A DNA stretch of 64,000 bases from Pseudoxanthomonas helianthi (GTDB lineage: Bacteria; Pseudomonadota; Gammaproteobacteria; Xanthomonadales; Xanthomonadaceae): assembly GCF_017939625.1 (NCBI RefSeq), contig NZ_JAGKTC010000001.1, positions 776,519 through 840,518 of the forward strand, written 5' to 3'. Of the stretch, positions 1-64,000 are shown one piece after another. The notes below the pieces were generated by a model. That model worked only from the letters and a program-made list of their open reading frames with translations, was not told where the DNA came from and did no database searches. Position 1 is the first letter of the stretch; each line of letters opens with the position of its first letter. The translations under genes and the position numbers were made by a program.

Positions 1-863
1 GCGAAATCTTCCTGAGGTTCCTCGGCGAAGAGCTGGTCCCTTACGTGGATCGCCACTACCGGACCGCACCCTTCAAGGTATTGGCGGGCCATTCGCTAGG
101 CGGCCTGCTGACCGTGCACGCCCTGCTCCGGCAGCCGCGGATGTTCGACGCGTATGTCGCGATCAGCCCTTCGCTGTGGTGGGACGACGAATCGCTGATC
201 CTCGGCGCCGGCCCGTATCTGGGATCGGGCCGGCTGGCGGGCAAGCGACTGTTCCTGAGCATTTCCGGCGAAGGCGGGAAGTTCCACGACGGGCTGGCGC
301 GCTTCGATGGCTTGTTGAAAGCGCATGCGTCTTCCGGCCTGGCATTCCGCTACCGGGAATACCCGGACGAAACCCATGCCAGCGGCCCGGTGGCGGCCTA
401 TTACGATGCCTGGAAGTTTCTTTTCCCGGCTTGGCTGTCCCCGACGACGGACGACACGCCGCAAAAAACCGACGCGTTCTATGCGGAGCAATCGCGTCGT
501 TATGGCTATCGCATCGTCCCGCCCGAAGGCATCGTCAACGGCCGCGGTTATGCCGCCCTGCGCAGCGGCCGCGCCGCCGATGCGCTCGGCTTCTTCCGAA
601 TGAACATCGCGAATTACCCCGGCTCCGCGAACGCTTTCGACAGCCTGGGGGATGCCTATGTCCAGAGCGGCGCGGCTTCCCGGGCCATGGCCTGCTACAG
701 GCGTGCCCTGGCGCTGGCGCCCTCCAGCGAGGATACGCGCCGGAAACTGGTCCGGCTCAAGGACAGCGGCGGGACAGCGGATGCTTCCGGCTGCGACCCG
801 GAGGGCAGTGGCACCCACGGCACTCCAGCCGCCCATGTTCCATCCCGCGCTATTCGACGGTAA
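1..863 (+). CDS. Putative esterase with C-terminal TPR region (5' end outside window)
   Basis: The reading frame is already open at base 3, so the start lies before the window; the GTG at 45 is internal. The visible 286 residues show the nucleophile elbow GHSLGG (Ser codon about 92-94), a following SLWW segment, and a DETHAS segment that likely carries the catalytic His. This is the layout of the IroE/Fes-like putative esterase family (alpha/beta hydrolase). The last third ([20 protein letters not shown] onward, then [10 protein letters not shown] and [11 protein letters not shown]) is a pair of tetratricopeptide repeats, an arrangement seen in some xanthomonad esterases. The export signal, if any, would be in the missing part. 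The stop lies 14 bases inside the end of the convergent glmS gene, leaving no terminator space. Natural substrate is unknown. Confidence 0.8.
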
Positions 864-2679
864 CGGACTTGGCCAGATTCCTCGGCTTGTCCACGTCGGT
901 GCCGCGCGCCAAGGCGGTGTGGTAGGCCAGCATCTGCACCGGGATGGTGTGCACGATCGGGCTGAGCACGCCGGTGTGGCGCGGGGTGCGGATCACGTGC
1001 ACGCCTTCGGATTCGCTGAAGTTGCTGTCCTGGTCGGCGAACACGAACAGCTCGCCGCCGCGCGCCCGCACTTCCTGCATGTTCGACTTGACCTTCTCCA
1101 GCAACGCGTCGTTCGGGGCGATCACCACCACCGGCATCGCCGCATCGACTAGGGCGAGCGGGCCGTGCTTGAGTTCGCCGGCCGGATAGGCCTCGGCGTG
1201 GATGTAGGAGATTTCCTTGAGCTTCAACGCGCCTTCCAGCGCGATCGGGTAATGCACGCCGCGGCCGAGGAACAGGGCGTTCTGCTTCGGCGCGAAACGT
1301 TCCGCCCAGGCCACGATCTGCGGCTCCAGGTTCAGCGCGTGCTGCACGCTGCCGGGCAGGTGGCGCAGCGCTTCCAGGTAAGTCGCTTCCTCTTCCGCAT
1401 CGACCATGCCGCGGATCTTGCCCAGCACCACCGCCAGCTGGAACAGCGCGGCCAGCTGGGTGGTGAACGCCTTGGTCGAGGCCACGCCGATCTCGGCGCC
1501 GGCGCGGGTGTAGCAGACCAGTTCGCTGGCGCGCGGGATCGCGCTTTCGGGCACGTTGCAGATCGACAGCGTGTGCGCGTGGCCCAGCAGCTTGGCGTAC
1601 TTCAGCGCCTCCATCGTGTCGAGGGTTTCGCCCGACTGCGAAATGGTGACGACCAGGTGCTTCGGATTGGCGTAGGCGGCGCGGTAGCGGTATTCGCTGG
1701 CGATCTCCACGTTGCACGGCAAGCCGGAAATCGCTTCGATCCAGTAACGCGCCGTCATGCCGGCGTAGTAACTGGTGCCGCAGGCGAGGATCTGCACGCC
1801 TTCGATGTCCTCGAACACGCTGCCGGCCTTGTCGCCGAACAGCGCCGGCGAAAAGCCGTTTTCGACCGCCGCTTCGATGGTATCGGCGATGGCGCGCGGC
1901 TGCTCGTGGATTTCCTTCTGCATGAAGTGGCGGTACGGGCCCAGTTCCAGCGAGGCCAGCGACACGTCGGAGACGTGCACTTCGCGTTGCGCCGGCTGGT
2001 CGTCCGCGCCGAACACCCGCACCGATTCGCGGGTGACTTCGGCGGTGTCGCCTTCTTCGAGGAAGATCACCTTGCGCGTGGCCTGCACGATGGCCGAGAC
2101 GTCCGAGGCGATGAAGTTCTCGCCTTCGCCGATGCCGACCAGCAGCGGGCAGCCCATGCGGGCACAGACCATGCGCTCGGGCTCGGCGCGGCTGATCACC
2201 GCCAGCGCGTAGGCGCCGGTCAGTTCCTTGACCACGTGCTGCAGCGCGGCCAGCAGGTCGTCGCCGCCCTGCTTGAGGTGGTAGTGCATCAGGTGGGCGA
2301 TGACTTCGGTGTCGGTCTGCGACTCGAACACGTAGCCCAGCGCGCGCAAGCGCTCACGCTGTTCTTCGTGGTTCTCGATGATGCCGTTGTGGACCAGGGC
2401 GACGCCGTGGCTGATGTGCGGGTGCGCGTTGGCTTCGGTGACGCCGCCATGGGTCGCCCAGCGGGTATGGCCGATGCCGAGGCTGGCGTCGAAACCCTCG
2501 GCCGCGGCCGCGTCGGCCATCTCCGAAACCCGGCCGGTGCGGCGCACGCGGCGCACGTCGCGGTCGTTGATGACGGCGATGCCGGCGGAGTCGTAACCGC
2601 GGTATTCCAGCCGCTTCAGGCCTTCGATCAGGACCGGCACCACATCGCGATCGGCGATCGCACCCACGATTCCACACAT
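850..2679 (-). CDS. glmS: Glutamine--fructose-6-phosphate aminotransferase (isomerizing)
   Basis: Makes glucosamine-6-phosphate from fructose-6-phosphate and glutamine, the first committed step to UDP-GlcNAc for peptidoglycan and LPS; cytoplasmic. The start at 2679 is chosen because the protein must begin MCGIVGAI so that Cys2 becomes the N-terminal nucleophile of the class II glutamine amidotransferase domain; the upstream ATG of the longer frame would bury it. The product is 609 residues, the usual length. The N-terminal amidotransferase domain covers about 1-220 and two SIS sugar-isomerase domains follow; the end [12 protein letters not shown] is the conserved GlmS C-terminus. No glmS ribozyme-like leader was recognised. 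It shares its upstream region with the divergent efflux operon. Confidence 0.97.
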
Positions 2680-2744
2680 GTTCCGAAAACTCCCTGGTCT
2701 GGCCGGCGATTGTAGCGTCGAGGCGGACATGGACCGGTCACGCG

Positions 2745-2779
2745 GTGTCCGCCGACTGTCCGGGCGGACACGCGGACAC
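2745..2779. promoter_or_regulatory. Clustered TGTCCG/CGGACA hexamers, candidate enhancer (UAS)
   Basis: TGTCCG at 2746-2751 and 2757-2762 and CGGACA at 2765-2770 and 2773-2778, with a further CGGACA at 2724-2729. GTGTCCGCC at 2745-2753 pairs with GGCGGACAC at 2763-2771. The cluster lies 45-80 bases upstream of the sigma54-type promoter at 2822, where an NtrC-family activator could bind. Binding by the regulator encoded at 8602 is inference. It also sits in the upstream region of divergent glmS. Confidence 0.5.
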
Positions 2780-2821
2780 TGCGAAAGCGGCGCTTACCCC
2801 TTTTCCATCAAAGACTTGCGA

Positions 2822-2838
2822 TTGGCACGAACGATGCT
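2822..2838 (+). promoter_or_regulatory. Sigma54 (RpoN) promoter candidate
   Basis: TTGGCACGAACGATGCT matches the -24/-12 consensus TGGCACG-N4-TTGCW with one mismatch. The invariant GG (2824-2825) and GC (2836-2837) are exactly 10 bases apart. Transcription would start near 2849, about 26 bases before the ATG of the membrane-fusion protein at 2875. The same gene run encodes a sigma54-dependent response regulator. Confidence 0.65.
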
Positions 2839-2874
2839 GACAAGTCCCTGTCCATCCATAAACGCCGCGCATCG

Positions 2875-4146
2875 ATGATTCGGGACACTTCCGCCCAGGA
2901 CCAGGTACTCCGCCCCGCCGCCACCGCCACGCGCCGCCTGCCGCGCTGGGCGCCCTATGCCGCCGGAGGCGCGGTGCTGCTGGCCGCGATCGTCTGGGTG
3001 GCCGGGAGCTGGCTGTCGGGCGCCCGTTCCTTCGACGCCGACCGCGTGCGCATCGCCGAGGTCAAGCGCGGCGACCTGGTCCGCGACATCAGTGCCGACG
3101 GCCGGGTCATCGCCGCCAACAGTCCGACCCTGTACGCGATCTCCGCCGGCACGGTGGCGCTGAAGGTCGTCGCCGGCGACGTGGTGAAGAAGGGCCAGGA
3201 GCTGGCGGTGATCGACAGCCCCGAGCTGCGCAGCAAGCTGGTCCAGGAGGAATCCACCCTGGCCAGCCTCGAAGCCGAGGCCAGCCGCGCGGTGCTCGAT
3301 GCGCAGGTCGCGCGGCTCAACGCACGCAAGTCGCTGGACCAGGCCGAGATCGACCACACCGCCGCGCAACGCGACCTGGAGCGCTACCAGCGTGCCTATG
3401 CCGGCGGCGCGGTGTCGCACAACGACCTGACCCGCGCGCAGGACGAACTGCGCAAGGCCGAGATCGGCCTGGCCACCGCGCGCAAGGATTTCATCCTGCA
3501 GGGCGAAGGCGCGGGGCTGGACGCACGCAACAAGCAGTTGCTGGCCGAACGCCAGCGCGCGGTGGTCGCCGAGCAGCGCCGCCAGGTCGATGCGCTGACC
3601 TTGCGCGCGCCGTTCGACGGCCAGGTCGGCCAGGTGCAGGTCGCGCAGGGCACCAGCGTGGTCGCCAACGGTCCGGTGCTGGGCGTGGTCGACCTGAGCA
3701 AGTTCGAAGTCGAGATCAAGGTGCCGGAAAGCTTCGCCCGCGACCTCGCGATCGGCATGCCGGCGCAGCTGACCAGCAACAACACGGCCTACCCCGGCGA
3801 GATTTCCGCGGTATCGCCGGAAGTGGTCAATGGCGAAGTCAACGCACGCATCCGCTTCAGCAAAGAGCAGCCGCCCGGCCTGCGCCAGAGCCAGCGCCTG
3901 TCCGCGCGGATCCTGCTGGACACGCGCCGCAACGTGCTGAAGGTGGAGCGCGGCCCGTTCGTCGAACAGGACGGTGGGCACCACGCCTACGTGATGGACG
4001 GCTCCACCGCGGTACGCCGTCCGATCCGGCTGGGCGCCAGCAGCCTGAGCGAAGTGGAAGTGCTCGACGGCCTGCAACCGGGCGACCGCGTCGTGATCGG
4101 CGGCAGCGACCAGTTCGGCGACGCCGAAAAGGTGAAGGTCAACTGA
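2875..4146 (+). CDS. Efflux periplasmic adaptor (HlyD/MacA-like membrane fusion protein)
   Basis: 423 residues. One N-terminal membrane anchor (about 23-43, hydrophobic AAGGAVLLAAIVWVAGSWL) is followed by a biotinyl-lipoyl-like strand region (VKRGDLVRDISADGRV). A long coiled-coil hairpin covers about 110-235 (QEESTLASLEAEASRAVLDA onward), then come beta-barrel and membrane-proximal domains (LRAPFDGQVGQVQVAQGTSV). This is the adaptor architecture that links an inner-membrane ABC exporter to an outer-membrane channel of the TolC type; no TolC gene is in the window. It is first in a run with the ATPase (4340) and two permeases. The exported substrate cannot be read from the sequence; lipids, peptides or antibiotics are all possible. 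Confidence 0.9.
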   Translation: MIRDTSAQDQVLRPAATATRRLPRWAPYAAGGAVLLAAIVWVAGSWLSGARSFDADRVRIAEVKRGDLVRDISADGRVIAANSPTLYAISAGTVALKVVAGDVVKKGQELAVIDSPELRSKLVQEESTLASLEAEASRAVLDAQVARLNARKSLDQAEIDHTAAQRDLERYQRAYAGGAVSHNDLTRAQDELRKAEIGLATARKDFILQGEGAGLDARNKQLLAERQRAVVAEQRRQVDALTLRAPFDGQVGQVQVAQGTSVVANGPVLGVVDLSKFEVEIKVPESFARDLAIGMPAQLTSNNTAYPGEISAVSPEVVNGEVNARIRFSKEQPPGLRQSQRLSARILLDTRRNVLKVERGPFVEQDGGHHAYVMDGSTAVRRPIRLGASSLSEVEVLDGLQPGDRVVIGGSDQFGDAEKVKVN

Positions 4147-4339
4147 TGCGCCGCCCATTCGCCCACGCCACCGTTCCGGCCCGGCGCCGAACGGTCGATC
4201 AAGCCGGGATCCGTTTGACATTGCCTGCCCCTCTCTCCGCACGCGATGGCAAAAACGCTCCGGATCCCGGCCTTCCCCTGTCCCACGACCGCTAACCGAA
4301 CCCTTCTCGCATCACGACCGACAACCCGAGGAACCCGCC
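4147..4339 (+). other. 193-base gap inside the efflux operon
   Basis: Separates the adaptor stop from the ATPase start. No open frame with sensible composition, no clear hairpin with a T-run and no strong promoter were seen. The ATPase has a plausible ribosome site (GAGGAACCCGCC) just before 4340. Confidence 0.5.
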
Positions 4340-5074
4340 ATGCTGGAAATGCACCAAGTCACCAAGGTCTACCGCACCGAACTGGTCGAAACCCACGCCC
4401 TGCGCTCGCTCGACCTGCACGTGCGCGACGGCGAGTTCGTCGCGGTCACCGGGCCGTCCGGCTCGGGCAAGACCACCTTCCTCAACATCGCCGGCCTGCT
4501 GGAGACCTTCACCGGCGGCACCTACAGGCTGGACGGCGAAGACGTCAGCGGACTGTCGGACAACGCGCGCAGCCGGCTGCGCAACCAGAAGATCGGCTTC
4601 ATTTTCCAGAGCTTCAACCTGATCCCGGACCTCAACCTGTTCGACAACGCCGACGTACCGCTGCGCTACCGCGGCATGCCGGCGGCCGAGCGCAAGCGGC
4701 GCATCGAGGATGCGCTGGCCAAGGTCGGCCTGGGCTCGCGCATGAAGCACTATCCGGCCGAGCTGTCCGGCGGCCAGCAGCAGCGCGCCGCGATCGCCCG
4801 CGCCCTGGCCGGCGGCCCGAAGCTGCTGCTGGCCGACGAACCGACCGGCAACCTCGACTCGCAGATGGCCCGCGGCGTGATGGAACTGCTTGAGGAAATC
4901 AACCAGCAGGGCACCACCATCGTGATGGTCACCCACGACCCGGAACTGGCCGCTCGCGCGCAGCGCAACGTGCACATCGTCGACGGCATGGCCACCGACC
5001 TGTCGGTGGAGCCGGCGCTGATCCGCGCCGCCCACGCCGCGCAGCTCGACCCCGCCACCTCGACCACCGCCTGA
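4340..5074 (+). CDS. ABC transporter ATP-binding protein (MacB/LolD type)
   Basis: 244 residues with every nucleotide-binding motif intact: Walker A GPSGSGKTT at 38-46, Q-loop near FIFQSFNLIPDLNLFDN, signature LSGGQQQR at 142-149, Walker B LLLADEP at 162-168, and the switch His in VTHD at about 199. The LPDLNLFDN-type Q-loop and NLDS after Walker B are typical of the MacB/LolD/FtsE subgroup, which powers mechanotransmission rather than classic translocation. It pairs with the two separately encoded FtsX-type permeases that follow (gap 10 bases), so this is a split-MacB arrangement. Located at the inner face of the cytoplasmic membrane. Confidence 0.94.
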   Translation: MLEMHQVTKVYRTELVETHALRSLDLHVRDGEFVAVTGPSGSGKTTFLNIAGLLETFTGGTYRLDGEDVSGLSDNARSRLRNQKIGFIFQSFNLIPDLNLFDNADVPLRYRGMPAAERKRRIEDALAKVGLGSRMKHYPAELSGGQQQRAAIARALAGGPKLLLADEPTGNLDSQMARGVMELLEEINQQGTTIVMVTHDPELAARAQRNVHIVDGMATDLSVEPALIRAAHAAQLDPATSTTA

Positions 5075-5084
5075 GGAACCAGCC

Positions 5085-6386
5085 ATGCTTGGCTACTACT
5101 TCAACCTGGCCCTGCGCAGCTTCAAGCGCAACAAGGCGCTGACCGCGCTGATGGTGCTGGCCATCGCCCTGGGCATCGGCGCATCGATGACCACGCTGAC
5201 CGTGTTCCACGTGCTGTCCGGCGACCCGATCCCGGGCAAGAGCGACCGCCTGTTCTACGTGCAGCTGGATCCGGCGAGCATGCAGGGCTACCAGCCCGGC
5301 GACGAACCGGAAACCCAGTTGACCCGCTTCGACGCCGAGGCGCTGTTGCGCGACAAGCGCGGCCTGCGCCAGACCATGGCCAGCGGCGGCAACGTGGTCG
5401 TCGATCCGCAGCGCGAAGGGCAGACGCCGTACCTAGTCGATGCGCGCTACGCCAGCGCCGACTTCTTCCCGATGTTCGAAGTACCCCTGCTGTTCGGCCG
5501 CAGCTGGACCAAGGCCGAGGACGACGCGCATGCGCGGGTGGCGGTGATCGACCGCGAAACCAACGAAAAGGTGTTCGGCGGCGGCGACAGCACCGGCAAG
5601 ACCCTGCGCATCGCGCCGTACGATTTCCAGGTGATCGGCGTGATCGACACCTGGCGCCCGGTGCCGAAGTTCTACGACCTGTACACCGGCCGCTACGGTT
5701 CGCCGGAGGGTGTGTTCCTGCCCATCGCCACCGCACTCGACCTGAAGTTCGGCACCCAGGGCAACACCAACTGCTGGGGCGACTCCCAGGGCGACAGCCA
5801 TTCGCTCAACGCGCCCTGCGCCTGGGTGCAGTACTGGGTGGAGCTGCAGTCGGCTTCGCAGGCCGGCGACTACCGCAACTACCTGACCAATTACTCGGAC
5901 CAGCAACGCAAGGCGGGTCGCTTCGAACGGCCGACCAACGTGCGCCTGCGCAACGTGATGGAGCTGCTGGAGTTCAACAAGTTCGTACCGGGCGACGTGC
6001 GCCTGCAGCTGTGGCTGGCGATCGGCTTCCTGCTGGTCTGCCTGATCAACACCATCGGCCTGCTGCTGGCCAAATTCCTGCGCCGCAGCGGTGAGATCGG
6101 CGTGCGCCGCGCGCTGGGCGCGTCGCGCGCGGAGATCTTCAAGCAATGCCTGGTCGAAGCCGGCACGGTGGGATTGGCCGGTGGCGTGCTGGGCCTGGGC
6201 CTGGCCCTGTTCGGCCTGTGGGCGGTGCGGCAACAGCCGGCCAGCTACGCCGAGCTGGCGCACCTCGATGGCTCGATGCTGCTGCTGACCTTCGTCCTGG
6301 CCCTGGTTGCCAGCCTGCTGGCCGGGCTGCTGCCGGCATGGCGCGCGATGCAGATCACGCCCGCCGTGCAACTGAAGACGCAATAA
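5085..6386 (+). CDS. FtsX/MacB-type ABC transporter permease 1
   Basis: 433 residues. An N-terminal membrane helix (about 20-40, ALTALMVLAIALGIGASMTT) precedes a large periplasmic domain (about 45-300). Three C-terminal helices follow, with the FtsX signature EIGVRRALGASRAEIFKQ between the second and third. The periplasmic part resembles a MacB_PCD domain. Four helices plus a large periplasmic domain is the MacB fold, so it should form a dimer or heterodimer with the permease encoded next (10-base gap, AAGGAG ribosome site before 6397). It belongs to the same operon as the adaptor and ATPase. Confidence 0.92.
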   Translation: MLGYYFNLALRSFKRNKALTALMVLAIALGIGASMTTLTVFHVLSGDPIPGKSDRLFYVQLDPASMQGYQPGDEPETQLTRFDAEALLRDKRGLRQTMASGGNVVVDPQREGQTPYLVDARYASADFFPMFEVPLLFGRSWTKAEDDAHARVAVIDRETNEKVFGGGDSTGKTLRIAPYDFQVIGVIDTWRPVPKFYDLYTGRYGSPEGVFLPIATALDLKFGTQGNTNCWGDSQGDSHSLNAPCAWVQYWVELQSASQAGDYRNYLTNYSDQQRKAGRFERPTNVRLRNVMELLEFNKFVPGDVRLQLWLAIGFLLVCLINTIGLLLAKFLRRSGEIGVRRALGASRAEIFKQCLVEAGTVGLAGGVLGLGLALFGLWAVRQQPASYAELAHLDGSMLLLTFVLALVASLLAGLLPAWRAMQITPAVQLKTQ

Positions 6387-6396
6387 GGAGAACGCC

Positions 6397-7623
6397 ATGG
6401 AAATCCGTCCCATCCTCTCCACCCTGCGCCGGCACAAGACCGCCGCCGCATTGATCGTGCTGGAGATCGCGCTGACCTGCGCGATCATCTGCAACGCGCT
6501 GTTCCTGATCGTCGAACGCCTGGACCAGATGAACATCTCCAGCGGCATCGCCGAGAACGAACTGGTGCGCATCCAGGCGGCGAGCCTGCGCCAGCTTGGC
6601 GACGACGATGCGATCAACAAGTCCGTCACCAACGAGTACCTCGACATCCTGCGCCACGTGCCGGGCGTCACCCAGGTCGCCGGCTCCAGCCAGATCCCGT
6701 TCGGCAACGGCAGCAACAACAGCGGGGTACGCCTGGCTCAGGAGCAGCAGAACAACACCCTCAACGCGACCGTGTATATGGATGGGGGGACCCTGCTGGA
6801 AACCTTCGGCCTGCGCCTGGTCTCCGGCCGCGATTTCAACGCCGACGAATACCAGGAAATGTCGGTGGTGGAAAAATCCGGCGACGACGGCCAGATCAAC
6901 GGCGCGATCATCAACCGAACGATGGCAGAGAAGCTGTTTCCCGGCCAGAACGCGGTCGGCAAGGCGTTCTACAGCTGGGGCAACAAGCCGATTCGGGTGA
7001 TCGGCGTGGTCGAGGAACTGATCCGCCCGAACAACTTGGGCCTGGGCCAGTATTCGATGATCTTCCCGATCCGCCAGTACAACGCCGGCATGGACTACGT
7101 GTTGCGCACCGAGCCTTCGCGCCGCGCGGAAGTGCTGAAGTCGGCCGTCGACGCGCTGAAGCGCGCCGATCCCAACGTGCTGGTGGTGAACCAGAACACA
7201 TTCAGCGAACTGCGGCGGAAGTTCTTCGAGCAGGACCGGGCGATGGCATGGATGCTGGTGGCGGTGATCGCCGCCCTGCTGATCGTCACCGCGCTGGGCA
7301 TCGTCGGCCTGGCCAGCTTCTGGGTGCAGCAGCGCACCCGGCAGATCGGCGTGCGCCGCGCGCTGGGCGCGACCAAGGCGCAGATCCTGCGCTACTTCCA
7401 GGTCGAGAACTTCCTGCTGGCCGCGGTGGGCATCGTCCTGGGCATGTTGCTGGCCTTCGGCATCAACCAGGTCCTGATGAGCAAGTACGAACTGCCGCGC
7501 CTGCCGTTCTGGTACCTGCCGATCGGCGCGCTGGTGCTGTGGGCGCTGGGACAGGTCGCGGTGTTCGGCCCGGCGCGCAAGGCCGCGGCGGTGCCACCGG
7601 CCATCGCCACGCGCAGCGCGTGA
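6397..7623 (+). CDS. FtsX/MacB-type ABC transporter permease 2
   Basis: 408 residues with the same design as its neighbour: N-terminal helix (about 15-37, AAALIVLEIALTCAIICNAL), periplasmic MacB_PCD-like domain, then three helices with QIGVRRALGATKAQILRYF between them. The two permeases are similar only in the C-terminal signature region, so they look like a long-diverged heterodimeric pair. It is the last transporter gene; a 79-base gap follows before the small secreted protein at 7703. No substrate can be assigned. Confidence 0.92.
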   Translation: MEIRPILSTLRRHKTAAALIVLEIALTCAIICNALFLIVERLDQMNISSGIAENELVRIQAASLRQLGDDDAINKSVTNEYLDILRHVPGVTQVAGSSQIPFGNGSNNSGVRLAQEQQNNTLNATVYMDGGTLLETFGLRLVSGRDFNADEYQEMSVVEKSGDDGQINGAIINRTMAEKLFPGQNAVGKAFYSWGNKPIRVIGVVEELIRPNNLGLGQYSMIFPIRQYNAGMDYVLRTEPSRRAEVLKSAVDALKRADPNVLVVNQNTFSELRRKFFEQDRAMAWMLVAVIAALLIVTALGIVGLASFWVQQRTRQIGVRRALGATKAQILRYFQVENFLLAAVGIVLGMLLAFGINQVLMSKYELPRLPFWYLPIGALVLWALGQVAVFGPARKAAAVPPAIATRSA

Positions 7624-7702
7624 GGTCGTGCCCGGCAGCGGTCGATGCGAAGGTTCATCGGCCGCTGCCTATAGTCGCCGCATCGACTGCCGGAGACCGA
7701 AC

Positions 7703-8059
7703 ATGACCCTGCGCCTGCCCGCCCTGTTGCTTGCCCTCGCCTTCATTCCCGCCGTCGGCCATGCCCAGGCCGCGGCACCGACGCCCGCCGGCGTCGCGAT
7801 ATCGCAAGCCACGCTGGACGAACTGGCCGGCACCTATCGCACGCCACAAGGCATCCCGCTAAGAGTGTGGCGCGAAGGCACCACGCTGAAGGTCCAGGCG
7901 GAAGGCCAGGCCGCGTGGGCGCTGGTGGCCGAATCGGAAAGTTCGTTCGCCGTGCCCGGCCTCGACGCCAGGATCAGCTTCGGCTTCGACGCCAGTGGCA
8001 AACCGGGTTACCTGGTCCTGCGCCAGGACGGACGCGACACCAAGGCCATCCGCGACTGA
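7703..8059 (+). CDS. Small secreted protein with DUF3471-like fold
   Basis: 118 residues. The start at 7703 is preferred over the upstream in-frame ATG because it opens directly on a signal peptide (MTLRLPALLLALAFIPAVGHA, cleavage after AHA-like VGHA) and has GGAG just upstream. The mature part contains LAGTYRTPQGIPLRVWREG, resembling the small beta-rich DUF3471 domain often found at the C-terminus of serine beta-lactamase-like proteins; here it stands alone. It lies in the same direction between the exporter and the two-component genes. Periplasmic; function unknown. Confidence 0.7.
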   Translation: MTLRLPALLLALAFIPAVGHAQAAAPTPAGVAISQATLDELAGTYRTPQGIPLRVWREGTTLKVQAEGQAAWALVAESESSFAVPGLDARISFGFDASGKPGYLVLRQDGRDTKAIRD

Positions 8060-8091
8060 CGCGGCGCCTCACCACCTCGGGGGAGATTGCA

Positions 8092-8586
8092 TTGGACAAG
8101 TTGCTTGCGGTGCTTTGCCTGGCATGCGCCGCACCGGCGTTCGCTGCACAGGCCGATGTCCCGAAGGGCGCATCGCTCGAGGCGACCATCACCGCGCTGG
8201 ATGGCGCCGTGTTCGACGCCTTCAACCATTGCAGCGATCCGGCGCAGTTGCGCAGGCATGCGGAATTCTTCGCGCCCGACGTCGAGTTCTACCACGACAC
8301 CGGCGGCGTCACCTGGACGCGCGAAGCGATGATCGCCAACACCGCGAAGTACGCCTGCGGCCACTACACCCGCGAGCGGGTCAGCCTGCAGGTGTCGCCG
8401 ATCAAGGACTTCGGCGCCATCGCCCAGGGTGTGCACCGCTTCTGCCAGGTCGACAGCGGCCGTTGCGACGGCGAAGCCGACTTCGCCATGGTCTGGCGCC
8501 TGCGCGAGGGCCAGTGGCAGATCACCCGCGTATTGAGTTACGGCCACCGGCCCAGCGCCGATACCGTTCGACACGACCCGAAATAG
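8092..8586 (+). CDS. Secreted NTF2-like (DUF4440) protein
   Basis: 164 residues from a TTG start at 8092, chosen because GGGGGAG ends six bases upstream and the product then opens on a signal peptide (LLAVLCLACAAPAFAAQA). There is no ATG at this end. The mature domain (ITALDGAVFDAFNHCSDPAQ, then FFAPDVEFYHDTGG and ADFAMVWRLREGQWQITRVLSYGH) is a SnoaL/DUF4440 NTF2-like cone. Two mature Cys residues (YACGH and RFCQVDSGRC) suggest a periplasmic disulfide. It ends 15 bases before the response regulator. Such domains often bind small ligands; none can be named. Confidence 0.75.
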   Translation: MDKLLAVLCLACAAPAFAAQADVPKGASLEATITALDGAVFDAFNHCSDPAQLRRHAEFFAPDVEFYHDTGGVTWTREAMIANTAKYACGHYTRERVSLQVSPIKDFGAIAQGVHRFCQVDSGRCDGEADFAMVWRLREGQWQITRVLSYGHRPSADTVRHDPK

Positions 8587-8601
8587 CCTTACGATTGCCC
8601 C

Positions 8602-9942
<1,341 letters not shown>

Positions 9943-9982
9943 AGGCGCCTATTCAACCCGCGATGACGGAGCCTTTGCGTTT

Positions 9983-10098
9983 GCTCGTCATTCCCGCGCA
10001 GGCGGGAATCGCTCTGTGCTTCTGCTCTTCCAACCGTAATGGCGAGAATGGCAGAGCCAAAATCAAGAGCGATTCCCGCCTGCGCGGGAATGACGAGC
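9983..10098. repeat. 33-bp perfect inverted repeat (CCCGC-AGGCGGG family)
   Basis: The 33-base arm at 9983-10015 (begins GCTCGTCATTCCCGC) is repeated exactly in inverse at 10066-10098, with a 50-base loop. Each arm itself contains a short palindrome (TTCCCGC gcag GCGGGAA type). It separates the response regulator from its kinase. The same family recurs at 23638-23732 and, as a simpler form, at 53414. Confidence 0.9.
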
Positions 10099-10117
10099 GA
10101 AAAGCGAGCACGCGCCG

Positions 10118-10275
10118 CTTGCTCCCTCTCTTCTACGCGGGAAGGGAAAACGCGTACGCAGTGCGTGGGGGAGAGAGATCGACCTTTGCTTCCGCTGAGC
10201 CGGAAGCACGCTCGTTACGCTCGCATCCCCGCATCCGGCGCTGCGCGCCACCTTCTCCCACAAAGGGTGAAGGAT
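10118..10275 (+). repeat. Repeat-like leader upstream of the kinase
   Basis: Non-coding sequence with CCCTCTC near its left end and CTTCTCCCACAAAGGGTGAAGG at its right end, which form opposing partial complements, plus several short self-complementary blocks. Its composition is unlike the neighbouring genes. Its right end supplies the ribosome site (GGGTGAAGGA) of the kinase that starts at 10277. I believe it is an interspersed element, but no second copy lies in this window. Confidence 0.4.
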
Positions 10276-10276
10276 C

Positions 10277-11650
10277 TTGATCCGCCGCTCGCTCGCAGGC
10301 CGTCTGCTGTTCTGGCTGTTGCCGCTGTTCGTCGTGGCGGTCGCCCTGCCGCTGCTGCTGTCGCAATGGCTCGACGACGCCTGGCTGATCGCCCTGCTGT
10401 CGGCGATGGTGGTGTTGCCGCTGGCATCGTGGGCCATCCACCGCGCCCTGCAACCGCTCGCCGCGCTGTTCCGCGCGTTGGCCGGCAGCGTCAACACGCT
10501 GCGCGACGGCGAATACAACTCCGGCATCCACTGGCGCGGCAACGACGAACTGGCCGAACTGGTCCGCGCCCACGCCGATCTCGGCGAAGTACTGCGCGAC
10601 CAGCGCCAGAGTCTGGTGCAGCGCGAGCTGCTGCTCGACACGATGGTGCAGAACACCCCGGTGGCCATGCTGCTGGTCGCCGCCGGCGGCGACCGCGAGC
10701 GCCGCGTGGTATTCGCCAACCTCGCTGCGCGCAAGCTGCTGCATGGCGGCTGGAAGCTGGAAGGACAACGCTTCGACGAACTGGTCGCGCGCGCGCCGGT
10801 GGAGATGCGCGAGGCGATGGCGCGCAGCGGCGACAGCCTGTTCGTGATCGGTGGCGAAGACATTGAGCAGAAGCCTGCCCCCGCGGAGGCGGGGGGCGGC
10901 GCACAGGTCGAAGAGCAGGTCTACCACCTCGCCCGCCGCCAGTTCCGCCTCAACGGCAAGCCGCACGAATTGTTGCTGCTGCGCCTGCTGACCAGCGAGC
11001 TGCGCCGCCAGGAAGTGCAGACCTGGAAGAAGGTGATCCGGGTGATCAGCCACGAGTTGAACAACTCGCTGGCCCCGGTCGCGTCGCTGGCGCATTCGGG
11101 CGCCGAGCTGGTGCGGCGCGGCCGCTACGAACGCCTCGACGACGTGTTCGCCACCATCGAGGACCGGGCGCGCCACCTCGAGGGTTTCATTCGTGGCTAT
11201 GCGCGCTTCGCCAAGCTGCCGCAACCGCAGTTGCAGACGGTCGACTGGGGCGGGTTCCTCGCCGGCCTGCAGCGGCAGATCGACTTCCGCCTCGAAGCCC
11301 CGGTCGAAGACCTCAGCGGCCGTATCGACGCCGCGCAGATCGAACAGGCCCTGTTGAACCTGCTGAAGAACGCGCACGAATCCGGCTCATCGCACGACGA
11401 GGTCGCGCTGCGCCTGACCCGCCTGCCCGACTGGTTGCGCATCGAAGTGCTCGACCGCGGCGGCGGCATGAACGATGCGGTGCTGCAGAACGCGCTGGTG
11501 CCGTTCTATTCGACCAAGCGCAACGGCACCGGCCTCGGCCTGGCCCTGACCCGCGAGATCGTCGAAGCGCACGGCGGCCGCCTGTCGCTGCACAACCGCG
11601 AGGGCGGCGGCTTGTGCGTGGCGATGCAGCTGCCCCTCTCGAACGAGTGA
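10277..11650 (+). CDS. Sensor histidine kinase, intramembrane-sensing type
   Basis: 457 residues from a TTG start backed by GGGTGAAGGA. Two membrane helices (about 10-30 and 36-54) are separated by only a few residues (QWLDDAW), so there is no real periplasmic sensor domain. A HAMP-like stretch (57-112) and a PAS-like segment (118-235) follow. The kinase core has the H-box ISHELNNSLAP with His259, the N-box near NLLKNAHESG, and G-boxes DRGGGM and GTGLGL. Short-loop kinases of this kind commonly sense through a partner ABC exporter, and one lies upstream. An odd segment PAPAEAGGG (about 200-208) is encoded by a repeat palindrome. It faces the next gene tail to tail with one base between stops. 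Confidence 0.93.
   Translation: MIRRSLAGRLLFWLLPLFVVAVALPLLLSQWLDDAWLIALLSAMVVLPLASWAIHRALQPLAALFRALAGSVNTLRDGEYNSGIHWRGNDELAELVRAHADLGEVLRDQRQSLVQRELLLDTMVQNTPVAMLLVAAGGDRERRVVFANLAARKLLHGGWKLEGQRFDELVARAPVEMREAMARSGDSLFVIGGEDIEQKPAPAEAGGGAQVEEQVYHLARRQFRLNGKPHELLLLRLLTSELRRQEVQTWKKVIRVISHELNNSLAPVASLAHSGAELVRRGRYERLDDVFATIEDRARHLEGFIRGYARFAKLPQPQLQTVDWGGFLAGLQRQIDFRLEAPVEDLSGRIDAAQIEQALLNLLKNAHESGSSHDEVALRLTRLPDWLRIEVLDRGGGMNDAVLQNALVPFYSTKRNGTGLGLALTREIVEAHGGRLSLHNREGGGLCVAMQLPLSNE
10878..10895. repeat. Repeat palindrome embedded in the kinase reading frame
   Basis: CCCCCGC (10878-10884), loop GGAG, GCGGGGG (10889-10895). It resembles the core of the intergenic CCCGC-N4-GCGGG elements in this window. 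It is read in frame as part of PAPAEAGGG, between the PAS-like region and the catalytic core. Confidence 0.6.
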
Positions 11651-11651
11651 G

Positions 11652-13724
11652 TCAGCGCCTGGGCCGATAAGGATCCGGATTCGCCAGGTACACCGTGCTC
11701 CACAGTTGCGCGGCGTTGGATTCGTCGGCATCGCCATGGCCTTGGCCGAACGGCACCGGTCGGTAACGGCCATCGGCGTACGTCCAAGACCATAGTTCGG
11801 ACGTGCGCATCGCGTCGGTGGCTTCGATGGCCTTCCACAAGCGCTTCTGCGCATCCTGCAACTCGCCACGGACCTCATCGGGGAGATCGCGACGTTGCAG
11901 CTGGCGTGCCAACCCCGCGGCCATCAATGCCTGCTGCCACGACCAGACCACGGTGCCGTGATAGGCATTGCGGCCGAAGTCCGCGACTACGCCGGCGTCG
12001 GCGAATGCCGGATTGGCCACCAGCATGCCGGCATCGGTCATCAGCCCGGCAGGGAACGGGCGCAGCGTGGCTTCGACCATGCCCTGCAAGGCTTTCGGTT
12101 CCGGATCGCGGAACAGCAGCGCGAAGCCGCCGTCGGAATGCAGCACCGGGATCGGCTTGCCCGCCTTGTCCAGCGACAGGGCATCGAAACGCAATGCCTC
12201 CTTGGGCAGGCTGGCCAATGCCGCCGCCGGATCCGCGCCCAGGCTCGTCGCGTAGCGCTGGATGTTCGCGCGCGCCGTCGCAGCCGGCAGTTCTACCCGG
12301 AAAAGCAATGGGGCGCGCTGCGACCAGATCGCGCCGACGGCGCCAGCGCTTGAAAGAAACCGACGTTGCGCGGCAGTCGCATGCTGCTGCAACAGCCCCG
12401 CTTGCTCGAAGCGCGCGATCGCCTCGAGCGCCGCCGGCATGAGCACGGCATTGACGTCGTAGGCATAACGGCCGCCTGCCAGTCCGCGTTCGCTGTCGCG
12501 CCACTGGCCGACGCTGAAACCCGGTTTCAGCGACACCAGGTTGCGCGCGACAGGCTCGCGGGCGAAGGCCTGCGCCGAGCGCAGCACGAAGCCGAAGTTG
12601 CGCGCCAGCGCGGCGCCCAGCGTTTCTCCCGTCGTCGTCTTGCGCGCGAGGAAGGTTGCGGCGCGCTCGCGACCTTCGGGCCGGTCGAGCAGCCAGGCCG
12701 CGGCGACCGGCGCCAGCATCAGGTCGTCGTCGATCATCTTGTAGTCGTAGATCGGCGCATCTTCGGACTGCGCCGCCGGGACATCGCCCTTGCGCCGGCG
12801 CAGGACGGCGAATTCGCCGATGTCTTCCTCGTGCGCGACCTCGCCCTGCGCATCCAGCCGCTCCAGCACCGAAGCCAGCCCGTCCTCGATGGGTTCGGCC
12901 CGCAAAGCCGGCATCAGCAGGCGCAACGACATCAGCGTGTCGCGGCCGAAATAGGTATCGAAGCGCCACGACCCGGCGAGGAACTTCTCGCGGTAACTGA
13001 GGAACCCGAGCGCTTCGCGGCTGCGCGGATCGCTGCCTGCCGCTTCGCCGAACAGCGCCGCAGCGGGCAACGGCGTGAGCGGACGCTCGCCTGTCAGCGC
13101 GGTGATGCGCAGGCGCAACGGCTCGCCGTCGCGGTCGGCGGCGAGCGCGACCGCGGTGCCTGCGCCCGCGCTCGCGTGGCCATTGAGCAATTCGACCGCG
13201 ATTTCGTAGCCGGGGGCGCCATCCAGTCGCGGCCGCGACCAGGAGACGCGCCGCGCCCCGACCTGCGCGCGCGTCGCGACCGACGGTGGATAGGCGACGC
13301 CGAGCTGGAAGTCGCGCAGCACGCGCACGCTGCCCAGCACCGCATCGCGCACCACCAGCCGCGATGCGCTGGCGCTGGCTTCGGCGACGATGCCGTGCAA
13401 GGGCCGACCGGAGGCATCGGCCGCGTGCGTAGCGCCCAGCGTTCGCAGCTCCCAATGCACCGGGACCGGGCCGCGTTCGAACCACAAGCCGGTACCGCTG
13501 TTGCCGGCGGGAAATGCCACCAGCACCCGCGGCTGCGCACCGGCGTTGAGCAGCAGGTGCGCGGCGGACGGCCCCTCCCGGCAGAACGCGTTGGTCGTGT
13601 TGCCTTCGACGATGCGGAACTGCAGTTCCGCGCAACCCTCGTGCGCGCTCGCCGCTGGCGCCATGCACATCGCCAGCGCCAACGCGCACCAGCGCAACTC
13701 TGCGAACCCGCGCCTGTCCGGCAT
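11652..13724 (-). CDS. Secreted (alpha/alpha)6-type glycosidase-like protein
   Basis: 690 residues. The ATG at 13724 shares one base with the TGA of the TonB-dependent receptor (TGATG), so translation is coupled. A signal peptide ends around APAASAH. No family was recognised with certainty. The centre has RFDTYFGRDTLMSLRLLMPA, reminiscent of the GRDT motif of debranching enzymes and related (alpha/alpha)6 glycosidases. It is followed by VAHEEDIGEF, YDYKMIDDDLML and, near the end, NAYHGTVVWSWQQALMAAGL. The location between a TonB receptor and a trehalase suggests a role on alpha-glucosides or trehalose-containing material. It could also be a GH15-like enzyme. The substrate is unproven. Confidence 0.65.
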   Translation of the reverse strand: MPDRRGFAELRWCALALAMCMAPAASAHEGCAELQFRIVEGNTTNAFCREGPSAAHLLLNAGAQPRVLVAFPAGNSGTGLWFERGPVPVHWELRTLGATHAADASGRPLHGIVAEASASASRLVVRDAVLGSVRVLRDFQLGVAYPPSVATRAQVGARRVSWSRPRLDGAPGYEIAVELLNGHASAGAGTAVALAADRDGEPLRLRITALTGERPLTPLPAAALFGEAAGSDPRSREALGFLSYREKFLAGSWRFDTYFGRDTLMSLRLLMPALRAEPIEDGLASVLERLDAQGEVAHEEDIGEFAVLRRRKGDVPAAQSEDAPIYDYKMIDDDLMLAPVAAAWLLDRPEGRERAATFLARKTTTGETLGAALARNFGFVLRSAQAFAREPVARNLVSLKPGFSVGQWRDSERGLAGGRYAYDVNAVLMPAALEAIARFEQAGLLQQHATAAQRRFLSSAGAVGAIWSQRAPLLFRVELPAATARANIQRYATSLGADPAAALASLPKEALRFDALSLDKAGKPIPVLHSDGGFALLFRDPEPKALQGMVEATLRPFPAGLMTDAGMLVANPAFADAGVVADFGRNAYHGTVVWSWQQALMAAGLARQLQRRDLPDEVRGELQDAQKRLWKAIEATDAMRTSELWSWTYADGRYRPVPFGQGHGDADESNAAQLWSTVYLANPDPYRPRR

Positions 13725-16345
13725 CACCAGATGTACTTCGCCTGCAGGTTGACCTCGCGGCCTTCCAGCGGACGCGCCAGCAGCACGTTCTCGCTGCCCG
13801 ACACGGCCGTGCCGAAGATGCGCGAATTGCTTTCGGTCAGGCCCAGCTCGTTGGTCATGTTGGTGCCGCGCAGGTTGAATTGCCAATGGTCGCCGACGTT
13901 GGCGGTCACGCCGAAATCGAGCGTGTGGTACGAACCCAGCTGCTGCAAGCCCGACTGGTCCTGGGTGTGCGCACCGACGTGAGTGTAGGTCAGGTAGGGC
14001 GTGACGTCGCCCCAGCCGTACATGAACTGGTAGCTCGGAGTGAACATCCAGCGCAGTTTCGGCTGCCGCTGCAGTTGCTGGCCTTCGATCGGCTGGCACT
14101 TCTCCTCGCCGTTGATGTCGGTGTACGGGAAACAGGCGTCGAAATCGCTGTACTGGCCGTCCAGGTAGTTCGCCACCAGTTGCAGGCGCAGGCGCTCGAC
14201 CGGTTCGACCCAGCCGATGAAGTTGACGCCCCACGAATCCGATCCGTAGGTCAGCGGACTGCCGACCGGCGTGCCGAGGCCGTCGGTCGGCTGGTACAGC
14301 AGGCCCTTGAACCGGCGCTTGTAGGCGCTGATGTCGGCATACAACAGTTTCGACTGGTACTTGAAGCCGACCTCGTAGTTGCGGATCTTCTGCATCGGCG
14401 GGAAGTTGTTGTTGGTGGTGCCGCGGATGCCGTTGTCGAAGTCGAGGAAGTGCCCGCCGGTGTTGGCGCGGGCATAGGCCGACATGTGGTCGGTGAAGGC
14501 GTAGTTGGCGCCGGCGGTCCAGGTCGGATGGGTCTTCTTGTACTCGATCTTCTGGTAGGTGCCGTCGCAAACCGGTACCGCGTTGTCGTAGAGCGTATTC
14601 GGATTGCCATCCAGGTCGATCACGCCCGTGACCGGGTTCCCATCCGCGTCCACGCGGCCATCGCTCATGAAATTGCAGACGTTGTTGGTCGAATCCTGCT
14701 GCTCGACGCGGCCGGAGAGGTCCAGCAACCACTTGCCGATCCGCCACGAATCCGACATGTACAGCGCGGTATTGGTCGCGGTGCCGTGCTGGGCGATATG
14801 GAAGCCGCCGAAATCGGCGAAACCCTGCGCGTCGGTGCGCTGTTTCACCTGCCCATCCGCGGGATCGACGTAGCTGACGGTGATCGGCGTGGCGTTGGGC
14901 GTGTTGCTCATCAGCATCTGGTTGCCCAGCGACCACTTGTCGTCCATGGTGTAGTGGTTGACGTACAAGCCGACGGTCAGGGTATTGCCTTCGAACAGTT
15001 CCTTGCTCAGGCGGAAATCGTTGCTGATGCTCTTCAGGTGCTTGTGGATCGACCACCAGCCCTGCTGGATCACGCTCTGGTCCAGCGGCACCGCGCCGCC
15101 GCCGACATAGGTCGCGGTAGCGGAGCCCGCCGGCAACTTGAAGCCGCCGGGGGTGTCGGGGTTGTACAGCATGTCCATCAGCGAAGCCGGGTTGTTGCCC
15201 GAGAACAACGCATTGGTGTCGGCATCGCCCGCATCGAACAGGAACTTGTCGCTGATCGACCAGCCGTTGCCGAGGTCGTAATCGAAGTTCGCGCCGACGA
15301 AGACGAAATCGGCGCCGCGTCCGTCGGCGAGGTCTGCGTTCTTGCCGCCGCCCGGATAAGTCGGCAAGAACACGTGCTGCATCGCCTTGCTGTAGTACGT
15401 GTCGGTCAGCGGATCGAAGCCGGGATAGGCATGGAAGCGGTCGCTGCCTTCCTGCACCACCGGGATCGGCGTGATGAACTGGTTCTTGTCGTTGAGGTAG
15501 CGCGCATACAGGGTCAGGTTGCCGCGGTCGCCGAACTCGCGCGACAGCGTGCCGGTGATTTGTCCGCCTTCATCGGCCTTGAATTGCGGATCGCGCACGC
15601 CGTCGGAACTGCGCCAGAAGCCGCCGAGGCTGCCGTACCAGCCGCTCTGCCCGACCGGAAAGCCGCTGAACGCATCCAGCCGCCACAGGCCCTCGTCGCC
15701 ATAGGTCACGCCGACGCTGCCGTAGGGCGTGTCGCTGCCGGTCTTCAGGAAGAAGTTCGCGGTCGCGCCCATTTGTCCGCCGGCGAATACCGCCGACGGG
15801 CCGCCTTGCAGGATTTCGACGGTGGAGATGGTGTCGTCGAGCCGGAAGATCGTCGTGGTCTCGAAGAACGACAAGGTCGGCATGCCGTACAGCGGCGAGC
15901 CCATCAGCATCGTGGTGAAGTACGGCGCATCGCCGCCGCCCGGGAAGCCGGCGATCTCGATGTTGGCGCCGGTCTGCCCGCCGCTGGATTCGGGCCACAT
16001 GCCAGGCGAGATCTTCAGCAGGTCGGCGGTGCTTTTCGGGTTGGATTGCTTGATCTGCTCTTCGGTGGCGGTGACGATGTTGTAGCTGGCCTCGAGCTTC
16101 TTCACGCCGCCGGTCACGCTGCCGGTCACGACCAGGGTGTCGAGCGTGGTGGTGGACGATTGCGCCGGAGACACCTGGGCCGTTGCCGGCTGCGCCGCCT
16201 GTTGCGCGGGCGGTTGCGTTTGCGTCGACTGCGGTGGCGGCGACGCCTGTTGCTGCACCTGCTGTTCCTGCGCCTGGGCGAGGGCGGGCAGCAGCGAAAC
16301 GATGGCGATCGTCAACACTCGACGGGTGAGATGGCAACGGCTCAT
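13724..16345 (-). CDS. TonB-dependent outer-membrane receptor
   Basis: 873 residues. The start at 16345 gives MSRCHLTRRV and a signal peptide ending ALAQAQ; the longer frame adds 34 residues of non-signal sequence. After a Gln/Pro-rich linker (about 25-65) comes the TonB-box-like LDTLVVTGS, a plug domain (ADLLKISPGM ... VEILQGGPSAVFAGGQMGA), and a 22-strand barrel ending in the aromatic YIW expected for outer-membrane insertion. It moves a substrate across the outer membrane using TonB energy. Linkage to a glycosidase-like gene downstream and a divergent trehalase suggests a carbohydrate ligand rather than a siderophore, but this is inference. A LacI-type operator candidate lies upstream at 16484. 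Confidence 0.9.
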   Translation of the reverse strand: MSRCHLTRRVLTIAIVSLLPALAQAQEQQVQQQASPPPQSTQTQPPAQQAAQPATAQVSPAQSSTTTLDTLVVTGSVTGGVKKLEASYNIVTATEEQIKQSNPKSTADLLKISPGMWPESSGGQTGANIEIAGFPGGGDAPYFTTMLMGSPLYGMPTLSFFETTTIFRLDDTISTVEILQGGPSAVFAGGQMGATANFFLKTGSDTPYGSVGVTYGDEGLWRLDAFSGFPVGQSGWYGSLGGFWRSSDGVRDPQFKADEGGQITGTLSREFGDRGNLTLYARYLNDKNQFITPIPVVQEGSDRFHAYPGFDPLTDTYYSKAMQHVFLPTYPGGGKNADLADGRGADFVFVGANFDYDLGNGWSISDKFLFDAGDADTNALFSGNNPASLMDMLYNPDTPGGFKLPAGSATATYVGGGAVPLDQSVIQQGWWSIHKHLKSISNDFRLSKELFEGNTLTVGLYVNHYTMDDKWSLGNQMLMSNTPNATPITVSYVDPADGQVKQRTDAQGFADFGGFHIAQHGTATNTALYMSDSWRIGKWLLDLSGRVEQQDSTNNVCNFMSDGRVDADGNPVTGVIDLDGNPNTLYDNAVPVCDGTYQKIEYKKTHPTWTAGANYAFTDHMSAYARANTGGHFLDFDNGIRGTTNNNFPPMQKIRNYEVGFKYQSKLLYADISAYKRRFKGLLYQPTDGLGTPVGSPLTYGSDSWGVNFIGWVEPVERLRLQLVANYLDGQYSDFDACFPYTDINGEEKCQPIEGQQLQRQPKLRWMFTPSYQFMYGWGDVTPYLTYTHVGAHTQDQSGLQQLGSYHTLDFGVTANVGDHWQFNLRGTNMTNELGLTESNSRIFGTAVSGSENVLLARPLEGREVNLQAKYIW

Positions 16346-16681
16346 GGGGCTTCCTCCACGAAAGTGGTGTCGTTGGACCGCGGATCCCGCCTGGCCGCGC
16401 GTGCTCCGCAGCGGTCCGAGAGCGTGCGGCCACGGTTGAGCAAGCAATGTGAAGAAACCGCTGGGCGATGCATGAATGCGACGGATGCAACGGTTTCATC
16501 TTCGTGAATCGGCACAAATGACAGCGCAGGACATGGGGGAAGCCGCCGCACGTGTGCGCTGCAACAAGACTCCTCGCATCGCAACATCGTCATCCACGCG
16601 GCTGTCCGGCTCCGCGCGCACGTAACGAAAGCCCGGCTATGCTGGTTTTTACTTCGCCGGCTGGAATCGATGGAGCGCGCG
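16346..16681. other. Divergent promoter region, receptor and trehalase
   Basis: 336 bases without a gene. Besides the LacI-like palindrome it holds no convincing small frame. A TGGACCG at about 16375 resembles half of the fucose-locus operator but has no matching arm. Confidence 0.5.
16484..16500. promoter_or_regulatory. LacI-family operator candidate
   Basis: GATGCAACGGTTTCATC is a 17-base near-palindrome: only positions 5, 9 (centre) and 13 fail to pair. The AACsGTT core is typical of LacI/GalR sites. It lies in the divergent gap between the TonB receptor (start 16345) and trehalase (start 16682). A GAAACCG half-site at 16454-16460 mirrors CGGTTTC at 16491-16497. No LacI gene is in the window. 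Confidence 0.45.
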
Positions 16682-18286
16682 ATGAGAAAAACCGCCTGGC
16701 TCGTGCTGCTGTCCTGCCTGTTGCTGCCGTCCGCGCCCTCGATGGCGCAGGACTGCGTGCCCGCCTATTCGCGGCTCTATGGCGAACTGTTCGAGACCGC
16801 GCAGAAGGATCTCCCGGAAGGCAAGTCGCTGGTCGACGCAGTCCCCCGGCAACCGCCGGCCGGCATCGTGGCCGAGTACGAACACCAACGGCGCCAGCCA
16901 GGGTTCGACCTGGCCAAATTCGTCGCCAGCCAGTTCGCACCGGCGCCGGCGGCGAACAGCGATTACCGCACCGAGCCGGGGCAGGATGTACGCAAGCACA
17001 TCGACGCGCTGTGGAGCGTGCTGGAACGCAAGCCCGGCCCAGTCGATCCGCGCGGCTCGCTGCTGCCGCTGCCCCATCCGTACGTGGTTCCGGGCGGTCG
17101 CTTCAACGAAATCTACTACTGGGATTCCTACTTCACCATGCTGGGCCTGGAGGAAAGCGGCCGCCACGACCTCGCCGTGGACATGGTGAAGAACTTCGCC
17201 TGGCTGATCGACCATTACGGCCATATCCCCAACGGCAACCGGGTCTACTACCTCAACCGTTCGCAACCGCCGTTCTTCGCCGCGATGGTGAACCTGATCG
17301 CCGAGCGCGACGGGCCCTCCACGCTGAAGACCTACCTGCCGCAGCTGCAGCAGGAATACGATTTCTGGATGGAAGGCGCCGACACGCTCAAGCCGGGCGA
17401 AGCGCACCGGCGCGCGGTGCGGCTGGCGGACGGCACGCTGCTCAACCGCTACTGGGACGACTGCCCGCTGCCGCGCGAGGAAAGCTACGGCAACGACGTG
17501 CGCACCGCCGCCGAATCCAAACGCCCCGCGGCGGAGGTCTATCGCAACCTGCGCGCCGGCGCCGAAAGCGGCTGGGATTTCAGCTCGCGCTGGTTCGCCG
17601 ACGGCAAGACGCTGGCGACCATCCGCACTATCGAGATCGGGCCGCCCGATTTGAACAGCCTGCTCTACCATCTGGAAACCACGCTGGCCGAGGCGTATGG
17701 CGTCGCCGGACAGAAGGACGAGGCGACGCGGATGCGCGAGCGCGCCGACGCGCGGAAGAAGGCGATCCTGCAGCACCTGTGGAACGCGAAGGACGGGGTG
17801 TTCGAAGACTACCTGTGGAAGGAAGGCCGCACGACCGGCCACGTCACCGCCGCGACGCTGTATCCGCTGTTCTTCGGCATTGCCGGGCGCGACCAGGCCG
17901 ACCGCACCGCCAAGCGTGTGCAGGAAACCTTGCTGCAGCCCAATGGACTGGCGACGACCACCGTGCGCACCGGCCAACAGTGGGACCTGCCCAATGGCTG
18001 GGCGCCCTTGCAATGGATCGCGATCCGCGGTCTCGACGCCTATGGCCACCGCGATCTCGCAGCAACCATCGCCAGGCGCTGGATCGCCGGCAACCTCGCG
18101 GTTTACCGGCAGAGCGGCAAGCTGGTGGAGAAGTACAACGTCACCCGCAGCGCCGAGGGCGGCGGTGGCGAATACCCGCTGCAGGACGGCTTCGGCTGGA
18201 CCAATGGCGTGCTGCGGAAATTGCTGGCGTTGTATCCCGATGCGGCGACCGGGACTGCGGCGGATGCGGCCGCGCCAGCACGCTAA
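16682..18286 (+). CDS. treA: Periplasmic trehalase (GH37)
   Basis: 534 residues. The start at 16682 is preferred to the ATG at 16670 because GGAG lies six bases upstream and the product then begins MRKTAWL, a normal signal-peptide opening with cleavage after SMAQ. The two GH37 signatures are present: PGGRFNEIYYWDSYF and QWDLPNGWAP. The catalytic Asp should be in ESGWDFSSRW and the catalytic Glu in EGGGGEYPLQDG, which also carries the glycine-rich loop. It hydrolyses alpha,alpha-trehalose to glucose in the periplasm. It is divergent from a TonB receptor that may import the sugar. Length and motifs match TreA closely. Confidence 0.95.
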   Translation: MRKTAWLVLLSCLLLPSAPSMAQDCVPAYSRLYGELFETAQKDLPEGKSLVDAVPRQPPAGIVAEYEHQRRQPGFDLAKFVASQFAPAPAANSDYRTEPGQDVRKHIDALWSVLERKPGPVDPRGSLLPLPHPYVVPGGRFNEIYYWDSYFTMLGLEESGRHDLAVDMVKNFAWLIDHYGHIPNGNRVYYLNRSQPPFFAAMVNLIAERDGPSTLKTYLPQLQQEYDFWMEGADTLKPGEAHRRAVRLADGTLLNRYWDDCPLPREESYGNDVRTAAESKRPAAEVYRNLRAGAESGWDFSSRWFADGKTLATIRTIEIGPPDLNSLLYHLETTLAEAYGVAGQKDEATRMRERADARKKAILQHLWNAKDGVFEDYLWKEGRTTGHVTAATLYPLFFGIAGRDQADRTAKRVQETLLQPNGLATTTVRTGQQWDLPNGWAPLQWIAIRGLDAYGHRDLAATIARRWIAGNLAVYRQSGKLVEKYNVTRSAEGGGGEYPLQDGFGWTNGVLRKLLALYPDAATGTAADAAAPAR

Positions 18287-18334
18287 TTCCAAGAAGTTAG
18301 TCGCAACGCTCTTCGATCCCGCCCGTCTGAATGG

Positions 18335-18856
18335 TCAACGGGAACGCAACCGCTCCGTGGCCTCCAAAAGGTCGCTTTCTTCTGCTTCCAGCAAAAAGGT
18401 GGCAACAGGATAGTTCCCGGTTGCTGCCGCAATGGCGGCCAATGCTGCTGTTCCGATGGACGTCTCCCAACCCGGGCGCGCGGCCAAAGCAACCAACGCG
18501 GGAATTCGGGCCATGGCTTCGTCGTACGAGAGTCCAAGCTCGTCCGGGACTGTTTGGCCTGAAGCAACACGGGCGATCTCAATGCTCGCCGGAAGCAGGA
18601 AATAGCTCATCGATGCCTTGGCTGGCGCCAACGCGAGCGCATCAACAATGTGCGGTACTGCCGCAAAAGAAGCCGGATAGACATCGCCTTGGTGACAAAG
18701 CGAACTCCACAAGCTGAACCACGGCTCATCGCGATACGAAGACTCGTTCGGAAAGCCGGCAAGTTGACGCAAGAGAGCCGGCGTGTCCGATGCAGAGCCA
18801 TAGGCATGCCTGAGGCTCGCCCATCGCGGATCATCGAGGGATAACGACGTACCCAC
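18335..18856 (-). CDS. Orphan protein of lower GC, immunity-protein-like
   Basis: 173 residues from a GTG with no clear ribosome site, nine bases after the glmU stop on the same strand. I do not recognise it with certainty. The segment SLWSSLCHQGDVYPASFAAVPHIVD resembles a cytoplasmic, helical-repeat-like family often found as orphan immunity proteins of polymorphic toxins. There is no signal peptide or membrane helix. Base composition is lower than in its neighbours (34 of 60 G/C in the line starting 18601, against 44 of 60 in the line starting 17041), which hints at transfer. No toxin gene is adjacent. Confidence 0.6.
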   Translation of the reverse strand: MGTSLSLDDPRWASLRHAYGSASDTPALLRQLAGFPNESSYRDEPWFSLWSSLCHQGDVYPASFAAVPHIVDALALAPAKASMSYFLLPASIEIARVASGQTVPDELGLSYDEAMARIPALVALAARPGWETSIGTAALAAIAAATGNYPVATFLLEAEESDLLEATERLRSR

Positions 18857-18865
18857 GCTAGAGAA

Positions 18866-20230
18866 CTACTTCTTCACCGGCCGCTGCCACCCATCCACCG
18901 TCACCTGCCGTGCCCGCGACACGGTCAGCTTGCCGCCCGGCGCATCCTTGCCGATCACCGAACCCGCGCCGATGGTTGCGCCCTGGCCGATGGTGACCGG
19001 CGCGACCAGCGCGGAGTTGGAGCCGATGAAGGCGTTGTCCTCGATGGTGGTGACGAACTTGTTCACCCCGTCGTAGTTGCAGGTGATCGTGCCGGCGCCG
19101 ATGTTGACGCCGCTGCCGACCACCGCGTCGCCGAGGTAGGTCAGGTGATTGGCCTTGCTGCCCAAGCCAAGCGTGGCCTTCTTGGTTTCGACGAAATTGC
19201 CGACATGCACATTGTCGGCCAGCACGGTGCCGGGACGGATGCGCGCATACGGGCCGATCAGCGCGCCCGCGCCGGCGACGACGCCGTCGATGTCGCAATG
19301 CGCGTGTACCTTGCTGCCCGCGCCGATCTTCGCGTCCTTGATCCGCACGAACGGACCGATACTGACGCCATCGCCCAATTCGACGTGGCCTTCGAACACC
19401 GCGTCGACGTCGATGCTGACGTCGCGGCCCACCGTCACCGTGCCGCGCTGGTCGAAGCGCGCCGGATCCGCGAGGCGCGCGCCGGCCACGCACAGCGCGC
19501 GCGCCTGGCGCAGCTGGAACGCGCGCTCGAGCTGGGCGAGCTGCCACGGATCGTTGGCGCCTTCGGCCTCCATCGGATCGACGACCAGGACCAGTTCCGC
19601 CGGGGTGAATTCGGAAGCGGCGGTGGCGAATACATCGGTCAGGTAGTACTCGCCCTGCGCATTATCGTTGGACAACTTCGACAACCACTGCTTCAGGGCG
19701 ACCGCGTCGGCGGCGATGATGCCGGTGTTGATCGTGCGGATGCGGCGCTGCTCTTCGCTGGCGTCCTTCTGCTCGACGATCGCGGCGACCTTGCCGGCTT
19801 CGTCGCGGAGGATGCGGCCGTAACCGGTCGGATCCTCCGGTTCGGCGACCAGCACCGCCAGGCGACCCGGTGCTTCCAGCAGGCGTTGCAGCGTTTCGGT
19901 GCGGATCAACGGCACGTCGCCGTACAGCACCAGCACCTTGGCCTCGTCCGGCACCTGCGGCATCGCCTGCGCGACCGCGTGGCCGGTGCCGAGCTGCTGC
20001 GCCTGCTGCGCCCATTGCAGGTCCGGCTGGTCGGCGAAGGCGGCCTGCACCTGGTCGCCGCCATGGCCGAACACCACGTGCAGCGCCGCCGGTCGCAACG
20101 CGCGCGCGGCGGCGATGACCTGGGCCAGCATCGGTTGCCCGGCGATGGGCTGCAGCACCTTGGGCAGGGCGGACTTCATCCGCTTGCCTTCGCCGGCGGC
20201 GAGGATCACGACATGCAGGGGCTGGGACAT
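18866..20230 (-). CDS. glmU: Bifunctional UDP-GlcNAc pyrophosphorylase / GlcN-1-P acetyltransferase
   Basis: 454 residues starting [18 protein letters not shown], the conserved nucleotidyltransferase opening (start 20230; the longer frame only adds unrelated residues). The N-terminal pyrophosphorylase domain (1-228) is followed by a left-handed beta-helix with hexapeptide repeats (about 250-440). The repeats include the acetyltransferase stretch [19 protein letters not shown] and the active-site region [22 protein letters not shown]. It makes UDP-GlcNAc from GlcN-1-P. In many gammaproteobacteria glmU sits next to glmS. Here they are on the same strand but about 16 kb apart. Confidence 0.97.
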
Positions 20231-20298
20231 CCGGGCGTTCCGTTGCGATGAAGCGGGAATTCTAAGCCAGCGGTTACGATGGCGCCCTTTCCCCGGGC

Positions 20299-20691
20299 AT
20301 GAACGCGATGAGCCTGATCCGACAGGGCGGCAGCTACGTGCTGGTCGGCCTGCTGCAGCTGCTGCTGGACTGGGCGGTGTTCGTCGCCGCCACCGCATTG
20401 GGCGTGCCGGCGGCGCCGGCCAACCTGGGCGCTCGCGTGTCGGGGGCGATGCTCGGCTTCTGGCTCAACGGCCGGGTGACCTTCGCCCGCGATGGCGAGG
20501 CGCGGCTGGGCTGGTGGCGTTTCGTCCGTTTCGCGCTGGTGTGGCTGGCGCTGACCGCGATCAGCACCTGGCTGGTGGCGACGCTGGCCGCGCGCTTCGG
20601 CCTGCATTACGCCTGGCTGGCCAAGCCGGTGGTGGAAGCCGCGCTGGCGTTGCCGGCGTTCTTCCTGTGGCGGCAGGTGGTGTACCGCTAG
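20299..20691 (+). CDS. GtrA-like membrane protein
   Basis: 130 residues with four membrane helices (about 12-30, 40-58, 76-98, 107-126) and the GtrA-family pattern: G-Y-hydrophobic opening, N-terminal [13 protein letters not shown] after helix 2 and [10 protein letters not shown] at the end. Members are thought to help flip lipid-linked sugars or to accompany glycosyltransferases. No such transferase is adjacent, so its partner is unknown. It is divergent from glmU. A second in-frame ATG at 20308 is possible. Confidence 0.85.
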
Positions 20692-20697
20692 CGAATT

Positions 20698-20858
20698 GTG
20701 GGAGCGGCCTTGGCCGCGAATGCCTTGTTGGGTGAGCCGTAGAGCGGGGCTTGCCCCGCTGCTTCTACGCCGCCGTGCGATTCATCGAAAGGCAGCGGGG
20801 CAAGCCCCGCTCTACGAAAAAGCGCAAAAAAGCATTCGCGGCCAAGGCCTCTCCCACA
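20698..20858. repeat. Nested inverted repeats (palindrome within palindrome)
   Basis: Outer arms: TGTGGGAGCGGCCTTGGCC... at 20698-20724 against its near-exact inverse at 20832-20858. Inside them lies a second pair: CGTAGAGCGGGGCTTGCCCC... at 20738-20762 and its exact inverse at 20792-20816. Each arm is itself palindromic. The element fills the convergent gap between the GtrA-like gene and glucokinase and could act as a bidirectional terminator. The outer family recurs at 30663, 31859 and 55791. Confidence 0.9.
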
Positions 20859-21875
20859 TCAGCGCGTCGCCAGTCGTTGCAGGTGCCAGCTGGCGGCGCC
20901 GATCACGCCCTGGTGCGGATCTTCGACCAGCCGCACCGGCACATGCTCCAGCACCGCGCGCATCACACCCTTGTCGAGGAAACGCGCCTGGAAGTCGCTG
21001 CCGGGGAAGAATTCCAGCAGGCGCGGGACCATGCCGCCGGCGACGAACACGCTGGTCGCGCCGTGCGCCATCGCCAGGTCGGCGAGCACGCTGCCTAGCG
21101 CAGCGCAAAAGATCCGCACCGCTTCGAGCGCATGCGCGTCGTCGCCGCGCCGTGCCGCTTCGATCACACCGGCCGACGTCGTCTGCCGCGCATCCGCATC
21201 GTCCATGCGGCACAGCGTCGCGTAGGTCTTCAGCAGGCCGGGGCCGGCGACGACCTGCTCGCAGGAAACGTAGGAAGTCTCGGCCATCCACGCCTGCAGC
21301 AGGGCGATTTCCCGCGGTGTGCCTGGCGCGAACGACATCTGCCCGGCTTCGCCCGGCAGCACCAGCACGCCGTCGCGGCAGGGCACCCGCAACGCGGAGC
21401 CCAGGCCGGTCCCCGGGCCGACCACCAGGCTGGGCCCCGGCTCGGCATCGCCGTCGAAGCTGCTCAGCGGCCGGCAGCGTTCCTTGCGCAGACACTGCCC
21501 GGCATTGGCGGCGGCGGCGAAATCGTTGACCAGCGCGACTTCGGCGAACCCCTGGGCGCGCAGCGCGGCGGCCGACAGTGTCCACGGCAGGTTGTTGTTG
21601 ATCACCGTGTCGCCACGCACCACGCCGGTAGTGGCGATGACGATGTCGCGCGGCGCGGGTTGCGCGTGCTTGGCGACGAAATCGGCGACGATCGCTTCGA
21701 AGCTGGCGAATGCACCACCCTGGTAGACCTGGTGGGCGAGCACTTCGATGTCGCCATCGGGCAATCGCCGGACCTGCGCCAGTCGTGCATGGGTACCGCC
21801 GACGTCGGCGGCGAGGAAGGGCGCGCCGTTCAGCGGCGAATCCGCCTCGGCGTGGGTCTGGGTGGGGTTCGACAT
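20859..21875 (-). CDS. glk: Glucokinase
   Basis: 338 residues of the bacterial Glk (PF02685) family rather than ROK: phosphate-binding opening FLAADVGGTHARLA (20-33), adenosine-side motif VGPGTGLG, catalytic-Asp region ALVNDFAAAANA, and C-terminal FVAGGMVPRLL. It phosphorylates glucose with ATP in the cytoplasm; specificity for mannose or another hexose cannot be excluded. The start is nine bases after the PNGase A-like stop, so it is the tail of the operon GH29-GH29-PNGase-glk that begins at 26575. That placement implies co-induction with glycan degradation. The last codons abut the nested repeat. Confidence 0.92.
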   Translation of the reverse strand: MSNPTQTHAEADSPLNGAPFLAADVGGTHARLAQVRRLPDGDIEVLAHQVYQGGAFASFEAIVADFVAKHAQPAPRDIVIATTGVVRGDTVINNNLPWTLSAAALRAQGFAEVALVNDFAAAANAGQCLRKERCRPLSSFDGDAEPGPSLVVGPGTGLGSALRVPCRDGVLVLPGEAGQMSFAPGTPREIALLQAWMAETSYVSCEQVVAGPGLLKTYATLCRMDDADARQTTSAGVIEAARRGDDAHALEAVRIFCAALGSVLADLAMAHGATSVFVAGGMVPRLLEFFPGSDFQARFLDKGVMRAVLEHVPVRLVEDPHQGVIGAASWHLQRLATR

Positions 21876-21884
21876 GCGACGACT

Positions 21885-23597
21885 TCAGCGATCCGGTGTC
21901 GATTGTGAGGCCGGCGCCGCCTTGCCGCAATCGGTGGCGTCGCGGATGAAACGCCCATTGCGCGTGGCGATGTCGCGTTGCCAGCAGCGCCCGTCTTCCT
22001 CGATGCGATAACTCTGGCGGGTGTCGGCCACGGCGCGACGCTTGTCGCGCGGCACGCCGCGGTCGTACGAAGCGTTGCCGATGAAACGATCGCGCGTGCG
22101 CCGGCTGGACTGCGCCTTGCCGTCGCGGGAACGCACGGTTTCGACATCGTCGTGGATGCGGATGTCGGTGGTCAGGCGCACCTTCGGGTCGGTCTTCTCG
22201 GTCGCATCGCCCTTTTCGCCGGGCTTGCCGGCGCTGCCGCCTTGCAGCGGCACCTGGCCGATGCCGCCGTCGAAACCGAAGTTCTGCTCGATGGTTTCCG
22301 CCTCCACGCCGACCTTGCCCCTGCGCGTGACCACGGCGCGATCGCGCCAGTCGGCGAGCATGCGGTCGTCGTTGTCGTCCATCGAACCCCAGCGATGGTG
22401 CACGTCGGCCTGCAGCGCGCGTTCGACCGTGGTTTCGACCTTGCCCTTCGAGCCGCGCACCTCGCCGCGCGCGCGGAAATGGCGTGCCCCGAGGAAATGC
22501 AGCGACTGGTCGTCGGCGACCGCAGCGTCCAGGCGCATGTCGTGCGAGGCTTCGCCCGCGTCGTAATCGAGCAGCTTCGCCCTGGTGCGTTGCACGCCGG
22601 CATCGCGCCAGACCTGCAGGTTCGGCAGCAGCTTCCAGCCTTCGCGGCCTTCCGGCACGCCGGCGACATGCAGGCGCACTTCGTGCGGCTTGCCGTCGTT
22701 GAGCAGGCCGATGAAGGGCGTCAGGTCATAGCGGATCGGCTGGATATCGAACGTGCGTGGCGCGGGGATCGCGTACCACAGCAGCGGGTTCGACCAGCCG
22801 CCGGTGTAGATGTGCGGATACGGCGCGGCGATGCCGGCGATGCGCCCGTCCAGCAACACCCGCACTTCGCGATACGGGCCTTGCGGGTTGTGGCACCAGT
22901 AACCATCCAGCGGCACGGCGTAGTACCAGAATTCCTCGCAGCCGCCGCCGGAACCGGTGGCGTAGACCTCGGCCAGCAGGCGCTCGCTGTTGGCGGGAAT
23001 CGCGATCTTGCCGACGGTATCCGCGCCGTCTTCGTGCAGGCCATCCAGCGGGAGCACCACATCGGCGGTTTGCGCAGCCGGGTGCTTGTCGTCGGCGCGG
23101 AAGAACAGCAGGCTCAGCCTGACGTCGAACACGCCGGTATACGTTTCGTTGACCACGTTGCCGAGGAACATCTCCGCGTCCTGCGGCTGCGCGAACAGCG
23201 GCGCGTAGGCGCTGACGTCCTTCTCCACGCGCCATTCGATGCCTTCGCGCGACGGTTCCGGCGAACTGGTGCGGAAGATGGTCACGCCGCCGACCGAGAA
23301 CTGGCCGATGCGGTCGTACTGGCGGCCCTTCACCGCGCCGTCCAGCCGCAGCACCACCTTGTGCCACGGGCCGGGGCATTGCTTCGCCGCATCGATGCGC
23401 GCCTTGGCTGGATCGAAGCTGGCGAAGCCGTGGTGCAATACGTCGACCGTGCAAGCAGGCATGCCGGCGGGAACCGGCGACGGATGCGCGGTACGCGGGT
23501 CGTCGTGGTCGTTGCCGAAGTTCTTCGGCGGCTCGACGGCGTGTGCTGTACCGGCCAGCAAGGCCAGCAGCGGGAAGGACAACAGTCTGTTTTTCAT
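21885..23597 (-). CDS. Peptide-N4-(N-acetyl-beta-glucosaminyl)asparagine amidase A (PNGase A-like)
   Basis: 570 residues. The start is ATG 23597 (a TTG four codons earlier is possible), giving a signal peptide cleaved after GTAHA. The PNGase A family (PF12222) is recognised from TVDVLHHGF, then at about 95-160 YDRIGQFSVGGVTIFRTSSP, EGIEWRVEKDVSAY and LGNVVNETYTGVFDV, a close parallel to the plant enzymes. Plant PNGase A releases whole N-glycans from glycopeptides by cleaving the Asn amide and tolerates core alpha-1,3-fucose. The last 150 residues are charged and less conserved. It lies between a GH29 fucosidase and glucokinase in one operon. The activity is predicted, not shown. Confidence 0.85.
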   Translation of the reverse strand: MKNRLLSFPLLALLAGTAHAVEPPKNFGNDHDDPRTAHPSPVPAGMPACTVDVLHHGFASFDPAKARIDAAKQCPGPWHKVVLRLDGAVKGRQYDRIGQFSVGGVTIFRTSSPEPSREGIEWRVEKDVSAYAPLFAQPQDAEMFLGNVVNETYTGVFDVRLSLLFFRADDKHPAAQTADVVLPLDGLHEDGADTVGKIAIPANSERLLAEVYATGSGGGCEEFWYYAVPLDGYWCHNPQGPYREVRVLLDGRIAGIAAPYPHIYTGGWSNPLLWYAIPAPRTFDIQPIRYDLTPFIGLLNDGKPHEVRLHVAGVPEGREGWKLLPNLQVWRDAGVQRTRAKLLDYDAGEASHDMRLDAAVADDQSLHFLGARHFRARGEVRGSKGKVETTVERALQADVHHRWGSMDDNDDRMLADWRDRAVVTRRGKVGVEAETIEQNFGFDGGIGQVPLQGGSAGKPGEKGDATEKTDPKVRLTTDIRIHDDVETVRSRDGKAQSSRRTRDRFIGNASYDRGVPRDKRRAVADTRQSYRIEEDGRCWQRDIATRNGRFIRDATDCGKAAPASQSTPDR

Positions 23598-23637
23598 GAA
23601 CGGAAACAACCTCGAATCCCGCGTAAATCCTCGAAGT

Positions 23638-23732
23638 CGTCATTCCCGCGAAGGCGGGAATCGCTCTGTCGCTCTTCGGACGGATCATCGGGGTCCGATA
23701 GAAGAGCGATTCCCGCCTTCGCGGGAATGACG
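23638..23732. repeat. 30-bp perfect inverted repeat (CCCGC-AGGCGGG family)
   Basis: The arm at 23638-23667 (begins CGTCATTCCCGCGAAGG) is exactly inverted at 23703-23732, with a 35-base loop that has its own weak pairing. It lies between the GH29 stop and the PNGase start within one operon. It differs from the 9983 element by GAAG in place of GCAG in the inner loop. Confidence 0.9.
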
Positions 23733-23751
23733 GTGTTTTTTGAACTTCCGG

Positions 23752-25212
23752 TCAGTGGGTAAGCACCGCTCCCGGCAATTCGATGCTCCACGCGTACGCG
23801 CCCGCGGTCTGCTTGCGCACCGCGGCGGGAACGTCCACCACGGTCGCGTCGCCTTCACGCCGCCACGCCAGCGCCGCGTCGCTGCCGAGCACCCGCACGC
23901 TTGCCCCAGCCTCCGGCGCCGGACCCGGGATCTTCAGCTGCGCCGGTAGGGTCTTTTCCTTGTCGTCGGCCAGGTAGATCGCATACACCGTCCCGTCCTT
24001 CAGCCGCGTGTAGCGGAACTTGCCGGCGCGGTACGGCGCGACCGCGCGGCTGGCATAGATCGCCTGGCCGTTGAGCTTCATCCACTGGCCGATCTGGTGC
24101 AGGCGCTCGATGGCTTCGGCCGGCAGTTCGCCGTTGGCGTCGGGACCGACGTTGAGCAGGTAGTTGCCGCCCTTGGCGACCACGTCGACCAGCATGTGCA
24201 CCACGTCGCGCGCGGGCTTGTACCTGTCGTTGGGCACGTACGACCACGAATCGCCGAGGGTCATGCAGGTTTCCCACGGATACGGCAGCGGCTCGTCCGG
24301 GATCTTCTGTTCCGGCGTGCGGTAGTTCTCGTAGCGTCCGCCAACCGCGCGGTCCACCACGATCAGGCCCGGCTGGTTCCTGCGCGCCAGTGCGGCCAGT
24401 CCCGGCATGTCGATATCCTGCGGCCACGGCACCGAACCGCTGCCGGGCTTCGCGTCGGGATGCTCGCGCGGGTTCACCCAACCGCCGTCGAGCCACAGGA
24501 TGTCGAGCGGCCCGTATTGCGAAGTCAGCTCGCCGAGCTGCGCATGGGTGAAATCGACGAAACCCTTCCACAACTCGGGGTGCTTGCGCGTGTCGTAGTT
24601 GACGTTGCGATCCGGCGTGGCCCAGCGCGGCGCCCAGTAGTTGTCGCTGTGCCAGTCCGGCTTGGAGAAGTACGCGCCGATGCCGAAGCCGCGTGCGCGG
24701 AAGGCATCGAACACTTCCCTGGCGATGTTGGCGCGCGGGTTGGAATGGAACGGCACGTTCGATGCGGTGATCCGGTAATCGGTCTGCTTCGTGTCGAACA
24801 TGCTGAAGCCGTCATGGTGCTTGGTGGTGAACACCACGTACTTGGTGCCGGCGTCGGCGGCGACATCGGCCCACTTCGCCGGATCGAACTTCACCGGGTT
24901 GAAGGTGGTCGGCAGCTGCTCGTAAGCCTGCTTGTAGCCGACGTAGTCGTTGGCGTACTTCCCGGTGTGCGGATTGCGCTTCGGCGGACCGCACCAGTCC
25001 ACGTCCTCGGAGCAGATCGACCACGACTCGACCACGCCCCACTGGCTGTACGGGCCCCAATGCATCATGAAACCGAATTTCCAGTCCTGCCATCGGTCCA
25101 GCTTGCGCACGACCAGCGGGTCGGTTTCCGGCACGTAGGGATGTTCTTCTTCGTGCTGGGCCAGGGCGGGCGTTGCGGCGAACAGGGCCAGCAGCAGTAC
25201 GGCGGTCTTCAT
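23752..25212 (-). CDS. Alpha-L-fucosidase, GH29 (copy 1)
   Basis: 486 residues, signal peptide ending TPALAQ. Catalytic barrel motifs: FGFMMHWGPYSQWG (about 46-59), VVFTTKHHDGFSMFDT (126-141), and the nucleophile Asp242 in DILWLDGGW. A C-terminal beta-sandwich starts near 400. It removes alpha-L-fucose by a retaining mechanism in the periplasm or outside the cell. It is larger at the N-terminal loop (SWSICSEDVDWCGPPKRNPH) than the other copies, with a Cys pair. The start is one base after the stop of copy 2, so the two are co-translated. Linkage preference is unknown. Confidence 0.93.
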   Translation of the reverse strand: MKTAVLLLALFAATPALAQHEEEHPYVPETDPLVVRKLDRWQDWKFGFMMHWGPYSQWGVVESWSICSEDVDWCGPPKRNPHTGKYANDYVGYKQAYEQLPTTFNPVKFDPAKWADVAADAGTKYVVFTTKHHDGFSMFDTKQTDYRITASNVPFHSNPRANIAREVFDAFRARGFGIGAYFSKPDWHSDNYWAPRWATPDRNVNYDTRKHPELWKGFVDFTHAQLGELTSQYGPLDILWLDGGWVNPREHPDAKPGSGSVPWPQDIDMPGLAALARRNQPGLIVVDRAVGGRYENYRTPEQKIPDEPLPYPWETCMTLGDSWSYVPNDRYKPARDVVHMLVDVVAKGGNYLLNVGPDANGELPAEAIERLHQIGQWMKLNGQAIYASRAVAPYRAGKFRYTRLKDGTVYAIYLADDKEKTLPAQLKIPGPAPEAGASVRVLGSDAALAWRREGDATVVDVPAAVRKQTAGAYAWSIELPGAVLTH

Positions 25213-25213
25213 C

Positions 25214-26575
25214 TCAGTTGCTCTCGATCGGTTTGACGTGTTCCTTGAACAGCGACGCAGGGCCGTCCAGTTCCAGCGCGACCACGGTGACCACCGGGTC
25301 GAGCGCGGCGTCGGGCACCTTGATGTGCAGCAGGCCCGGTACCTTGCTCCAGTCGTGCTTGCCGACCACGCGGGCCTCGACCGCGGCGTCGCTGCCGAGC
25401 ACGCGGGCGCGCAGCACCTTGTTGTCCAGGCCCTTGACCATCAGGTCTTCGTTGGGACGCCCGTCGACGAACAGGTACAGCGTGCGGCCGTCGGCCGACA
25501 GCGTGCTCGGACCATGGAAATAATCGAAGCCGATGCCGGCGCGCGTGCCGTAGATCGCCGGCGCGTTCTTCCCGGTCCAGCGGCCGAATTCCTCGAGGAT
25601 GCGCACCTGGCGCTCGTCGATGCTGCCGTCCTCCTTCGGCCCGATGTCCAGCAGCAGGTTGCCGCCCATCGCGATGGTGTCGGCGAAGATGCGGATCAGC
25701 TGCCCGGGTGTCTTGTAGGCGTTGTCGGTGGGCTGGTAGCCCCACGACATGTTCATGGTCAGGCACAGCTCCCAGTAGCGATCGGTGGGACGCAGGATCG
25801 GCACGCCCTGCTCCGGGGTGCCGTAGTCGCCGTTGCCCGGCAGGCGCGAATTGATGATGGCCTTCGGGTTGCGGGCCAGGATTTCCTTGCGCACCTTGTC
25901 GGCCTGCCATTCCTGCGCACTGTGTTCCCAGTCGCCGTCGAACCACCACAGATCGGGGTTGTAGCGCTTGGCGAGATCGTCGACCTGGCCCTGGTAGTAG
26001 TCGAGATAACGCTGCCAGCGCGCGGGTTCCTTGCGGATGTCGTAGCGCTTTTCCTTGCGCGTATGCACGTCGTAATCGGAATACGACCAGTCGGGCAGCG
26101 AGTAGTACAGGCCGACCTTCAGCCCATCCTTGCGCAGCGCCTTGGCGAACGGCGCGACCAGGTCGCGCCCGGCCGGCGTGTCCCTGACCACGTTGAGGCC
26201 CTGCTTCGAGTCCCACAGCGCCACGCCGTCGTGGTGGCGGCTGGTCAGCACCGCGTAGCGCGCACCGCTGCGCTTGATCAGGTCGGCCCAGGCCTGCGGA
26301 TCGTAACGGCGGGCGGTGAAGTCCCGCTTCTGGCTCATGTACTCCGGCCAGGTGATCTGGCCGTTGAAGAACGACCACGACTCGCTGGTGCCGTGCGCGG
26401 CGTAGATGCCCCAGTGGATGAAGATGCCGAGCTTGGCGTCCTCGAACCATTGCATGCGCGCGGCTTCGACGGCGTCCGGCGGCCCGGCGGCGGGGCCGTC
26501 GGCGGCCAGCGCCGGACCGCAGGCGGCGGCAAGAACCAGCAAAAGGGAGGCAATGGGCTTGCGGGGTCGGGTCAT
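25214..26575 (-). CDS. Alpha-L-fucosidase, GH29 (copy 2)
   Basis: 453 residues from ATG 26575. The longer frame would run into the operator at 26609, so it is rejected. The leader LLLVLAAACGPALAADG fits either a lipobox (Cys19) or signal peptidase I cleavage after ALAA. GH29 motifs: LGIFIHWGIYAAHGTSESW, VLTSRHHDGVALWDSKQ and nucleophile Asp213 in LWWFDGDW. It opens the operon copy 2 - copy 1 - PNGase A - glk. Transcription must start in the divergent gap with GH29 copy 3, which carries a fucose-locus operator. The barrel sequence is quite different from copy 1, so specificities probably differ. Confidence 0.93.
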   Translation of the reverse strand: MTRPRKPIASLLLVLAAACGPALAADGPAAGPPDAVEAARMQWFEDAKLGIFIHWGIYAAHGTSESWSFFNGQITWPEYMSQKRDFTARRYDPQAWADLIKRSGARYAVLTSRHHDGVALWDSKQGLNVVRDTPAGRDLVAPFAKALRKDGLKVGLYYSLPDWSYSDYDVHTRKEKRYDIRKEPARWQRYLDYYQGQVDDLAKRYNPDLWWFDGDWEHSAQEWQADKVRKEILARNPKAIINSRLPGNGDYGTPEQGVPILRPTDRYWELCLTMNMSWGYQPTDNAYKTPGQLIRIFADTIAMGGNLLLDIGPKEDGSIDERQVRILEEFGRWTGKNAPAIYGTRAGIGFDYFHGPSTLSADGRTLYLFVDGRPNEDLMVKGLDNKVLRARVLGSDAAVEARVVGKHDWSKVPGLLHIKVPDAALDPVVTVVALELDGPASLFKEHVKPIESN

Positions 26576-26601
26576 CTGTACGCCCGGCCTGTCGCCGGTA
26601 T

Positions 26602-26621
26602 GGTCTGGTGGTTGGACCAAT
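26602..26621. promoter_or_regulatory. Operator site A (GntR/FCD-type)
   Basis: TGGTTGGACCA at 26609-26619 is an 11-base palindrome, T-G-G-T / A-C-C-A around three bases. A second reading is GGTCTG-N5-TGGACC from 26602. It lies 34 bases before copy 2 and about 195 before copy 3, in their divergent gap. The same 11-mer recurs at 35939 and its inverse at 38377. Confidence 0.7.
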
Positions 26622-26814
26622 GCTACCCTGTATTCGCCGCAGGGTTAAAGAACGGCCGCTATCCCCTCCTAGGACGGTCATTCCACCGGGCAGGCATTCC
26701 CTGCCCGGCCCTGCGATTTTCTTCCGGCCGTGCGACCCCGCCACCACGTTCCGACCCGGTTGGCGGCGGTTGTCGACGCCGGCAGTCTCGCGTTCGCCAC
26801 AGAAGGAATCCGCC

Positions 26815-28188
26815 ATGCGCGTCCCACTGCTTCTGCTGATCGCCACGCTGGCCTGGCTTGGATCGCCCGTCCCGCGACTCGATGCCGCCACGCCCGCGGC
26901 CGAAACCGCCGACGCCAAGGCCGAACGCATGCAATGGTGGGCCGACGCCCGCTTCGGCCTGTTCCTGCATTGGGGCCTGTACGCGGTTCCCGCCGGCGAA
27001 TGGAAGGGCAAGCGCGACTACGGCGAATGGATCATGGAAGAGGCCGACATTCCCAAGGCCGAATACGAACGCTTCGCCAGCCGTTTCGACCCGAAGAAGT
27101 ACGACCCCGACGCGTGGGCGCGCGCGGCCAGGGCCGCCGGAATGAAGTACGTGGTCATCACCAGCAAGCACCACGAAGGCTTCGCGATGTGGGACACGCA
27201 GGGCACCGACTACAACATCGCCCGGCGCACGCCCTACGGCAAGGGTGTGCTCGCGCCGCTGGCCGATGCCGTGCGCCGCCAGGGCCTGCACTTCGGCGTG
27301 TACTACTCGATCATGGACTGGCACGACCCGTCGCAGCGCGGGAACAAGCCGAACGTGCTGAACCCGACCCTGATCGACCCGGCGCAGAAGGCGCGCTACG
27401 TGCGCGACATGAAGACCGAGCTGAAGGAACTGGTGCAGCAGACCGGCGCCGAGATCCTGTGGTTCGACGGCGAATGGGTCGACTGGTGGACGCGCGAGGA
27501 CGCCGAGGACATGGTCGCTTACCTGCGCGGACTGAAGCCGGACCTGATCATCAACAACCGCGTGTTCAATTCGCGCGGCGGCATGGGAGGCATCAGCGCC
27601 GAAGGCATGCCCGGCGATTTCCACACGCCCGAACAGGAAGTGCCGGCCGCGGGCCTGGGCGCGGGCGAGTACTGGGAATCGTGCATCACCATGAACCGGC
27701 ACTGGGGCTACAACCGCCACGACCAGGCCTGGAAGTCGGACCGCGAACTGATCCGCATGCTGGTCGACGTGGCCAGCAAGGGCGGCAACCTGTTGCTCAA
27801 CATCGGGCCGACCGCGGATGGCGAACTGCCCGCGCCCGCGCTGCAACGGCTCGATGCGATCGGCCGCTGGATGCAGGTCAACGGCGAGGCGATCTACGGC
27901 ACGCAGTCCACCGCGCTCGCACAGGCGCCGGCGTGGGGGCGCATCACCCGCAAGCCGGCGGGCGATGGCCAGCCCGAGCGCCTGTACCTGCACGTGTTCG
28001 ATTGGCCCACCGATGGCGTGCTGCGCCTGCCGCTGGCGGGTAAAGTGGCCGAAGCCGTATTGCTGGCCGAACCGGGCGTCGCGCTGCGCGCCGAAACCTC
28101 AGGCGGCGAACTGCATCTGCAGCTGCCGCCGAAGGCGCCGGATGCCGATGCCAGCGTGATCCGGCTGACCCTCGCGCAGGAACATTGA
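26815..28188 (+). CDS. Alpha-L-fucosidase, GH29 (copy 3)
   Basis: 457 residues from ATG 26815 with AGAAGGAA upstream; signal peptide ending RLDAA. GH29 motifs: FGLFLHWGLYAVPAGEWKGK, VVITSKHHEGFAMWDT and nucleophile Asp218 in EILWFDGEW. The rest follows the family to a C-terminal beta domain. Glu replaces Asp in the usual KHHDGF, a difference from the other four copies. The gene is divergent from copy 2 across operator A. It is followed at once by cutC, whose start lies six bases after this stop, so the two are cotranscribed. Confidence 0.93.
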   Translation: MRVPLLLLIATLAWLGSPVPRLDAATPAAETADAKAERMQWWADARFGLFLHWGLYAVPAGEWKGKRDYGEWIMEEADIPKAEYERFASRFDPKKYDPDAWARAARAAGMKYVVITSKHHEGFAMWDTQGTDYNIARRTPYGKGVLAPLADAVRRQGLHFGVYYSIMDWHDPSQRGNKPNVLNPTLIDPAQKARYVRDMKTELKELVQQTGAEILWFDGEWVDWWTREDAEDMVAYLRGLKPDLIINNRVFNSRGGMGGISAEGMPGDFHTPEQEVPAAGLGAGEYWESCITMNRHWGYNRHDQAWKSDRELIRMLVDVASKGGNLLLNIGPTADGELPAPALQRLDAIGRWMQVNGEAIYGTQSTALAQAPAWGRITRKPAGDGQPERLYLHVFDWPTDGVLRLPLAGKVAEAVLLAEPGVALRAETSGGELHLQLPPKAPDADASVIRLTLAQEH

Positions 28189-28193
28189 AACGC

Positions 28194-28925
28194 ATGTCGC
28201 AAGCCTTGCTGGAAATCGCCGCCAACTCCGTTGCTTCCGCGGTCGCGGCGCAGGACGGCGGCGCCGATCGCGTCGAACTCTGTTCGGGCCTGGAACTGGG
28301 CGGGCTGACGCCCTCGCCCGGCGTGCTGGCGCTGGTACGCGAACGCCTGCGCATCCCGCTGTATGCGCTGATCCGCCCGCGTGGCGGCGACTTCGTCTAC
28401 ACCGACGAGGAAACCGAAACGATGCTGCTCGACATCGAGGCCTGCCTCGCCGTCGGCTGCGATGGCGTGGTGCTGGGCGCGCTGGATGCCGAAGGCAATG
28501 TCGACCTGCCCCGCTGCCGCGCATTGGTTTCCGCGGCGAAGCACCTCGGCGTCACCTTCCACCGTGCCATCGACGTCAGTCGCGATCCGCTGCAGACGCT
28601 CGAGGACGCCATCGGACTGGGCTGCGAACGCGTGCTCAGCTCCGGCGCGCAACCCGGCGCGCCGCAAGGCGTCGGCCTGCTGCGCGATCTGGTGCAACGC
28701 GCCGGCGAACGCATCGTGGTGATGCCCGGCGCCGGCATCAACGCCGGCAACCTCGCCGCGCTGCGCGCCGCGACCGGCGCGCGCGAGTTCCACGCCTCGG
28801 CCAAGCGCACCCTGCCCTCGGCGATGCGCCACGCCGCCGACGCGCGGCTCGGCATGAGCGATGGCGAAACCCGTACGGACAGCGAGGAAGTACGGCGACT
28901 GGCTGCGGCCTTGCGCAGCGGCTGA
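28194..28925 (+). CDS. cutC: CutC family protein
   Basis: 243 residues, starting ATG 28194; a TTG at 28185 overlapping the previous stop would add three residues. The CutC TIM-barrel signature is clear: LEIAANSVASAVAAQDGGADRVELC, IPLYALIRPRGGDFVYT, GVTFHRAIDV, ILSSGAQP-like VLSSGAQPGAPQG and VMPGAGINAGNL. It is named for copper homeostasis in E. coli, but that role is disputed and the biochemical activity is unknown. Lying immediately behind a fucosidase and under the same promoter, it may have a role in sugar or glycan metabolism. Cytoplasmic. Confidence 0.92.
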   Translation: MSQALLEIAANSVASAVAAQDGGADRVELCSGLELGGLTPSPGVLALVRERLRIPLYALIRPRGGDFVYTDEETETMLLDIEACLAVGCDGVVLGALDAEGNVDLPRCRALVSAAKHLGVTFHRAIDVSRDPLQTLEDAIGLGCERVLSSGAQPGAPQGVGLLRDLVQRAGERIVVMPGAGINAGNLAALRAATGAREFHASAKRTLPSAMRHAADARLGMSDGETRTDSEEVRRLAAALRSG

Positions 28926-28958
28926 ACCCGGGGCCTCCTTCGGACCCGCATCCGGCTT

Positions 28959-29699
28959 TCACTTCTCCTGCGTGCGCGCTTCCGCGTGATCGCAGCTCGC
29001 GCACGCACTCTGACCCGTACTCGCGCGGGGATGCGAAAGCGCATGTCCCACGAGCGCATTGACCAGTGAACCGCTCACCAGGATCAGCGTCGCCGCGATG
29101 ATGCGGCGCCAGAACGGCAAGCCCGTCTTTCTTCCGATCCAGTCGATCTGCACGAGCCAGAACCAGAGGAAGGCGCCCAGCACCAGCCATGGCGCCGCGC
29201 GGACCGCGTAAGCGTTCTCCGGCATCAGCGAGAGCGAACCGCTGATCGACAGCAGCAGGGCGAACGGAGACACCAGGTAGCATTGCTCGTAGAACGGCCC
29301 GCGCAGGCTTTCCCGATCCATGGGAACGCCGCTCCTGAGCAGGAAATAGACCGCGCCCGCCAGCGCCCACACCCCGAAGGCGATCGTCCGGTACAACAGC
29401 AGGTTCTGTTCCGAGGCGAAGATCGCGCTGGCCAGCGAGCCGGAGGCGTCGGGCGTCTGCGTGCGCATGCCCAGATCGATGAAATGGGCGATCAGCACGC
29501 ACAGGATCAGCAACAACGGCGGACTGACCGCCGCGCTGAATTGCTTCTCGTCGCTTCGTCCCAGCTCCGACGCCGCGTATTCGGTCATCCTGCGCGGATG
29601 CAGCACGATCCGCACCAGCGTGCGCGGCAGCAGGACCACCCAGATCAGGGCTTCGTAGACGAATTCCTCGAAGGATTTGAGGATTTTCAGGAAGTCCAC
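28959..29699 (-). CDS. Polytopic membrane protein of unknown function
   Basis: 246 residues with about five or six membrane helices (near 16-36, 58-76, 101-120, 138-155, 166-188, 198-215) and a His/Cys-bearing hydrophilic tail (SACASCDHAEARTQEK). I do not recognise a family beyond a loose likeness to Yip1-type permeases. There is no signal peptide; the N-terminus starts MDFLKILKSFEEFVYEAL. It converges on cutC with a 33-base gap. It lies 67 bases after the DUF3011 protein on the same strand and may be cotranscribed with it. It has no evident link to glycan use. Confidence 0.7.
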   Translation of the reverse strand: MDFLKILKSFEEFVYEALIWVVLLPRTLVRIVLHPRRMTEYAASELGRSDEKQFSAAVSPPLLLILCVLIAHFIDLGMRTQTPDASGSLASAIFASEQNLLLYRTIAFGVWALAGAVYFLLRSGVPMDRESLRGPFYEQCYLVSPFALLLSISGSLSLMPENAYAVRAAPWLVLGAFLWFWLVQIDWIGRKTGLPFWRRIIAATLILVSGSLVNALVGHALSHPRASTGQSACASCDHAEARTQEK

Positions 29700-29766
29700 G
29701 GTTCGTCCATGCGTTCAGGCCAGCGAAAAGACCGGGCGAGCGGCACCGCTCGTGCGAGGCTTGCCG

Positions 29767-30525
29767 TTACTGCCCTCTTTTCCTGATCGGGGTCAGGGAT
29801 TCCACCAGGCCATCGTTGCGCACCATGCACAGGAAACGGCCGTCCGGGTAATCGACGATCAGTTCGGTGGTCTGGTCGTTGACCGGAACGCGGGTGACCA
29901 GCGCGCCGTCCGCCTTCGCCCGCACGTTGCAGGCGCCCAGCAATTCGTTGCCCGCGCCTGCCGGACGCCGGCTCGGCGCGCGGCTTCCGCCGGGAACGTT
30001 GCGGAAGACCGCCCGGCAGCCGTCCTTGACCCACACGGAATGGTGGTAGAGGCCCCAGTTCTGGCCCTGCACGCATTCGGTCCGGCTCAGTTGCCGGACC
30101 ACCTGGACATCACCATGCGTGTCCATGTCGCACTCGGTCTGCGCCTTGCCCACGGATTCGCAAGTCACCTCGGTCGCGGGCGCGGCACCGGTCGCGCGCG
30201 CCGCGCCGGCAGACGATCCGCCGACCGTGCACACGCCATTGGCGCCGCCCTTGCCGGTGTACGACATCTGCACGCCGCCGTCGGGGGAACGGGTGATCGA
30301 CAGGGTCACGCCACTATTGGAGTCGCTGGCCTCGAAGTAATCGTCGTTGAACTTCTTGAGCCTGGTTTCGCGCCCGTTGACGTAGACCGGGCCGCCCTCG
30401 TCGGCATGGATTTCAAGACCGCCGGGGCAGGTGCCGTTGAACAGCGGAATGGCCGCTTCCGACCGCGATGCCGGCAGCAGGCTCAAGGAGAAAACGACTG
30501 CCAGCGGAAGAATTGCGGACTTCAT
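29767..30525 (-). CDS. Secreted DUF3011-domain protein
   Basis: 252 residues from ATG 30525, chosen because a signal peptide follows at once (KSAILPLAVVFSLSLLPASR, cleavage near SEA). The middle (about 130-190) is a DUF3011 domain: TCESVGKAQTECDMDTHGDV, VRQLSRTECVQGQNWG and VWVKDGCRAVF, with paired Cys residues. The N-terminal and C-terminal parts (RETRLKKFNDDYFEA; PDGRFLCMVRNDG) are not assigned. DUF3011 proteins are common in xanthomonads and their role is unknown. The upstream gap holds an inverted repeat rather than a fucose operator, so it is probably not part of the fucose regulon. Confidence 0.75.
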   Translation of the reverse strand: MKSAILPLAVVFSLSLLPASRSEAAIPLFNGTCPGGLEIHADEGGPVYVNGRETRLKKFNDDYFEASDSNSGVTLSITRSPDGGVQMSYTGKGGANGVCTVGGSSAGAARATGAAPATEVTCESVGKAQTECDMDTHGDVQVVRQLSRTECVQGQNWGLYHHSVWVKDGCRAVFRNVPGGSRAPSRRPAGAGNELLGACNVRAKADGALVTRVPVNDQTTELIVDYPDGRFLCMVRNDGLVESLTPIRKRGQ

Positions 30526-30662
30526 CACGGTCGACTCCTTGATCGGGGAGCGCAGCCTATCATCTGGGAACGCGGAGAGAGATGTCAGCGTCCCGCTCGG
30601 GGACCCCGACGAGCTCGACGAAAAACCCGGTGCCCGCACCCAACGTGAATCGACCTATGAAT

Positions 30663-30753
30663 CGGTGTGGGAGCGACGTCAGTCGCGATGCCTTTCGTCG
30701 TGATCGCGTGAGTCGCCTGAAAAGCAATCGCGACTGACGTCGCTCCCACACCG
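30663..30753. repeat. 27-bp perfect inverted repeat (GTGGGAGCG family)
   Basis: The arm at 30663-30689 (CGGTGTGGGAGCGACGTCAG...) is exactly inverted at 30727-30753, separated by 37 bases. It lies between the DUF3011 gene and the aspartylglucosaminidase. Each arm contains GCGACGTCAGTCGC, a further small palindrome. Confidence 0.9.
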
Positions 30754-30789
30754 TGGCTGCCAGACCGGGGGCGGTCTGACCTTGCAGCG

Positions 30790-31797
30790 TCAGGTTTGCT
30801 CGGTCGTATACACGGATTGCGAATCCAGCAACGCGTCCTGCTTGGCCGCGTCGCATACCGCGTAGACGAAGCCCTTGTGCAGGGCGAACGCACCGACTTC
30901 GCCGTCCTTGTTCATCGCCAGGAAACACACTTGCAGGGTCTTGCTGGCTTCGGGGCGCTTGTGCACGACGCGGTCGATCGCCTCGCGGCAGGCCTGCGCC
31001 GGCGAACGGCCCTGGCGCATCAGTTCGACGACCAGGTGGCTGGCCGCATTGCGGATCATCTCCTCGCCCTGGCCCGAGGCCGTCGCCGCGCCGACGTCGT
31101 TGTCGACGTACAGGCCCGCGCCGATGATCGGACTGTCGCCGACCCGGCCATGCAGCTTCCACGCCATGCCGCTGGTGGTGCAGGCGCCGGCGAGGTTGCC
31201 GCTGGCGTCCAGCGCGAGCATGCCCAGGGTGTCGTGGTTGTCCTTGTTGCCCGGCAGCTTGGCGCGCTCGGCATTGATCTGCGGCTTGTATTCGGCGGTC
31301 TTCAGCCATTCGCGCCAACGCTGTGCCGCCTCGGGCGTGATCAGCTTCTTCTTGGCGAAGCCCTGCTGCACCGCGAACTGCTGCGCACCGGCGCCGACCA
31401 GCATCACATGTGGCGATTTTTCCATCACCGCGCGCGCCACCGAGATCGGATGATCGATGTCTTCCAGCGCGGCCACCGAGCCGCAGCGGCCATCGCCAGC
31501 CATGATGCTGGCATCCAGGGTCAGCACGCCGTCGCGATCCGGATTGCCGCAATGGCCGACGGTGGGGTTGCACAGGTCGGCCTCTGCCCAGCGCGCGCCG
31601 GCTTCGACCGCGTCCAGTGCCGCGCCGCCGGCGGCCAGCACCTTCCATGCCGCGCCGTTGGCGCCGACGCCGAAGTCCCAGGTCGACACGACCTTCGCGC
31701 GCGACGATTTGCCGGCCGCACTCGAGAAGGCCTTCGGCAACGCCAGTGCACCGGCACCGAGCAGGCTGGTTTGCAGGAAGGTGCGGCGGGTCGTCAT
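30790..31797 (-). CDS. N4-(beta-N-acetylglucosaminyl)-L-asparaginase (aspartylglucosaminidase)
   Basis: 335 residues of the Ntn-hydrolase isoaspartyl peptidase/AGA family. The nucleophile is Thr190 in NHDTLGMLALD, where the precursor cleaves itself; VGDSPIIGAGLYVDN and ATASGQGEEMIR complete the pocket, and the C-terminal tail matches AGA rather than plain asparaginase. A twin-arginine signal (TRRTFLQTSLLGAGALAL) sends it folded to the periplasm. It cleaves the GlcNAc-Asn bond left after endoglycosidases and exoglycosidases have trimmed an N-glycan; core fucose usually blocks it. It follows GH3 and GH29 copy 4 on the same strand after a 176-base gap holding a repeat, so it is likely, though not certainly, in their operon. 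Confidence 0.9.
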   Translation of the reverse strand: MTTRRTFLQTSLLGAGALALPKAFSSAAGKSSRAKVVSTWDFGVGANGAAWKVLAAGGAALDAVEAGARWAEADLCNPTVGHCGNPDRDGVLTLDASIMAGDGRCGSVAALEDIDHPISVARAVMEKSPHVMLVGAGAQQFAVQQGFAKKKLITPEAAQRWREWLKTAEYKPQINAERAKLPGNKDNHDTLGMLALDASGNLAGACTTSGMAWKLHGRVGDSPIIGAGLYVDNDVGAATASGQGEEMIRNAASHLVVELMRQGRSPAQACREAIDRVVHKRPEASKTLQVCFLAMNKDGEVGAFALHKGFVYAVCDAAKQDALLDSQSVYTTEQT

Positions 31798-31858
31798 GGG
31801 TCTGCTCCGGTGGAATCGGTGGTCACATTGTAGAAGCGATGCGTTCGCGGCAACGACC

Positions 31859-31946
31859 TTTGGGAGCGACCTTGGTCGCGAATGCGCCTCTGCAACACTA
31901 TCGGAAAGAGCAAAAAGCATTCGCGACCAAAGGTCGCTCCCACAAA
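31859..31946. repeat. Imperfect inverted repeat (GTGGGAGCG family)
   Basis: Left arm 31859-31885 (TTTGGGAGCGACCTTGGTCG...), right arm 31917-31946; they pair throughout except for small insertions, including one extra A in the right arm. Located between the aspartylglucosaminidase start and the GH29 copy 4 stop. Confidence 0.85.
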
Positions 31947-31973
31947 GGCTATTCCTGCAATGCCTGCCGCCGA

Positions 31974-33473
31974 TCACTCGCCGTGGTAATCGGGACGTTT
32001 CCATGCACCCGTCGGCGAGCGATGCAACGCCACCCGTGCGAGCCGCGGCGCGGCGTAGGCGAATTCAATGGCCACGCGTAGCCTGCGCGCACGGGTCGGC
32101 GGTACCCGGTCGAGCTTGCAGTGGCCGATCGTCGTGCCCCAGGCCAGCGGCTTCCAGCCATCGCCGGCATCGACATCGACGCGGTAGTTGGCGATGTGCT
32201 GGCCGTGCTCGATCGCCTCTTCCAGCCGGATCACATCGAACTCGGCGCCTTGCGGGAATTCCAGCTCCAGCCAGCCGCTGCGCGCATCGGCGCCGGGGCT
32301 CCAATGGCGCGAATGGTCGTCGTCCAGCACGTTCGCCGCCTCGCCCTGCGCCGCGCTGGCGCGGACTTTGGCACCCGCGGCGAGATCCGTCGCCAGCATC
32401 GACTCGCGCAACCTGGCGAAACCGATCAGGCTTTCCACATCTCGTTCGTGGAACAGACCCTCACGCGTCGGCGGCACGTTCAGCAGCAGCTTGCTGTTGC
32501 GCCCCACCGAAGTGAAGTACAGGCCCAGCAGATTGTCCGCGCCGCGCACCTTCTCGTCCTGTTCCGGGTGCCAGAACCAACCGGGCCGGATCGACACGTC
32601 GGTTTCGCCGGGACGCCACACCTTGCCGTAAGGATCGCCCTGCTGCAGCGCTTCGCCAGTCCACGGATCGTCGGCGCCGGCGCGCGGCACCCGCGCCGGA
32701 TCGACGCTGGCCCAGCAGGTGCTGCCGGCGCTGCCGGTCTCGTTGCCGATCCAACGCACGTCGGGGCCGGCGTCGGAGAACATCACCGCGCCGGGCTGCA
32801 GCTCGCGCACGGTGCGGTGGATGCGCGCCCAGTCGTAGGCCTGGCGCTTGCCGTTGGGACCTTCGCCGTTGGCGCCGTCGAACCACACTTCCACCACCGG
32901 CCCATAACCGGTCAGCAACTCGGTGAGCTGCGCGATGTAGAAATCGTCGTAGACCTTGCCTTCGCCATAGACCTTGGCGTTGCGGTCCCATGGCGACAGG
33001 TAGAAGCCGACGTCCAGCCCTTCCGCGCGGCAGGCGTCGGTGAATTCGCGCACCAGGTCGCCCTTGCCGTCGCGCCACGGACTGGACGCGACCGAATGCT
33101 TCGTGGTCTTCGTCGGCCACAGGCAGAAGCCGTCGTGGTGCTTGGCGGTCAGGATCATGCTGCGGAAGCCGGCTTGCTTCGCCGTGCGCGCCCATTGCTT
33201 CGCGTCGAGCCGCTTCGGATCGAAGATCGACGGACTCTCGCTGCCGTCGCCCCATTCCCGGCCGGTGAAGGTGTTCACGGTGAAGTGGACGAACATCGCC
33301 AGTTGTTCGCGCTGCCAGCGCAATTGCGACGGCGTCGGCCGCGGGCGCGTTCCGTCGTCCGCAACGGCGGCGGCTACGCGTGCGGCAGGCAAGCCGGTGG
33401 CGGCCACGGCCAAGGCGCCGCCGCCCGCGGCGAGGAAACGGCGACGCGATGGGTCGGCATGCTTCGTTTTCAT
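31974..33473 (-). CDS. Alpha-L-fucosidase, GH29 (copy 4) with F5/8-type C domain
   Basis: 499 residues, TAT signal (SRRRFLAAGGGALAVAATGL). It is the most divergent copy: MFVHFTVNTFTGREWGDG replaces the usual HWG block, then MILTAKHHDGFCLWPTKTT and nucleophile Asp199 in VEVWFDGANGEG. These features resemble the alpha-1,3/4-specific subfamily B. From about 365 a discoidin-like (F5/8 type C, CBM32-like) domain follows (NVLDDDHSRHWSPG, LELEFPQGAEFDVIRLEEAI). Its ATG overlaps the GH3 stop as ATGA, so the two are translationally coupled. Predicted to act on Lewis-type or core alpha-1,3-fucose; unproven. Confidence 0.92.
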   Translation of the reverse strand: MKTKHADPSRRRFLAAGGGALAVAATGLPAARVAAAVADDGTRPRPTPSQLRWQREQLAMFVHFTVNTFTGREWGDGSESPSIFDPKRLDAKQWARTAKQAGFRSMILTAKHHDGFCLWPTKTTKHSVASSPWRDGKGDLVREFTDACRAEGLDVGFYLSPWDRNAKVYGEGKVYDDFYIAQLTELLTGYGPVVEVWFDGANGEGPNGKRQAYDWARIHRTVRELQPGAVMFSDAGPDVRWIGNETGSAGSTCWASVDPARVPRAGADDPWTGEALQQGDPYGKVWRPGETDVSIRPGWFWHPEQDEKVRGADNLLGLYFTSVGRNSKLLLNVPPTREGLFHERDVESLIGFARLRESMLATDLAAGAKVRASAAQGEAANVLDDDHSRHWSPGADARSGWLELEFPQGAEFDVIRLEEAIEHGQHIANYRVDVDAGDGWKPLAWGTTIGHCKLDRVPPTRARRLRVAIEFAYAAPRLARVALHRSPTGAWKRPDYHGE

Positions 33474-35890
33474 TGCACGATCTCGAATTCGGCCTGCTGG
33501 CGGATATCCTGCGAACCGCCACCGACCATGACGCGGAACTTGCCCGGTTCGACCACCCGCTTCATTTCGCGATTCAGCAGTGCCAGGTCGGCCGGGGCCA
33601 GGGTGAAGCTTACGGTGCGGGTCTCGCCGGGGGCGAGGTGGATGCGCTCGAATCCACGCAGGTTCTGCTCGTAGGTGGTGACCGAGCTGACCAGGTCGCG
33701 GGTATACAGCTGCACGACTTCATCGCCGGCGCGGTCGCCGGTGTTGCGCACGTCGACGCTGACGGTGACCTTGCCGTCGGCCTTCTGCTTCAGCGGTGCG
33801 ATGCGCAGGCCGCCGTAATCGAACTTCGTATAGCTGAGCCCGTGACCGAAGTAATACAGCGCACCGTTGCTGCGCGATTTCTCCAGCTCCGATTGCGCAT
33901 TGGGCTTGCTCGGGAAATTGAACGGGATCTGCCCGGCGGTCTTCGGGAAGGTCACGGTCAGCTTGCCGCCGGGGTTGTAATCGCCGAACAAGGCATCGGC
34001 GATGGCGGTGCCGCCCTGGTCGCCGGGGAACCAGGCTTCGAGGATCGCCGGCACGTGCGCATCGGCCCAGTTGATGCTCATCGGCCGCCCGTTGATGAGC
34101 ACCAGCACGACCGGCGTGCCGGTCGCCTGCACCGCCTGCAGTAGTTCGAGCTGGCGGCCCGGCAGGTCCAGGCTGGTGCGGCTGAGGCTTTCGCCGGTGG
34201 TGCGGTCGCCGTCGCCGAGCACGACGACGGCCACGTCGGCGCCGGTCGCCGCGCGCACCGCTTCGTCGATGCCGGCGCGCTCTTCCGCGCTCAGCGGTTC
34301 GGGCAGCGTTTCGATCCGCGGCCAGTTGCCGCCGGCGACTTCGACCCCCTTGGCGTAACGCACTTCGGCGGCATTGCCAAGCTTGCGCCGCACGCCTTCA
34401 AGCACGGTGATCGCATGACCGCCACTCGGGCCATAGTGGCGACGCGAGTAGCGACCATCGTCGGCATTGGGTCCGATCACCGCGACCGTCTTCAGGTCCT
34501 TGCGCAACGGCAACGCGTCACCCGCATTCTTCAGCAACACCAGGCTTTCGCGCGCGGCCTGCAATGCGACGGCGCGGTGCTCCGGCGAATCAAGCAGGCG
34601 CACGGTCGCTTCGGCATCCTCGACGTACGGGCGGTCGAACAGACCGGTGGTGAACTTGACCCGCAGGATGTCGCGCACGCGGTCGTCGACGACGGACATC
34701 TTCAACGAGCCGTCGCGCAAGGCGGCGCGCAGCGGGAGCACGAAATCCTCGGGCGGGGTGAAGTTGGTGCGGATGTTCAATCCGGCTTCCACCGCCTGGC
34801 GCACCGCGTCCTGCGCATCGGCGGCGACCGCGTGCTTGGTGTGCAGGTATTCGACCGCTTCGCTGTCCGACACCACGTAGCCGCGGAAACCGAGGTCGTT
34901 GCGCAGGCGTTCGGTCAACCAGTAATGGCTGCCGCTGACCGGCACGCCGTCGTAGTCGTTGTACGAACTCATCACCCCGAGCAGGCCGGCCTCGCGGATC
35001 GCCGCGGCGAACGGCGTGACATGCACGTCTTCGACCTCGCGCGGCGCGACCTGCGGGTCGGTGCGGGCCATGAATTCGCGCGCGCCCCTGTTGGCGCTGT
35101 AGACCACGAAATGCTTGGCAGTGGCGGCGACGGTAAAGTCCTGCTGCATGCCCTTGACCATTTCCACGCCGAGCCGCGAGACCAGGTACGGGTCTTCGCC
35201 ATACACCTCTTCCATGCGGCCCCAACGCTGGTCGCGGGCGACGTCGAGGATCGGCGCGTAGATATTGGTGTAACCCATCGCGCGGCCTTCCAGTGCGGTG
35301 ATGCGGCCGATCTTCCGCACCAGCGCCTTGTTCCAGGTATGGCCGATGCCCAGTTGGGTCGGGAAACTGGTCGCGCCGTGCGCTTCGACGCCGCGGATGC
35401 CTTCGTCGGTGAAGTCGGCGGGAATGCCCAGCCGCGTCTGTTCGACGAAGAAGCGCTGCACTTCGTTCATCGCCCACACGTGCTTGCGGGTATCGGTGGC
35501 GTAGACGCTGCCCTTGCCGTCGCCATAGCCGTTGTGCATCTCGTCGATGTTGCCGATGCCATCCTTCCACAGCGCGCGTTTCCATTGCCGGGTCGGCAGC
35601 GGATCCTTCAGCACGCGGCCATAGCCATACAGCGTGGCCATCTGCGCGGTCTTCTCGTCGGCGGTCATCCGCGCCAGCAGATCCTCGACGCGGGCATCGA
35701 CGGACGCGTTGCGGTCTTCGTAGACGTCCTTGCGGCCGTTCTTGTCCAGGTCGATCCAGCCATCGTGGTAGATCTTCGGCATCGCCGGGAAGGCGGAACG
35801 CGCGGCGTCGCTGTCGGCGGCACCGGTGCCCAGGACAAGCACCAGGCCGGCGATCACGGGGGCGACGAGGGCGCGCGATGATGGAGTCAT
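33470..35890 (-). CDS. GH3 beta-glycosidase (beta-xylosidase/beta-glucosidase type)
   Basis: 806 residues from ATG 35890; the longer frame reads through operator B. Signal anchor ALVAPVIAGLVLVLGTGAA. The N-terminal GH3 barrel has FTDEGIRGVEAHGATSFPTQLG, KHFVVYS and nucleophile Asp342 in GYVVSDSEAV. A C-terminal (alpha/beta)6 sandwich follows, then a fibronectin-like domain from about 690 (KVTVSVDVRNTGDRAGDEVVQLY). It removes a beta-linked glucose or xylose. Because it opens the operon GH3 - GH29 copy 4 - aspartylglucosaminidase, a beta-1,2-xylosidase acting on plant N-glycan cores is attractive, but sequence alone does not settle it. Confidence 0.9.
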   Translation of the reverse strand: MTPSSRALVAPVIAGLVLVLGTGAADSDAARSAFPAMPKIYHDGWIDLDKNGRKDVYEDRNASVDARVEDLLARMTADEKTAQMATLYGYGRVLKDPLPTRQWKRALWKDGIGNIDEMHNGYGDGKGSVYATDTRKHVWAMNEVQRFFVEQTRLGIPADFTDEGIRGVEAHGATSFPTQLGIGHTWNKALVRKIGRITALEGRAMGYTNIYAPILDVARDQRWGRMEEVYGEDPYLVSRLGVEMVKGMQQDFTVAATAKHFVVYSANRGAREFMARTDPQVAPREVEDVHVTPFAAAIREAGLLGVMSSYNDYDGVPVSGSHYWLTERLRNDLGFRGYVVSDSEAVEYLHTKHAVAADAQDAVRQAVEAGLNIRTNFTPPEDFVLPLRAALRDGSLKMSVVDDRVRDILRVKFTTGLFDRPYVEDAEATVRLLDSPEHRAVALQAARESLVLLKNAGDALPLRKDLKTVAVIGPNADDGRYSRRHYGPSGGHAITVLEGVRRKLGNAAEVRYAKGVEVAGGNWPRIETLPEPLSAEERAGIDEAVRAATGADVAVVVLGDGDRTTGESLSRTSLDLPGRQLELLQAVQATGTPVVLVLINGRPMSINWADAHVPAILEAWFPGDQGGTAIADALFGDYNPGGKLTVTFPKTAGQIPFNFPSKPNAQSELEKSRSNGALYYFGHGLSYTKFDYGGLRIAPLKQKADGKVTVSVDVRNTGDRAGDEVVQLYTRDLVSSVTTYEQNLRGFERIHLAPGETRTVSFTLAPADLALLNREMKRVVEPGKFRVMVGGGSQDIRQQAEFEIVQ

Positions 35891-35931
35891 GCTCGGCGGT
35901 GGCGGATCGGGAAGCCCGAAGCGTACCATTC

Positions 35932-35950
35932 GGTCCAGTGGTTGGACCAT
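35932..35950. promoter_or_regulatory. Operator site B (GntR/FCD-type)
   Basis: TGGTTGGACCA at 35939-35949, identical to the core of site A. Also readable as GGTCCA (35932-35937), five bases, TGGACC (35943-35948). It lies between divergent GH3 (ATG 35890) and GH95 (ATG 35964); its right end is 14 bases from the GH95 start, so a bound repressor would block initiation. Confidence 0.75.
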
Positions 35951-35963
35951 TACCGGAGTCACG

Positions 35964-38333
35964 ATGCCGCCGTTCATTCGCGTCCTGCTTGCCATCGCCC
36001 TGCTCGGATCCGCCGCGGCCCGCGCCGACGAGAACCTGACGCTGCGCTACGCCGCACCCGCGCAGGACTGGGAAAGGCAGGCGTTGCCGATCGGCAACGG
36101 CGCGATGGGCGGCATGGTGTTTGGCGACCCGGCGCACGAACGCCTGCAATTCAACGAAAAGACCCTGTGGACCGGCGGCCCCGGCGCACCGGGCTACACC
36201 TACGGCAACTGGACGGCGGCGCGACCGGGTGCGATCGACGACGTACGCCGCGAAATCGAAAGCCACGGCAAGGCCGACCCCGAATGGGTCGCCAAGCGGC
36301 TGGGCAACAAGCCAGTATCGTTCGGCGCCTACCAGACCTTCGGCGACCTGCATTTCGATTTCGAAGGTGTCGATGCCAAACCCGAAAGCTATCGACGCAC
36401 GCTGGACATCGGGGATGCCATCGCCGGCGTCGCGTTCCGCAGCGGTGGCGCGAACCATGCCCGCGAGTACTTCGCCAGTTATCCGGACCACGTCATCGTC
36501 GCGCGCTTCGCCGCGGACCAGCCGCGGCAGGTGTCGTTCGCACTGCGCTATGCCTCGCCGCGCCAGGACTATCGCGCCGATGCGACCGGCGACCGGCTGA
36601 CCGTGCGCGGCAAGCTGGCCGACAACGGCCTGGTGTTCGAAGCGCAGGTCCGCGTGCTGGCGCAGGGCGGTGAAGTCGTTGCCGGCGAAGACGGGATCTT
36701 GCGCGTGCGCAATGCGGACAGTGTCGTCGTGCTGCTGGCCGCCGGCACCGATTACGCCCTCGCCTATCCGAAGTATCGCGGCAAGGACCCGCATGCACGC
36801 CTCGCGGCGGACATCGACCGTGCCGCGGGCAAGGGCTTCGACGCCCTGCGCGCCGCGCATGTAGCGGATTACCGCAAGTTGTTCGACCGCGTCGCATTGC
36901 AGGTCGGCCAGCGCATGCCGGACAAGCCGACCGACGCGCTGCTGAGGGCGTATCCCAGCGGCGATGCCGGCGCCGACCGCGCGCTGGAAGCGCTGTATTT
37001 CCAGTATGGCCGCTACCTGCTGATCGCCTCGTCGCGCGCGGGATCGCTGCCGGCCAACCTGCAGGGCGTGTGGAACCACAGCACCACGCCTCCGTGGGAT
37101 TCGGACTACCACGTCAACATCAACCTGCAGATGAACTACTGGCCGGCGCCGACCACGAACCTGGCCGAAACCGCCGAGCCTTTCCTCCGCTATGTCGAAG
37201 CGATGCGCGCGCCGGGCGAAATCACCGCGCGCGAGATGTTCGGCGCGCCGGGCTGGGTGCAGCAGACCATCACCAATCCCTGGGGCTACAGCGGGGTGAT
37301 CGACTACGCGTGGTCGTTCTGGTTGCCGGAAGCCGGCGCATGGCTGATGAACCAGGCCTACGACCAATACCGTTTTTCACCGGATACGAAATCGCTGCGC
37401 GACAACCTGTATCCACGACTGAAAGGCGCCAGCGAATTCTGGCTGGCCACGCTGCACGTCGATCCGCGCGACGGCAAGCTGGTCGCCTCGCCCAGCTATT
37501 CGCCCGAGCACGGCGAGTACACCGCCGGCGCGGCGATGTCGCAGCAGATCGTCGCCGAACTGTTCGCGAACACGCTGGAAGCGGCAGGCGCGCTGCACGT
37601 CGACGACGCGTTCCGCCACCGGCTGCAGGCGGCGCTGGCGAAGCTGGACCCCGGCCTGCGCGTCGGCCGCTGGGGCCAGTTGCAGGAATGGAAGGAAGAC
37701 ATCGACGACCCGAAGGACGACCACCGCCACGTCTCGCACCTGTACGCATTGCATCCGGGCGCGGCGATCCGCCCGCTGCGCAATGCCGCGCTGGCCGACG
37801 CCGCGCGCACCAGCCTGCGCGGCCGCGGCGATGCCGGCACCGGCTGGAGCAAGGCCTGGAAGGTCAACTTCTGGGCGCGCCTGCGCGATGGCGACCATGC
37901 GTTCAAGATGCTGGGCGAGCAACTGGTGCACAGCACCCTGCCCAACCTGTTCGACAGCCACCCGCCGTTCCAGATCGACGGCAACTTCGGCGCCACCGCG
38001 GGCGTGGCGGAAATGCTGCTGCAAAGCCAGGCCGGCGAGATCGACGTACTGCCCGCCCTGCCCTCGGCCTGGCCCGACGGCGAGGTGCGCGGCCTGCGCG
38101 GGCGCGGCGACGTGACCGTGGACATTCGCTGGCAAGCGGGCCGTGCCGCAGAAATCAGGCTGCGGGCGAACCGTGCGGGCACGCTGGCGGTACGCAGCGA
38201 CCTGTTCGAGGACGGCGCGTTCGAGCTTCGCGATGCCTCCGGCGGCGGACCGGTGAAATTGCGCCGCGAAGGCCAGCGCATCGAGTTCGAGGCCCTCGCG
38301 GGACATGCCTATCGCGCCGCCCGCCGCCGCTGA
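35964..38333 (+). CDS. Alpha-L-fucosidase, GH95
   Basis: 789 residues, signal peptide ending AAARA. It opens with the GH95 beta-domain motif ALPIGNGAMGGMVFGDPAHERLQFNE. The (alpha/alpha)6 barrel carries the inverting machinery known from the Bifidobacterium enzyme: HVNINLQMNYW with Asn385 and Asn387, general acid Glu515 in SPSYSPEHGEY, and Asp672 in PPFQIDGNFG. The family hydrolyses mostly alpha-1,2-fucose (H antigen, xyloglucan) and some alpha-L-galactosides. Its start is 14 bases from operator B. Its stop is 42 bases before operator C, which precedes the fucose catabolic operon. Confidence 0.95.
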   Translation: MPPFIRVLLAIALLGSAAARADENLTLRYAAPAQDWERQALPIGNGAMGGMVFGDPAHERLQFNEKTLWTGGPGAPGYTYGNWTAARPGAIDDVRREIESHGKADPEWVAKRLGNKPVSFGAYQTFGDLHFDFEGVDAKPESYRRTLDIGDAIAGVAFRSGGANHAREYFASYPDHVIVARFAADQPRQVSFALRYASPRQDYRADATGDRLTVRGKLADNGLVFEAQVRVLAQGGEVVAGEDGILRVRNADSVVVLLAAGTDYALAYPKYRGKDPHARLAADIDRAAGKGFDALRAAHVADYRKLFDRVALQVGQRMPDKPTDALLRAYPSGDAGADRALEALYFQYGRYLLIASSRAGSLPANLQGVWNHSTTPPWDSDYHVNINLQMNYWPAPTTNLAETAEPFLRYVEAMRAPGEITAREMFGAPGWVQQTITNPWGYSGVIDYAWSFWLPEAGAWLMNQAYDQYRFSPDTKSLRDNLYPRLKGASEFWLATLHVDPRDGKLVASPSYSPEHGEYTAGAAMSQQIVAELFANTLEAAGALHVDDAFRHRLQAALAKLDPGLRVGRWGQLQEWKEDIDDPKDDHRHVSHLYALHPGAAIRPLRNAALADAARTSLRGRGDAGTGWSKAWKVNFWARLRDGDHAFKMLGEQLVHSTLPNLFDSHPPFQIDGNFGATAGVAEMLLQSQAGEIDVLPALPSAWPDGEVRGLRGRGDVTVDIRWQAGRAAEIRLRANRAGTLAVRSDLFEDGAFELRDASGGGPVKLRREGQRIEFEALAGHAYRAARRR

Positions 38334-38374
38334 AGGCCTGCGCGCCGTTCCAATTTACCCCCGACCCCACTAAC

Positions 38375-38397
38375 ATTGGTCCAACCGCTGGACCAAT
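38375..38397. promoter_or_regulatory. Operator site C (GntR/FCD-type), fucose operon
   Basis: ATTGGTCCA (38375-38383), five bases, TGGACCAAT (38389-38397): a perfect 9-base inverted repeat. The left part, TGGTCCAACCG, is the inverse of the site A/B 11-mer with one mismatch. It lies 52 bases before the GTG start of the first fucose catabolic gene, the position expected for the operon promoter. Confidence 0.75.
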
Positions 38398-38449
38398 TGT
38401 TTCGCGAGAAAGTACCGGCCCCGCATCGTGGCCGGAAGGAGCCAAGATC

Positions 38450-39205
38450 GTGCGTCTGCAAGGAAAACGAGCCCTGATCACCGCGGCCGCGCAGGGCATC
38501 GGCCGCGCCACCGCGCTGGCTTTCGTCCGCGAAGGCGCCCAGGTCGTGGCCGCCGACATCAACGAGGCGGCGCTTGCCCAGCTGCAGGAAGACGCCGGCG
38601 AACGCCTGCGCCCGCTGCGCCTGGACGTGACCGACGCCGAGGCCGTGCGCGCCCTGCCCACGCAGCTCGGTCCGATCGACGTGCTGGTCAACGGCGCCGG
38701 TTTCGTGCACGACGGCAGCATCCTCGATTGCGACGAGGACGCCTGGCGCTTCTCCTTCGACCTCAACGTCACCGCGATGTACCGGCTGATCCGCGCGTTC
38801 CTGCCGGGCATGCTCGAACGCGGCGGCGGCTCGATCGTCAACATCGCTTCGGTCGCCTCCAGCATCAAGGGCGTGCCCAACCGCTTCGCCTACGGCGCCA
38901 GCAAGGCCGCGGTGATCGGCATGACCAAGGCGGTCGCCGCCGACTTCGTCGCCCGCGGCATCCGCTGCAACGCGATCTGCCCGGGCACCGTGGATTCGCC
39001 GTCGCTGCGCCAGCGCATGGCGACCATGGCCGCGAGCCGCGGCACTTCCTTCGAAGACGCCTACGCCAGCTTCCTCGCCCGCCAGCCGAGCGGACGCCTG
39101 GGCACGCCGGAGGAAATCGCCGCGATGGCGGTGTACCTGGCCAGCGACGAATCGACCTTCACCACCGGCACCACCCAGATCATCGACGGCGGCTGGATCA
39201 ACTGA
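38450..39205 (+). CDS. SDR oxidoreductase, probable 2-keto-3-deoxy-L-fuconate dehydrogenase
   Basis: 251 residues from a GTG at 38450 with GGAAGGA ten bases upstream; there is no ATG at this end. Classical SDR: cofactor loop TAAAQGIG (11-18), NGAG, catalytic Ser134, Tyr148 and Lys152 (YGASK). The Asp-Ile-Asn segment after strand 2 (VVAADIN) favours NAD. Placed directly before the FAH-family hydrolase and L-fuconate dehydratase, it should oxidise 2-keto-3-deoxy-L-fuconate at C4, as in the X. campestris pathway. The other SDR in the operon (44005) fits L-fucose dehydrogenase better. First gene of the operon behind operator C. Confidence 0.88.
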
Positions 39206-39221
39206 CTTTGCAGGAACCGAA

Positions 39222-40064
39222 ATGAAGCTGTTGCGCTATGGCCCCAAGGGCCAGGAAAAACCCGGAATGCTCGACGCCGAAGGCCGCATCCGCGACCTGT
39301 CGGGCGCGATCGCCGACCTCGCCGGCGATGCGCTGTCGCCCGAATCTCTGGCGCGGCTGCGCAAGCTCGATCCGGCCGCGTTGCCCTTGGTCGAGGGCAC
39401 GCCGCGGATCGGCGCCTGCGTCGGCGATGTCGGCAAGTTCATCTGCATCGGCCTGAACTACGCCGACCATGCCGCGGAAACCGGCGTGGCCATCCCGGCC
39501 GAGCCGGTGATCTTCAACAAGTGGACCAGCGCGGTGTGCGGGCCCGACGACGACGTCGAGATCCCGCGCGGCTCGCTGAAGACCGACTGGGAAGTGGAGC
39601 TGGGCGTGGTGATCGGCAAGCCCGGCCGCTACATCGACGAAGCGGATGCGATGGACCATGTCGCCGGCTACTTCGTGGTCAACGACGTGTCCGAACGCGC
39701 CTTCCAGCTGGAAGGCACCGGCACCTGGGACAAGGGCAAGGGCTGCGACACCTTCGGGCCGATCGGCCCATGGCTGGTGACCGCCGACGAAATCGCCGAC
39801 CCGCACGCGCTGCGCATCTGGCTGGAAGTCGACGGCCATCGCTACCAAGACAGCAACACCAACCAGATGGTGTACCGCATCCCGCACCTGGTCAGTTACC
39901 TGAGCCGCTTCATGAGCCTACAGGCCGGCGACGTGATTTCCACCGGCACCCCGCCCGGCGTCGGCCTGGGCCTGAAGCCGCCGGTCTACCTGCGCGCAGG
40001 GCAGAAGATGCGCCTGGGCATCGACGGACTCGGCGAACAGAACCAGCGCACGGTGGACGCATGA
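39222..40064 (+). CDS. FAH-family hydrolase, probable 2,4-diketo-3-deoxy-L-fuconate hydrolase
   Basis: 280 residues of the fumarylacetoacetate hydrolase fold: [34 protein letters not shown] (metal-binding acidic residues), [10 protein letters not shown], and C-terminal [21 protein letters not shown]. In the oxidative fucose pathway this enzyme cleaves 2,4-diketo-3-deoxy-L-fuconate to pyruvate and L-lactate. It resembles the close relatives often annotated ureidoglycolate lyase; the operon context decides. It starts 16 bases after the SDR with AGGAA upstream, and its TGA overlaps the ATG of fuconate dehydratase. Confidence 0.9.
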
Positions 40065-41362
40065 GCACGACTCCTTACGACATCCGCATCACCGGCATGC
40101 AGGTCCACGACCTGCGCTTCCCCACGTCGAAGTCGCTCGACGGTTCGGACGCGATGAATCCGGATCCGGATTATTCGGCCGCCTACGTCATCCTCGAAAC
40201 CGACCATCCCACCCTGCGCGGCCACGGCCTGACCTTCACCATCGGCCGTGGCAACGAGATCTGCTGCGCGGCGATCGAGGCGATGCGCCACCTCGTGGTC
40301 GGGCTGGAACTGGACTGGGTCGCCGCCGACATGGGCCGCTTCTGGCGCCACGTCACCTCCGACAGCCAGCTGCGCTGGATCGGCCCCGACAAGGGCGCGA
40401 TGCACCTGGCCACCGGCGCGGTGGTCAACGCGGTATGGGACCTGTGGGCCAAGGCTGCTAGCAAGCCGGTGTGGCGGCTGGTCGCCGACATGACGCCGGA
40501 AGAACTGGTGCGCTGCATCGACTTCCGCTACCTGACCGACGCGATCACCCCGGACGAAGCGCTGCAACTGCTGCGCAAGCAGGCCGCCGGCAAGGCCGAG
40601 CGCATCGCCACGCTCGAGCGCGAAGGCTATCGCTGCTACACCACGTCGGCCGGCTGGCTGGGCTACAGCGACGAAAAGCTGCGCCGCCTGTGCCAGGAAG
40701 CCGTCGACGCCGGCTTCGACCACATCAAGTTGAAGGTCGGCCGCGACCTCGAGGACGACATCCGCCGCCTGCGCATCGCCCGCGAAGTGATCGGGCCGGA
40801 GCGCAAGCTGATGATCGACGCCAACCAGATCTGGGAAGTCGGCCAAGCCATCGAATGGGTGCGCCAGCTCGCCTTCGCCAAGCCGTGGTTCATCGAGGAA
40901 CCGACCAGCCCCGACGACATCGCCGGTCACCGCACGATCCGCGAGGCCATCGCCGCCGACGGGGTCAAGGTCGCCACCGGCGAGATGTGCCAGAACCGGG
41001 TGATGTGGAAGCAGTTCATCACCGGCGGCGCGGTCGACGTGGTGCAGATCGATTCCTGCCGCGTCGGCGGGGTCAACGAGATCCTCGGCGTGCTGCTGGT
41101 TGCGGCCAAGCACGGCCTGCCGGTGTGCCCGCACGCCGGCGGCGTGGGCCTGTGCGAATACGTGCAGCACCTGTCGATGATCGACTACGTGTGCGTCGCC
41201 GGAACCCGCGAGGGCCGGGTGATCGAATACGTCGACCACCTGCACGAACATTTCCTCGACCCGTGCACGATCCGCGACGCCGCGTACATGCCGCCGACCC
41301 AGCCGGGTTTCTCCATCGAGATGAAGCCGGATACGCTGCGCGACTATCGCCACGGCGGATAA
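40061..41362 (+). CDS. fucD: L-fuconate dehydratase
   Basis: 433 residues of the enolase superfamily, mandelate-racemase group. Active-site elements are all present: KxK motif HIKLKVG with Lys223 and Lys225, metal ligands Asp253 (MIDANQ), Glu279 (FIEEP) and Glu308 (TGEMC), and base His358 (CPHAGG). Sequence blocks such as [15 protein letters not shown] and [20 protein letters not shown] match the characterised X. campestris L-fuconate dehydratase family. It converts L-fuconate to 2-keto-3-deoxy-L-fuconate. The ATG sits in the ATGA overlap with the preceding hydrolase. Cytoplasmic. Confidence 0.95.
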
Positions 41363-41396
41363 TCGCGCGGGGCTCCCGATGACGACGGTGACGATC

Positions 41397-43141
41397 ATGC
41401 AACGCCCCTTCCCGCCGACGCGCCGCCTCGCCGCGATGGCCCTGTGCCTGCTGGCCGCCGCGTGCAAGCCCGCGCCGCAAACGCCAGCGCCCGCGCAACC
41501 GGCTCCGATGCAGGCAGCGCCTGCCGCGAAGATCGACGAAGCCGAACGCCTCGCCCGCTGGCAGCGGCTCGGCTACGGCATGTTCGTGCACTGGGGCCTG
41601 TATTCCGAACTCGGCGGCGTCTGGCAGGGCAAGCCGGTGACCACCGGCTACTCGGAACAGATCCAGGGCTGGGCGAAGATCCCGGAAGCCGACTACGCCA
41701 AGGTCGCCGAACGCTTCGCCGCGCCGAAGTTCGACGCGGACGCGATCTGCGGCCTGGCCAAGCAGGCCGGCGCGCGCTACATCGTGGTCACCAGCAAGCA
41801 CCACGACGGCTTCGTCATGTTCGACACGAAGTCGACCGACTACAACATCGTCAAGCGCACGCCGTTCGGCAAGGATCCGCTGAAACTGCTGTCGGCCGCG
41901 TGCCGCAAGGCCGGCCTCGGCTTCGGCGTGTATTTCTCGCTGGTCGACTGGCACGCCGGCCATACGCCGGAAACCGATCACAACAGCAATCCGATCCCGG
42001 CGTCGATGGAGCCGCTGATCGAACAGCAGCTGCGCGAACTGATGACGAATTACGGCCCCATCACCGAAGTGTGGTTCGACATGTCGGCGCCTACCCCCGA
42101 ACAGAGCCGCAAGTTCGCCACCATCATGCGCGAACTGCAGCCGCAGGCCGCGATCAACGGCCGCATCTGGAACAACGCCGGCGACTTCGTCACCCTCGGC
42201 GACAACGAAGCGCCGCCGCCATCGATGCAGCCGCCGTTCGAAGTGCCGGCGTCGATCTACCACGCCACCTGGGGCTATCGCAGCTGGCAAGCGCGCGACG
42301 ACCTGCCCGGCAAGGTGCGCGAACTGACCCGCGGCCTGGTCCAGGCGCGTGCGGCCGGCGGCAACTACCTGCTCAACATCGGCCCGATGGGCGACGGCAG
42401 CGTGGTGCCGTTCGAAGCCGACGTGCTGCATGGCATCGGCGCCTGGCTGCAACGCCATCCGCAAACGATGCAGGCGAAGCCCAGCGGTTTGCCGCCGCAG
42501 CCCTGGGGCGCGACGATGCGCGACGGCGACGCGCTGTACCTGTACGTGCACGACTGGAAGGCGGGGCCGTTGCGTGTCGCCGGGCTCGCCAGCGATCCGT
42601 CGGAAGTGCGTATCGACGGCGGCGATGTCCTCAAGTGGCATCGCGACGGCAACGATCTGCTGATCGACCTGCCGGCGAACGCGCCGGATACGGTACTGCC
42701 GGTGCTGCGCGTCGCCCTGTCCGGGCCGCTGCAGGCAGTGCCAGTGCAACCGGTCGTGGCCGCAGACGATGGAAGCTGGAAGATCGCTTTCGAGCAATGG
42801 CGCGCCGGCAACAGCTTCGCCTTCGGCAGCGGCTACCTGACCCAGGCCACGACCACGGTGTCACTGGATGCCGATGTCGCTTCGACGCAGGCGCAACGCG
42901 TCGTCCTGAAACTGGTCGGCGCCCGCGCGCGCGCCGATCGCCGCTATCGCGTCGCCATCGGCGGCCATGCCGTCGAAGTGCCCGGCGCCGAGCTGGCGAC
43001 GGGAACCATCGGTCCGTTCGAGCTGCCGGCGTCGCCAGCGACGAGGCTGGAAATCCGCCTCGCCGACCCCGCCTATCCGGCCGAAGACCTCGGCCTGGAC
43101 TTCGATGCCGCCGAACTGCGGCCGGCGGGCGCGGCATCTCC

Positions 43142-43145
<4 letters not shown>
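41397..43145 (+). CDS. Alpha-L-fucosidase, GH29 (copy 5), lipoprotein-like
   Basis: 582 residues from the ATG at 41397; the ATG at 41379 would add six. The leader MALCLLAAACKPAPQ has a lipobox-like Cys followed by a Pro/Ala/Gln linker, so it is probably tethered to a membrane. GH29 motifs: YGMFVHWGLYSELGG, VVTSKHHDGFVMFDTKS and nucleophile Asp228 in EVWFDMSAPTPEQ, where MSA replaces the usual Gly-containing loop. About 120 extra residues at the C-terminus (from LSGPLQAVPVQ) form an added beta-rich domain. It is the only fucosidase inside the catabolic operon. Its TGA overlaps the lactonase start as ATGA. Confidence 0.92.
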
Positions 43146-44781
<1,636 letters not shown>

Positions 44782-44782
44782 C

Positions 44783-47029
44783 ATGCGCGCGAGTCCGCCG
44801 GCGAATCCCGAACGCCGCCGCCTGCTCAAGGGCGCCGCGCTGTCGGGCATCGCCATCGCCGGCGTGCGCTGGTGGCCGGAAGCCCGCGCCGCGATCGACG
44901 GCGAAGCCGATGTACGGCCCCTGCGTGATGCGCTCGGGCGACTGTTGCCCGATCATGCGGAACAGATCGTCTGGCAGCCAATCGCCACGCACGATGGCAT
45001 CGACCGTTTCGAGATCGATCGCGATCGCGACCGCCTGTTGATCCGCAGCAACCGCGCGCTGTCCGGCCTCGCCGGCCTGCACTGGTACCTGAAGTACGTC
45101 GCCGACGCGCACCTTTCCTGGACCGGCACGCAGCTCGACCTGCCCGCGCGATTGCCTCTGCCGGCTCGGCGCATCGCGATGGCCGCGCAATTGCCGCACC
45201 GTTACCTGCTCAACGATACGGACGACGGCTATTCCGGCCCGTACCGCAACTGGAACGACTGGGAACGGCTGCTGGACCTCGCGGCCTTGCAGGGCACCAC
45301 GGCAATGCTGGTCACCGTCGGCCAGGAAGCCGTCTACCACCGCCTGCTGCAGGAGTTCGGCTATAACGATGCGGAACTACGCGCGTGGATCCCGGCGCCG
45401 GCGCACCAGCCATGGTGGCTGTTGCAGAACATGTCCGGCTTCGGCGGCCCCGTGTCGACGCGATTGCTGGACGAGCGCATCGCCCTGGGCCGGAAGATCT
45501 GCCGTCGCGCCCGCGAACTCGGCATCGAACCGGTGTTCCCCGGCTACTTCGGCACCGTGCCCGGCGGTTTCGTCGAACGCAATCCCAAAGCGCGCGTCGT
45601 ACCGCAGGGCGAATGGGTCGGTTTCGAACGACCCGACTGGCTGGACCCGACCTCGCCGCCGTTCGCCGACGTGGCGGCTGCGTTCTATCGCCACCAACGC
45701 GAGTTGTTCGGCGACGCTCGTTTCTTCAAGATGGATTTGCTCCACGAAGGCGGCAAGCGCGGCGATGTGGACGTGCCGGCCGCATCGCGCGCGGTGCAGC
45801 AGGCGTTGGAACGCGCCCATCCCGGCGCATGCTGGGTGATCCTCGGCTGGCAGAAGAATCCCGCCGCCGAAGTGCTGCAAGGCGTGGATCGCGAACGCAT
45901 GCTGATCGTCGACGGCATCGGCGACCGGTACGCGCCCGCGCCGGATCGCGAGCGCGACTGGAACGGCACGCCGTACGCCTTCGGCTCCATCGCCAACTTC
46001 GGCGGCCACGTCACCTTCGGCGCGAAGGCGAATGCGTGGGTAGAACGTTTTCACGCCGCGCGCCGCAAACCGGGCAATGCGCTGCGCGGCATCGCCTGGA
46101 TGCCCGAGGGCGCCTACCGCGATGCCGCGGCGATGGAGCTGTTCAACGAACTGGCCTGGCGCGAAACGCCCATCGACGACCTGCCTTCGTGGTTCGCGCG
46201 CTATGCGCGGTTCCGCTACGGCGCGGCCGACGCGCATGCCGAACGCGCCTGGCGTGCGCTGGCCCAAAGCGTCTACCAACTGAAGACCGACGAGTACAGC
46301 GAACCGCCGGATAGCCTGTTCTGCGCGCGGCCGGCGCTGGATACCGCGACTGCGGCGAAATGGTCGCCGGAATCGGTTCCGTACGATCCGCAGCAGGTGA
46401 TAAAGGCGTTGCGCGAGCTGTTGCAGGTGACCGAGTCCCTGCGCGGCAGCGACGCCTACCGCCTGGACCTGGTCGACGTCGCCCGCCAATGCCTGGCCAA
46501 CCACGGCCGCGCCCTGCTGCCGCGGATCGCCGAGCGCTACAAGCAAGGCGATCGCGACGGTTTCGCGAAACTCTCCGCGCACTGGCTCGACTGCATGCGC
46601 CTGCAGGATCGATTGCTCGCCACGCACCCGCACTTCCTGCTCGGTCCATGGCTGCGACAGGCGCGCGCAGCCGCGAAGGACGAAGCCGAGCGCATCCAGT
46701 TCGAATACGACGCGCGCAGCATCCTGACCGTGTGGGGACCTCGCCCGGCGGCGGACCAGGCGGGGCTGCGCGATTACGCCAACCGCGAATGGGCGGGCAT
46801 GGTTGGCGGCCTGTACCTGCAACGCTGGCAACGTTTCTTCGCCAGCCTCGAAATCTCGCTGGAAACCGGTGCCAAGCCTGAACCGATCGACTGGTTCGCG
46901 ACGGAAGACGAGTGGGCGCACGGCCGCGAGGACTATCCGATCACCGCGAGCGGATCGTCGCACGCGCTCGCTGGCGAAGTGCTGGCCCTGCTCGATGCCT
47001 GGCCGGATGCGGCCAGGCCCACTGCCTAG
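44783..47029 (+). CDS. Alpha-N-acetylglucosaminidase, GH89 (NAGLU-like)
   Basis: 748 residues with a TAT signal (ERRRLLKGAALSGIAIAG). The NAGLU/GH89 body is recognised from NWNDWERLLDLAALQGTTAM, VGQEAVYHRLLQEFGY, WWLLQNMSGFGGP and EPVFPGYFGTVP. The expected catalytic glutamates are Glu322 (DLLHEGGK, acid/base) and Glu442 (WMPEGAYR, nucleophile). A helical C-terminal region follows. The family releases terminal alpha-linked GlcNAc, from heparan sulfate in animals and from GlcNAc-alpha-1,4-Gal mucin caps in bacteria. It starts two bases after the fucose dehydrogenase stop and ends ten before the mutarotase, so it is embedded in the fucose operon. Confidence 0.9.
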   Translation: MRASPPANPERRRLLKGAALSGIAIAGVRWWPEARAAIDGEADVRPLRDALGRLLPDHAEQIVWQPIATHDGIDRFEIDRDRDRLLIRSNRALSGLAGLHWYLKYVADAHLSWTGTQLDLPARLPLPARRIAMAAQLPHRYLLNDTDDGYSGPYRNWNDWERLLDLAALQGTTAMLVTVGQEAVYHRLLQEFGYNDAELRAWIPAPAHQPWWLLQNMSGFGGPVSTRLLDERIALGRKICRRARELGIEPVFPGYFGTVPGGFVERNPKARVVPQGEWVGFERPDWLDPTSPPFADVAAAFYRHQRELFGDARFFKMDLLHEGGKRGDVDVPAASRAVQQALERAHPGACWVILGWQKNPAAEVLQGVDRERMLIVDGIGDRYAPAPDRERDWNGTPYAFGSIANFGGHVTFGAKANAWVERFHAARRKPGNALRGIAWMPEGAYRDAAAMELFNELAWRETPIDDLPSWFARYARFRYGAADAHAERAWRALAQSVYQLKTDEYSEPPDSLFCARPALDTATAAKWSPESVPYDPQQVIKALRELLQVTESLRGSDAYRLDLVDVARQCLANHGRALLPRIAERYKQGDRDGFAKLSAHWLDCMRLQDRLLATHPHFLLGPWLRQARAAAKDEAERIQFEYDARSILTVWGPRPAADQAGLRDYANREWAGMVGGLYLQRWQRFFASLEISLETGAKPEPIDWFATEDEWAHGREDYPITASGSSHALAGEVLALLDAWPDAARPTA

Positions 47030-47038
47030 GAACAGACC

Positions 47039-47377
47039 ATGCGCCATTGCCTTGCGCTCGATTTGAAGGACGACCCGGCGCTGATCGCCGAGTACGAACG
47101 CCATCACCGCGAAGTGTGGCCGGAAGTGCTGGTCCATCTGCGCGAGCACGGTGTGCGCGAGCTGGAGATCTTCCGCCTCGGCACGCGCATGGTGATGGTG
47201 ATGGACACCGACGATGCCGTGTTCGATCCCGCGCGCATGGCCGCGGCCGAACGCGACGACCCGCGCCTGCGCGCGTGGGAAGACCTGATGTGGAAGTTCC
47301 AGGCGGCCACGCCGTGGACGCCCGCCGGCGCCAAATGGACGCCGATGCAGAACATCTTCCGCCTGACCGACGCCTGA
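47039..47377 (+). CDS. Sugar mutarotase (RhaM family), probably L-fucose mutarotase
   Basis: 112 residues of the L-rhamnose mutarotase (DUF718) family: RHCLALDLKDDPALIAEYERHH, EVWPEVLVHLREHG, and the C-terminal WTPMQNIFRL. Such proteins interconvert alpha and beta anomers of 6-deoxy sugars. No rhamnose genes are present; the gene lies between GH89 and FucP in the fucose operon. It most likely feeds the correct anomer to fucose dehydrogenase. It is not the RbsD/FucU fold. Ribosome site AGGAA before the ATG. Confidence 0.88.
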   Translation: MRHCLALDLKDDPALIAEYERHHREVWPEVLVHLREHGVRELEIFRLGTRMVMVMDTDDAVFDPARMAAAERDDPRLRAWEDLMWKFQAATPWTPAGAKWTPMQNIFRLTDA

Positions 47378-47395
47378 CCTTCCGAGGAACCCGCG

Positions 47396-48634
47396 ATGCC
47401 GACGCTGCCCGCTTCCCCGCAATCCGCTCCCGCGCCCGCCGCGGGCGGCAACCTGCGCCTTGCCTTCGTCCTGGTCACCAGCCTGTTCTTCCTGTGGGGC
47501 TTTTCCTATGGCCTGCTGGATGTGTTGAACAAGCATTTCCAGGAAGCATTGCACGTCACCCGGGCGCGCTCAGGTTTCCTGCAGATGGCCTATTTCGGCG
47601 CCTACTTCCTCATGGCCCTGCCGGCTGCGTGGCTGATGCAACGGCGCGGCTACAAGTTCGGCATCCTGTTCGGGCTGGGACTGTTCGCGGCCGGGGCACT
47701 GCTGTTCATTCCCGCGACCGCGCGGCTGGATTTCAACTTCTTCCTGTTCGCGCTGTTCGTGATCGCCTGCGGCGCGGCCTTTCTGGAAACCGCGGCCAAT
47801 CCGTATGTCACCGTGCTCGGCGATGCATCGAGTGGGGCGCGCAGGTTGAACTTCGCCCAATCGTTCAACGGATTGGCTTCGTTCCTCGGCCCGCTGGTCG
47901 GCGGGGCGCTGTTCTTCAAGGGTTCCGGTGCCGGTGCGGCGCACGCCGGTTTCTCCGGCGTGCAGGGCACCTATGTCGCCATCGCCATCGTGGTGGTCTG
48001 CCTGGCGCTGCTGATCCTGCGCACGCCGATGCCGGACATCCGCGAGCGCGATTCGGAAGATGCAATCGAGGCAGGCCCGTCGCTGCTTGCGCAACCCCAT
48101 TTCGTCGGCGCGGTGATCGCGCAATTCTTCTACGTCGCCGCACAAGTAGGCGTCAACGCCTATTTCATCAACTACGTGACCGAACAGGTCGGGGTGACCT
48201 CGCAGGCCGGCGCCTATCTGCTGGCGGCGCCGATGCTGTGTTTCGTCGTCGGCCGCTTCTTCGGCACCGCGATCATGGGCAAGATCCGTCCGGTGCAGCT
48301 GCTGATCCTGTACGCCGTCATCAACGTGGTGCTGACGCTCATCGTCGCCGCGGGACTGGGCTGGATCTCGGTCTTCGCCCTGGTCGCAGTCTCGTTCTTC
48401 ATGTCGATCATGTTCCCGACCATCTTCGCGCTGGGCGTGGAAGGCCTGGGCACGAAGACCAAGCGCGGCGCCAGCTTCATCGTCATGTCCATCGTCGGCG
48501 GCGCGCTGCTCCCGCCGTTCATGGGTTGGGTGGCGGACCACCACGGCACGCACATCGCCTATCTGGTCGCGACCGCATGTTTCATCGTCGTCGCGATTTA
48601 CGGCATGTTCGCGCGGCGGCATCCTTTGGGCTGA
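47396..48634 (+). CDS. fucP: L-fucose:H+ symporter
   Basis: 412 residues, 12 membrane helices, major facilitator superfamily, FHS group. FucP hallmarks: FFLWGFSYGLLDVLNKHFQ in helix 1, FLETAANPYVTVLG in helix 4, RLNFAQSFNGLASFLGP in helix 5, and FFYVAAQVGVNAYFINYV in helix 7. It imports L-fucose across the inner membrane with protons. The related GlcNAc and galactose/glucose carriers of the same group cannot be fully excluded, but the operon is fucose-specific. Gap of 18 bases to the mutarotase, with GAGGAA upstream. Confidence 0.92.
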   Translation: MPTLPASPQSAPAPAAGGNLRLAFVLVTSLFFLWGFSYGLLDVLNKHFQEALHVTRARSGFLQMAYFGAYFLMALPAAWLMQRRGYKFGILFGLGLFAAGALLFIPATARLDFNFFLFALFVIACGAAFLETAANPYVTVLGDASSGARRLNFAQSFNGLASFLGPLVGGALFFKGSGAGAAHAGFSGVQGTYVAIAIVVVCLALLILRTPMPDIRERDSEDAIEAGPSLLAQPHFVGAVIAQFFYVAAQVGVNAYFINYVTEQVGVTSQAGAYLLAAPMLCFVVGRFFGTAIMGKIRPVQLLILYAVINVVLTLIVAAGLGWISVFALVAVSFFMSIMFPTIFALGVEGLGTKTKRGASFIVMSIVGGALLPPFMGWVADHHGTHIAYLVATACFIVVAIYGMFARRHPLG

Positions 48635-48706
48635 GGCTTCCGCCCCGCTCGGCCGAATCGCCCGTCATGGGCCGCGGCCGCCTACACAAAACCGTATCGT
48701 AAAGCC

Positions 48707-49855
48707 ATGCGCCTCGACGATTGCCACAACTTCCACGACTTCCGCCGCATGGCGCAACGGCGTTTGCCCGGCCCGATCTTCGATTACATCGACGGCGCGG
48801 CCGAGGACGAGACGACCTACCGGCGCAACACCGCGGCGTTCGAGCGCTGCGACCTGGTGCCCAACGTATTGCGCGGCGTGGAGAACGTCGACCTTTCGGT
48901 GACCGTGATGGGGCAGAAGCTCGCCCTGCCCGTGTACTGCTCGCCAACCGCGCTGCAACGCCTGTTCCATCACCAAGGCGAGCGCGCGGTCGCCGCGGTG
49001 GCGGGCAAGTACGGCACCCTGTTCGGAGTTTCCTCGCTCGGCACCACCAGCCTGGAGGAAGCGCGCCGGCTTTGCGGCGGCGGCCCGCAGTGCTACCAGT
49101 TCTACTTCCACAAGGACCGCGGCCTGAACCGCGCGATGCTCGAACGCGCCCAGGCCGCCGGCGTCGAAGTGATGATGCTCACCGTCGACAGCATCACCGG
49201 CGGAAACCGGGAGCGGGACAAGCGCACGGGCTTCTCGATTCCCTTCCGGCTCAATCTCGGCGGACTGCTGCAATTTGCGCTGAAGCCGTCCTGGGGCATC
49301 GACTACTTGATCCGTGAATCGTTCCGGCTTCCGCAACTCGACGAGCACGTCGACATGAGCGGCGGCGCCATGTCGATCGGCCGGTATTTCACCGAAATGC
49401 TCGACCCGGCCATGGATTGGGAAGACGTAGCCGAAATGGTCCGGCTCTGGAACGGGCGGTTCTGCCTCAAGGGCGTGATGTCGGTGGACGATGCGCGACG
49501 CGCGGTCGATATCGGCTGCAGCGGAATCGTGCTGTCCAACCACGGAGGCCGTCAGCTCGACGGTTCGCGCTCCGCGTTCGATCAGCTCGCCGAAGTCGTC
49601 GATGCGGTCGGCGACCGCATCGACGTGATGATCGACGGCGGCGTGCAACGCGGCACCCACGTGCTCAAGGCCTTGTCGCTGGGCGCGAAGGCCGTCGGCC
49701 TGGGTCGCTATTACCTGTTCCCGCTCGCCGCCGCGGGCCAGGCCGGCGTCGAACGCGCGCTGGAGCTGATGCGCATCGAACTGGAACGCGACATGCGGCT
49801 GATGGGCTGCACCTCGATCGATCAGTTGTCGCGCGGGAACCTGCGCTTCCGCTGA
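48707..49855 (+). CDS. lldD: FMN-dependent L-lactate dehydrogenase
   Basis: 382 residues of the FMN alpha-hydroxy-acid dehydrogenase family: FDYIDGAAEDETTYRRN, YCSPTALQRLFH, FMN-phosphate site near LKGV (Lys255), catalytic His279 in LSNHGGRQLDG, and GVQRGTHVLKALSLGAKAVGLGR. It oxidises L-lactate (or a related 2-hydroxy acid) to pyruvate, passing electrons to the respiratory chain. The fucose route yields one L-lactate per sugar, so this gene, 72 bases behind fucP, would complete carbon recovery. It converges on the GntR regulator with 19 bases between stops. Confidence 0.9.
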   Translation: MRLDDCHNFHDFRRMAQRRLPGPIFDYIDGAAEDETTYRRNTAAFERCDLVPNVLRGVENVDLSVTVMGQKLALPVYCSPTALQRLFHHQGERAVAAVAGKYGTLFGVSSLGTTSLEEARRLCGGGPQCYQFYFHKDRGLNRAMLERAQAAGVEVMMLTVDSITGGNRERDKRTGFSIPFRLNLGGLLQFALKPSWGIDYLIRESFRLPQLDEHVDMSGGAMSIGRYFTEMLDPAMDWEDVAEMVRLWNGRFCLKGVMSVDDARRAVDIGCSGIVLSNHGGRQLDGSRSAFDQLAEVVDAVGDRIDVMIDGGVQRGTHVLKALSLGAKAVGLGRYYLFPLAAAGQAGVERALELMRIELERDMRLMGCTSIDQLSRGNLRFR

Positions 49856-49874
49856 AAGATCGCGTCGCGAAACC

Positions 49875-50636
49875 TCAGCCGCGCTGCTCGCGCGAGAAGA
49901 TCCGGATCACCGAATCCAGGTGCGTACGCATCGCCTTGCGCGCCGCCGCCGGTTCGCGCGCGCAGATCGCATCGACGATGGCGCGGTGCTCGTCCTCGGA
50001 ACGGTGCGGCATGTCGCGCGGGGTATACAGCTCCTGCATGCGCTGGAACATCGCGCCGTACTTGTGCCCCAGCAGGTGGCGGATCAGCAACGCGTAGGCG
50101 GGATTGCCGCTGGCGTCGGCGATGCGCACGTGCAGCAGGCGATCGCCCGGGTGGGTGGTGGAACCGGCCTCATTGTCGGCCTTGTTCTGCTCGTAGGCTT
50201 CGCGGATGCCGGCGAGTTCCTCGTCGCTGGCGTTCTCGGCGGCCAGTGCCGCGGCCTCCGGCTCGACCAACCGGCGCGCCTGCAACAGGGAGAACGGCGG
50301 CACTTCCGCATCGAAATCCGGCTCGACAGACAACTCGGGATCCAGCTCCCATGGCGCGCTGCGCGCGGCTTGCGACAGCACGCCCGCTTTCGCGGCGCCG
50401 GGGGCGGCATCGATCACCTGCACGCCATCGCCCACCTTCACCCGCACCAGCCCGATCACTTCCAGCGCGATCAGCGCCTCGCGCAACGAAGTGCGGCTGA
50501 CCCCGAACTGTTGCGACAGCTCGCGCTCGGCCGGCAGATAACTGCCGGGCGGGAATTCGCCGCTCTCGATCATGCCGCGCAACTGGTCGGCGATCTGCTG
50601 GTAGAGGCGGCGGCTGCGGATGCTCTGGACGGGCAT
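49875..50636 (-). CDS. GntR family regulator, FadR/FCD type (fucose locus)
   Basis: 253 residues. Winged helix at about 10-75: LYQQIADQLRGMIESGEFPPG, LPAERELSQQFGVSRTSLREAL and VIGLVRVKVGDGVQV. The FCD ligand domain (about 115-240) has the usual metal-site Asp/His pattern (HPGDRLLHVRIADAS, HKYGAMFQRM, EHRAIVDAI). FadR-group proteins bind T-GGT-N3-ACC-A palindromes. Exactly that motif recurs at four promoters here, so this is the best candidate for their regulator, with a fucose intermediate as inducer. No copy of the motif precedes its own start. Related to UxuR/ExuR in domain type. Confidence 0.9.
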   Translation of the reverse strand: MPVQSIRSRRLYQQIADQLRGMIESGEFPPGSYLPAERELSQQFGVSRTSLREALIALEVIGLVRVKVGDGVQVIDAAPGAAKAGVLSQAARSAPWELDPELSVEPDFDAEVPPFSLLQARRLVEPEAAALAAENASDEELAGIREAYEQNKADNEAGSTTHPGDRLLHVRIADASGNPAYALLIRHLLGHKYGAMFQRMQELYTPRDMPHRSEDEHRAIVDAICAREPAAARKAMRTHLDSVIRIFSREQRG

Positions 50637-50706
50637 GGTGTCGTGGCTTGGGGGTTTGCGGCGTGACGCGCCGCGCTGATCGAAAGTATAGGGCCTGCGC
50701 GCCTTT

Positions 50707-51861
50707 CTATTTGGCCCGCGGGGACATTGGAATGGGCGGATAGGCCTGCGGTTCGAGCGCGCTGAAATCCAGCCCGAACGCCTGCGCCACGGTCGCCGCG
50801 ACCTGCCCCTGCTTCAACGGCGCGGCGTCGCGCCACTCCCCGCGACGCACGGCGTCGGGACCGGCGATGGCGATCCAGATGTCCTGTGCGCCTTCGACGT
50901 CGGCGCCGTGGTCGGTCCAGTCCTTCATGCCGCGGCCGCGGCCGTGGTCGGTGGTGACGATCAACGTGGTGTTGCCGCGGTACTGCGGTTGCGATTGCAG
51001 CCAGGTCCACAGTTCGCGCAGGAAGGCATCGGTGTCGTGCAGCGCGCGCAGCACCAGTTCGTAATTGCCGGCGTGCGACCACTCGTCGGTATCGCCCAGG
51101 CCCACGTACAGCAGGCGCGGCCGCTCACGCTGCAGGTAGTCCAGGGCGAAGGCCTCGGTGAACGCATCGAAACGTTCTTCGGTCCAGGCCAGCGCCTTGT
51201 CCTGCATCGCGTCCAGCCGGCGCACGCCGGGATCGGGCGACTTGTAGGCCATGAAGCCGGCGTTGACGAAGATCGAACCGGGCCGATGCTCGGGAATCAC
51301 CTCGAAGCGGTCCCACGACCCGAACGCAGCGACCTGGCCCTGCGGCAGCTTGAGGCGTTCGCGGACGAACTCCAGCACGGTCGGGAACGGATTCTGGATG
51401 TGGTCGTTGCTGTCGATGGCCTCGTCGCGCGCACGCCCGGTCAGCAGTTCGGCATAACCCGGATAGGAAAAGCGCATCGTGTTGCCGACCTGCACGCGGC
51501 TGCCCAGCGCGGCGTTGCCGGCGATGGAGCCGTGTTCGCGCATCAGCGTGCCCCAGAAGAACGGCATCAGCTTCTCGCGCCGCGCCTGCGGCGTGTCGGC
51601 GCCGTAGCGGCGGTACAGCGGGTCGTCCGCGAGCTGCTTGCCCTTGCCCAAGCGGCTGCGCAGCAGGTCCACGTCCAGTCCGCCGAAGATTTCCTGGGTA
51701 CGCACGCCGTCCAGCGTGACCAGCACCACGTTGCGATGCGGACGCGTGTCCGCATCGGCTGCGTTCGCGGTGCAGACCGGCAACAACAGGGCAATCGAAA
51801 AGACCACGCGCAACCATCTTTCGTTCTTTCGCATACGCGAAAAAAGCCTGTTTTCCGCCAT
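50707..51861 (-). CDS. Secreted alkaline-phosphatase-superfamily hydrolase
   Basis: 384 residues from ATG 51861; starts at 51885 or 51834 are also possible. A signal peptide ends near TANAADA. Superfamily metal motifs: VVLVTLDGVRTQEIFGG, a NTMRFSYPGYAELLTG segment placing the likely nucleophile, LGDTDEWSHAGNYE, and VTTDHGRGRG. This fold includes phosphodiesterases, phosphopentomutase-like enzymes and sulfatases; no sulfatase C-x-P-x-R is seen. The substrate cannot be assigned. The start is 40 bases from operator D, shared with the divergent GH109 gene, which places it in the glycan regulon. Confidence 0.8.
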   Translation of the reverse strand: MAENRLFSRMRKNERWLRVVFSIALLLPVCTANAADADTRPHRNVVLVTLDGVRTQEIFGGLDVDLLRSRLGKGKQLADDPLYRRYGADTPQARREKLMPFFWGTLMREHGSIAGNAALGSRVQVGNTMRFSYPGYAELLTGRARDEAIDSNDHIQNPFPTVLEFVRERLKLPQGQVAAFGSWDRFEVIPEHRPGSIFVNAGFMAYKSPDPGVRRLDAMQDKALAWTEERFDAFTEAFALDYLQRERPRLLYVGLGDTDEWSHAGNYELVLRALHDTDAFLRELWTWLQSQPQYRGNTTLIVTTDHGRGRGMKDWTDHGADVEGAQDIWIAIAGPDAVRRGEWRDAAPLKQGQVAATVAQAFGLDFSALEPQAYPPIPMSPRAK

Positions 51862-51900
51862 TTTCGCTTGACCCTCGACGTGCATCGCCCTAGCCTTCCC

Positions 51901-51915
51901 AATGGTTGGACCATT
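51901..51915. promoter_or_regulatory. Operator site D (GntR/FCD-type)
   Basis: AATGGTTGGACCATT: perfect 6-base arms around TGG, containing the same TGGTTGGACCA 11-mer as sites A and B. It lies in the divergent gap between the phosphatase-like gene (ATG 51861) and the GH109-like gene (ATG 52019). Confidence 0.75.
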
Positions 51916-52018
51916 GCATTCTTGGCCGCGTTCCCTCGCCTGTCAACGCGAAGGAATCCCCGTTCCGGCGCGGCCTTCCCCTGTCACGCCTTCCACCTTC
52001 CTGCACGGAGCTTCTTCG

Positions 52019-53380
52019 ATGAAACGCCGCGAATTCCTCCAGACCGGTGCCGCCCTAGGCGCGCTCGCCCTTGCGCCGGCCTTCAACGCGCTGGGCAAAC
52101 CGCGCGACCGCCTGCGCGTGGCCATGATCGGCACCGGCCTGCGCGGGCAGTCGCAACTTGGGCCGCTGCTCAGCCGCGGCGACGTGGAGCTGGTCGCCAT
52201 CGCCGATACCCAGCAGGTGATGCTGGACCACACCCTGGCGATCATCGACAAGACCGGCCGCAAGCGTCCGAAGGTGTACGGCGGCAACGGCGACAAGAAC
52301 GCGTGGAAGGCGCTGCTGGCGCAGAAGGGCATCGATGCGGTGCTGATCTGCACGCCATGGGAATGGCACGCACCGATGGCGATCGCGGCGATGGAGGCGA
52401 AGGTCGCGGTCGGCTGCGAAGTGGTCGCCGGCATCACCCTGCAGGACCACTGGGACGTGCTGCGTGCGCAGCAGCGCACCGGCACGCCGTACATGCTGAT
52501 GGAGAACGTCTGCTACCGCCGCGACGTGATGGCGGTGCTGCAGATGGTCCGCGCCGGGCTGTTCGGCGAACTGATCCACATGCAGGCCGGCTACCAGCAC
52601 GACCTGCGCGGGGTGAAGCTCAATTCCGGCAACCCGAACGAGCCCTACGACAGCGGCGTCGAATTCGGCGAGAAGGGCTTCTCCGAAGCGCAGTGGCGCA
52701 CCCAGCACTCGGTCGACCGCAACGGCGAGCTGTATCCGAGCCATGGCATCGGGCCCTGCGCGATGTACGCCAACATCCATCGCGGCAACCGCTTCACCCA
52801 CATCAATGCTTTCGCGACCAAGTCGCGCGGCCTGCACGACTACATCGTCAAGAATCCGAAGGGTGGCCCCGACCATCCCAACGCCAAGGTCAAGTTCAAG
52901 CTCGGCGACGTGGTCACCACCACGCTGCGTTGCGAGAATGGCGAAACCATCCTGCTGCAGCACGACACCTCGCTGCCGCGGCCGTATTCGCTGGGCTTCC
53001 GCGTGCAGGGCACCGACGGCCTGTGGATGGACCTGAACAAGTCGATCCACATCGAAGGCAAGAGCCCGCCGCACAAGTGGGAAGACGCGCAGAAGTACTA
53101 CGACGAATACGACCACCCGCTGTGGCGCAAGTACGCGGACAAGGCCGCTGGCGCCGGTCACGGCGGCATGGACTGGTTCGTCGTGCACGCCTTCGTCGAA
53201 GCGGTCAAGGCCGGTGCGCCGATGCCGATCGATATCTACGACGCGGTGGCCTGGAGCGCGATCACCCCGCTGTCCGAGCAGTCGATCGCCGAGGATTACC
53301 GCACGCTGCCGTTCCCCGACTTCACCGAAGGCAAGTGGAAGGACCGCAAGCCGATCTTCGCCTTCGACGACCGTTACTGA
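52019..53380 (+). CDS. Gfo/Idh/MocA-family glycosidase, GH109-like (alpha-N-acetylgalactosaminidase)
   Basis: 453 residues with a TAT signal (KRREFLQTGAALGALAL) and GGAG eight bases before the ATG. NAD-binding fold: VAMIGTGLRGQ, then VLICTPWEWHAPMAIAAME. The blocks GCEVVAGITLQDHWDVL, MLMENVCYRRDVMAVLQM, HMQAGYQHDLRG and YPSHGIGPCAMYANIHRGN match the GH109 group. These enzymes use tightly bound NAD to cleave alpha-GalNAc (blood-group A) by an oxidation-elimination mechanism. Export of a cofactor-loaded enzyme by TAT is consistent. It could instead act on another alpha-hexosamine. Controlled from the gap holding operator D. Confidence 0.88.
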   Translation: MKRREFLQTGAALGALALAPAFNALGKPRDRLRVAMIGTGLRGQSQLGPLLSRGDVELVAIADTQQVMLDHTLAIIDKTGRKRPKVYGGNGDKNAWKALLAQKGIDAVLICTPWEWHAPMAIAAMEAKVAVGCEVVAGITLQDHWDVLRAQQRTGTPYMLMENVCYRRDVMAVLQMVRAGLFGELIHMQAGYQHDLRGVKLNSGNPNEPYDSGVEFGEKGFSEAQWRTQHSVDRNGELYPSHGIGPCAMYANIHRGNRFTHINAFATKSRGLHDYIVKNPKGGPDHPNAKVKFKLGDVVTTTLRCENGETILLQHDTSLPRPYSLGFRVQGTDGLWMDLNKSIHIEGKSPPHKWEDAQKYYDEYDHPLWRKYADKAAGAGHGGMDWFVVHAFVEAVKAGAPMPIDIYDAVAWSAITPLSEQSIAEDYRTLPFPDFTEGKWKDRKPIFAFDDRY

Positions 53381-53413
53381 CCTTGGTTCGACACTTCTGC
53401 TTTTGCATTTGTC

Positions 53414-53441
53414 CGTCATCCCGGCGAAAGCCGGGATGACG
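53414..53441. terminator. Strong hairpin, probable terminator after GH109
   Basis: CGTCATCCCGGC, GAAA tetraloop, GCCGGGATGACG: perfect 12-base stem 34 bases after the GH109 stop. A T-rich tract (GCATTTTTG) begins six bases later. It is also a simple member of the CGTCATyCCsGC interspersed palindrome family. Confidence 0.65.
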
Positions 53442-53480
53442 AAGCATTTTTGAAACTTTGAACAAGCCCCAAGGAAACCC

Positions 53481-55778
53481 ATGCGCCGCATCCTCTTCGC
53501 CTTGTTGTGCTTTTCCCCCGCGCTCTCTTACGCACAGGCCACCACCTCGCAAAGCCTGGGCCTGTTGCCGCAACCCGAACACGTCGAACTGCGCGAGGGC
53601 CGCTTCCAGCCTGCGGCCGAAGCCAGCGTTTCCGTCAGCGGCGTCCAGGGTGCCGAGGCGCGCGACCTGGGCGAACTGGCGACGTCGATCCTGCATGAGG
53701 CCTGGGATGTACCGGTGAAGGCGCAACGCGGCGACAAGCCCGCGACGCTGAGCCTGCAACTGCGTCCCGACGCGCAGGCCAACAGTGAAGGCTATTCGCT
53801 GGAAGTCGATGCGCAAGGCCTGCGCCTGTCCGCGCGGACCGCGGCCGGCTTGTTCTACGGCCTGCAGACGCTGCGCCAGCTGGCCAAGCCGGGCAGCCGC
53901 GAAGCGGGCATTCCCGCGCTGCGCATCGACGATGCGCCGCGCTTCGGCTATCGCGGCCTGATGCTGGACTCGGCGCGGCACATGCAGCCGCTCGACTACA
54001 TCAAGCGCCATCTCGATCTGATGGCGCGCTACAAGTTCAACACCCTGCACTGGCACCTGACCGACGACCAGGGCTGGCGCCTGGAGATCAAGCGTTTTCC
54101 GAAGCTGGCCAAGATCAGCGCCTACCGCAAGGAGACCATCGTCGGCCGCAACTTCGATCCCTACGTCGGCGACGGCAAGCCCTATGGCGGCTACTACACC
54201 CAGGCGCAGGCCCGCGAGATCGTCGAATACGCGAAACAGCGCCACATCACCGTGATTCCGGAAATCGACATGCCCGGGCACATGGTCGCCGCACTGGCCG
54301 CATATCCGGAGCTGGGCTGCACGCCGGGTCCGTTCGAAACGCTGACCATCTGGGGCGTGTCCGACGACGTGCTGTGCCCGAGCGAGCAGACCTTCGCGTT
54401 CGTCACCGGCGTGCTGGCCGAAGTGATGCAGGTGTTCCCGTCGAAGTACGTCCATGTCGGGGGCGATGAAGCCCCGGTCGTGCGCTGGCAGCAGAGCGCA
54501 CTGGCACAGGAGATCATCCGCCGGGAGAAGCTGAAGGACGAACACGCACTGCAAGGCTGGTTCCTGCGCCGGGTCGAGAAGTTCGTCAACGCGAATGGGC
54601 GCAAGATCATCGGCTGGGACGAGATCCTCGACGGCACGCCTTCGCGCACCGCCACGGTGATGTCGTGGCGCGGCATGGCCGGCGGCATCAAGGCCGCGCA
54701 GCTCGGCCACGACGTGGTGATGTCGCCGACCGACTATGCCTACCTCGACTACTGCGAAGGCAAGCCGCCGCGTGAGCCGGACTGCATGGTCGGCTACTTG
54801 CCGCTGAAGCAGGTGTACGCGTTCGAACCGGTGCCGGCGTCGCTGACCCCGGAACAGGCCAGGCACATCCTCGGCGGGCAGGCCAACCTGTGGACTGAGT
54901 ATGTGACCAGCACCGAACAGACCGAGGCGAAATACTGGCCGCGCGCGCTGGCCGTGGCCGACGTGACCTGGGCGCCGAGCGCGGCGCGCGACTGGAACGG
55001 CTTCCAGCAACGCATGGGTGCGCAACTGGCGACGCTGGACCGGCTGAAGGTCCACTATCGCATTCCCGAAGTGCGCGGACTGGAAGCCGACGTGCTGAGC
55101 CTGCAGCCGAAGACGACGCTGGCGCTGTCCACGCCGATTCCGGGCGCGACGATCCGCTACACCACCGACGGCAGCGAGCCGACCGCGCAGTCGCCACAGT
55201 ACACCGGCCCGATCGAACTGGCGCTGGTACCCACGGGCACCCAGGTCAACGCGCGCGCCTTCCTCGCCGACGGCCGCAGCAGCGTCGTCTCCAGCGCGAA
55301 TTTCCGCCAGGCGACATTGCGCCCGGCGGCGAAGGTCGATGCGCGCAAGCTGCAGGCCGGCCTGAACCGCCGCTACTACGAAGGCAGCGTGCTCAAGGTG
55401 GCCGGACTGGAGACATTGCCCGTGGTGCGCGCCGACGTCGCGCCGGCCATCGCGATCCCCGAACAGGCGCGCCCGGAAGCCTTCGGCCTGCGCTTCGACG
55501 GCTACCTGCGCGTGTCGGCCGATGCGATCTATCGCTTCGTGCTGGACAGCGACGATGGATCGGTGCTGCGCATCGACGGCGAAACCGTCATCGACCGCGA
55601 TGGCGGCCGCAGCCCCGGCGAGTCGTACGGCAGCGCCGCGTTGTCGGCCGGCCTGCATCGCATCGACCTGGACTATTTCCAGGGCGGTGGCGGCCGCTCG
55701 TTGGGCCTGAAGATCGGTCGTGAAGGCGAAGCGCCGCAAGCGGTCGCGGCTGACGCGCTGTTGCACGCGCGCAACTGA
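53481..55778 (+). CDS. Beta-N-acetylhexosaminidase, GH20, with PA14-like domain
   Basis: 765 residues, signal peptide ending ALSYAQ. An N-terminal GH20b domain (about 25-150) precedes the barrel: GYRGLMLDSARHMQPLDYIK, LHWHLTDDQGWRLEIKRFP, PEIDMPGHMVAAL, and the catalytic pair Asp329-Glu330 in HVGGDEAP. After the barrel (about 510) comes a chitobiase-type C-terminal beta domain (TIRYTTDGSEPT). A PA14-like domain follows at about 635-765 (GLRFDGYLRVSADAIYRFVLDSDDGSVLRIDGE, shown by its DSDDGS core). The enzyme releases beta-GlcNAc or beta-GalNAc by substrate-assisted catalysis. It follows GH109 after a probable terminator, so it may have its own promoter. Confidence 0.94.
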   Translation: MRRILFALLCFSPALSYAQATTSQSLGLLPQPEHVELREGRFQPAAEASVSVSGVQGAEARDLGELATSILHEAWDVPVKAQRGDKPATLSLQLRPDAQANSEGYSLEVDAQGLRLSARTAAGLFYGLQTLRQLAKPGSREAGIPALRIDDAPRFGYRGLMLDSARHMQPLDYIKRHLDLMARYKFNTLHWHLTDDQGWRLEIKRFPKLAKISAYRKETIVGRNFDPYVGDGKPYGGYYTQAQAREIVEYAKQRHITVIPEIDMPGHMVAALAAYPELGCTPGPFETLTIWGVSDDVLCPSEQTFAFVTGVLAEVMQVFPSKYVHVGGDEAPVVRWQQSALAQEIIRREKLKDEHALQGWFLRRVEKFVNANGRKIIGWDEILDGTPSRTATVMSWRGMAGGIKAAQLGHDVVMSPTDYAYLDYCEGKPPREPDCMVGYLPLKQVYAFEPVPASLTPEQARHILGGQANLWTEYVTSTEQTEAKYWPRALAVADVTWAPSAARDWNGFQQRMGAQLATLDRLKVHYRIPEVRGLEADVLSLQPKTTLALSTPIPGATIRYTTDGSEPTAQSPQYTGPIELALVPTGTQVNARAFLADGRSSVVSSANFRQATLRPAAKVDARKLQAGLNRRYYEGSVLKVAGLETLPVVRADVAPAIAIPEQARPEAFGLRFDGYLRVSADAIYRFVLDSDDGSVLRIDGETVIDRDGGRSPGESYGSAALSAGLHRIDLDYFQGGGGRSLGLKIGREGEAPQAVAADALLHARN

Positions 55779-55794
55779 TCCAACACGCGATGTG

Positions 55795-55815
55795 GGAGCG
55801 GGCAGGGCCCGCTCC
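55795..55815. repeat. Palindrome between convergent GH20 and GH92 genes
   Basis: GGAGCGGGC, loop AGG, GCCCGCTCC, within TGTGGGAGCGGGCAG: a single-stem member of the GTGGGAGCG family. It sits in a 64-base convergent gap and may terminate both genes, though there is no T-run. Confidence 0.75.
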
Positions 55816-55842
55816 TACGAGAAGAGCCGTTCAAGGTTCGGC

Positions 55843-58800
55843 CTACCTCAGCGGCACGTCGTAAAGCGTTTCCAGCGGCGGCTGGAAGCGGAAGCTGTAA
55901 TGCCACCACTCCATCGGATAGTTGCTGAAGCCCTGCGCATCCATTGCCTTGAGCAGCAACTGGCGATTGGCACGTTGTTCGGCGCTGACTTCCGCCGAAT
56001 CGGTGTTGGCGCGGGTGCCGAAGTAGTCGAAATCGGTACCCATGTCCAACGGTTTGCAGTTGGCGCCGCGCGCATCGCACTTGAGTACGGTGAGGTCGAC
56101 GGTGCCGCCGCGGCTGTGGCCTGATACCGGCGCGATGTATTCGCCAAGCAGCTTCGACTTGTCCAGGTCCGGGTAATGCGCGGCCTTGGTGCGCTGGTCG
56201 TCCAGGTCGGCTGCCCAGCGCACGAAATGGGCCACCGCACGCGCGGGGCGGTAGCAGTCGAACACGCGCAGGCGCATGTGCCGTTCGCGCAGCGCCGCAT
56301 CCACCCGCGCCAGGGCCTCGGCCGCTTCGCGCTTCAGCCAGCAGCGCGGGGCTTCGTAGCCATCGACCGGCGCACCGACGAAGTTGTCGCTGCCGGCATA
56401 GGCGATCGACTGCGACATGTCCGGCACCAGGCTGCGGATATCGGCCATGCCCGCCTGTTCCATCGTGGTCGCGTCCGAAATGCGGGGTGTCTTGTCCGCT
56501 TGCGCAGACATCGGCGCACCGAGCAGCTCGATTTCGGCCAACGAGAACCGCGTCGGATCGCTGGCCGCGCTGACGACCAGTCGGTACTGGCGATAGCTGG
56601 CGGGCGAAGCCAATCGGAACGGACGCGTATAGCGCGTCCATTCGAAGGTCTCGCCGTTGCGGCGATCCAGCGTTTTCCAGTCCTTGCCGTCATCGGATCC
56701 TTCCAGCGTCCATGCAGTCGGATGGCCGCTGCTGTTGCCCGAAGTCAGCGTATAGAAACTCACCGCTTCGGCCGGCTTCTTGTCGAAAACATAGACCACC
56801 GATACCGGCGATTTGGCGGAGAAGACCGATTCGGTCCCCGAAGTATCGTCGAACAATGCACCCGCCTTCACGCCGGGAACGCTGCTCGAAGCAATGCCCC
56901 GACCCGGGCCGGTGAGATCGGCCAACGGCGCGGCGGGCGCATCGCCGGCGGTCAGCGACGGCGGCAGCGCTGCGGCATCACGTCCCCACGTGCCGGGTTT
57001 CGCCGACATCCTGAACTCGACCTCGCCGCCTTGCGCGAGCAGGCGATGCGGAATGAAAGTCCTGTCCCATGCCTTGCCGTTCACGGTGAGACCGGCGACG
57101 TAGATGTTTTCGCGGCTGTTGTCCGGCGCGCTGATCACCAGCTTCTTCCCGTTGTCCAGCCGGACGGTCGCCCTGGTGAACAGCGGCGAGCCGATCACCA
57201 GGTTCTCGCTGCCCATCTGCAGCGGATAGAAGCCCAGCGCGGCGAACAGCCACCAGGCCGACGACTCGCCGTTGTCCTCGTCGCCGGGATAGCCCTGGCC
57301 GATCTCCGAACCGATGTACATCCGCGCCAGCACTTCACGCACGATTTCCTGCGTGCGCCACGGCTGCCCGGTGTACAGGTACATCCACGGCACGTGGTGC
57401 GCGACCTGATTGGAGAAACCCCACTGACCCATGCGTATGTCGCGCGCTTCGACCATCTCGTGGATCACGCCGCCATAGGAACCCGGATGGCCCGCGGTTT
57501 CCGGCGTGGCGAAGTACGCATCCAGCTTGCGCGCCAACGCATCGCGGCCGCCGTACAGATTGGCCAGGCCCTGGCCATCGTGCGGGGCGAGAAAGGCGAA
57601 ACCCCAGCCATTGGTTTCGGTGTAGTCGTGCTCGTGGCCCCAGACTTCCGGGTTGTAGTCGCGGGCCGGCGACTTCCACTTGCCGTCGAGGGCACGGCCC
57701 TGGAAGAAACCGATCGCCGGATCGAACATGCGCACGTAGTTGAGCGCACGGTTGCGGTAGTAGGCGCTTTCCGCTTCCAGCCGTTCGCGCGCGACCGGCG
57801 GCGCCGGATCCTTCGCCATCGCCGCCAGCATGTTGGCGATGCCGTAGTCGTTGATGTAACCCTCCAGCGCCCACGACACGCCTTCGCCGACCGAGCTCGG
57901 GGTGTAGCCGATGAACGGCGCGACCTCCATGCCCTTGCGGCCGACGTTGTCGTTCGGCGGCACGACGGCGGCGTTCCTGATCGTCGCACGGTAGAGCGCG
58001 GCGGCATCGATGCCGGCCACGCCCTTCACGTAGGCATCGGCGAAGGATGCATCCGAACTGGTGCCGGTCATCAGGTTGGCATAGCCCGGCGATGACCAGC
58101 GCGGCACCCAGCCGCCGTCGCGGTAGTGCTGCAGGAAGCCGTCGACCATCTCCGCGGCCTGGCGCGGCGCCAGCAACGATTGCGCCGCCCACACCGTGCG
58201 ATAGGTATCCCAGAAGCCGTTGTTGACGTAGACCTTGCCAGCGGCGATGGCTGCGCCGGTCTTCGTCTCGGTCGTGCCTGGCGGGATGTCCTTGCTGGCG
58301 GAGGACTGCACCGCATGGCGCCAGACCGGGGCCGCGTTGCTGCCGGTATTCTCGTGCGCCGAGTTCGGATACAGGAACAGCCGGTACAGGTTGGAATACA
58401 GCGTGGTCAGCTGATCCGGCGTGGCGCCGTCGACCTCGATCACCCCCAGCTTCTCGTCCCACGCGCGCTGCGCCCGCTCACGCACGTCGTCGAAACCGTC
58501 CTGGTCGGCGATTTCCAGTTCGAGGTTGCGCCTGGCCTGCTCGACGCTGATCAGCGAAGTGGCGATGCGCATGCCGACGCTGCGCTGCGGGCCGGCCTCG
58601 AAGCGGAAGTAGCCCGCCACCTTGCTGCGCTTGCCGCCTTTCGGCCCATCGGTGGCGACCAGCTTGCCGCCGGCCGTTACCGGGCGGTCGAACTTCGCAT
58701 AGACGAACATGCGGGCCGCGCCGTTGGACAAGCCACTGCGCGTGTCGGTGTAGCCGGTCAATTCGCCGCTTTGGGGCGAGAGGGTCAAACCGCCCTGGTC

Positions 58801-59991
58801 GGTGACGTTATCGAAGATCAGGCTCGCGTCATCGCCGGGGAAAGTGAAGCGGAACATCGCGGCATGGTCGGTCGGCGCGATTTCGGCGACGATGCCGTTG
58901 TCCAGCTTGACCTGGTAGTAGTGCGCGCGTGCGATCTCGTTTTCGTGGCGGAAAGCCACGGCGCGTTCGGCACGATTGGCGCTGGGCACGCCGCTGGCCA
59001 GCGACGGCATGACCTGGAAGGTCTGGCGATCGCCCATCCACGGGCTGGTTTCGTGGCTCAGGGCGAGCGCTTCCAGCTTCGGCCGGTTGTTCTCGTCGTT
59101 GCGCCTGGCGTATTCGTAGAACCAGCTCAACGAACCGGCGTCGGTGACCGGCGCCCAGAAGTTGAAGCCATGCGGCATTGCCGTGGCGGGGATGTTGTTG
59201 CCGCGCGAGAAGTCGCCGCTCGAATTGGTGCCGCGGGTGGTCAGCACGTGGTCGCTGGGACGCTTCGACGGGGCGGAACGTGCCACGTGGGCAATGCTGC
59301 CGTCGAAGATACTGATGTCGTCGATCCAGCCGCGGAACGCGCTGGGCCCGAACGGACTCTGGTAGCCGACCAGGATCTGGTCGATGGTCTTGCCCGCGGC
59401 CACCTCGCCGATGCGCGACTGCAGATGGTTCCACTGCTGCGTGTACAGCGACTTCGAATCGCCCTGCCCGCGCGGCGACAGCACGAAACCGTGCTGGTCG
59501 CGTGCACCGAGATCGGACAGCCGCGTGCCATCGGTGAAATGCAGGTCGATCGCCACGTAGGTCGCCGGATAGCGTTGATCGGCCTCTTCGAACTGCGGGA
59601 AGACTTGATAGGACAACTCGGTCGCGGCGGTGACCGGGATGGAGACATCGAACAGTTTCGTGTCCGCACGACCACCGGCGGAGGCTGTCGTCTTTCCGGA
59701 ATATCCCAGTGCATGCACCCCGGTGAACCCGACACGGGGGCGTGCGGTATACGCGGTCTCGGGACCATCGCCCGCACGGACATCGAGACTCGCATCTTCG
59801 GCACGCTCCGCCGGGCCTTCGCCGACCTGCGGTTCGCCGGTTTCGAAGGATGTCCAGAATCGGGGTGTCGACGGAGCTGGCGCTGCCCGGCCCGGCGCTT
59901 CGGCTTGCGTCGCGCAGGCGGCCAGCGCGGTGGCGAGGACGGCAACCGTCAGCACTCGACGATGCGTGGAGAACAACGGTACGGAAACCAT
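55843..59991 (-). CDS. GH92 alpha-mannosidase fused to a VanX-type D-Ala-D-Ala dipeptidase domain
   Basis: 1382 residues in one uninterrupted frame from ATG 59991 (GGAGG upstream; the GTG at 60003 is too close to it). Lipobox ATALAAC. Parts in order: an N-terminal beta domain with a bound-family insert (about 45-230); the GH92 body (about 240-1000), with NNGFWDTYRTVWAAQ, QVAHHVPWMY and the acidic GDEDNGESSAWW; and an F5/8-like domain (about 1030-1158). From Met1161 comes a complete M15D dipeptidase: Arg1248 (CYRPA), zinc ligands His1292 and Asp1299 (SGHSRGGTVDL), Glu1361 and His1364 (MEWWHY). GH92 removes alpha-mannose from N-glycans. The dipeptidase part lacks its own signal. It follows the GH2 gene by 22 bases. 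Confidence 0.9.
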   Translation of the reverse strand: MVSVPLFSTHRRVLTVAVLATALAACATQAEAPGRAAPAPSTPRFWTSFETGEPQVGEGPAERAEDASLDVRAGDGPETAYTARPRVGFTGVHALGYSGKTTASAGGRADTKLFDVSIPVTAATELSYQVFPQFEEADQRYPATYVAIDLHFTDGTRLSDLGARDQHGFVLSPRGQGDSKSLYTQQWNHLQSRIGEVAAGKTIDQILVGYQSPFGPSAFRGWIDDISIFDGSIAHVARSAPSKRPSDHVLTTRGTNSSGDFSRGNNIPATAMPHGFNFWAPVTDAGSLSWFYEYARRNDENNRPKLEALALSHETSPWMGDRQTFQVMPSLASGVPSANRAERAVAFRHENEIARAHYYQVKLDNGIVAEIAPTDHAAMFRFTFPGDDASLIFDNVTDQGGLTLSPQSGELTGYTDTRSGLSNGAARMFVYAKFDRPVTAGGKLVATDGPKGGKRSKVAGYFRFEAGPQRSVGMRIATSLISVEQARRNLELEIADQDGFDDVRERAQRAWDEKLGVIEVDGATPDQLTTLYSNLYRLFLYPNSAHENTGSNAAPVWRHAVQSSASKDIPPGTTETKTGAAIAAGKVYVNNGFWDTYRTVWAAQSLLAPRQAAEMVDGFLQHYRDGGWVPRWSSPGYANLMTGTSSDASFADAYVKGVAGIDAAALYRATIRNAAVVPPNDNVGRKGMEVAPFIGYTPSSVGEGVSWALEGYINDYGIANMLAAMAKDPAPPVARERLEAESAYYRNRALNYVRMFDPAIGFFQGRALDGKWKSPARDYNPEVWGHEHDYTETNGWGFAFLAPHDGQGLANLYGGRDALARKLDAYFATPETAGHPGSYGGVIHEMVEARDIRMGQWGFSNQVAHHVPWMYLYTGQPWRTQEIVREVLARMYIGSEIGQGYPGDEDNGESSAWWLFAALGFYPLQMGSENLVIGSPLFTRATVRLDNGKKLVISAPDNSRENIYVAGLTVNGKAWDRTFIPHRLLAQGGEVEFRMSAKPGTWGRDAAALPPSLTAGDAPAAPLADLTGPGRGIASSSVPGVKAGALFDDTSGTESVFSAKSPVSVVYVFDKKPAEAVSFYTLTSGNSSGHPTAWTLEGSDDGKDWKTLDRRNGETFEWTRYTRPFRLASPASYRQYRLVVSAASDPTRFSLAEIELLGAPMSAQADKTPRISDATTMEQAGMADIRSLVPDMSQSIAYAGSDNFVGAPVDGYEAPRCWLKREAAEALARVDAALRERHMRLRVFDCYRPARAVAHFVRWAADLDDQRTKAAHYPDLDKSKLLGEYIAPVSGHSRGGTVDLTVLKCDARGANCKPLDMGTDFDYFGTRANTDSAEVSAEQRANRQLLLKAMDAQGFSNYPMEWWHYSFRFQPPLETLYDVPLR

Positions 59992-60013
59992 GGCTTCTGA
60001 CACCTCCGAGGGT

Positions 60014-62668
60014 TCAGCGCGCGTCGGCCAGCGAGCGCACGTGCAGGGCCTTGCGCAAGGCTTCCAGGTTCGCGTCGCTGCGCAGGGCGATCACGACCTG
60101 TTCGCCGGGAACCAGGTCGAAGGCATTGTCGGACAACTGCACCTCGGCGTCGCCGAAATCCAGCCACACCGCCCGCGCGAACTTCCGCGCGGAAACGGTC
60201 ACGCGATAGCCGTTCCCGGCCTTCTGGATTTTGGCCTGCAGGCCGGGCTCCGGCAGCGCCAGCGACTTCGCCGCGTCGAAATACACCACGCCGCGCGACA
60301 CGGGTTCGCCGGCGACGTGCAGCTCGAACACCGCCACGCTGCGCTTCGGGTCGGCGCCATGCAGAAGGTCGGCATCGACGAACTTGCCGACGGCCTTCGA
60401 CGACAGCGCCGGCAGTTCGTCCATGCGCTTCTCCTCGTGCAGCAGCTTGCCGTCCATGTCGAACACGCGCAGGCGCAATTCGCCCTTCAGCGTCTTGTTG
60501 CGGTCGTTGAGCAGCGACACCGTGGTCGTGCCGTCCTTGCGCAACGCGGCCACCGCGACCGGCGCGAAGAAGCGGCGAGCATGGTAGTGCAGCGCCTTCC
60601 AGCGGCCGTAGTAGTCCACGCTGGACCACGATGCGCCCGGCCACACGTCGTTGAGCTGCCAGTACAGCGAGCCCATGGTGTACGGCCGCGAGGCGCGATG
60701 GTGCAGCGCCGCCAGTTCGATGCCGTCGGCCTGCATCACCTGGCTCAGGTAGATGAAGTCGGCGAAGTCGCGTGGCTTGCCGTATTCCCGCTCGACATAC
60801 AACATCAACCGCGTGTTGCCCTCGCCGGCCATGAACTTCTGGTGGGCGCGGATCACCGGGCCATCGACGGATTGCTCGTCGCGCTTGGCGAACGCATCGA
60901 CGGTCGGCTGCGCCGGCCATGCCTGCAGGCCGAATTCGGACATGAAGCGCGGCGTTTCGTCCAGATAGGCGACCGGCGGATGCGCGGGGCCGCCCCACAC
61001 GTCCCAGTAATGCTTGTCGCCGCGCTTCGAATCGTTGGCCTTCTCGTCGAGGTCGTTGCTCGGCGAACTGGACCAGTACGGCACGCCCAGGCCTTCCTCG
61101 GCCACGACCTGGCGCAGGTCATGCCCGAACAAATCGACGTAACCTTGCCAGACCTTCGCGGCGAACACGGGGTCGGCTTCCACCAGCTTCTTGCGGTGGC
61201 CCCAGTCCTTCCATGCGGTTTCTTCCTCGTTGTTGCCGTTCCACAGCACGATGCTGGCGTAGTGGCGCAGGCGGCGCACGTTGTCGCGCGCCTCGGCAAC
61301 GACGTTGGCGCGGAATGCGGGATCGTAGGCCGGCGGCATGCCGCCGCCGAACATGAAGTCCTGCCACACCAGCAGGCCCAGCTCGTCGGTCAGGTCGAAG
61401 AAGTCGTCGGATTCGTAATAGCCGCCGCCCCAGTTGCGGACCATGTTCATGTTGGCGTCGCGCGCCGCCTGCAGGTCGCGGCGCAGGCGTTCGCGGGTGA
61501 CACGCGCCGGGAAGGCGTCGAACGGGATCACGTTGGCGCCCTTGGCGAACACCGGCACGCCGTTGATGACGAAGGCGAAACCCTGGCCGCCATCGTCGTC
61601 CTTGTCGCGGCGCAGCTCGACGGTGCGCAGGCCGGTCTTCAACTCGGTGCGCAACGTCTCCCCACGCGCATCGACGACGCGGGCGGCGAAGCGATAGCGC
61701 GCCTGTTCGCCATAACCGACCGGCCACCAACGACGGGGCTGGTCGATGCCGGCCTGCAACGACAACTCGTTGTCGCCGGCCTTCAGCTCGAAGTCGCGAC
61801 GTAGCGTGTCCACGCGCTTGCCGTCGGGGTCGACGATGTCGATTTCGACTGCGGCATGCTGCGCAACGTCGCTGGCTACCGACAGCGCAAGCGCGAGCTC
61901 GGCTCGTTTCTCATCCAGCGCCTTCGTGCTCACCACGAAATCGGCGATGCGGGTATCGTTCCAGCTTTCCACCCGGATCGACCGCCAGATCCCGGCGGTG
62001 ACGTAACGCGGACCCCAGTCCCAGCCATAGTGGTAACCGGGCTTGCGCGCGAAGTTGCCGGTCATCGCGTCCTTCGGCTCGTCGCCGTAGGGCGACGGAT
62101 AGTTGCCGGCGATCCTGTTCGGCATGGCCAGCACCTGCGGCAGCAGTTTGCGGATCGGGGAACGGAACACGATGCGCAGTTCGTTGCCCTGCGCCTTCAG
62201 CAGGCCATCGACCGGCACGCGCCAGGTGCGGAAGTAATTGTCGGCATCGAGGATCTTGCGACCGTTGAGTTCGACGGTCGCAAACGTGTCCAGGCCATCG
62301 AACACCAGGGCGGCGTGCTTGCGCTGCAGCGTGGCGGCATCGACGTCGAAGCGGCCTTCGTATTCCCAGTCGGCCAGCCCGATCCATTGCAGGCCGGCTT
62401 CCGGCGCGCCGACATAGGGATCGGGGATCAGCTTGTTGGCGAACAGATCGGTATGCACGGAACCGGGTACCGTCGCCGCGTGCCAGTCCACGGCGTCGCG
62501 ATGCGCTTCTGCCTGCGCGTCGCCGGGGACGAGGCGGAACCGCCATTCGCCGCCCACCTCGCGGGCGTCGTATGGACTCGCGGTCGCTGCCAGCGCGGCG
62601 GCGGCGAGCACCACGGCCGCCAACAATCGCAGGAACGACGAAGCGCGGAGGGGAGAGGTTCGGGTCAT
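60014..62668 (-). CDS. Beta-mannosidase, GH2
   Basis: 884 residues, signal peptide ending ALAATA. Sugar-binding, immunoglobulin-like and barrel domains occur in the beta-mannosidase order: WIGLADWEYEGRF, DGLDTFATVELNG, ARKPGYHYGWDWGPRYVTAGIWR, then acid/base Glu in LWNGNNEEETAW and nucleophile Glu in RFMSEFGLQAWP. The YGWDWGPR block separates beta-mannosidases from beta-galactosidases. It would remove the single beta-linked mannose of the N-glycan core after GH92 has stripped alpha-mannose, and the two genes are in one operon. Its ATG overlaps the stop of the halogenase-like gene (ATGA). Confidence 0.94.
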   Translation of the reverse strand: MTRTSPLRASSFLRLLAAVVLAAAALAATASPYDAREVGGEWRFRLVPGDAQAEAHRDAVDWHAATVPGSVHTDLFANKLIPDPYVGAPEAGLQWIGLADWEYEGRFDVDAATLQRKHAALVFDGLDTFATVELNGRKILDADNYFRTWRVPVDGLLKAQGNELRIVFRSPIRKLLPQVLAMPNRIAGNYPSPYGDEPKDAMTGNFARKPGYHYGWDWGPRYVTAGIWRSIRVESWNDTRIADFVVSTKALDEKRAELALALSVASDVAQHAAVEIDIVDPDGKRVDTLRRDFELKAGDNELSLQAGIDQPRRWWPVGYGEQARYRFAARVVDARGETLRTELKTGLRTVELRRDKDDDGGQGFAFVINGVPVFAKGANVIPFDAFPARVTRERLRRDLQAARDANMNMVRNWGGGYYESDDFFDLTDELGLLVWQDFMFGGGMPPAYDPAFRANVVAEARDNVRRLRHYASIVLWNGNNEEETAWKDWGHRKKLVEADPVFAAKVWQGYVDLFGHDLRQVVAEEGLGVPYWSSSPSNDLDEKANDSKRGDKHYWDVWGGPAHPPVAYLDETPRFMSEFGLQAWPAQPTVDAFAKRDEQSVDGPVIRAHQKFMAGEGNTRLMLYVEREYGKPRDFADFIYLSQVMQADGIELAALHHRASRPYTMGSLYWQLNDVWPGASWSSVDYYGRWKALHYHARRFFAPVAVAALRKDGTTTVSLLNDRNKTLKGELRLRVFDMDGKLLHEEKRMDELPALSSKAVGKFVDADLLHGADPKRSVAVFELHVAGEPVSRGVVYFDAAKSLALPEPGLQAKIQKAGNGYRVTVSARKFARAVWLDFGDAEVQLSDNAFDLVPGEQVVIALRSDANLEALRKALHVRSLADAR

Positions 62669-64000
62669 GGTTGGGGCGCCTTGCAGTTTTGGTCGATGAA
62701 GGCCTGGTGCGAGGGCATCGCCGCCACGCCGCTGGCCACGGCCTGGCGTGCGCGCTCGACGAATTGCACCAGCTTGTCTTCGGGCATCTGATCCACGATC
62801 GGATGGTAACCGCGGGGGATGATGCGTTGGCCGAGCATCACCTGGACCCAGCTCGGCAACGCGAAGAAGTCCTCGGCGTTGCGGAAGTAGCGGCCGTCCA
62901 GCCGGAACAACTCAACGGTCTCGCGCAGAGTGTCGGGGATCGACATCGTGCGGCACTGGTCCCAGAACGCCGTGTCGTCGCGTTCGGTCGCGTTGTAGTG
63001 CAGGACCAGGAAATCGCGGACCCGCTCGTGTTCGAAAGCGGATTCGCGATTGAGGCGGTCGGACAGCATCGGGGCGAAATCGCGATCCGGAAACAGGCCG
63101 AGCAGACGCTGGATGCCCGATTGGGCCAGGTAGATGCTGGTCGATTCCAGCGGCTCCATGAAGCCGCCGGCCAGGCCCACGGCAACGACGTTCTTCTCCC
63201 AGAACTTCCTGCGCCTGCCGGGTGTGAAGCGCAACGGCCGGGGCTCGGCCAGTGCGCGCCCGTCGAGGTTGGCGAGCAAGGTCGCCGCAGCCTCGTCGTC
63301 GCTGATGTGCTGGCTGGAATACACGTAACCGTTGCCCACGCGATGCTGCGTCGGAATGCGCCATTGCCAGCCCGCCGCCTGCGCGGTCACGCGCGTGTAC
63401 GGGGTCAGCGGCCCGGCGCTAGCACTGGGCACGACCATTGCGCGGTCGCAGGGCAGCCACTGGTTCCAGGCTTCGTACCCCGCCTTCAGGGTTTGCTCGA
63501 TCAGCAAGCCGCGGAAACCCGAGCAGTCGATGAACAACTCGCCTTCGACGCGCTCGCCGCCTTCCAGCACCACCGCTTCGATGAAGCCGTCCTCGCCGCG
63601 CTGGACCACGTCGACGATCTTGCCTTCGATGCGCTTCACGCCCCTGTGCTCGGCAACGCCACGCAGGTAACGCGCATACAGCCCCGCATCGAACTGGTAG
63701 CCGTAGGCGATGTCCGCCAACGGCGATCCCGGCGCCGCGTCGGCCGGGCTGACCATGAACCTGTCCAGCGGCGCAGCCGCAGTGGGCAGCGAATAGGCGC
63801 CGATCTCCGGCGCGCGGCCGGCCAGGAACAGCTTCAACCAATACTGGTGGAACGGAAGCGGGCCCAGCGAACGTCCGATCGTGCCGAAGCCGTGCACATA
63901 GCTGTCGCCGATGCGGCCCCAGTCGTTGAACTGGATGCCGAGCTTGAACGTGCCCTGCGTCTGCACGACGAAGTCGGCTTCGCGGATGCCCAGCACCTGG
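62665..64000 (-). CDS. Tryptophan-halogenase-like flavoprotein (5' end outside window)
   Basis: The frame is open to the window edge; 444 residues are visible and the N-terminal FAD motif (GxGxxG) and the catalytic Lys region are missing. The family is identified from the WxWxIP motif (GWQWRIPTQHR), LFIDCSGFRG, VVAVGLAGGFMEPLESTSIY and the C-terminal HLLYPEDKLV-like region. FADH2-dependent halogenases chlorinate indoles. In Xanthomonas-type bacteria close relatives often sit in carbohydrate-use clusters beside TonB receptors, where halogenation has not been shown. It is the upstream gene of the GH2-GH92 operon and is translationally coupled to GH2. A TonB receptor may lie just beyond the window. 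Confidence 0.9.
   Translation of the reverse strand, partial: QVLGIREADFVVQTQGTFKLGIQFNDWGRIGDSYVHGFGTIGRSLGPLPFHQYWLKLFLAGRAPEIGAYSLPTAAAPLDRFMVSPADAAPGSPLADIAYGYQFDAGLYARYLRGVAEHRGVKRIEGKIVDVVQRGEDGFIEAVVLEGGERVEGELFIDCSGFRGLLIEQTLKAGYEAWNQWLPCDRAMVVPSASAGPLTPYTRVTAQAAGWQWRIPTQHRVGNGYVYSSQHISDDEAAATLLANLDGRALAEPRPLRFTPGRRRKFWEKNVVAVGLAGGFMEPLESTSIYLAQSGIQRLLGLFPDRDFAPMLSDRLNRESAFEHERVRDFLVLHYNATERDDTAFWDQCRTMSIPDTLRETVELFRLDGRYFRNAEDFFALPSWVQVMLGQRIIPRGYHPIVDQMPEDKLVQFVERARQAVASGVAAMPSHQAFIDQNCKAPQP

Follow-up and report, generated by a model that had tools for sequence, protein, structure and literature searches.

In-frame fusion of a VanX-type dipeptidase domain to a lipoprotein-type GH92 protein in Pseudoxanthomonas helianthi

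In the 64,000-nucleotide stretch of Pseudoxanthomonas helianthi DNA analyzed here (hereafter the window), a gene that begins as a GH92 glycosidase ends as a VanX-type dipeptidase. How did these two enzymes come to share one polypeptide, and what might the dipeptidase do there?

Domain organization of the fused gene

The gene is a single minus-strand ORF at 55843..60003 (C1:832361-836521 in genome coordinates), without a stop across its length, and encodes 1386 amino acids from a GTG. The initial annotation began it at the ATG at 59991 (55843..59991, 1382 amino acids); our residue numbers follow the GTG form, in which this ATG is residue 5, and are therefore four higher than those given initially. 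Near the N-terminus, Cys30 (59914..59916) ends the motif LAAC, spotted by eye, which we take to be a lipobox-like signal peptide by the lipobox rule. The Pfam search assigned residues 255 to 483 to the GH92 N-terminal domain (PF17678; 58555..59241; E 3e-38, 132.4 bits), residues 489 to 1000 to the GH92 catalytic domain (PF07971; 57004..58539; E 7.5e-140, 467.4 bits), and residues 1183 to 1372 to Peptidase_M15, the VanX-type D-Ala-D-Ala dipeptidase domain (PF01427; 55888..56457; E 1.4e-38, 133.1 bits against a curated cut-off of 27), all on the minus strand. All three matches exceed the curated Pfam cut-offs, and the protein also matched TIGR01180 with 461.9 bits (cut-off 249.55). Because two high-scoring families lie in one stop-free frame, chance is excluded. 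A C-terminal CBM32-like region with approximate bounds 56524..56925 (minus strand) is homologous to the CBM32 of NnGH92, a multi-domain GH92 α-1,2-mannosidase from Neobacillus novalis (PDB 7nsn); the Pfam search names no domain at this place. These results confirm that the gene encodes a lipoprotein-type GH92 protein and a complete VanX-type (M15D) dipeptidase domain, both of which the initial annotation had recognized.

Aligned separately, as had been suggested at the outset, the two parts lead to different solved structures. NnGH92 was the best solved relative of the GH92 part (1117.3 bits; the query ended at residue 1160, and NnGH92 was aligned up to its residue 1316). The catalytic acid and base are kept, E796 and D910 corresponding to Glu944 and Asp1058 of NnGH92, and the first part is most likely a GH92 α-mannosidase, predicted to be a calcium-dependent exo-mannosidase. 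The tail aligned with the VanX of PDB 1r44, with 68 identical residues at 192 aligned positions. R71, H116, D123, E181, and H184 of 1r44 correspond to R1252, H1296, D1303, E1365, and H1368, so that the five residues described initially as intact (Arg1248, His1292, Asp1299, Glu1361, and His1364 in the lower numbering) all have their VanX counterparts. In VanX, H116, D123, and H184 are zinc ligands, and R71 and E181 are catalytic. Also conserved are Y35, D68, F79, S114, and D142 of 1r44, and N77 and S115 are changed. An AlphaFold model of residues 1015 to 1386, based on a three-row alignment, had a mean pLDDT of 44.2 and was discarded as too poor.

Substitutions in the VanX domain are mostly silent: dN was 0.116 and dS 0.560 against the VanX of Rhodanobacter lindaniclasticus (L032), and dN was 0.143 to 0.154 and dS 0.578 to 0.899 against four further relatives, values that mostly record the history before the fusion because the fusion occurs in one genome only. 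Codon use is alike in the two halves (GC3 0.83 in GH92 and 0.83 in VanX). By these measures, the VanX domain is undecayed, and it is most likely an ordinary zinc D-Ala-D-Ala dipeptidase of the cell envelope, as predicted from its sequence. It scored 157.3 bits against the resistance VanX equivalog (NCBIfam NF033115), below the cut-off of 320, which indicates a homologue and not that equivalog, and the neighbors checked beside the fused gene are glycosidase genes; by this classification the domain is a VanX-type dipeptidase and not a resistance gene.

The joint, the recipient gene, and the VanX lineage

The similarity of the DNA to the GH92 gene of the relative L068 runs up to 56514, and from 56517 the DNA resembles the L032 VanX gene (81.5% over 670 bases), placing the breakpoint at 56514..56517 on the minus strand. 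The two similarities overlap by about four bases, GCGC, which would fit end joining with little homology. The residues encoded at 56494..56517 (minus strand), APMSAQAD, align without gaps with APAPAQAD of the L032 VanX signal peptide; that peptide ends SAPAPAQAD where the fused protein reads GAPMSAQAD in the same register. They are a remnant of the VanX signal-peptide end, with its signal-peptidase-like AQA motif retained. Because the switch from GH92-like to VanX-like DNA falls inside the VanX signal peptide, the joint lacks the VanX start and the greater part of the VanX export signal. Met1165 (Met1161 in the initial numbering), which lies in this remnant and had been thought a possible old VanX start, pairs with an alanine near the end of the L032 signal peptide and not with its start. 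No clear ribosome-binding site was seen by eye ahead of Met1165, and no promoter-like sites were found within 55600-56700. We considered whether an inverted GTAGGAGCGGGC pair at 55792-55818 might be a recombination site; the pattern is unique in the window at up to one mismatch, and we drew no inference from it.

The joint is in frame and seamless, with no frameshift. After the shared EIELLG, the GH92 stop follows within 2 codons in L068, 5 in L071, and 7 in L067, and in L072, a more distant GH92 relative, it lies 8 codons beyond the aligned place. The initial annotation had reasoned that a stop near 56511 in relatives would point to a local error or an isolated mutation; such a stop is present in the four relatives read, which makes the fusion lineage-specific, and we found no sign of a sequencing error.

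Directly upstream of the fused gene lies a GH2 β-mannosidase-like gene (60014..62668, minus strand), and a GH20 hexosaminidase gene (53481..55778, plus strand) converges with it, both identified by Pfam; GH109, GH29, GH89, and GH3 genes are likewise within the window. GH2 also precedes GH92 in L067 and L068 and is absent in the pieces L071 and L072, and a halogenase-like gene stands ahead of GH2 in the window and in L067. In genome G204, the convergent neighbor of GH92 is a gene that we recognized by eye as presumably groEL-like, and GH20 lies beyond GH2 on the other side. Since the 3′ sides differ, one of the lineages has undergone rearrangement around the 3′ end of GH92, which is consistent with an insertion at this place.

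VanX genes of relatives often lie beside β-lactamase-fold serine hydrolases (PF00144), namely A, which includes a DUF3471 region, on the upstream side and B on the downstream side. Besides stand-alone VanX, the forms seen are A-VanX (L069, 725 amino acids), VanX-B (L032, 607 amino acids counted from the first start), A-VanX-B (L025, L086, and L092, at least 961-1040 residues, all three frames reaching the edge of the piece examined), and VanX behind another serine hydrolase (L033 from Luteimonas, 609 amino acids). The view that VanX is normally a separate protein does not fully apply here, as relatives have repeatedly fused it to serine hydrolases. VanX is a promiscuous module in the relatives, and GH92-VanX is a further architecture.

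The nearest VanX relatives found were L032 (79.5%) and L075 (79.6%). A tree was built from 85 VanX domains (quick method, SH-aLRT as the single support value, midpoint root), and the window domain fell into a 20-row set with a support of 98. Besides the window domain, this set held 13 VanX-B, three alone, two A-VanX, and one A-VanX-B, counts that are not frequencies because the rows are top-scoring loci and whose labels are approximate in that L033 and L082 count as A-VanX in the tree but have a serine hydrolase only 28% like A, and L024 and L031 count as alone with frames of 437 and 459 residues. Only one of the 30 other rows from the genus was in the set (L035, VanX-B); of the 29 outside, three were in another set and 26 lay beyond the weakly supported root. 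Support within the 20-row set was weak (83 for the pairing with L075, 86 for an eight-row set); by path, the closest rows were L032 and L075, both VanX-B. The window domain ends LYDVPLR, at the point where VanX-B proteins continue into B. Its place in the tree and its VanX-B nearest rows suggest that the domain probably derives from the VanX-B lineage, by inter-genus transfer or by retention; this donor lineage would be one that occurs mainly outside the genus and in which VanX is frequently fused to a serine hydrolase. The genome's own B homologue stands alone (C2:633475-634452), and because it is only 57% like the L032 B, B is not assignable as the former partner of the VanX domain.

Distribution of the fusion and the empty VanX place

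The genome gave one VanX match, the fused domain itself. A search of 38 genus genomes including this one with residues 1030-1386 found VanX in 34 of the other 37 and a GH92 C-terminus in 20 (33-71% identical), all 20 of which also had VanX. In these 20, the two lay on separate contigs or on one contig with 188 kb or more between them, and never in one match, so that a GH92 gene beside a VanX gene, the arrangement to look for according to the initial annotation, occurred in none; no match spanned the joint in any of the 37. Among the matches listed for 395 family and 397 order genomes (best five candidates per genome) and for 369 class and 398 phylum genomes (residues 490-1386, best two per genome), samples that overlap and each contain this genome, no joint-spanning match other than its own appeared, in agreement with the combination having been called unexpected. 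Among those listed in the family search, the fused protein scored 814.9 bits and the next match 396.7. A fusion built from similar parts would be expected among the highest-ranking matches, but a diverged one could escape; in one genome (G213), the contig ends shortly beyond the GH92 gene. Across these samples, the fusion is a lineage-specific event. Titles and abstract openings of the literature on GH92, VanX/M15D, and dipeptidase fusions describe neither a GH92-VanX nor a VanX-serine hydrolase fusion.

In 28 of 29 VanX loci examined, out of 35 VanX matches in other genomes of the genus, VanX is preceded by A on the same strand. The A of P. helianthi (C3:186473-187666, identity figure 58%) ends with its own stop, a TonB receptor gene is the next conserved gene, and the interval between the two holds no VanX-like stretch. 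A loose tblastn search for a VanX relic near A, B, and a second serine hydrolase of this genome returned chance-level matches only (best E 0.17). In genome G063, a VanX-B gene adjoins a homologue (61%) of the same TonB receptor. The VanX usual for the genus behind A is missing here, and the fused domain is the sole copy found. The resident VanX may have been replaced by the fusion, or the fusion may have come first.

Origin and function in relation to known systems

We consider it probable that illegitimate recombination attached a VanX domain of the VanX-B lineage, which occurs mainly in other genera, to the 3′ end of the GH92 gene, whose product now exports and anchors the sole VanX of the cell. 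The recipient would have been a GH92 α-mannosidase gene in a glycan-degradation cluster, and the break would have cost GH92 its stop and VanX its start codon and the larger part of its signal peptide; a VanX-B donor would have lost B as well. We infer that the GH92 lipoprotein signal exports the chain and anchors the dipeptidase, making GH92 most likely the export carrier and anchor. GH92 would trim mannose as an exo-mannosidase, and VanX, tethered by about 20 residues, would cut D-Ala-D-Ala or a similar dipeptide in the envelope. The two activities would need no coupling.

Other origins account for less of this. Loss of a stop between two neighboring genes, as proposed initially, draws on the readiness with which VanX fuses to an adjacent gene in relatives (A-VanX, VanX-B), but it is quite improbable given the distance between GH92 and VanX in the 20 other genomes that carry both and a joint that lacks the VanX start and a full signal peptide. 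That the fusion is known from one assembly could suggest an assembly or sequencing artefact; this we regard as very improbable indeed, because the gene lies inside a contig that extends at least to base 1,676,679, in a four-contig assembly of 99.89% completeness, the joint is seamless, and the genome holds no other VanX to mis-join from. A recent accident, in which VanX is a useless though translated passenger or is clipped off by proteases, would agree with the single occurrence, with the dispensability of VanX in the family (94 of 198 genomes lack a PF01427 match), and with the AQA motif persisting at the joint; the retained catalytic residues, the mostly silent substitutions, and the equal codon use of the halves argue against it, and we hold it to be unlikely.

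A functional coupling has also been suggested, in which a bifunctional enzyme was selected for joint glycan trimming and D-Ala-D-Ala hydrolysis, for instance on peptidoglycan or glycopeptide remnants. Both catalytic sites are intact and other glycosidase genes lie in the window, but the joint is in no second genome among the matches listed, and the company of VanX in relatives is serine hydrolases and, at the loci read, TonB receptors; we know of no step common to mannosylated-glycan and D-Ala-D-Ala substrates. A linked function is possible insofar as the two enzymes co-occur in one protein, which is the sole pointer to it, and selection for such coupling seems doubtful, about as improbable as stop loss. 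A broader reading makes VanX a plug-in module, an exported D,D-dipeptidase domain that hops between carriers through breaks close to its signal peptide. Its carriers would be serine hydrolases, upstream or downstream, and in this genome a glycosidase lipoprotein, which would replace the lost resident VanX as a bifunctional envelope enzyme for scavenging sugars and D-amino acids; we rank this reading with the accident as a minor possibility.

Under the carrier explanation that we prefer, the locus displays a new domain architecture near its origin, with donor lineage, recipient gene, breakpoint, and empty resident place all visible. It also points to an exported VanX/serine-hydrolase module with repeated fusions, whose substrate may be D-Ala-D-Ala peptides of peptidoglycan or others; the titles and abstract openings searched contain no description of such a module.

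Among known systems, NnGH92 has the same order of GH92, acid and base, and CBM32, but it ends in a four-helix bundle where the fused protein has VanX. According to the published study (PMC10167667), NnGH92 retained 81% activity without the bundle and 11% without both the bundle and CBM32; the former value suggests that the end behind CBM32 tolerates change. Enterococcus VanX (1r44; MEROPS M15D, PF01427) aligns over the whole domain and shares the zinc ligands and catalytic residues, but it is a stand-alone protein, whereas the fused domain, 35% identical, is the tail of another enzyme. In the VanX-serine hydrolase fusions (L032, L033, L025, and L069), VanX is likewise one module of a larger protein, the partner there being a PF00144 hydrolase and here a glycosidase.

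Glycosidase genes and the surroundings of GH92-VanX

Window positions 33470-55778 carry a wide range of glycosidase genes, namely, GH3, GH29, GH89, GH109, and GH20, suggestive of a gene cluster that acts on complex glycans. Between the convergent genes for GH20 and GH92-VanX, the mannosidase fused to a VanX-type dipeptidase, there is an inverted GTAGGAGCGGGC pair at 55792-55818, with a mismatch in one of its copies. A tryptophan-halogenase-family gene (62665-63996) precedes the GH2 and GH92 genes, and one likewise lies ahead of GH2 and GH92 in the related genome G213 (L067:1-867).

VanX and serine hydrolases in relatives

In relatives, beta-lactamase-fold serine hydrolases are joined to VanX on one side or both (loci L025, L086, L092, L032, L033, and L069); frames with hydrolase A upstream and B downstream (A-VanX-B) are approximately 1000 residues long. 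TonB-dependent receptor genes adjoin the A and A-VanX genes (L122:3442-11224; L069:66-8418), an arrangement that hints at a system for taking up peptides.
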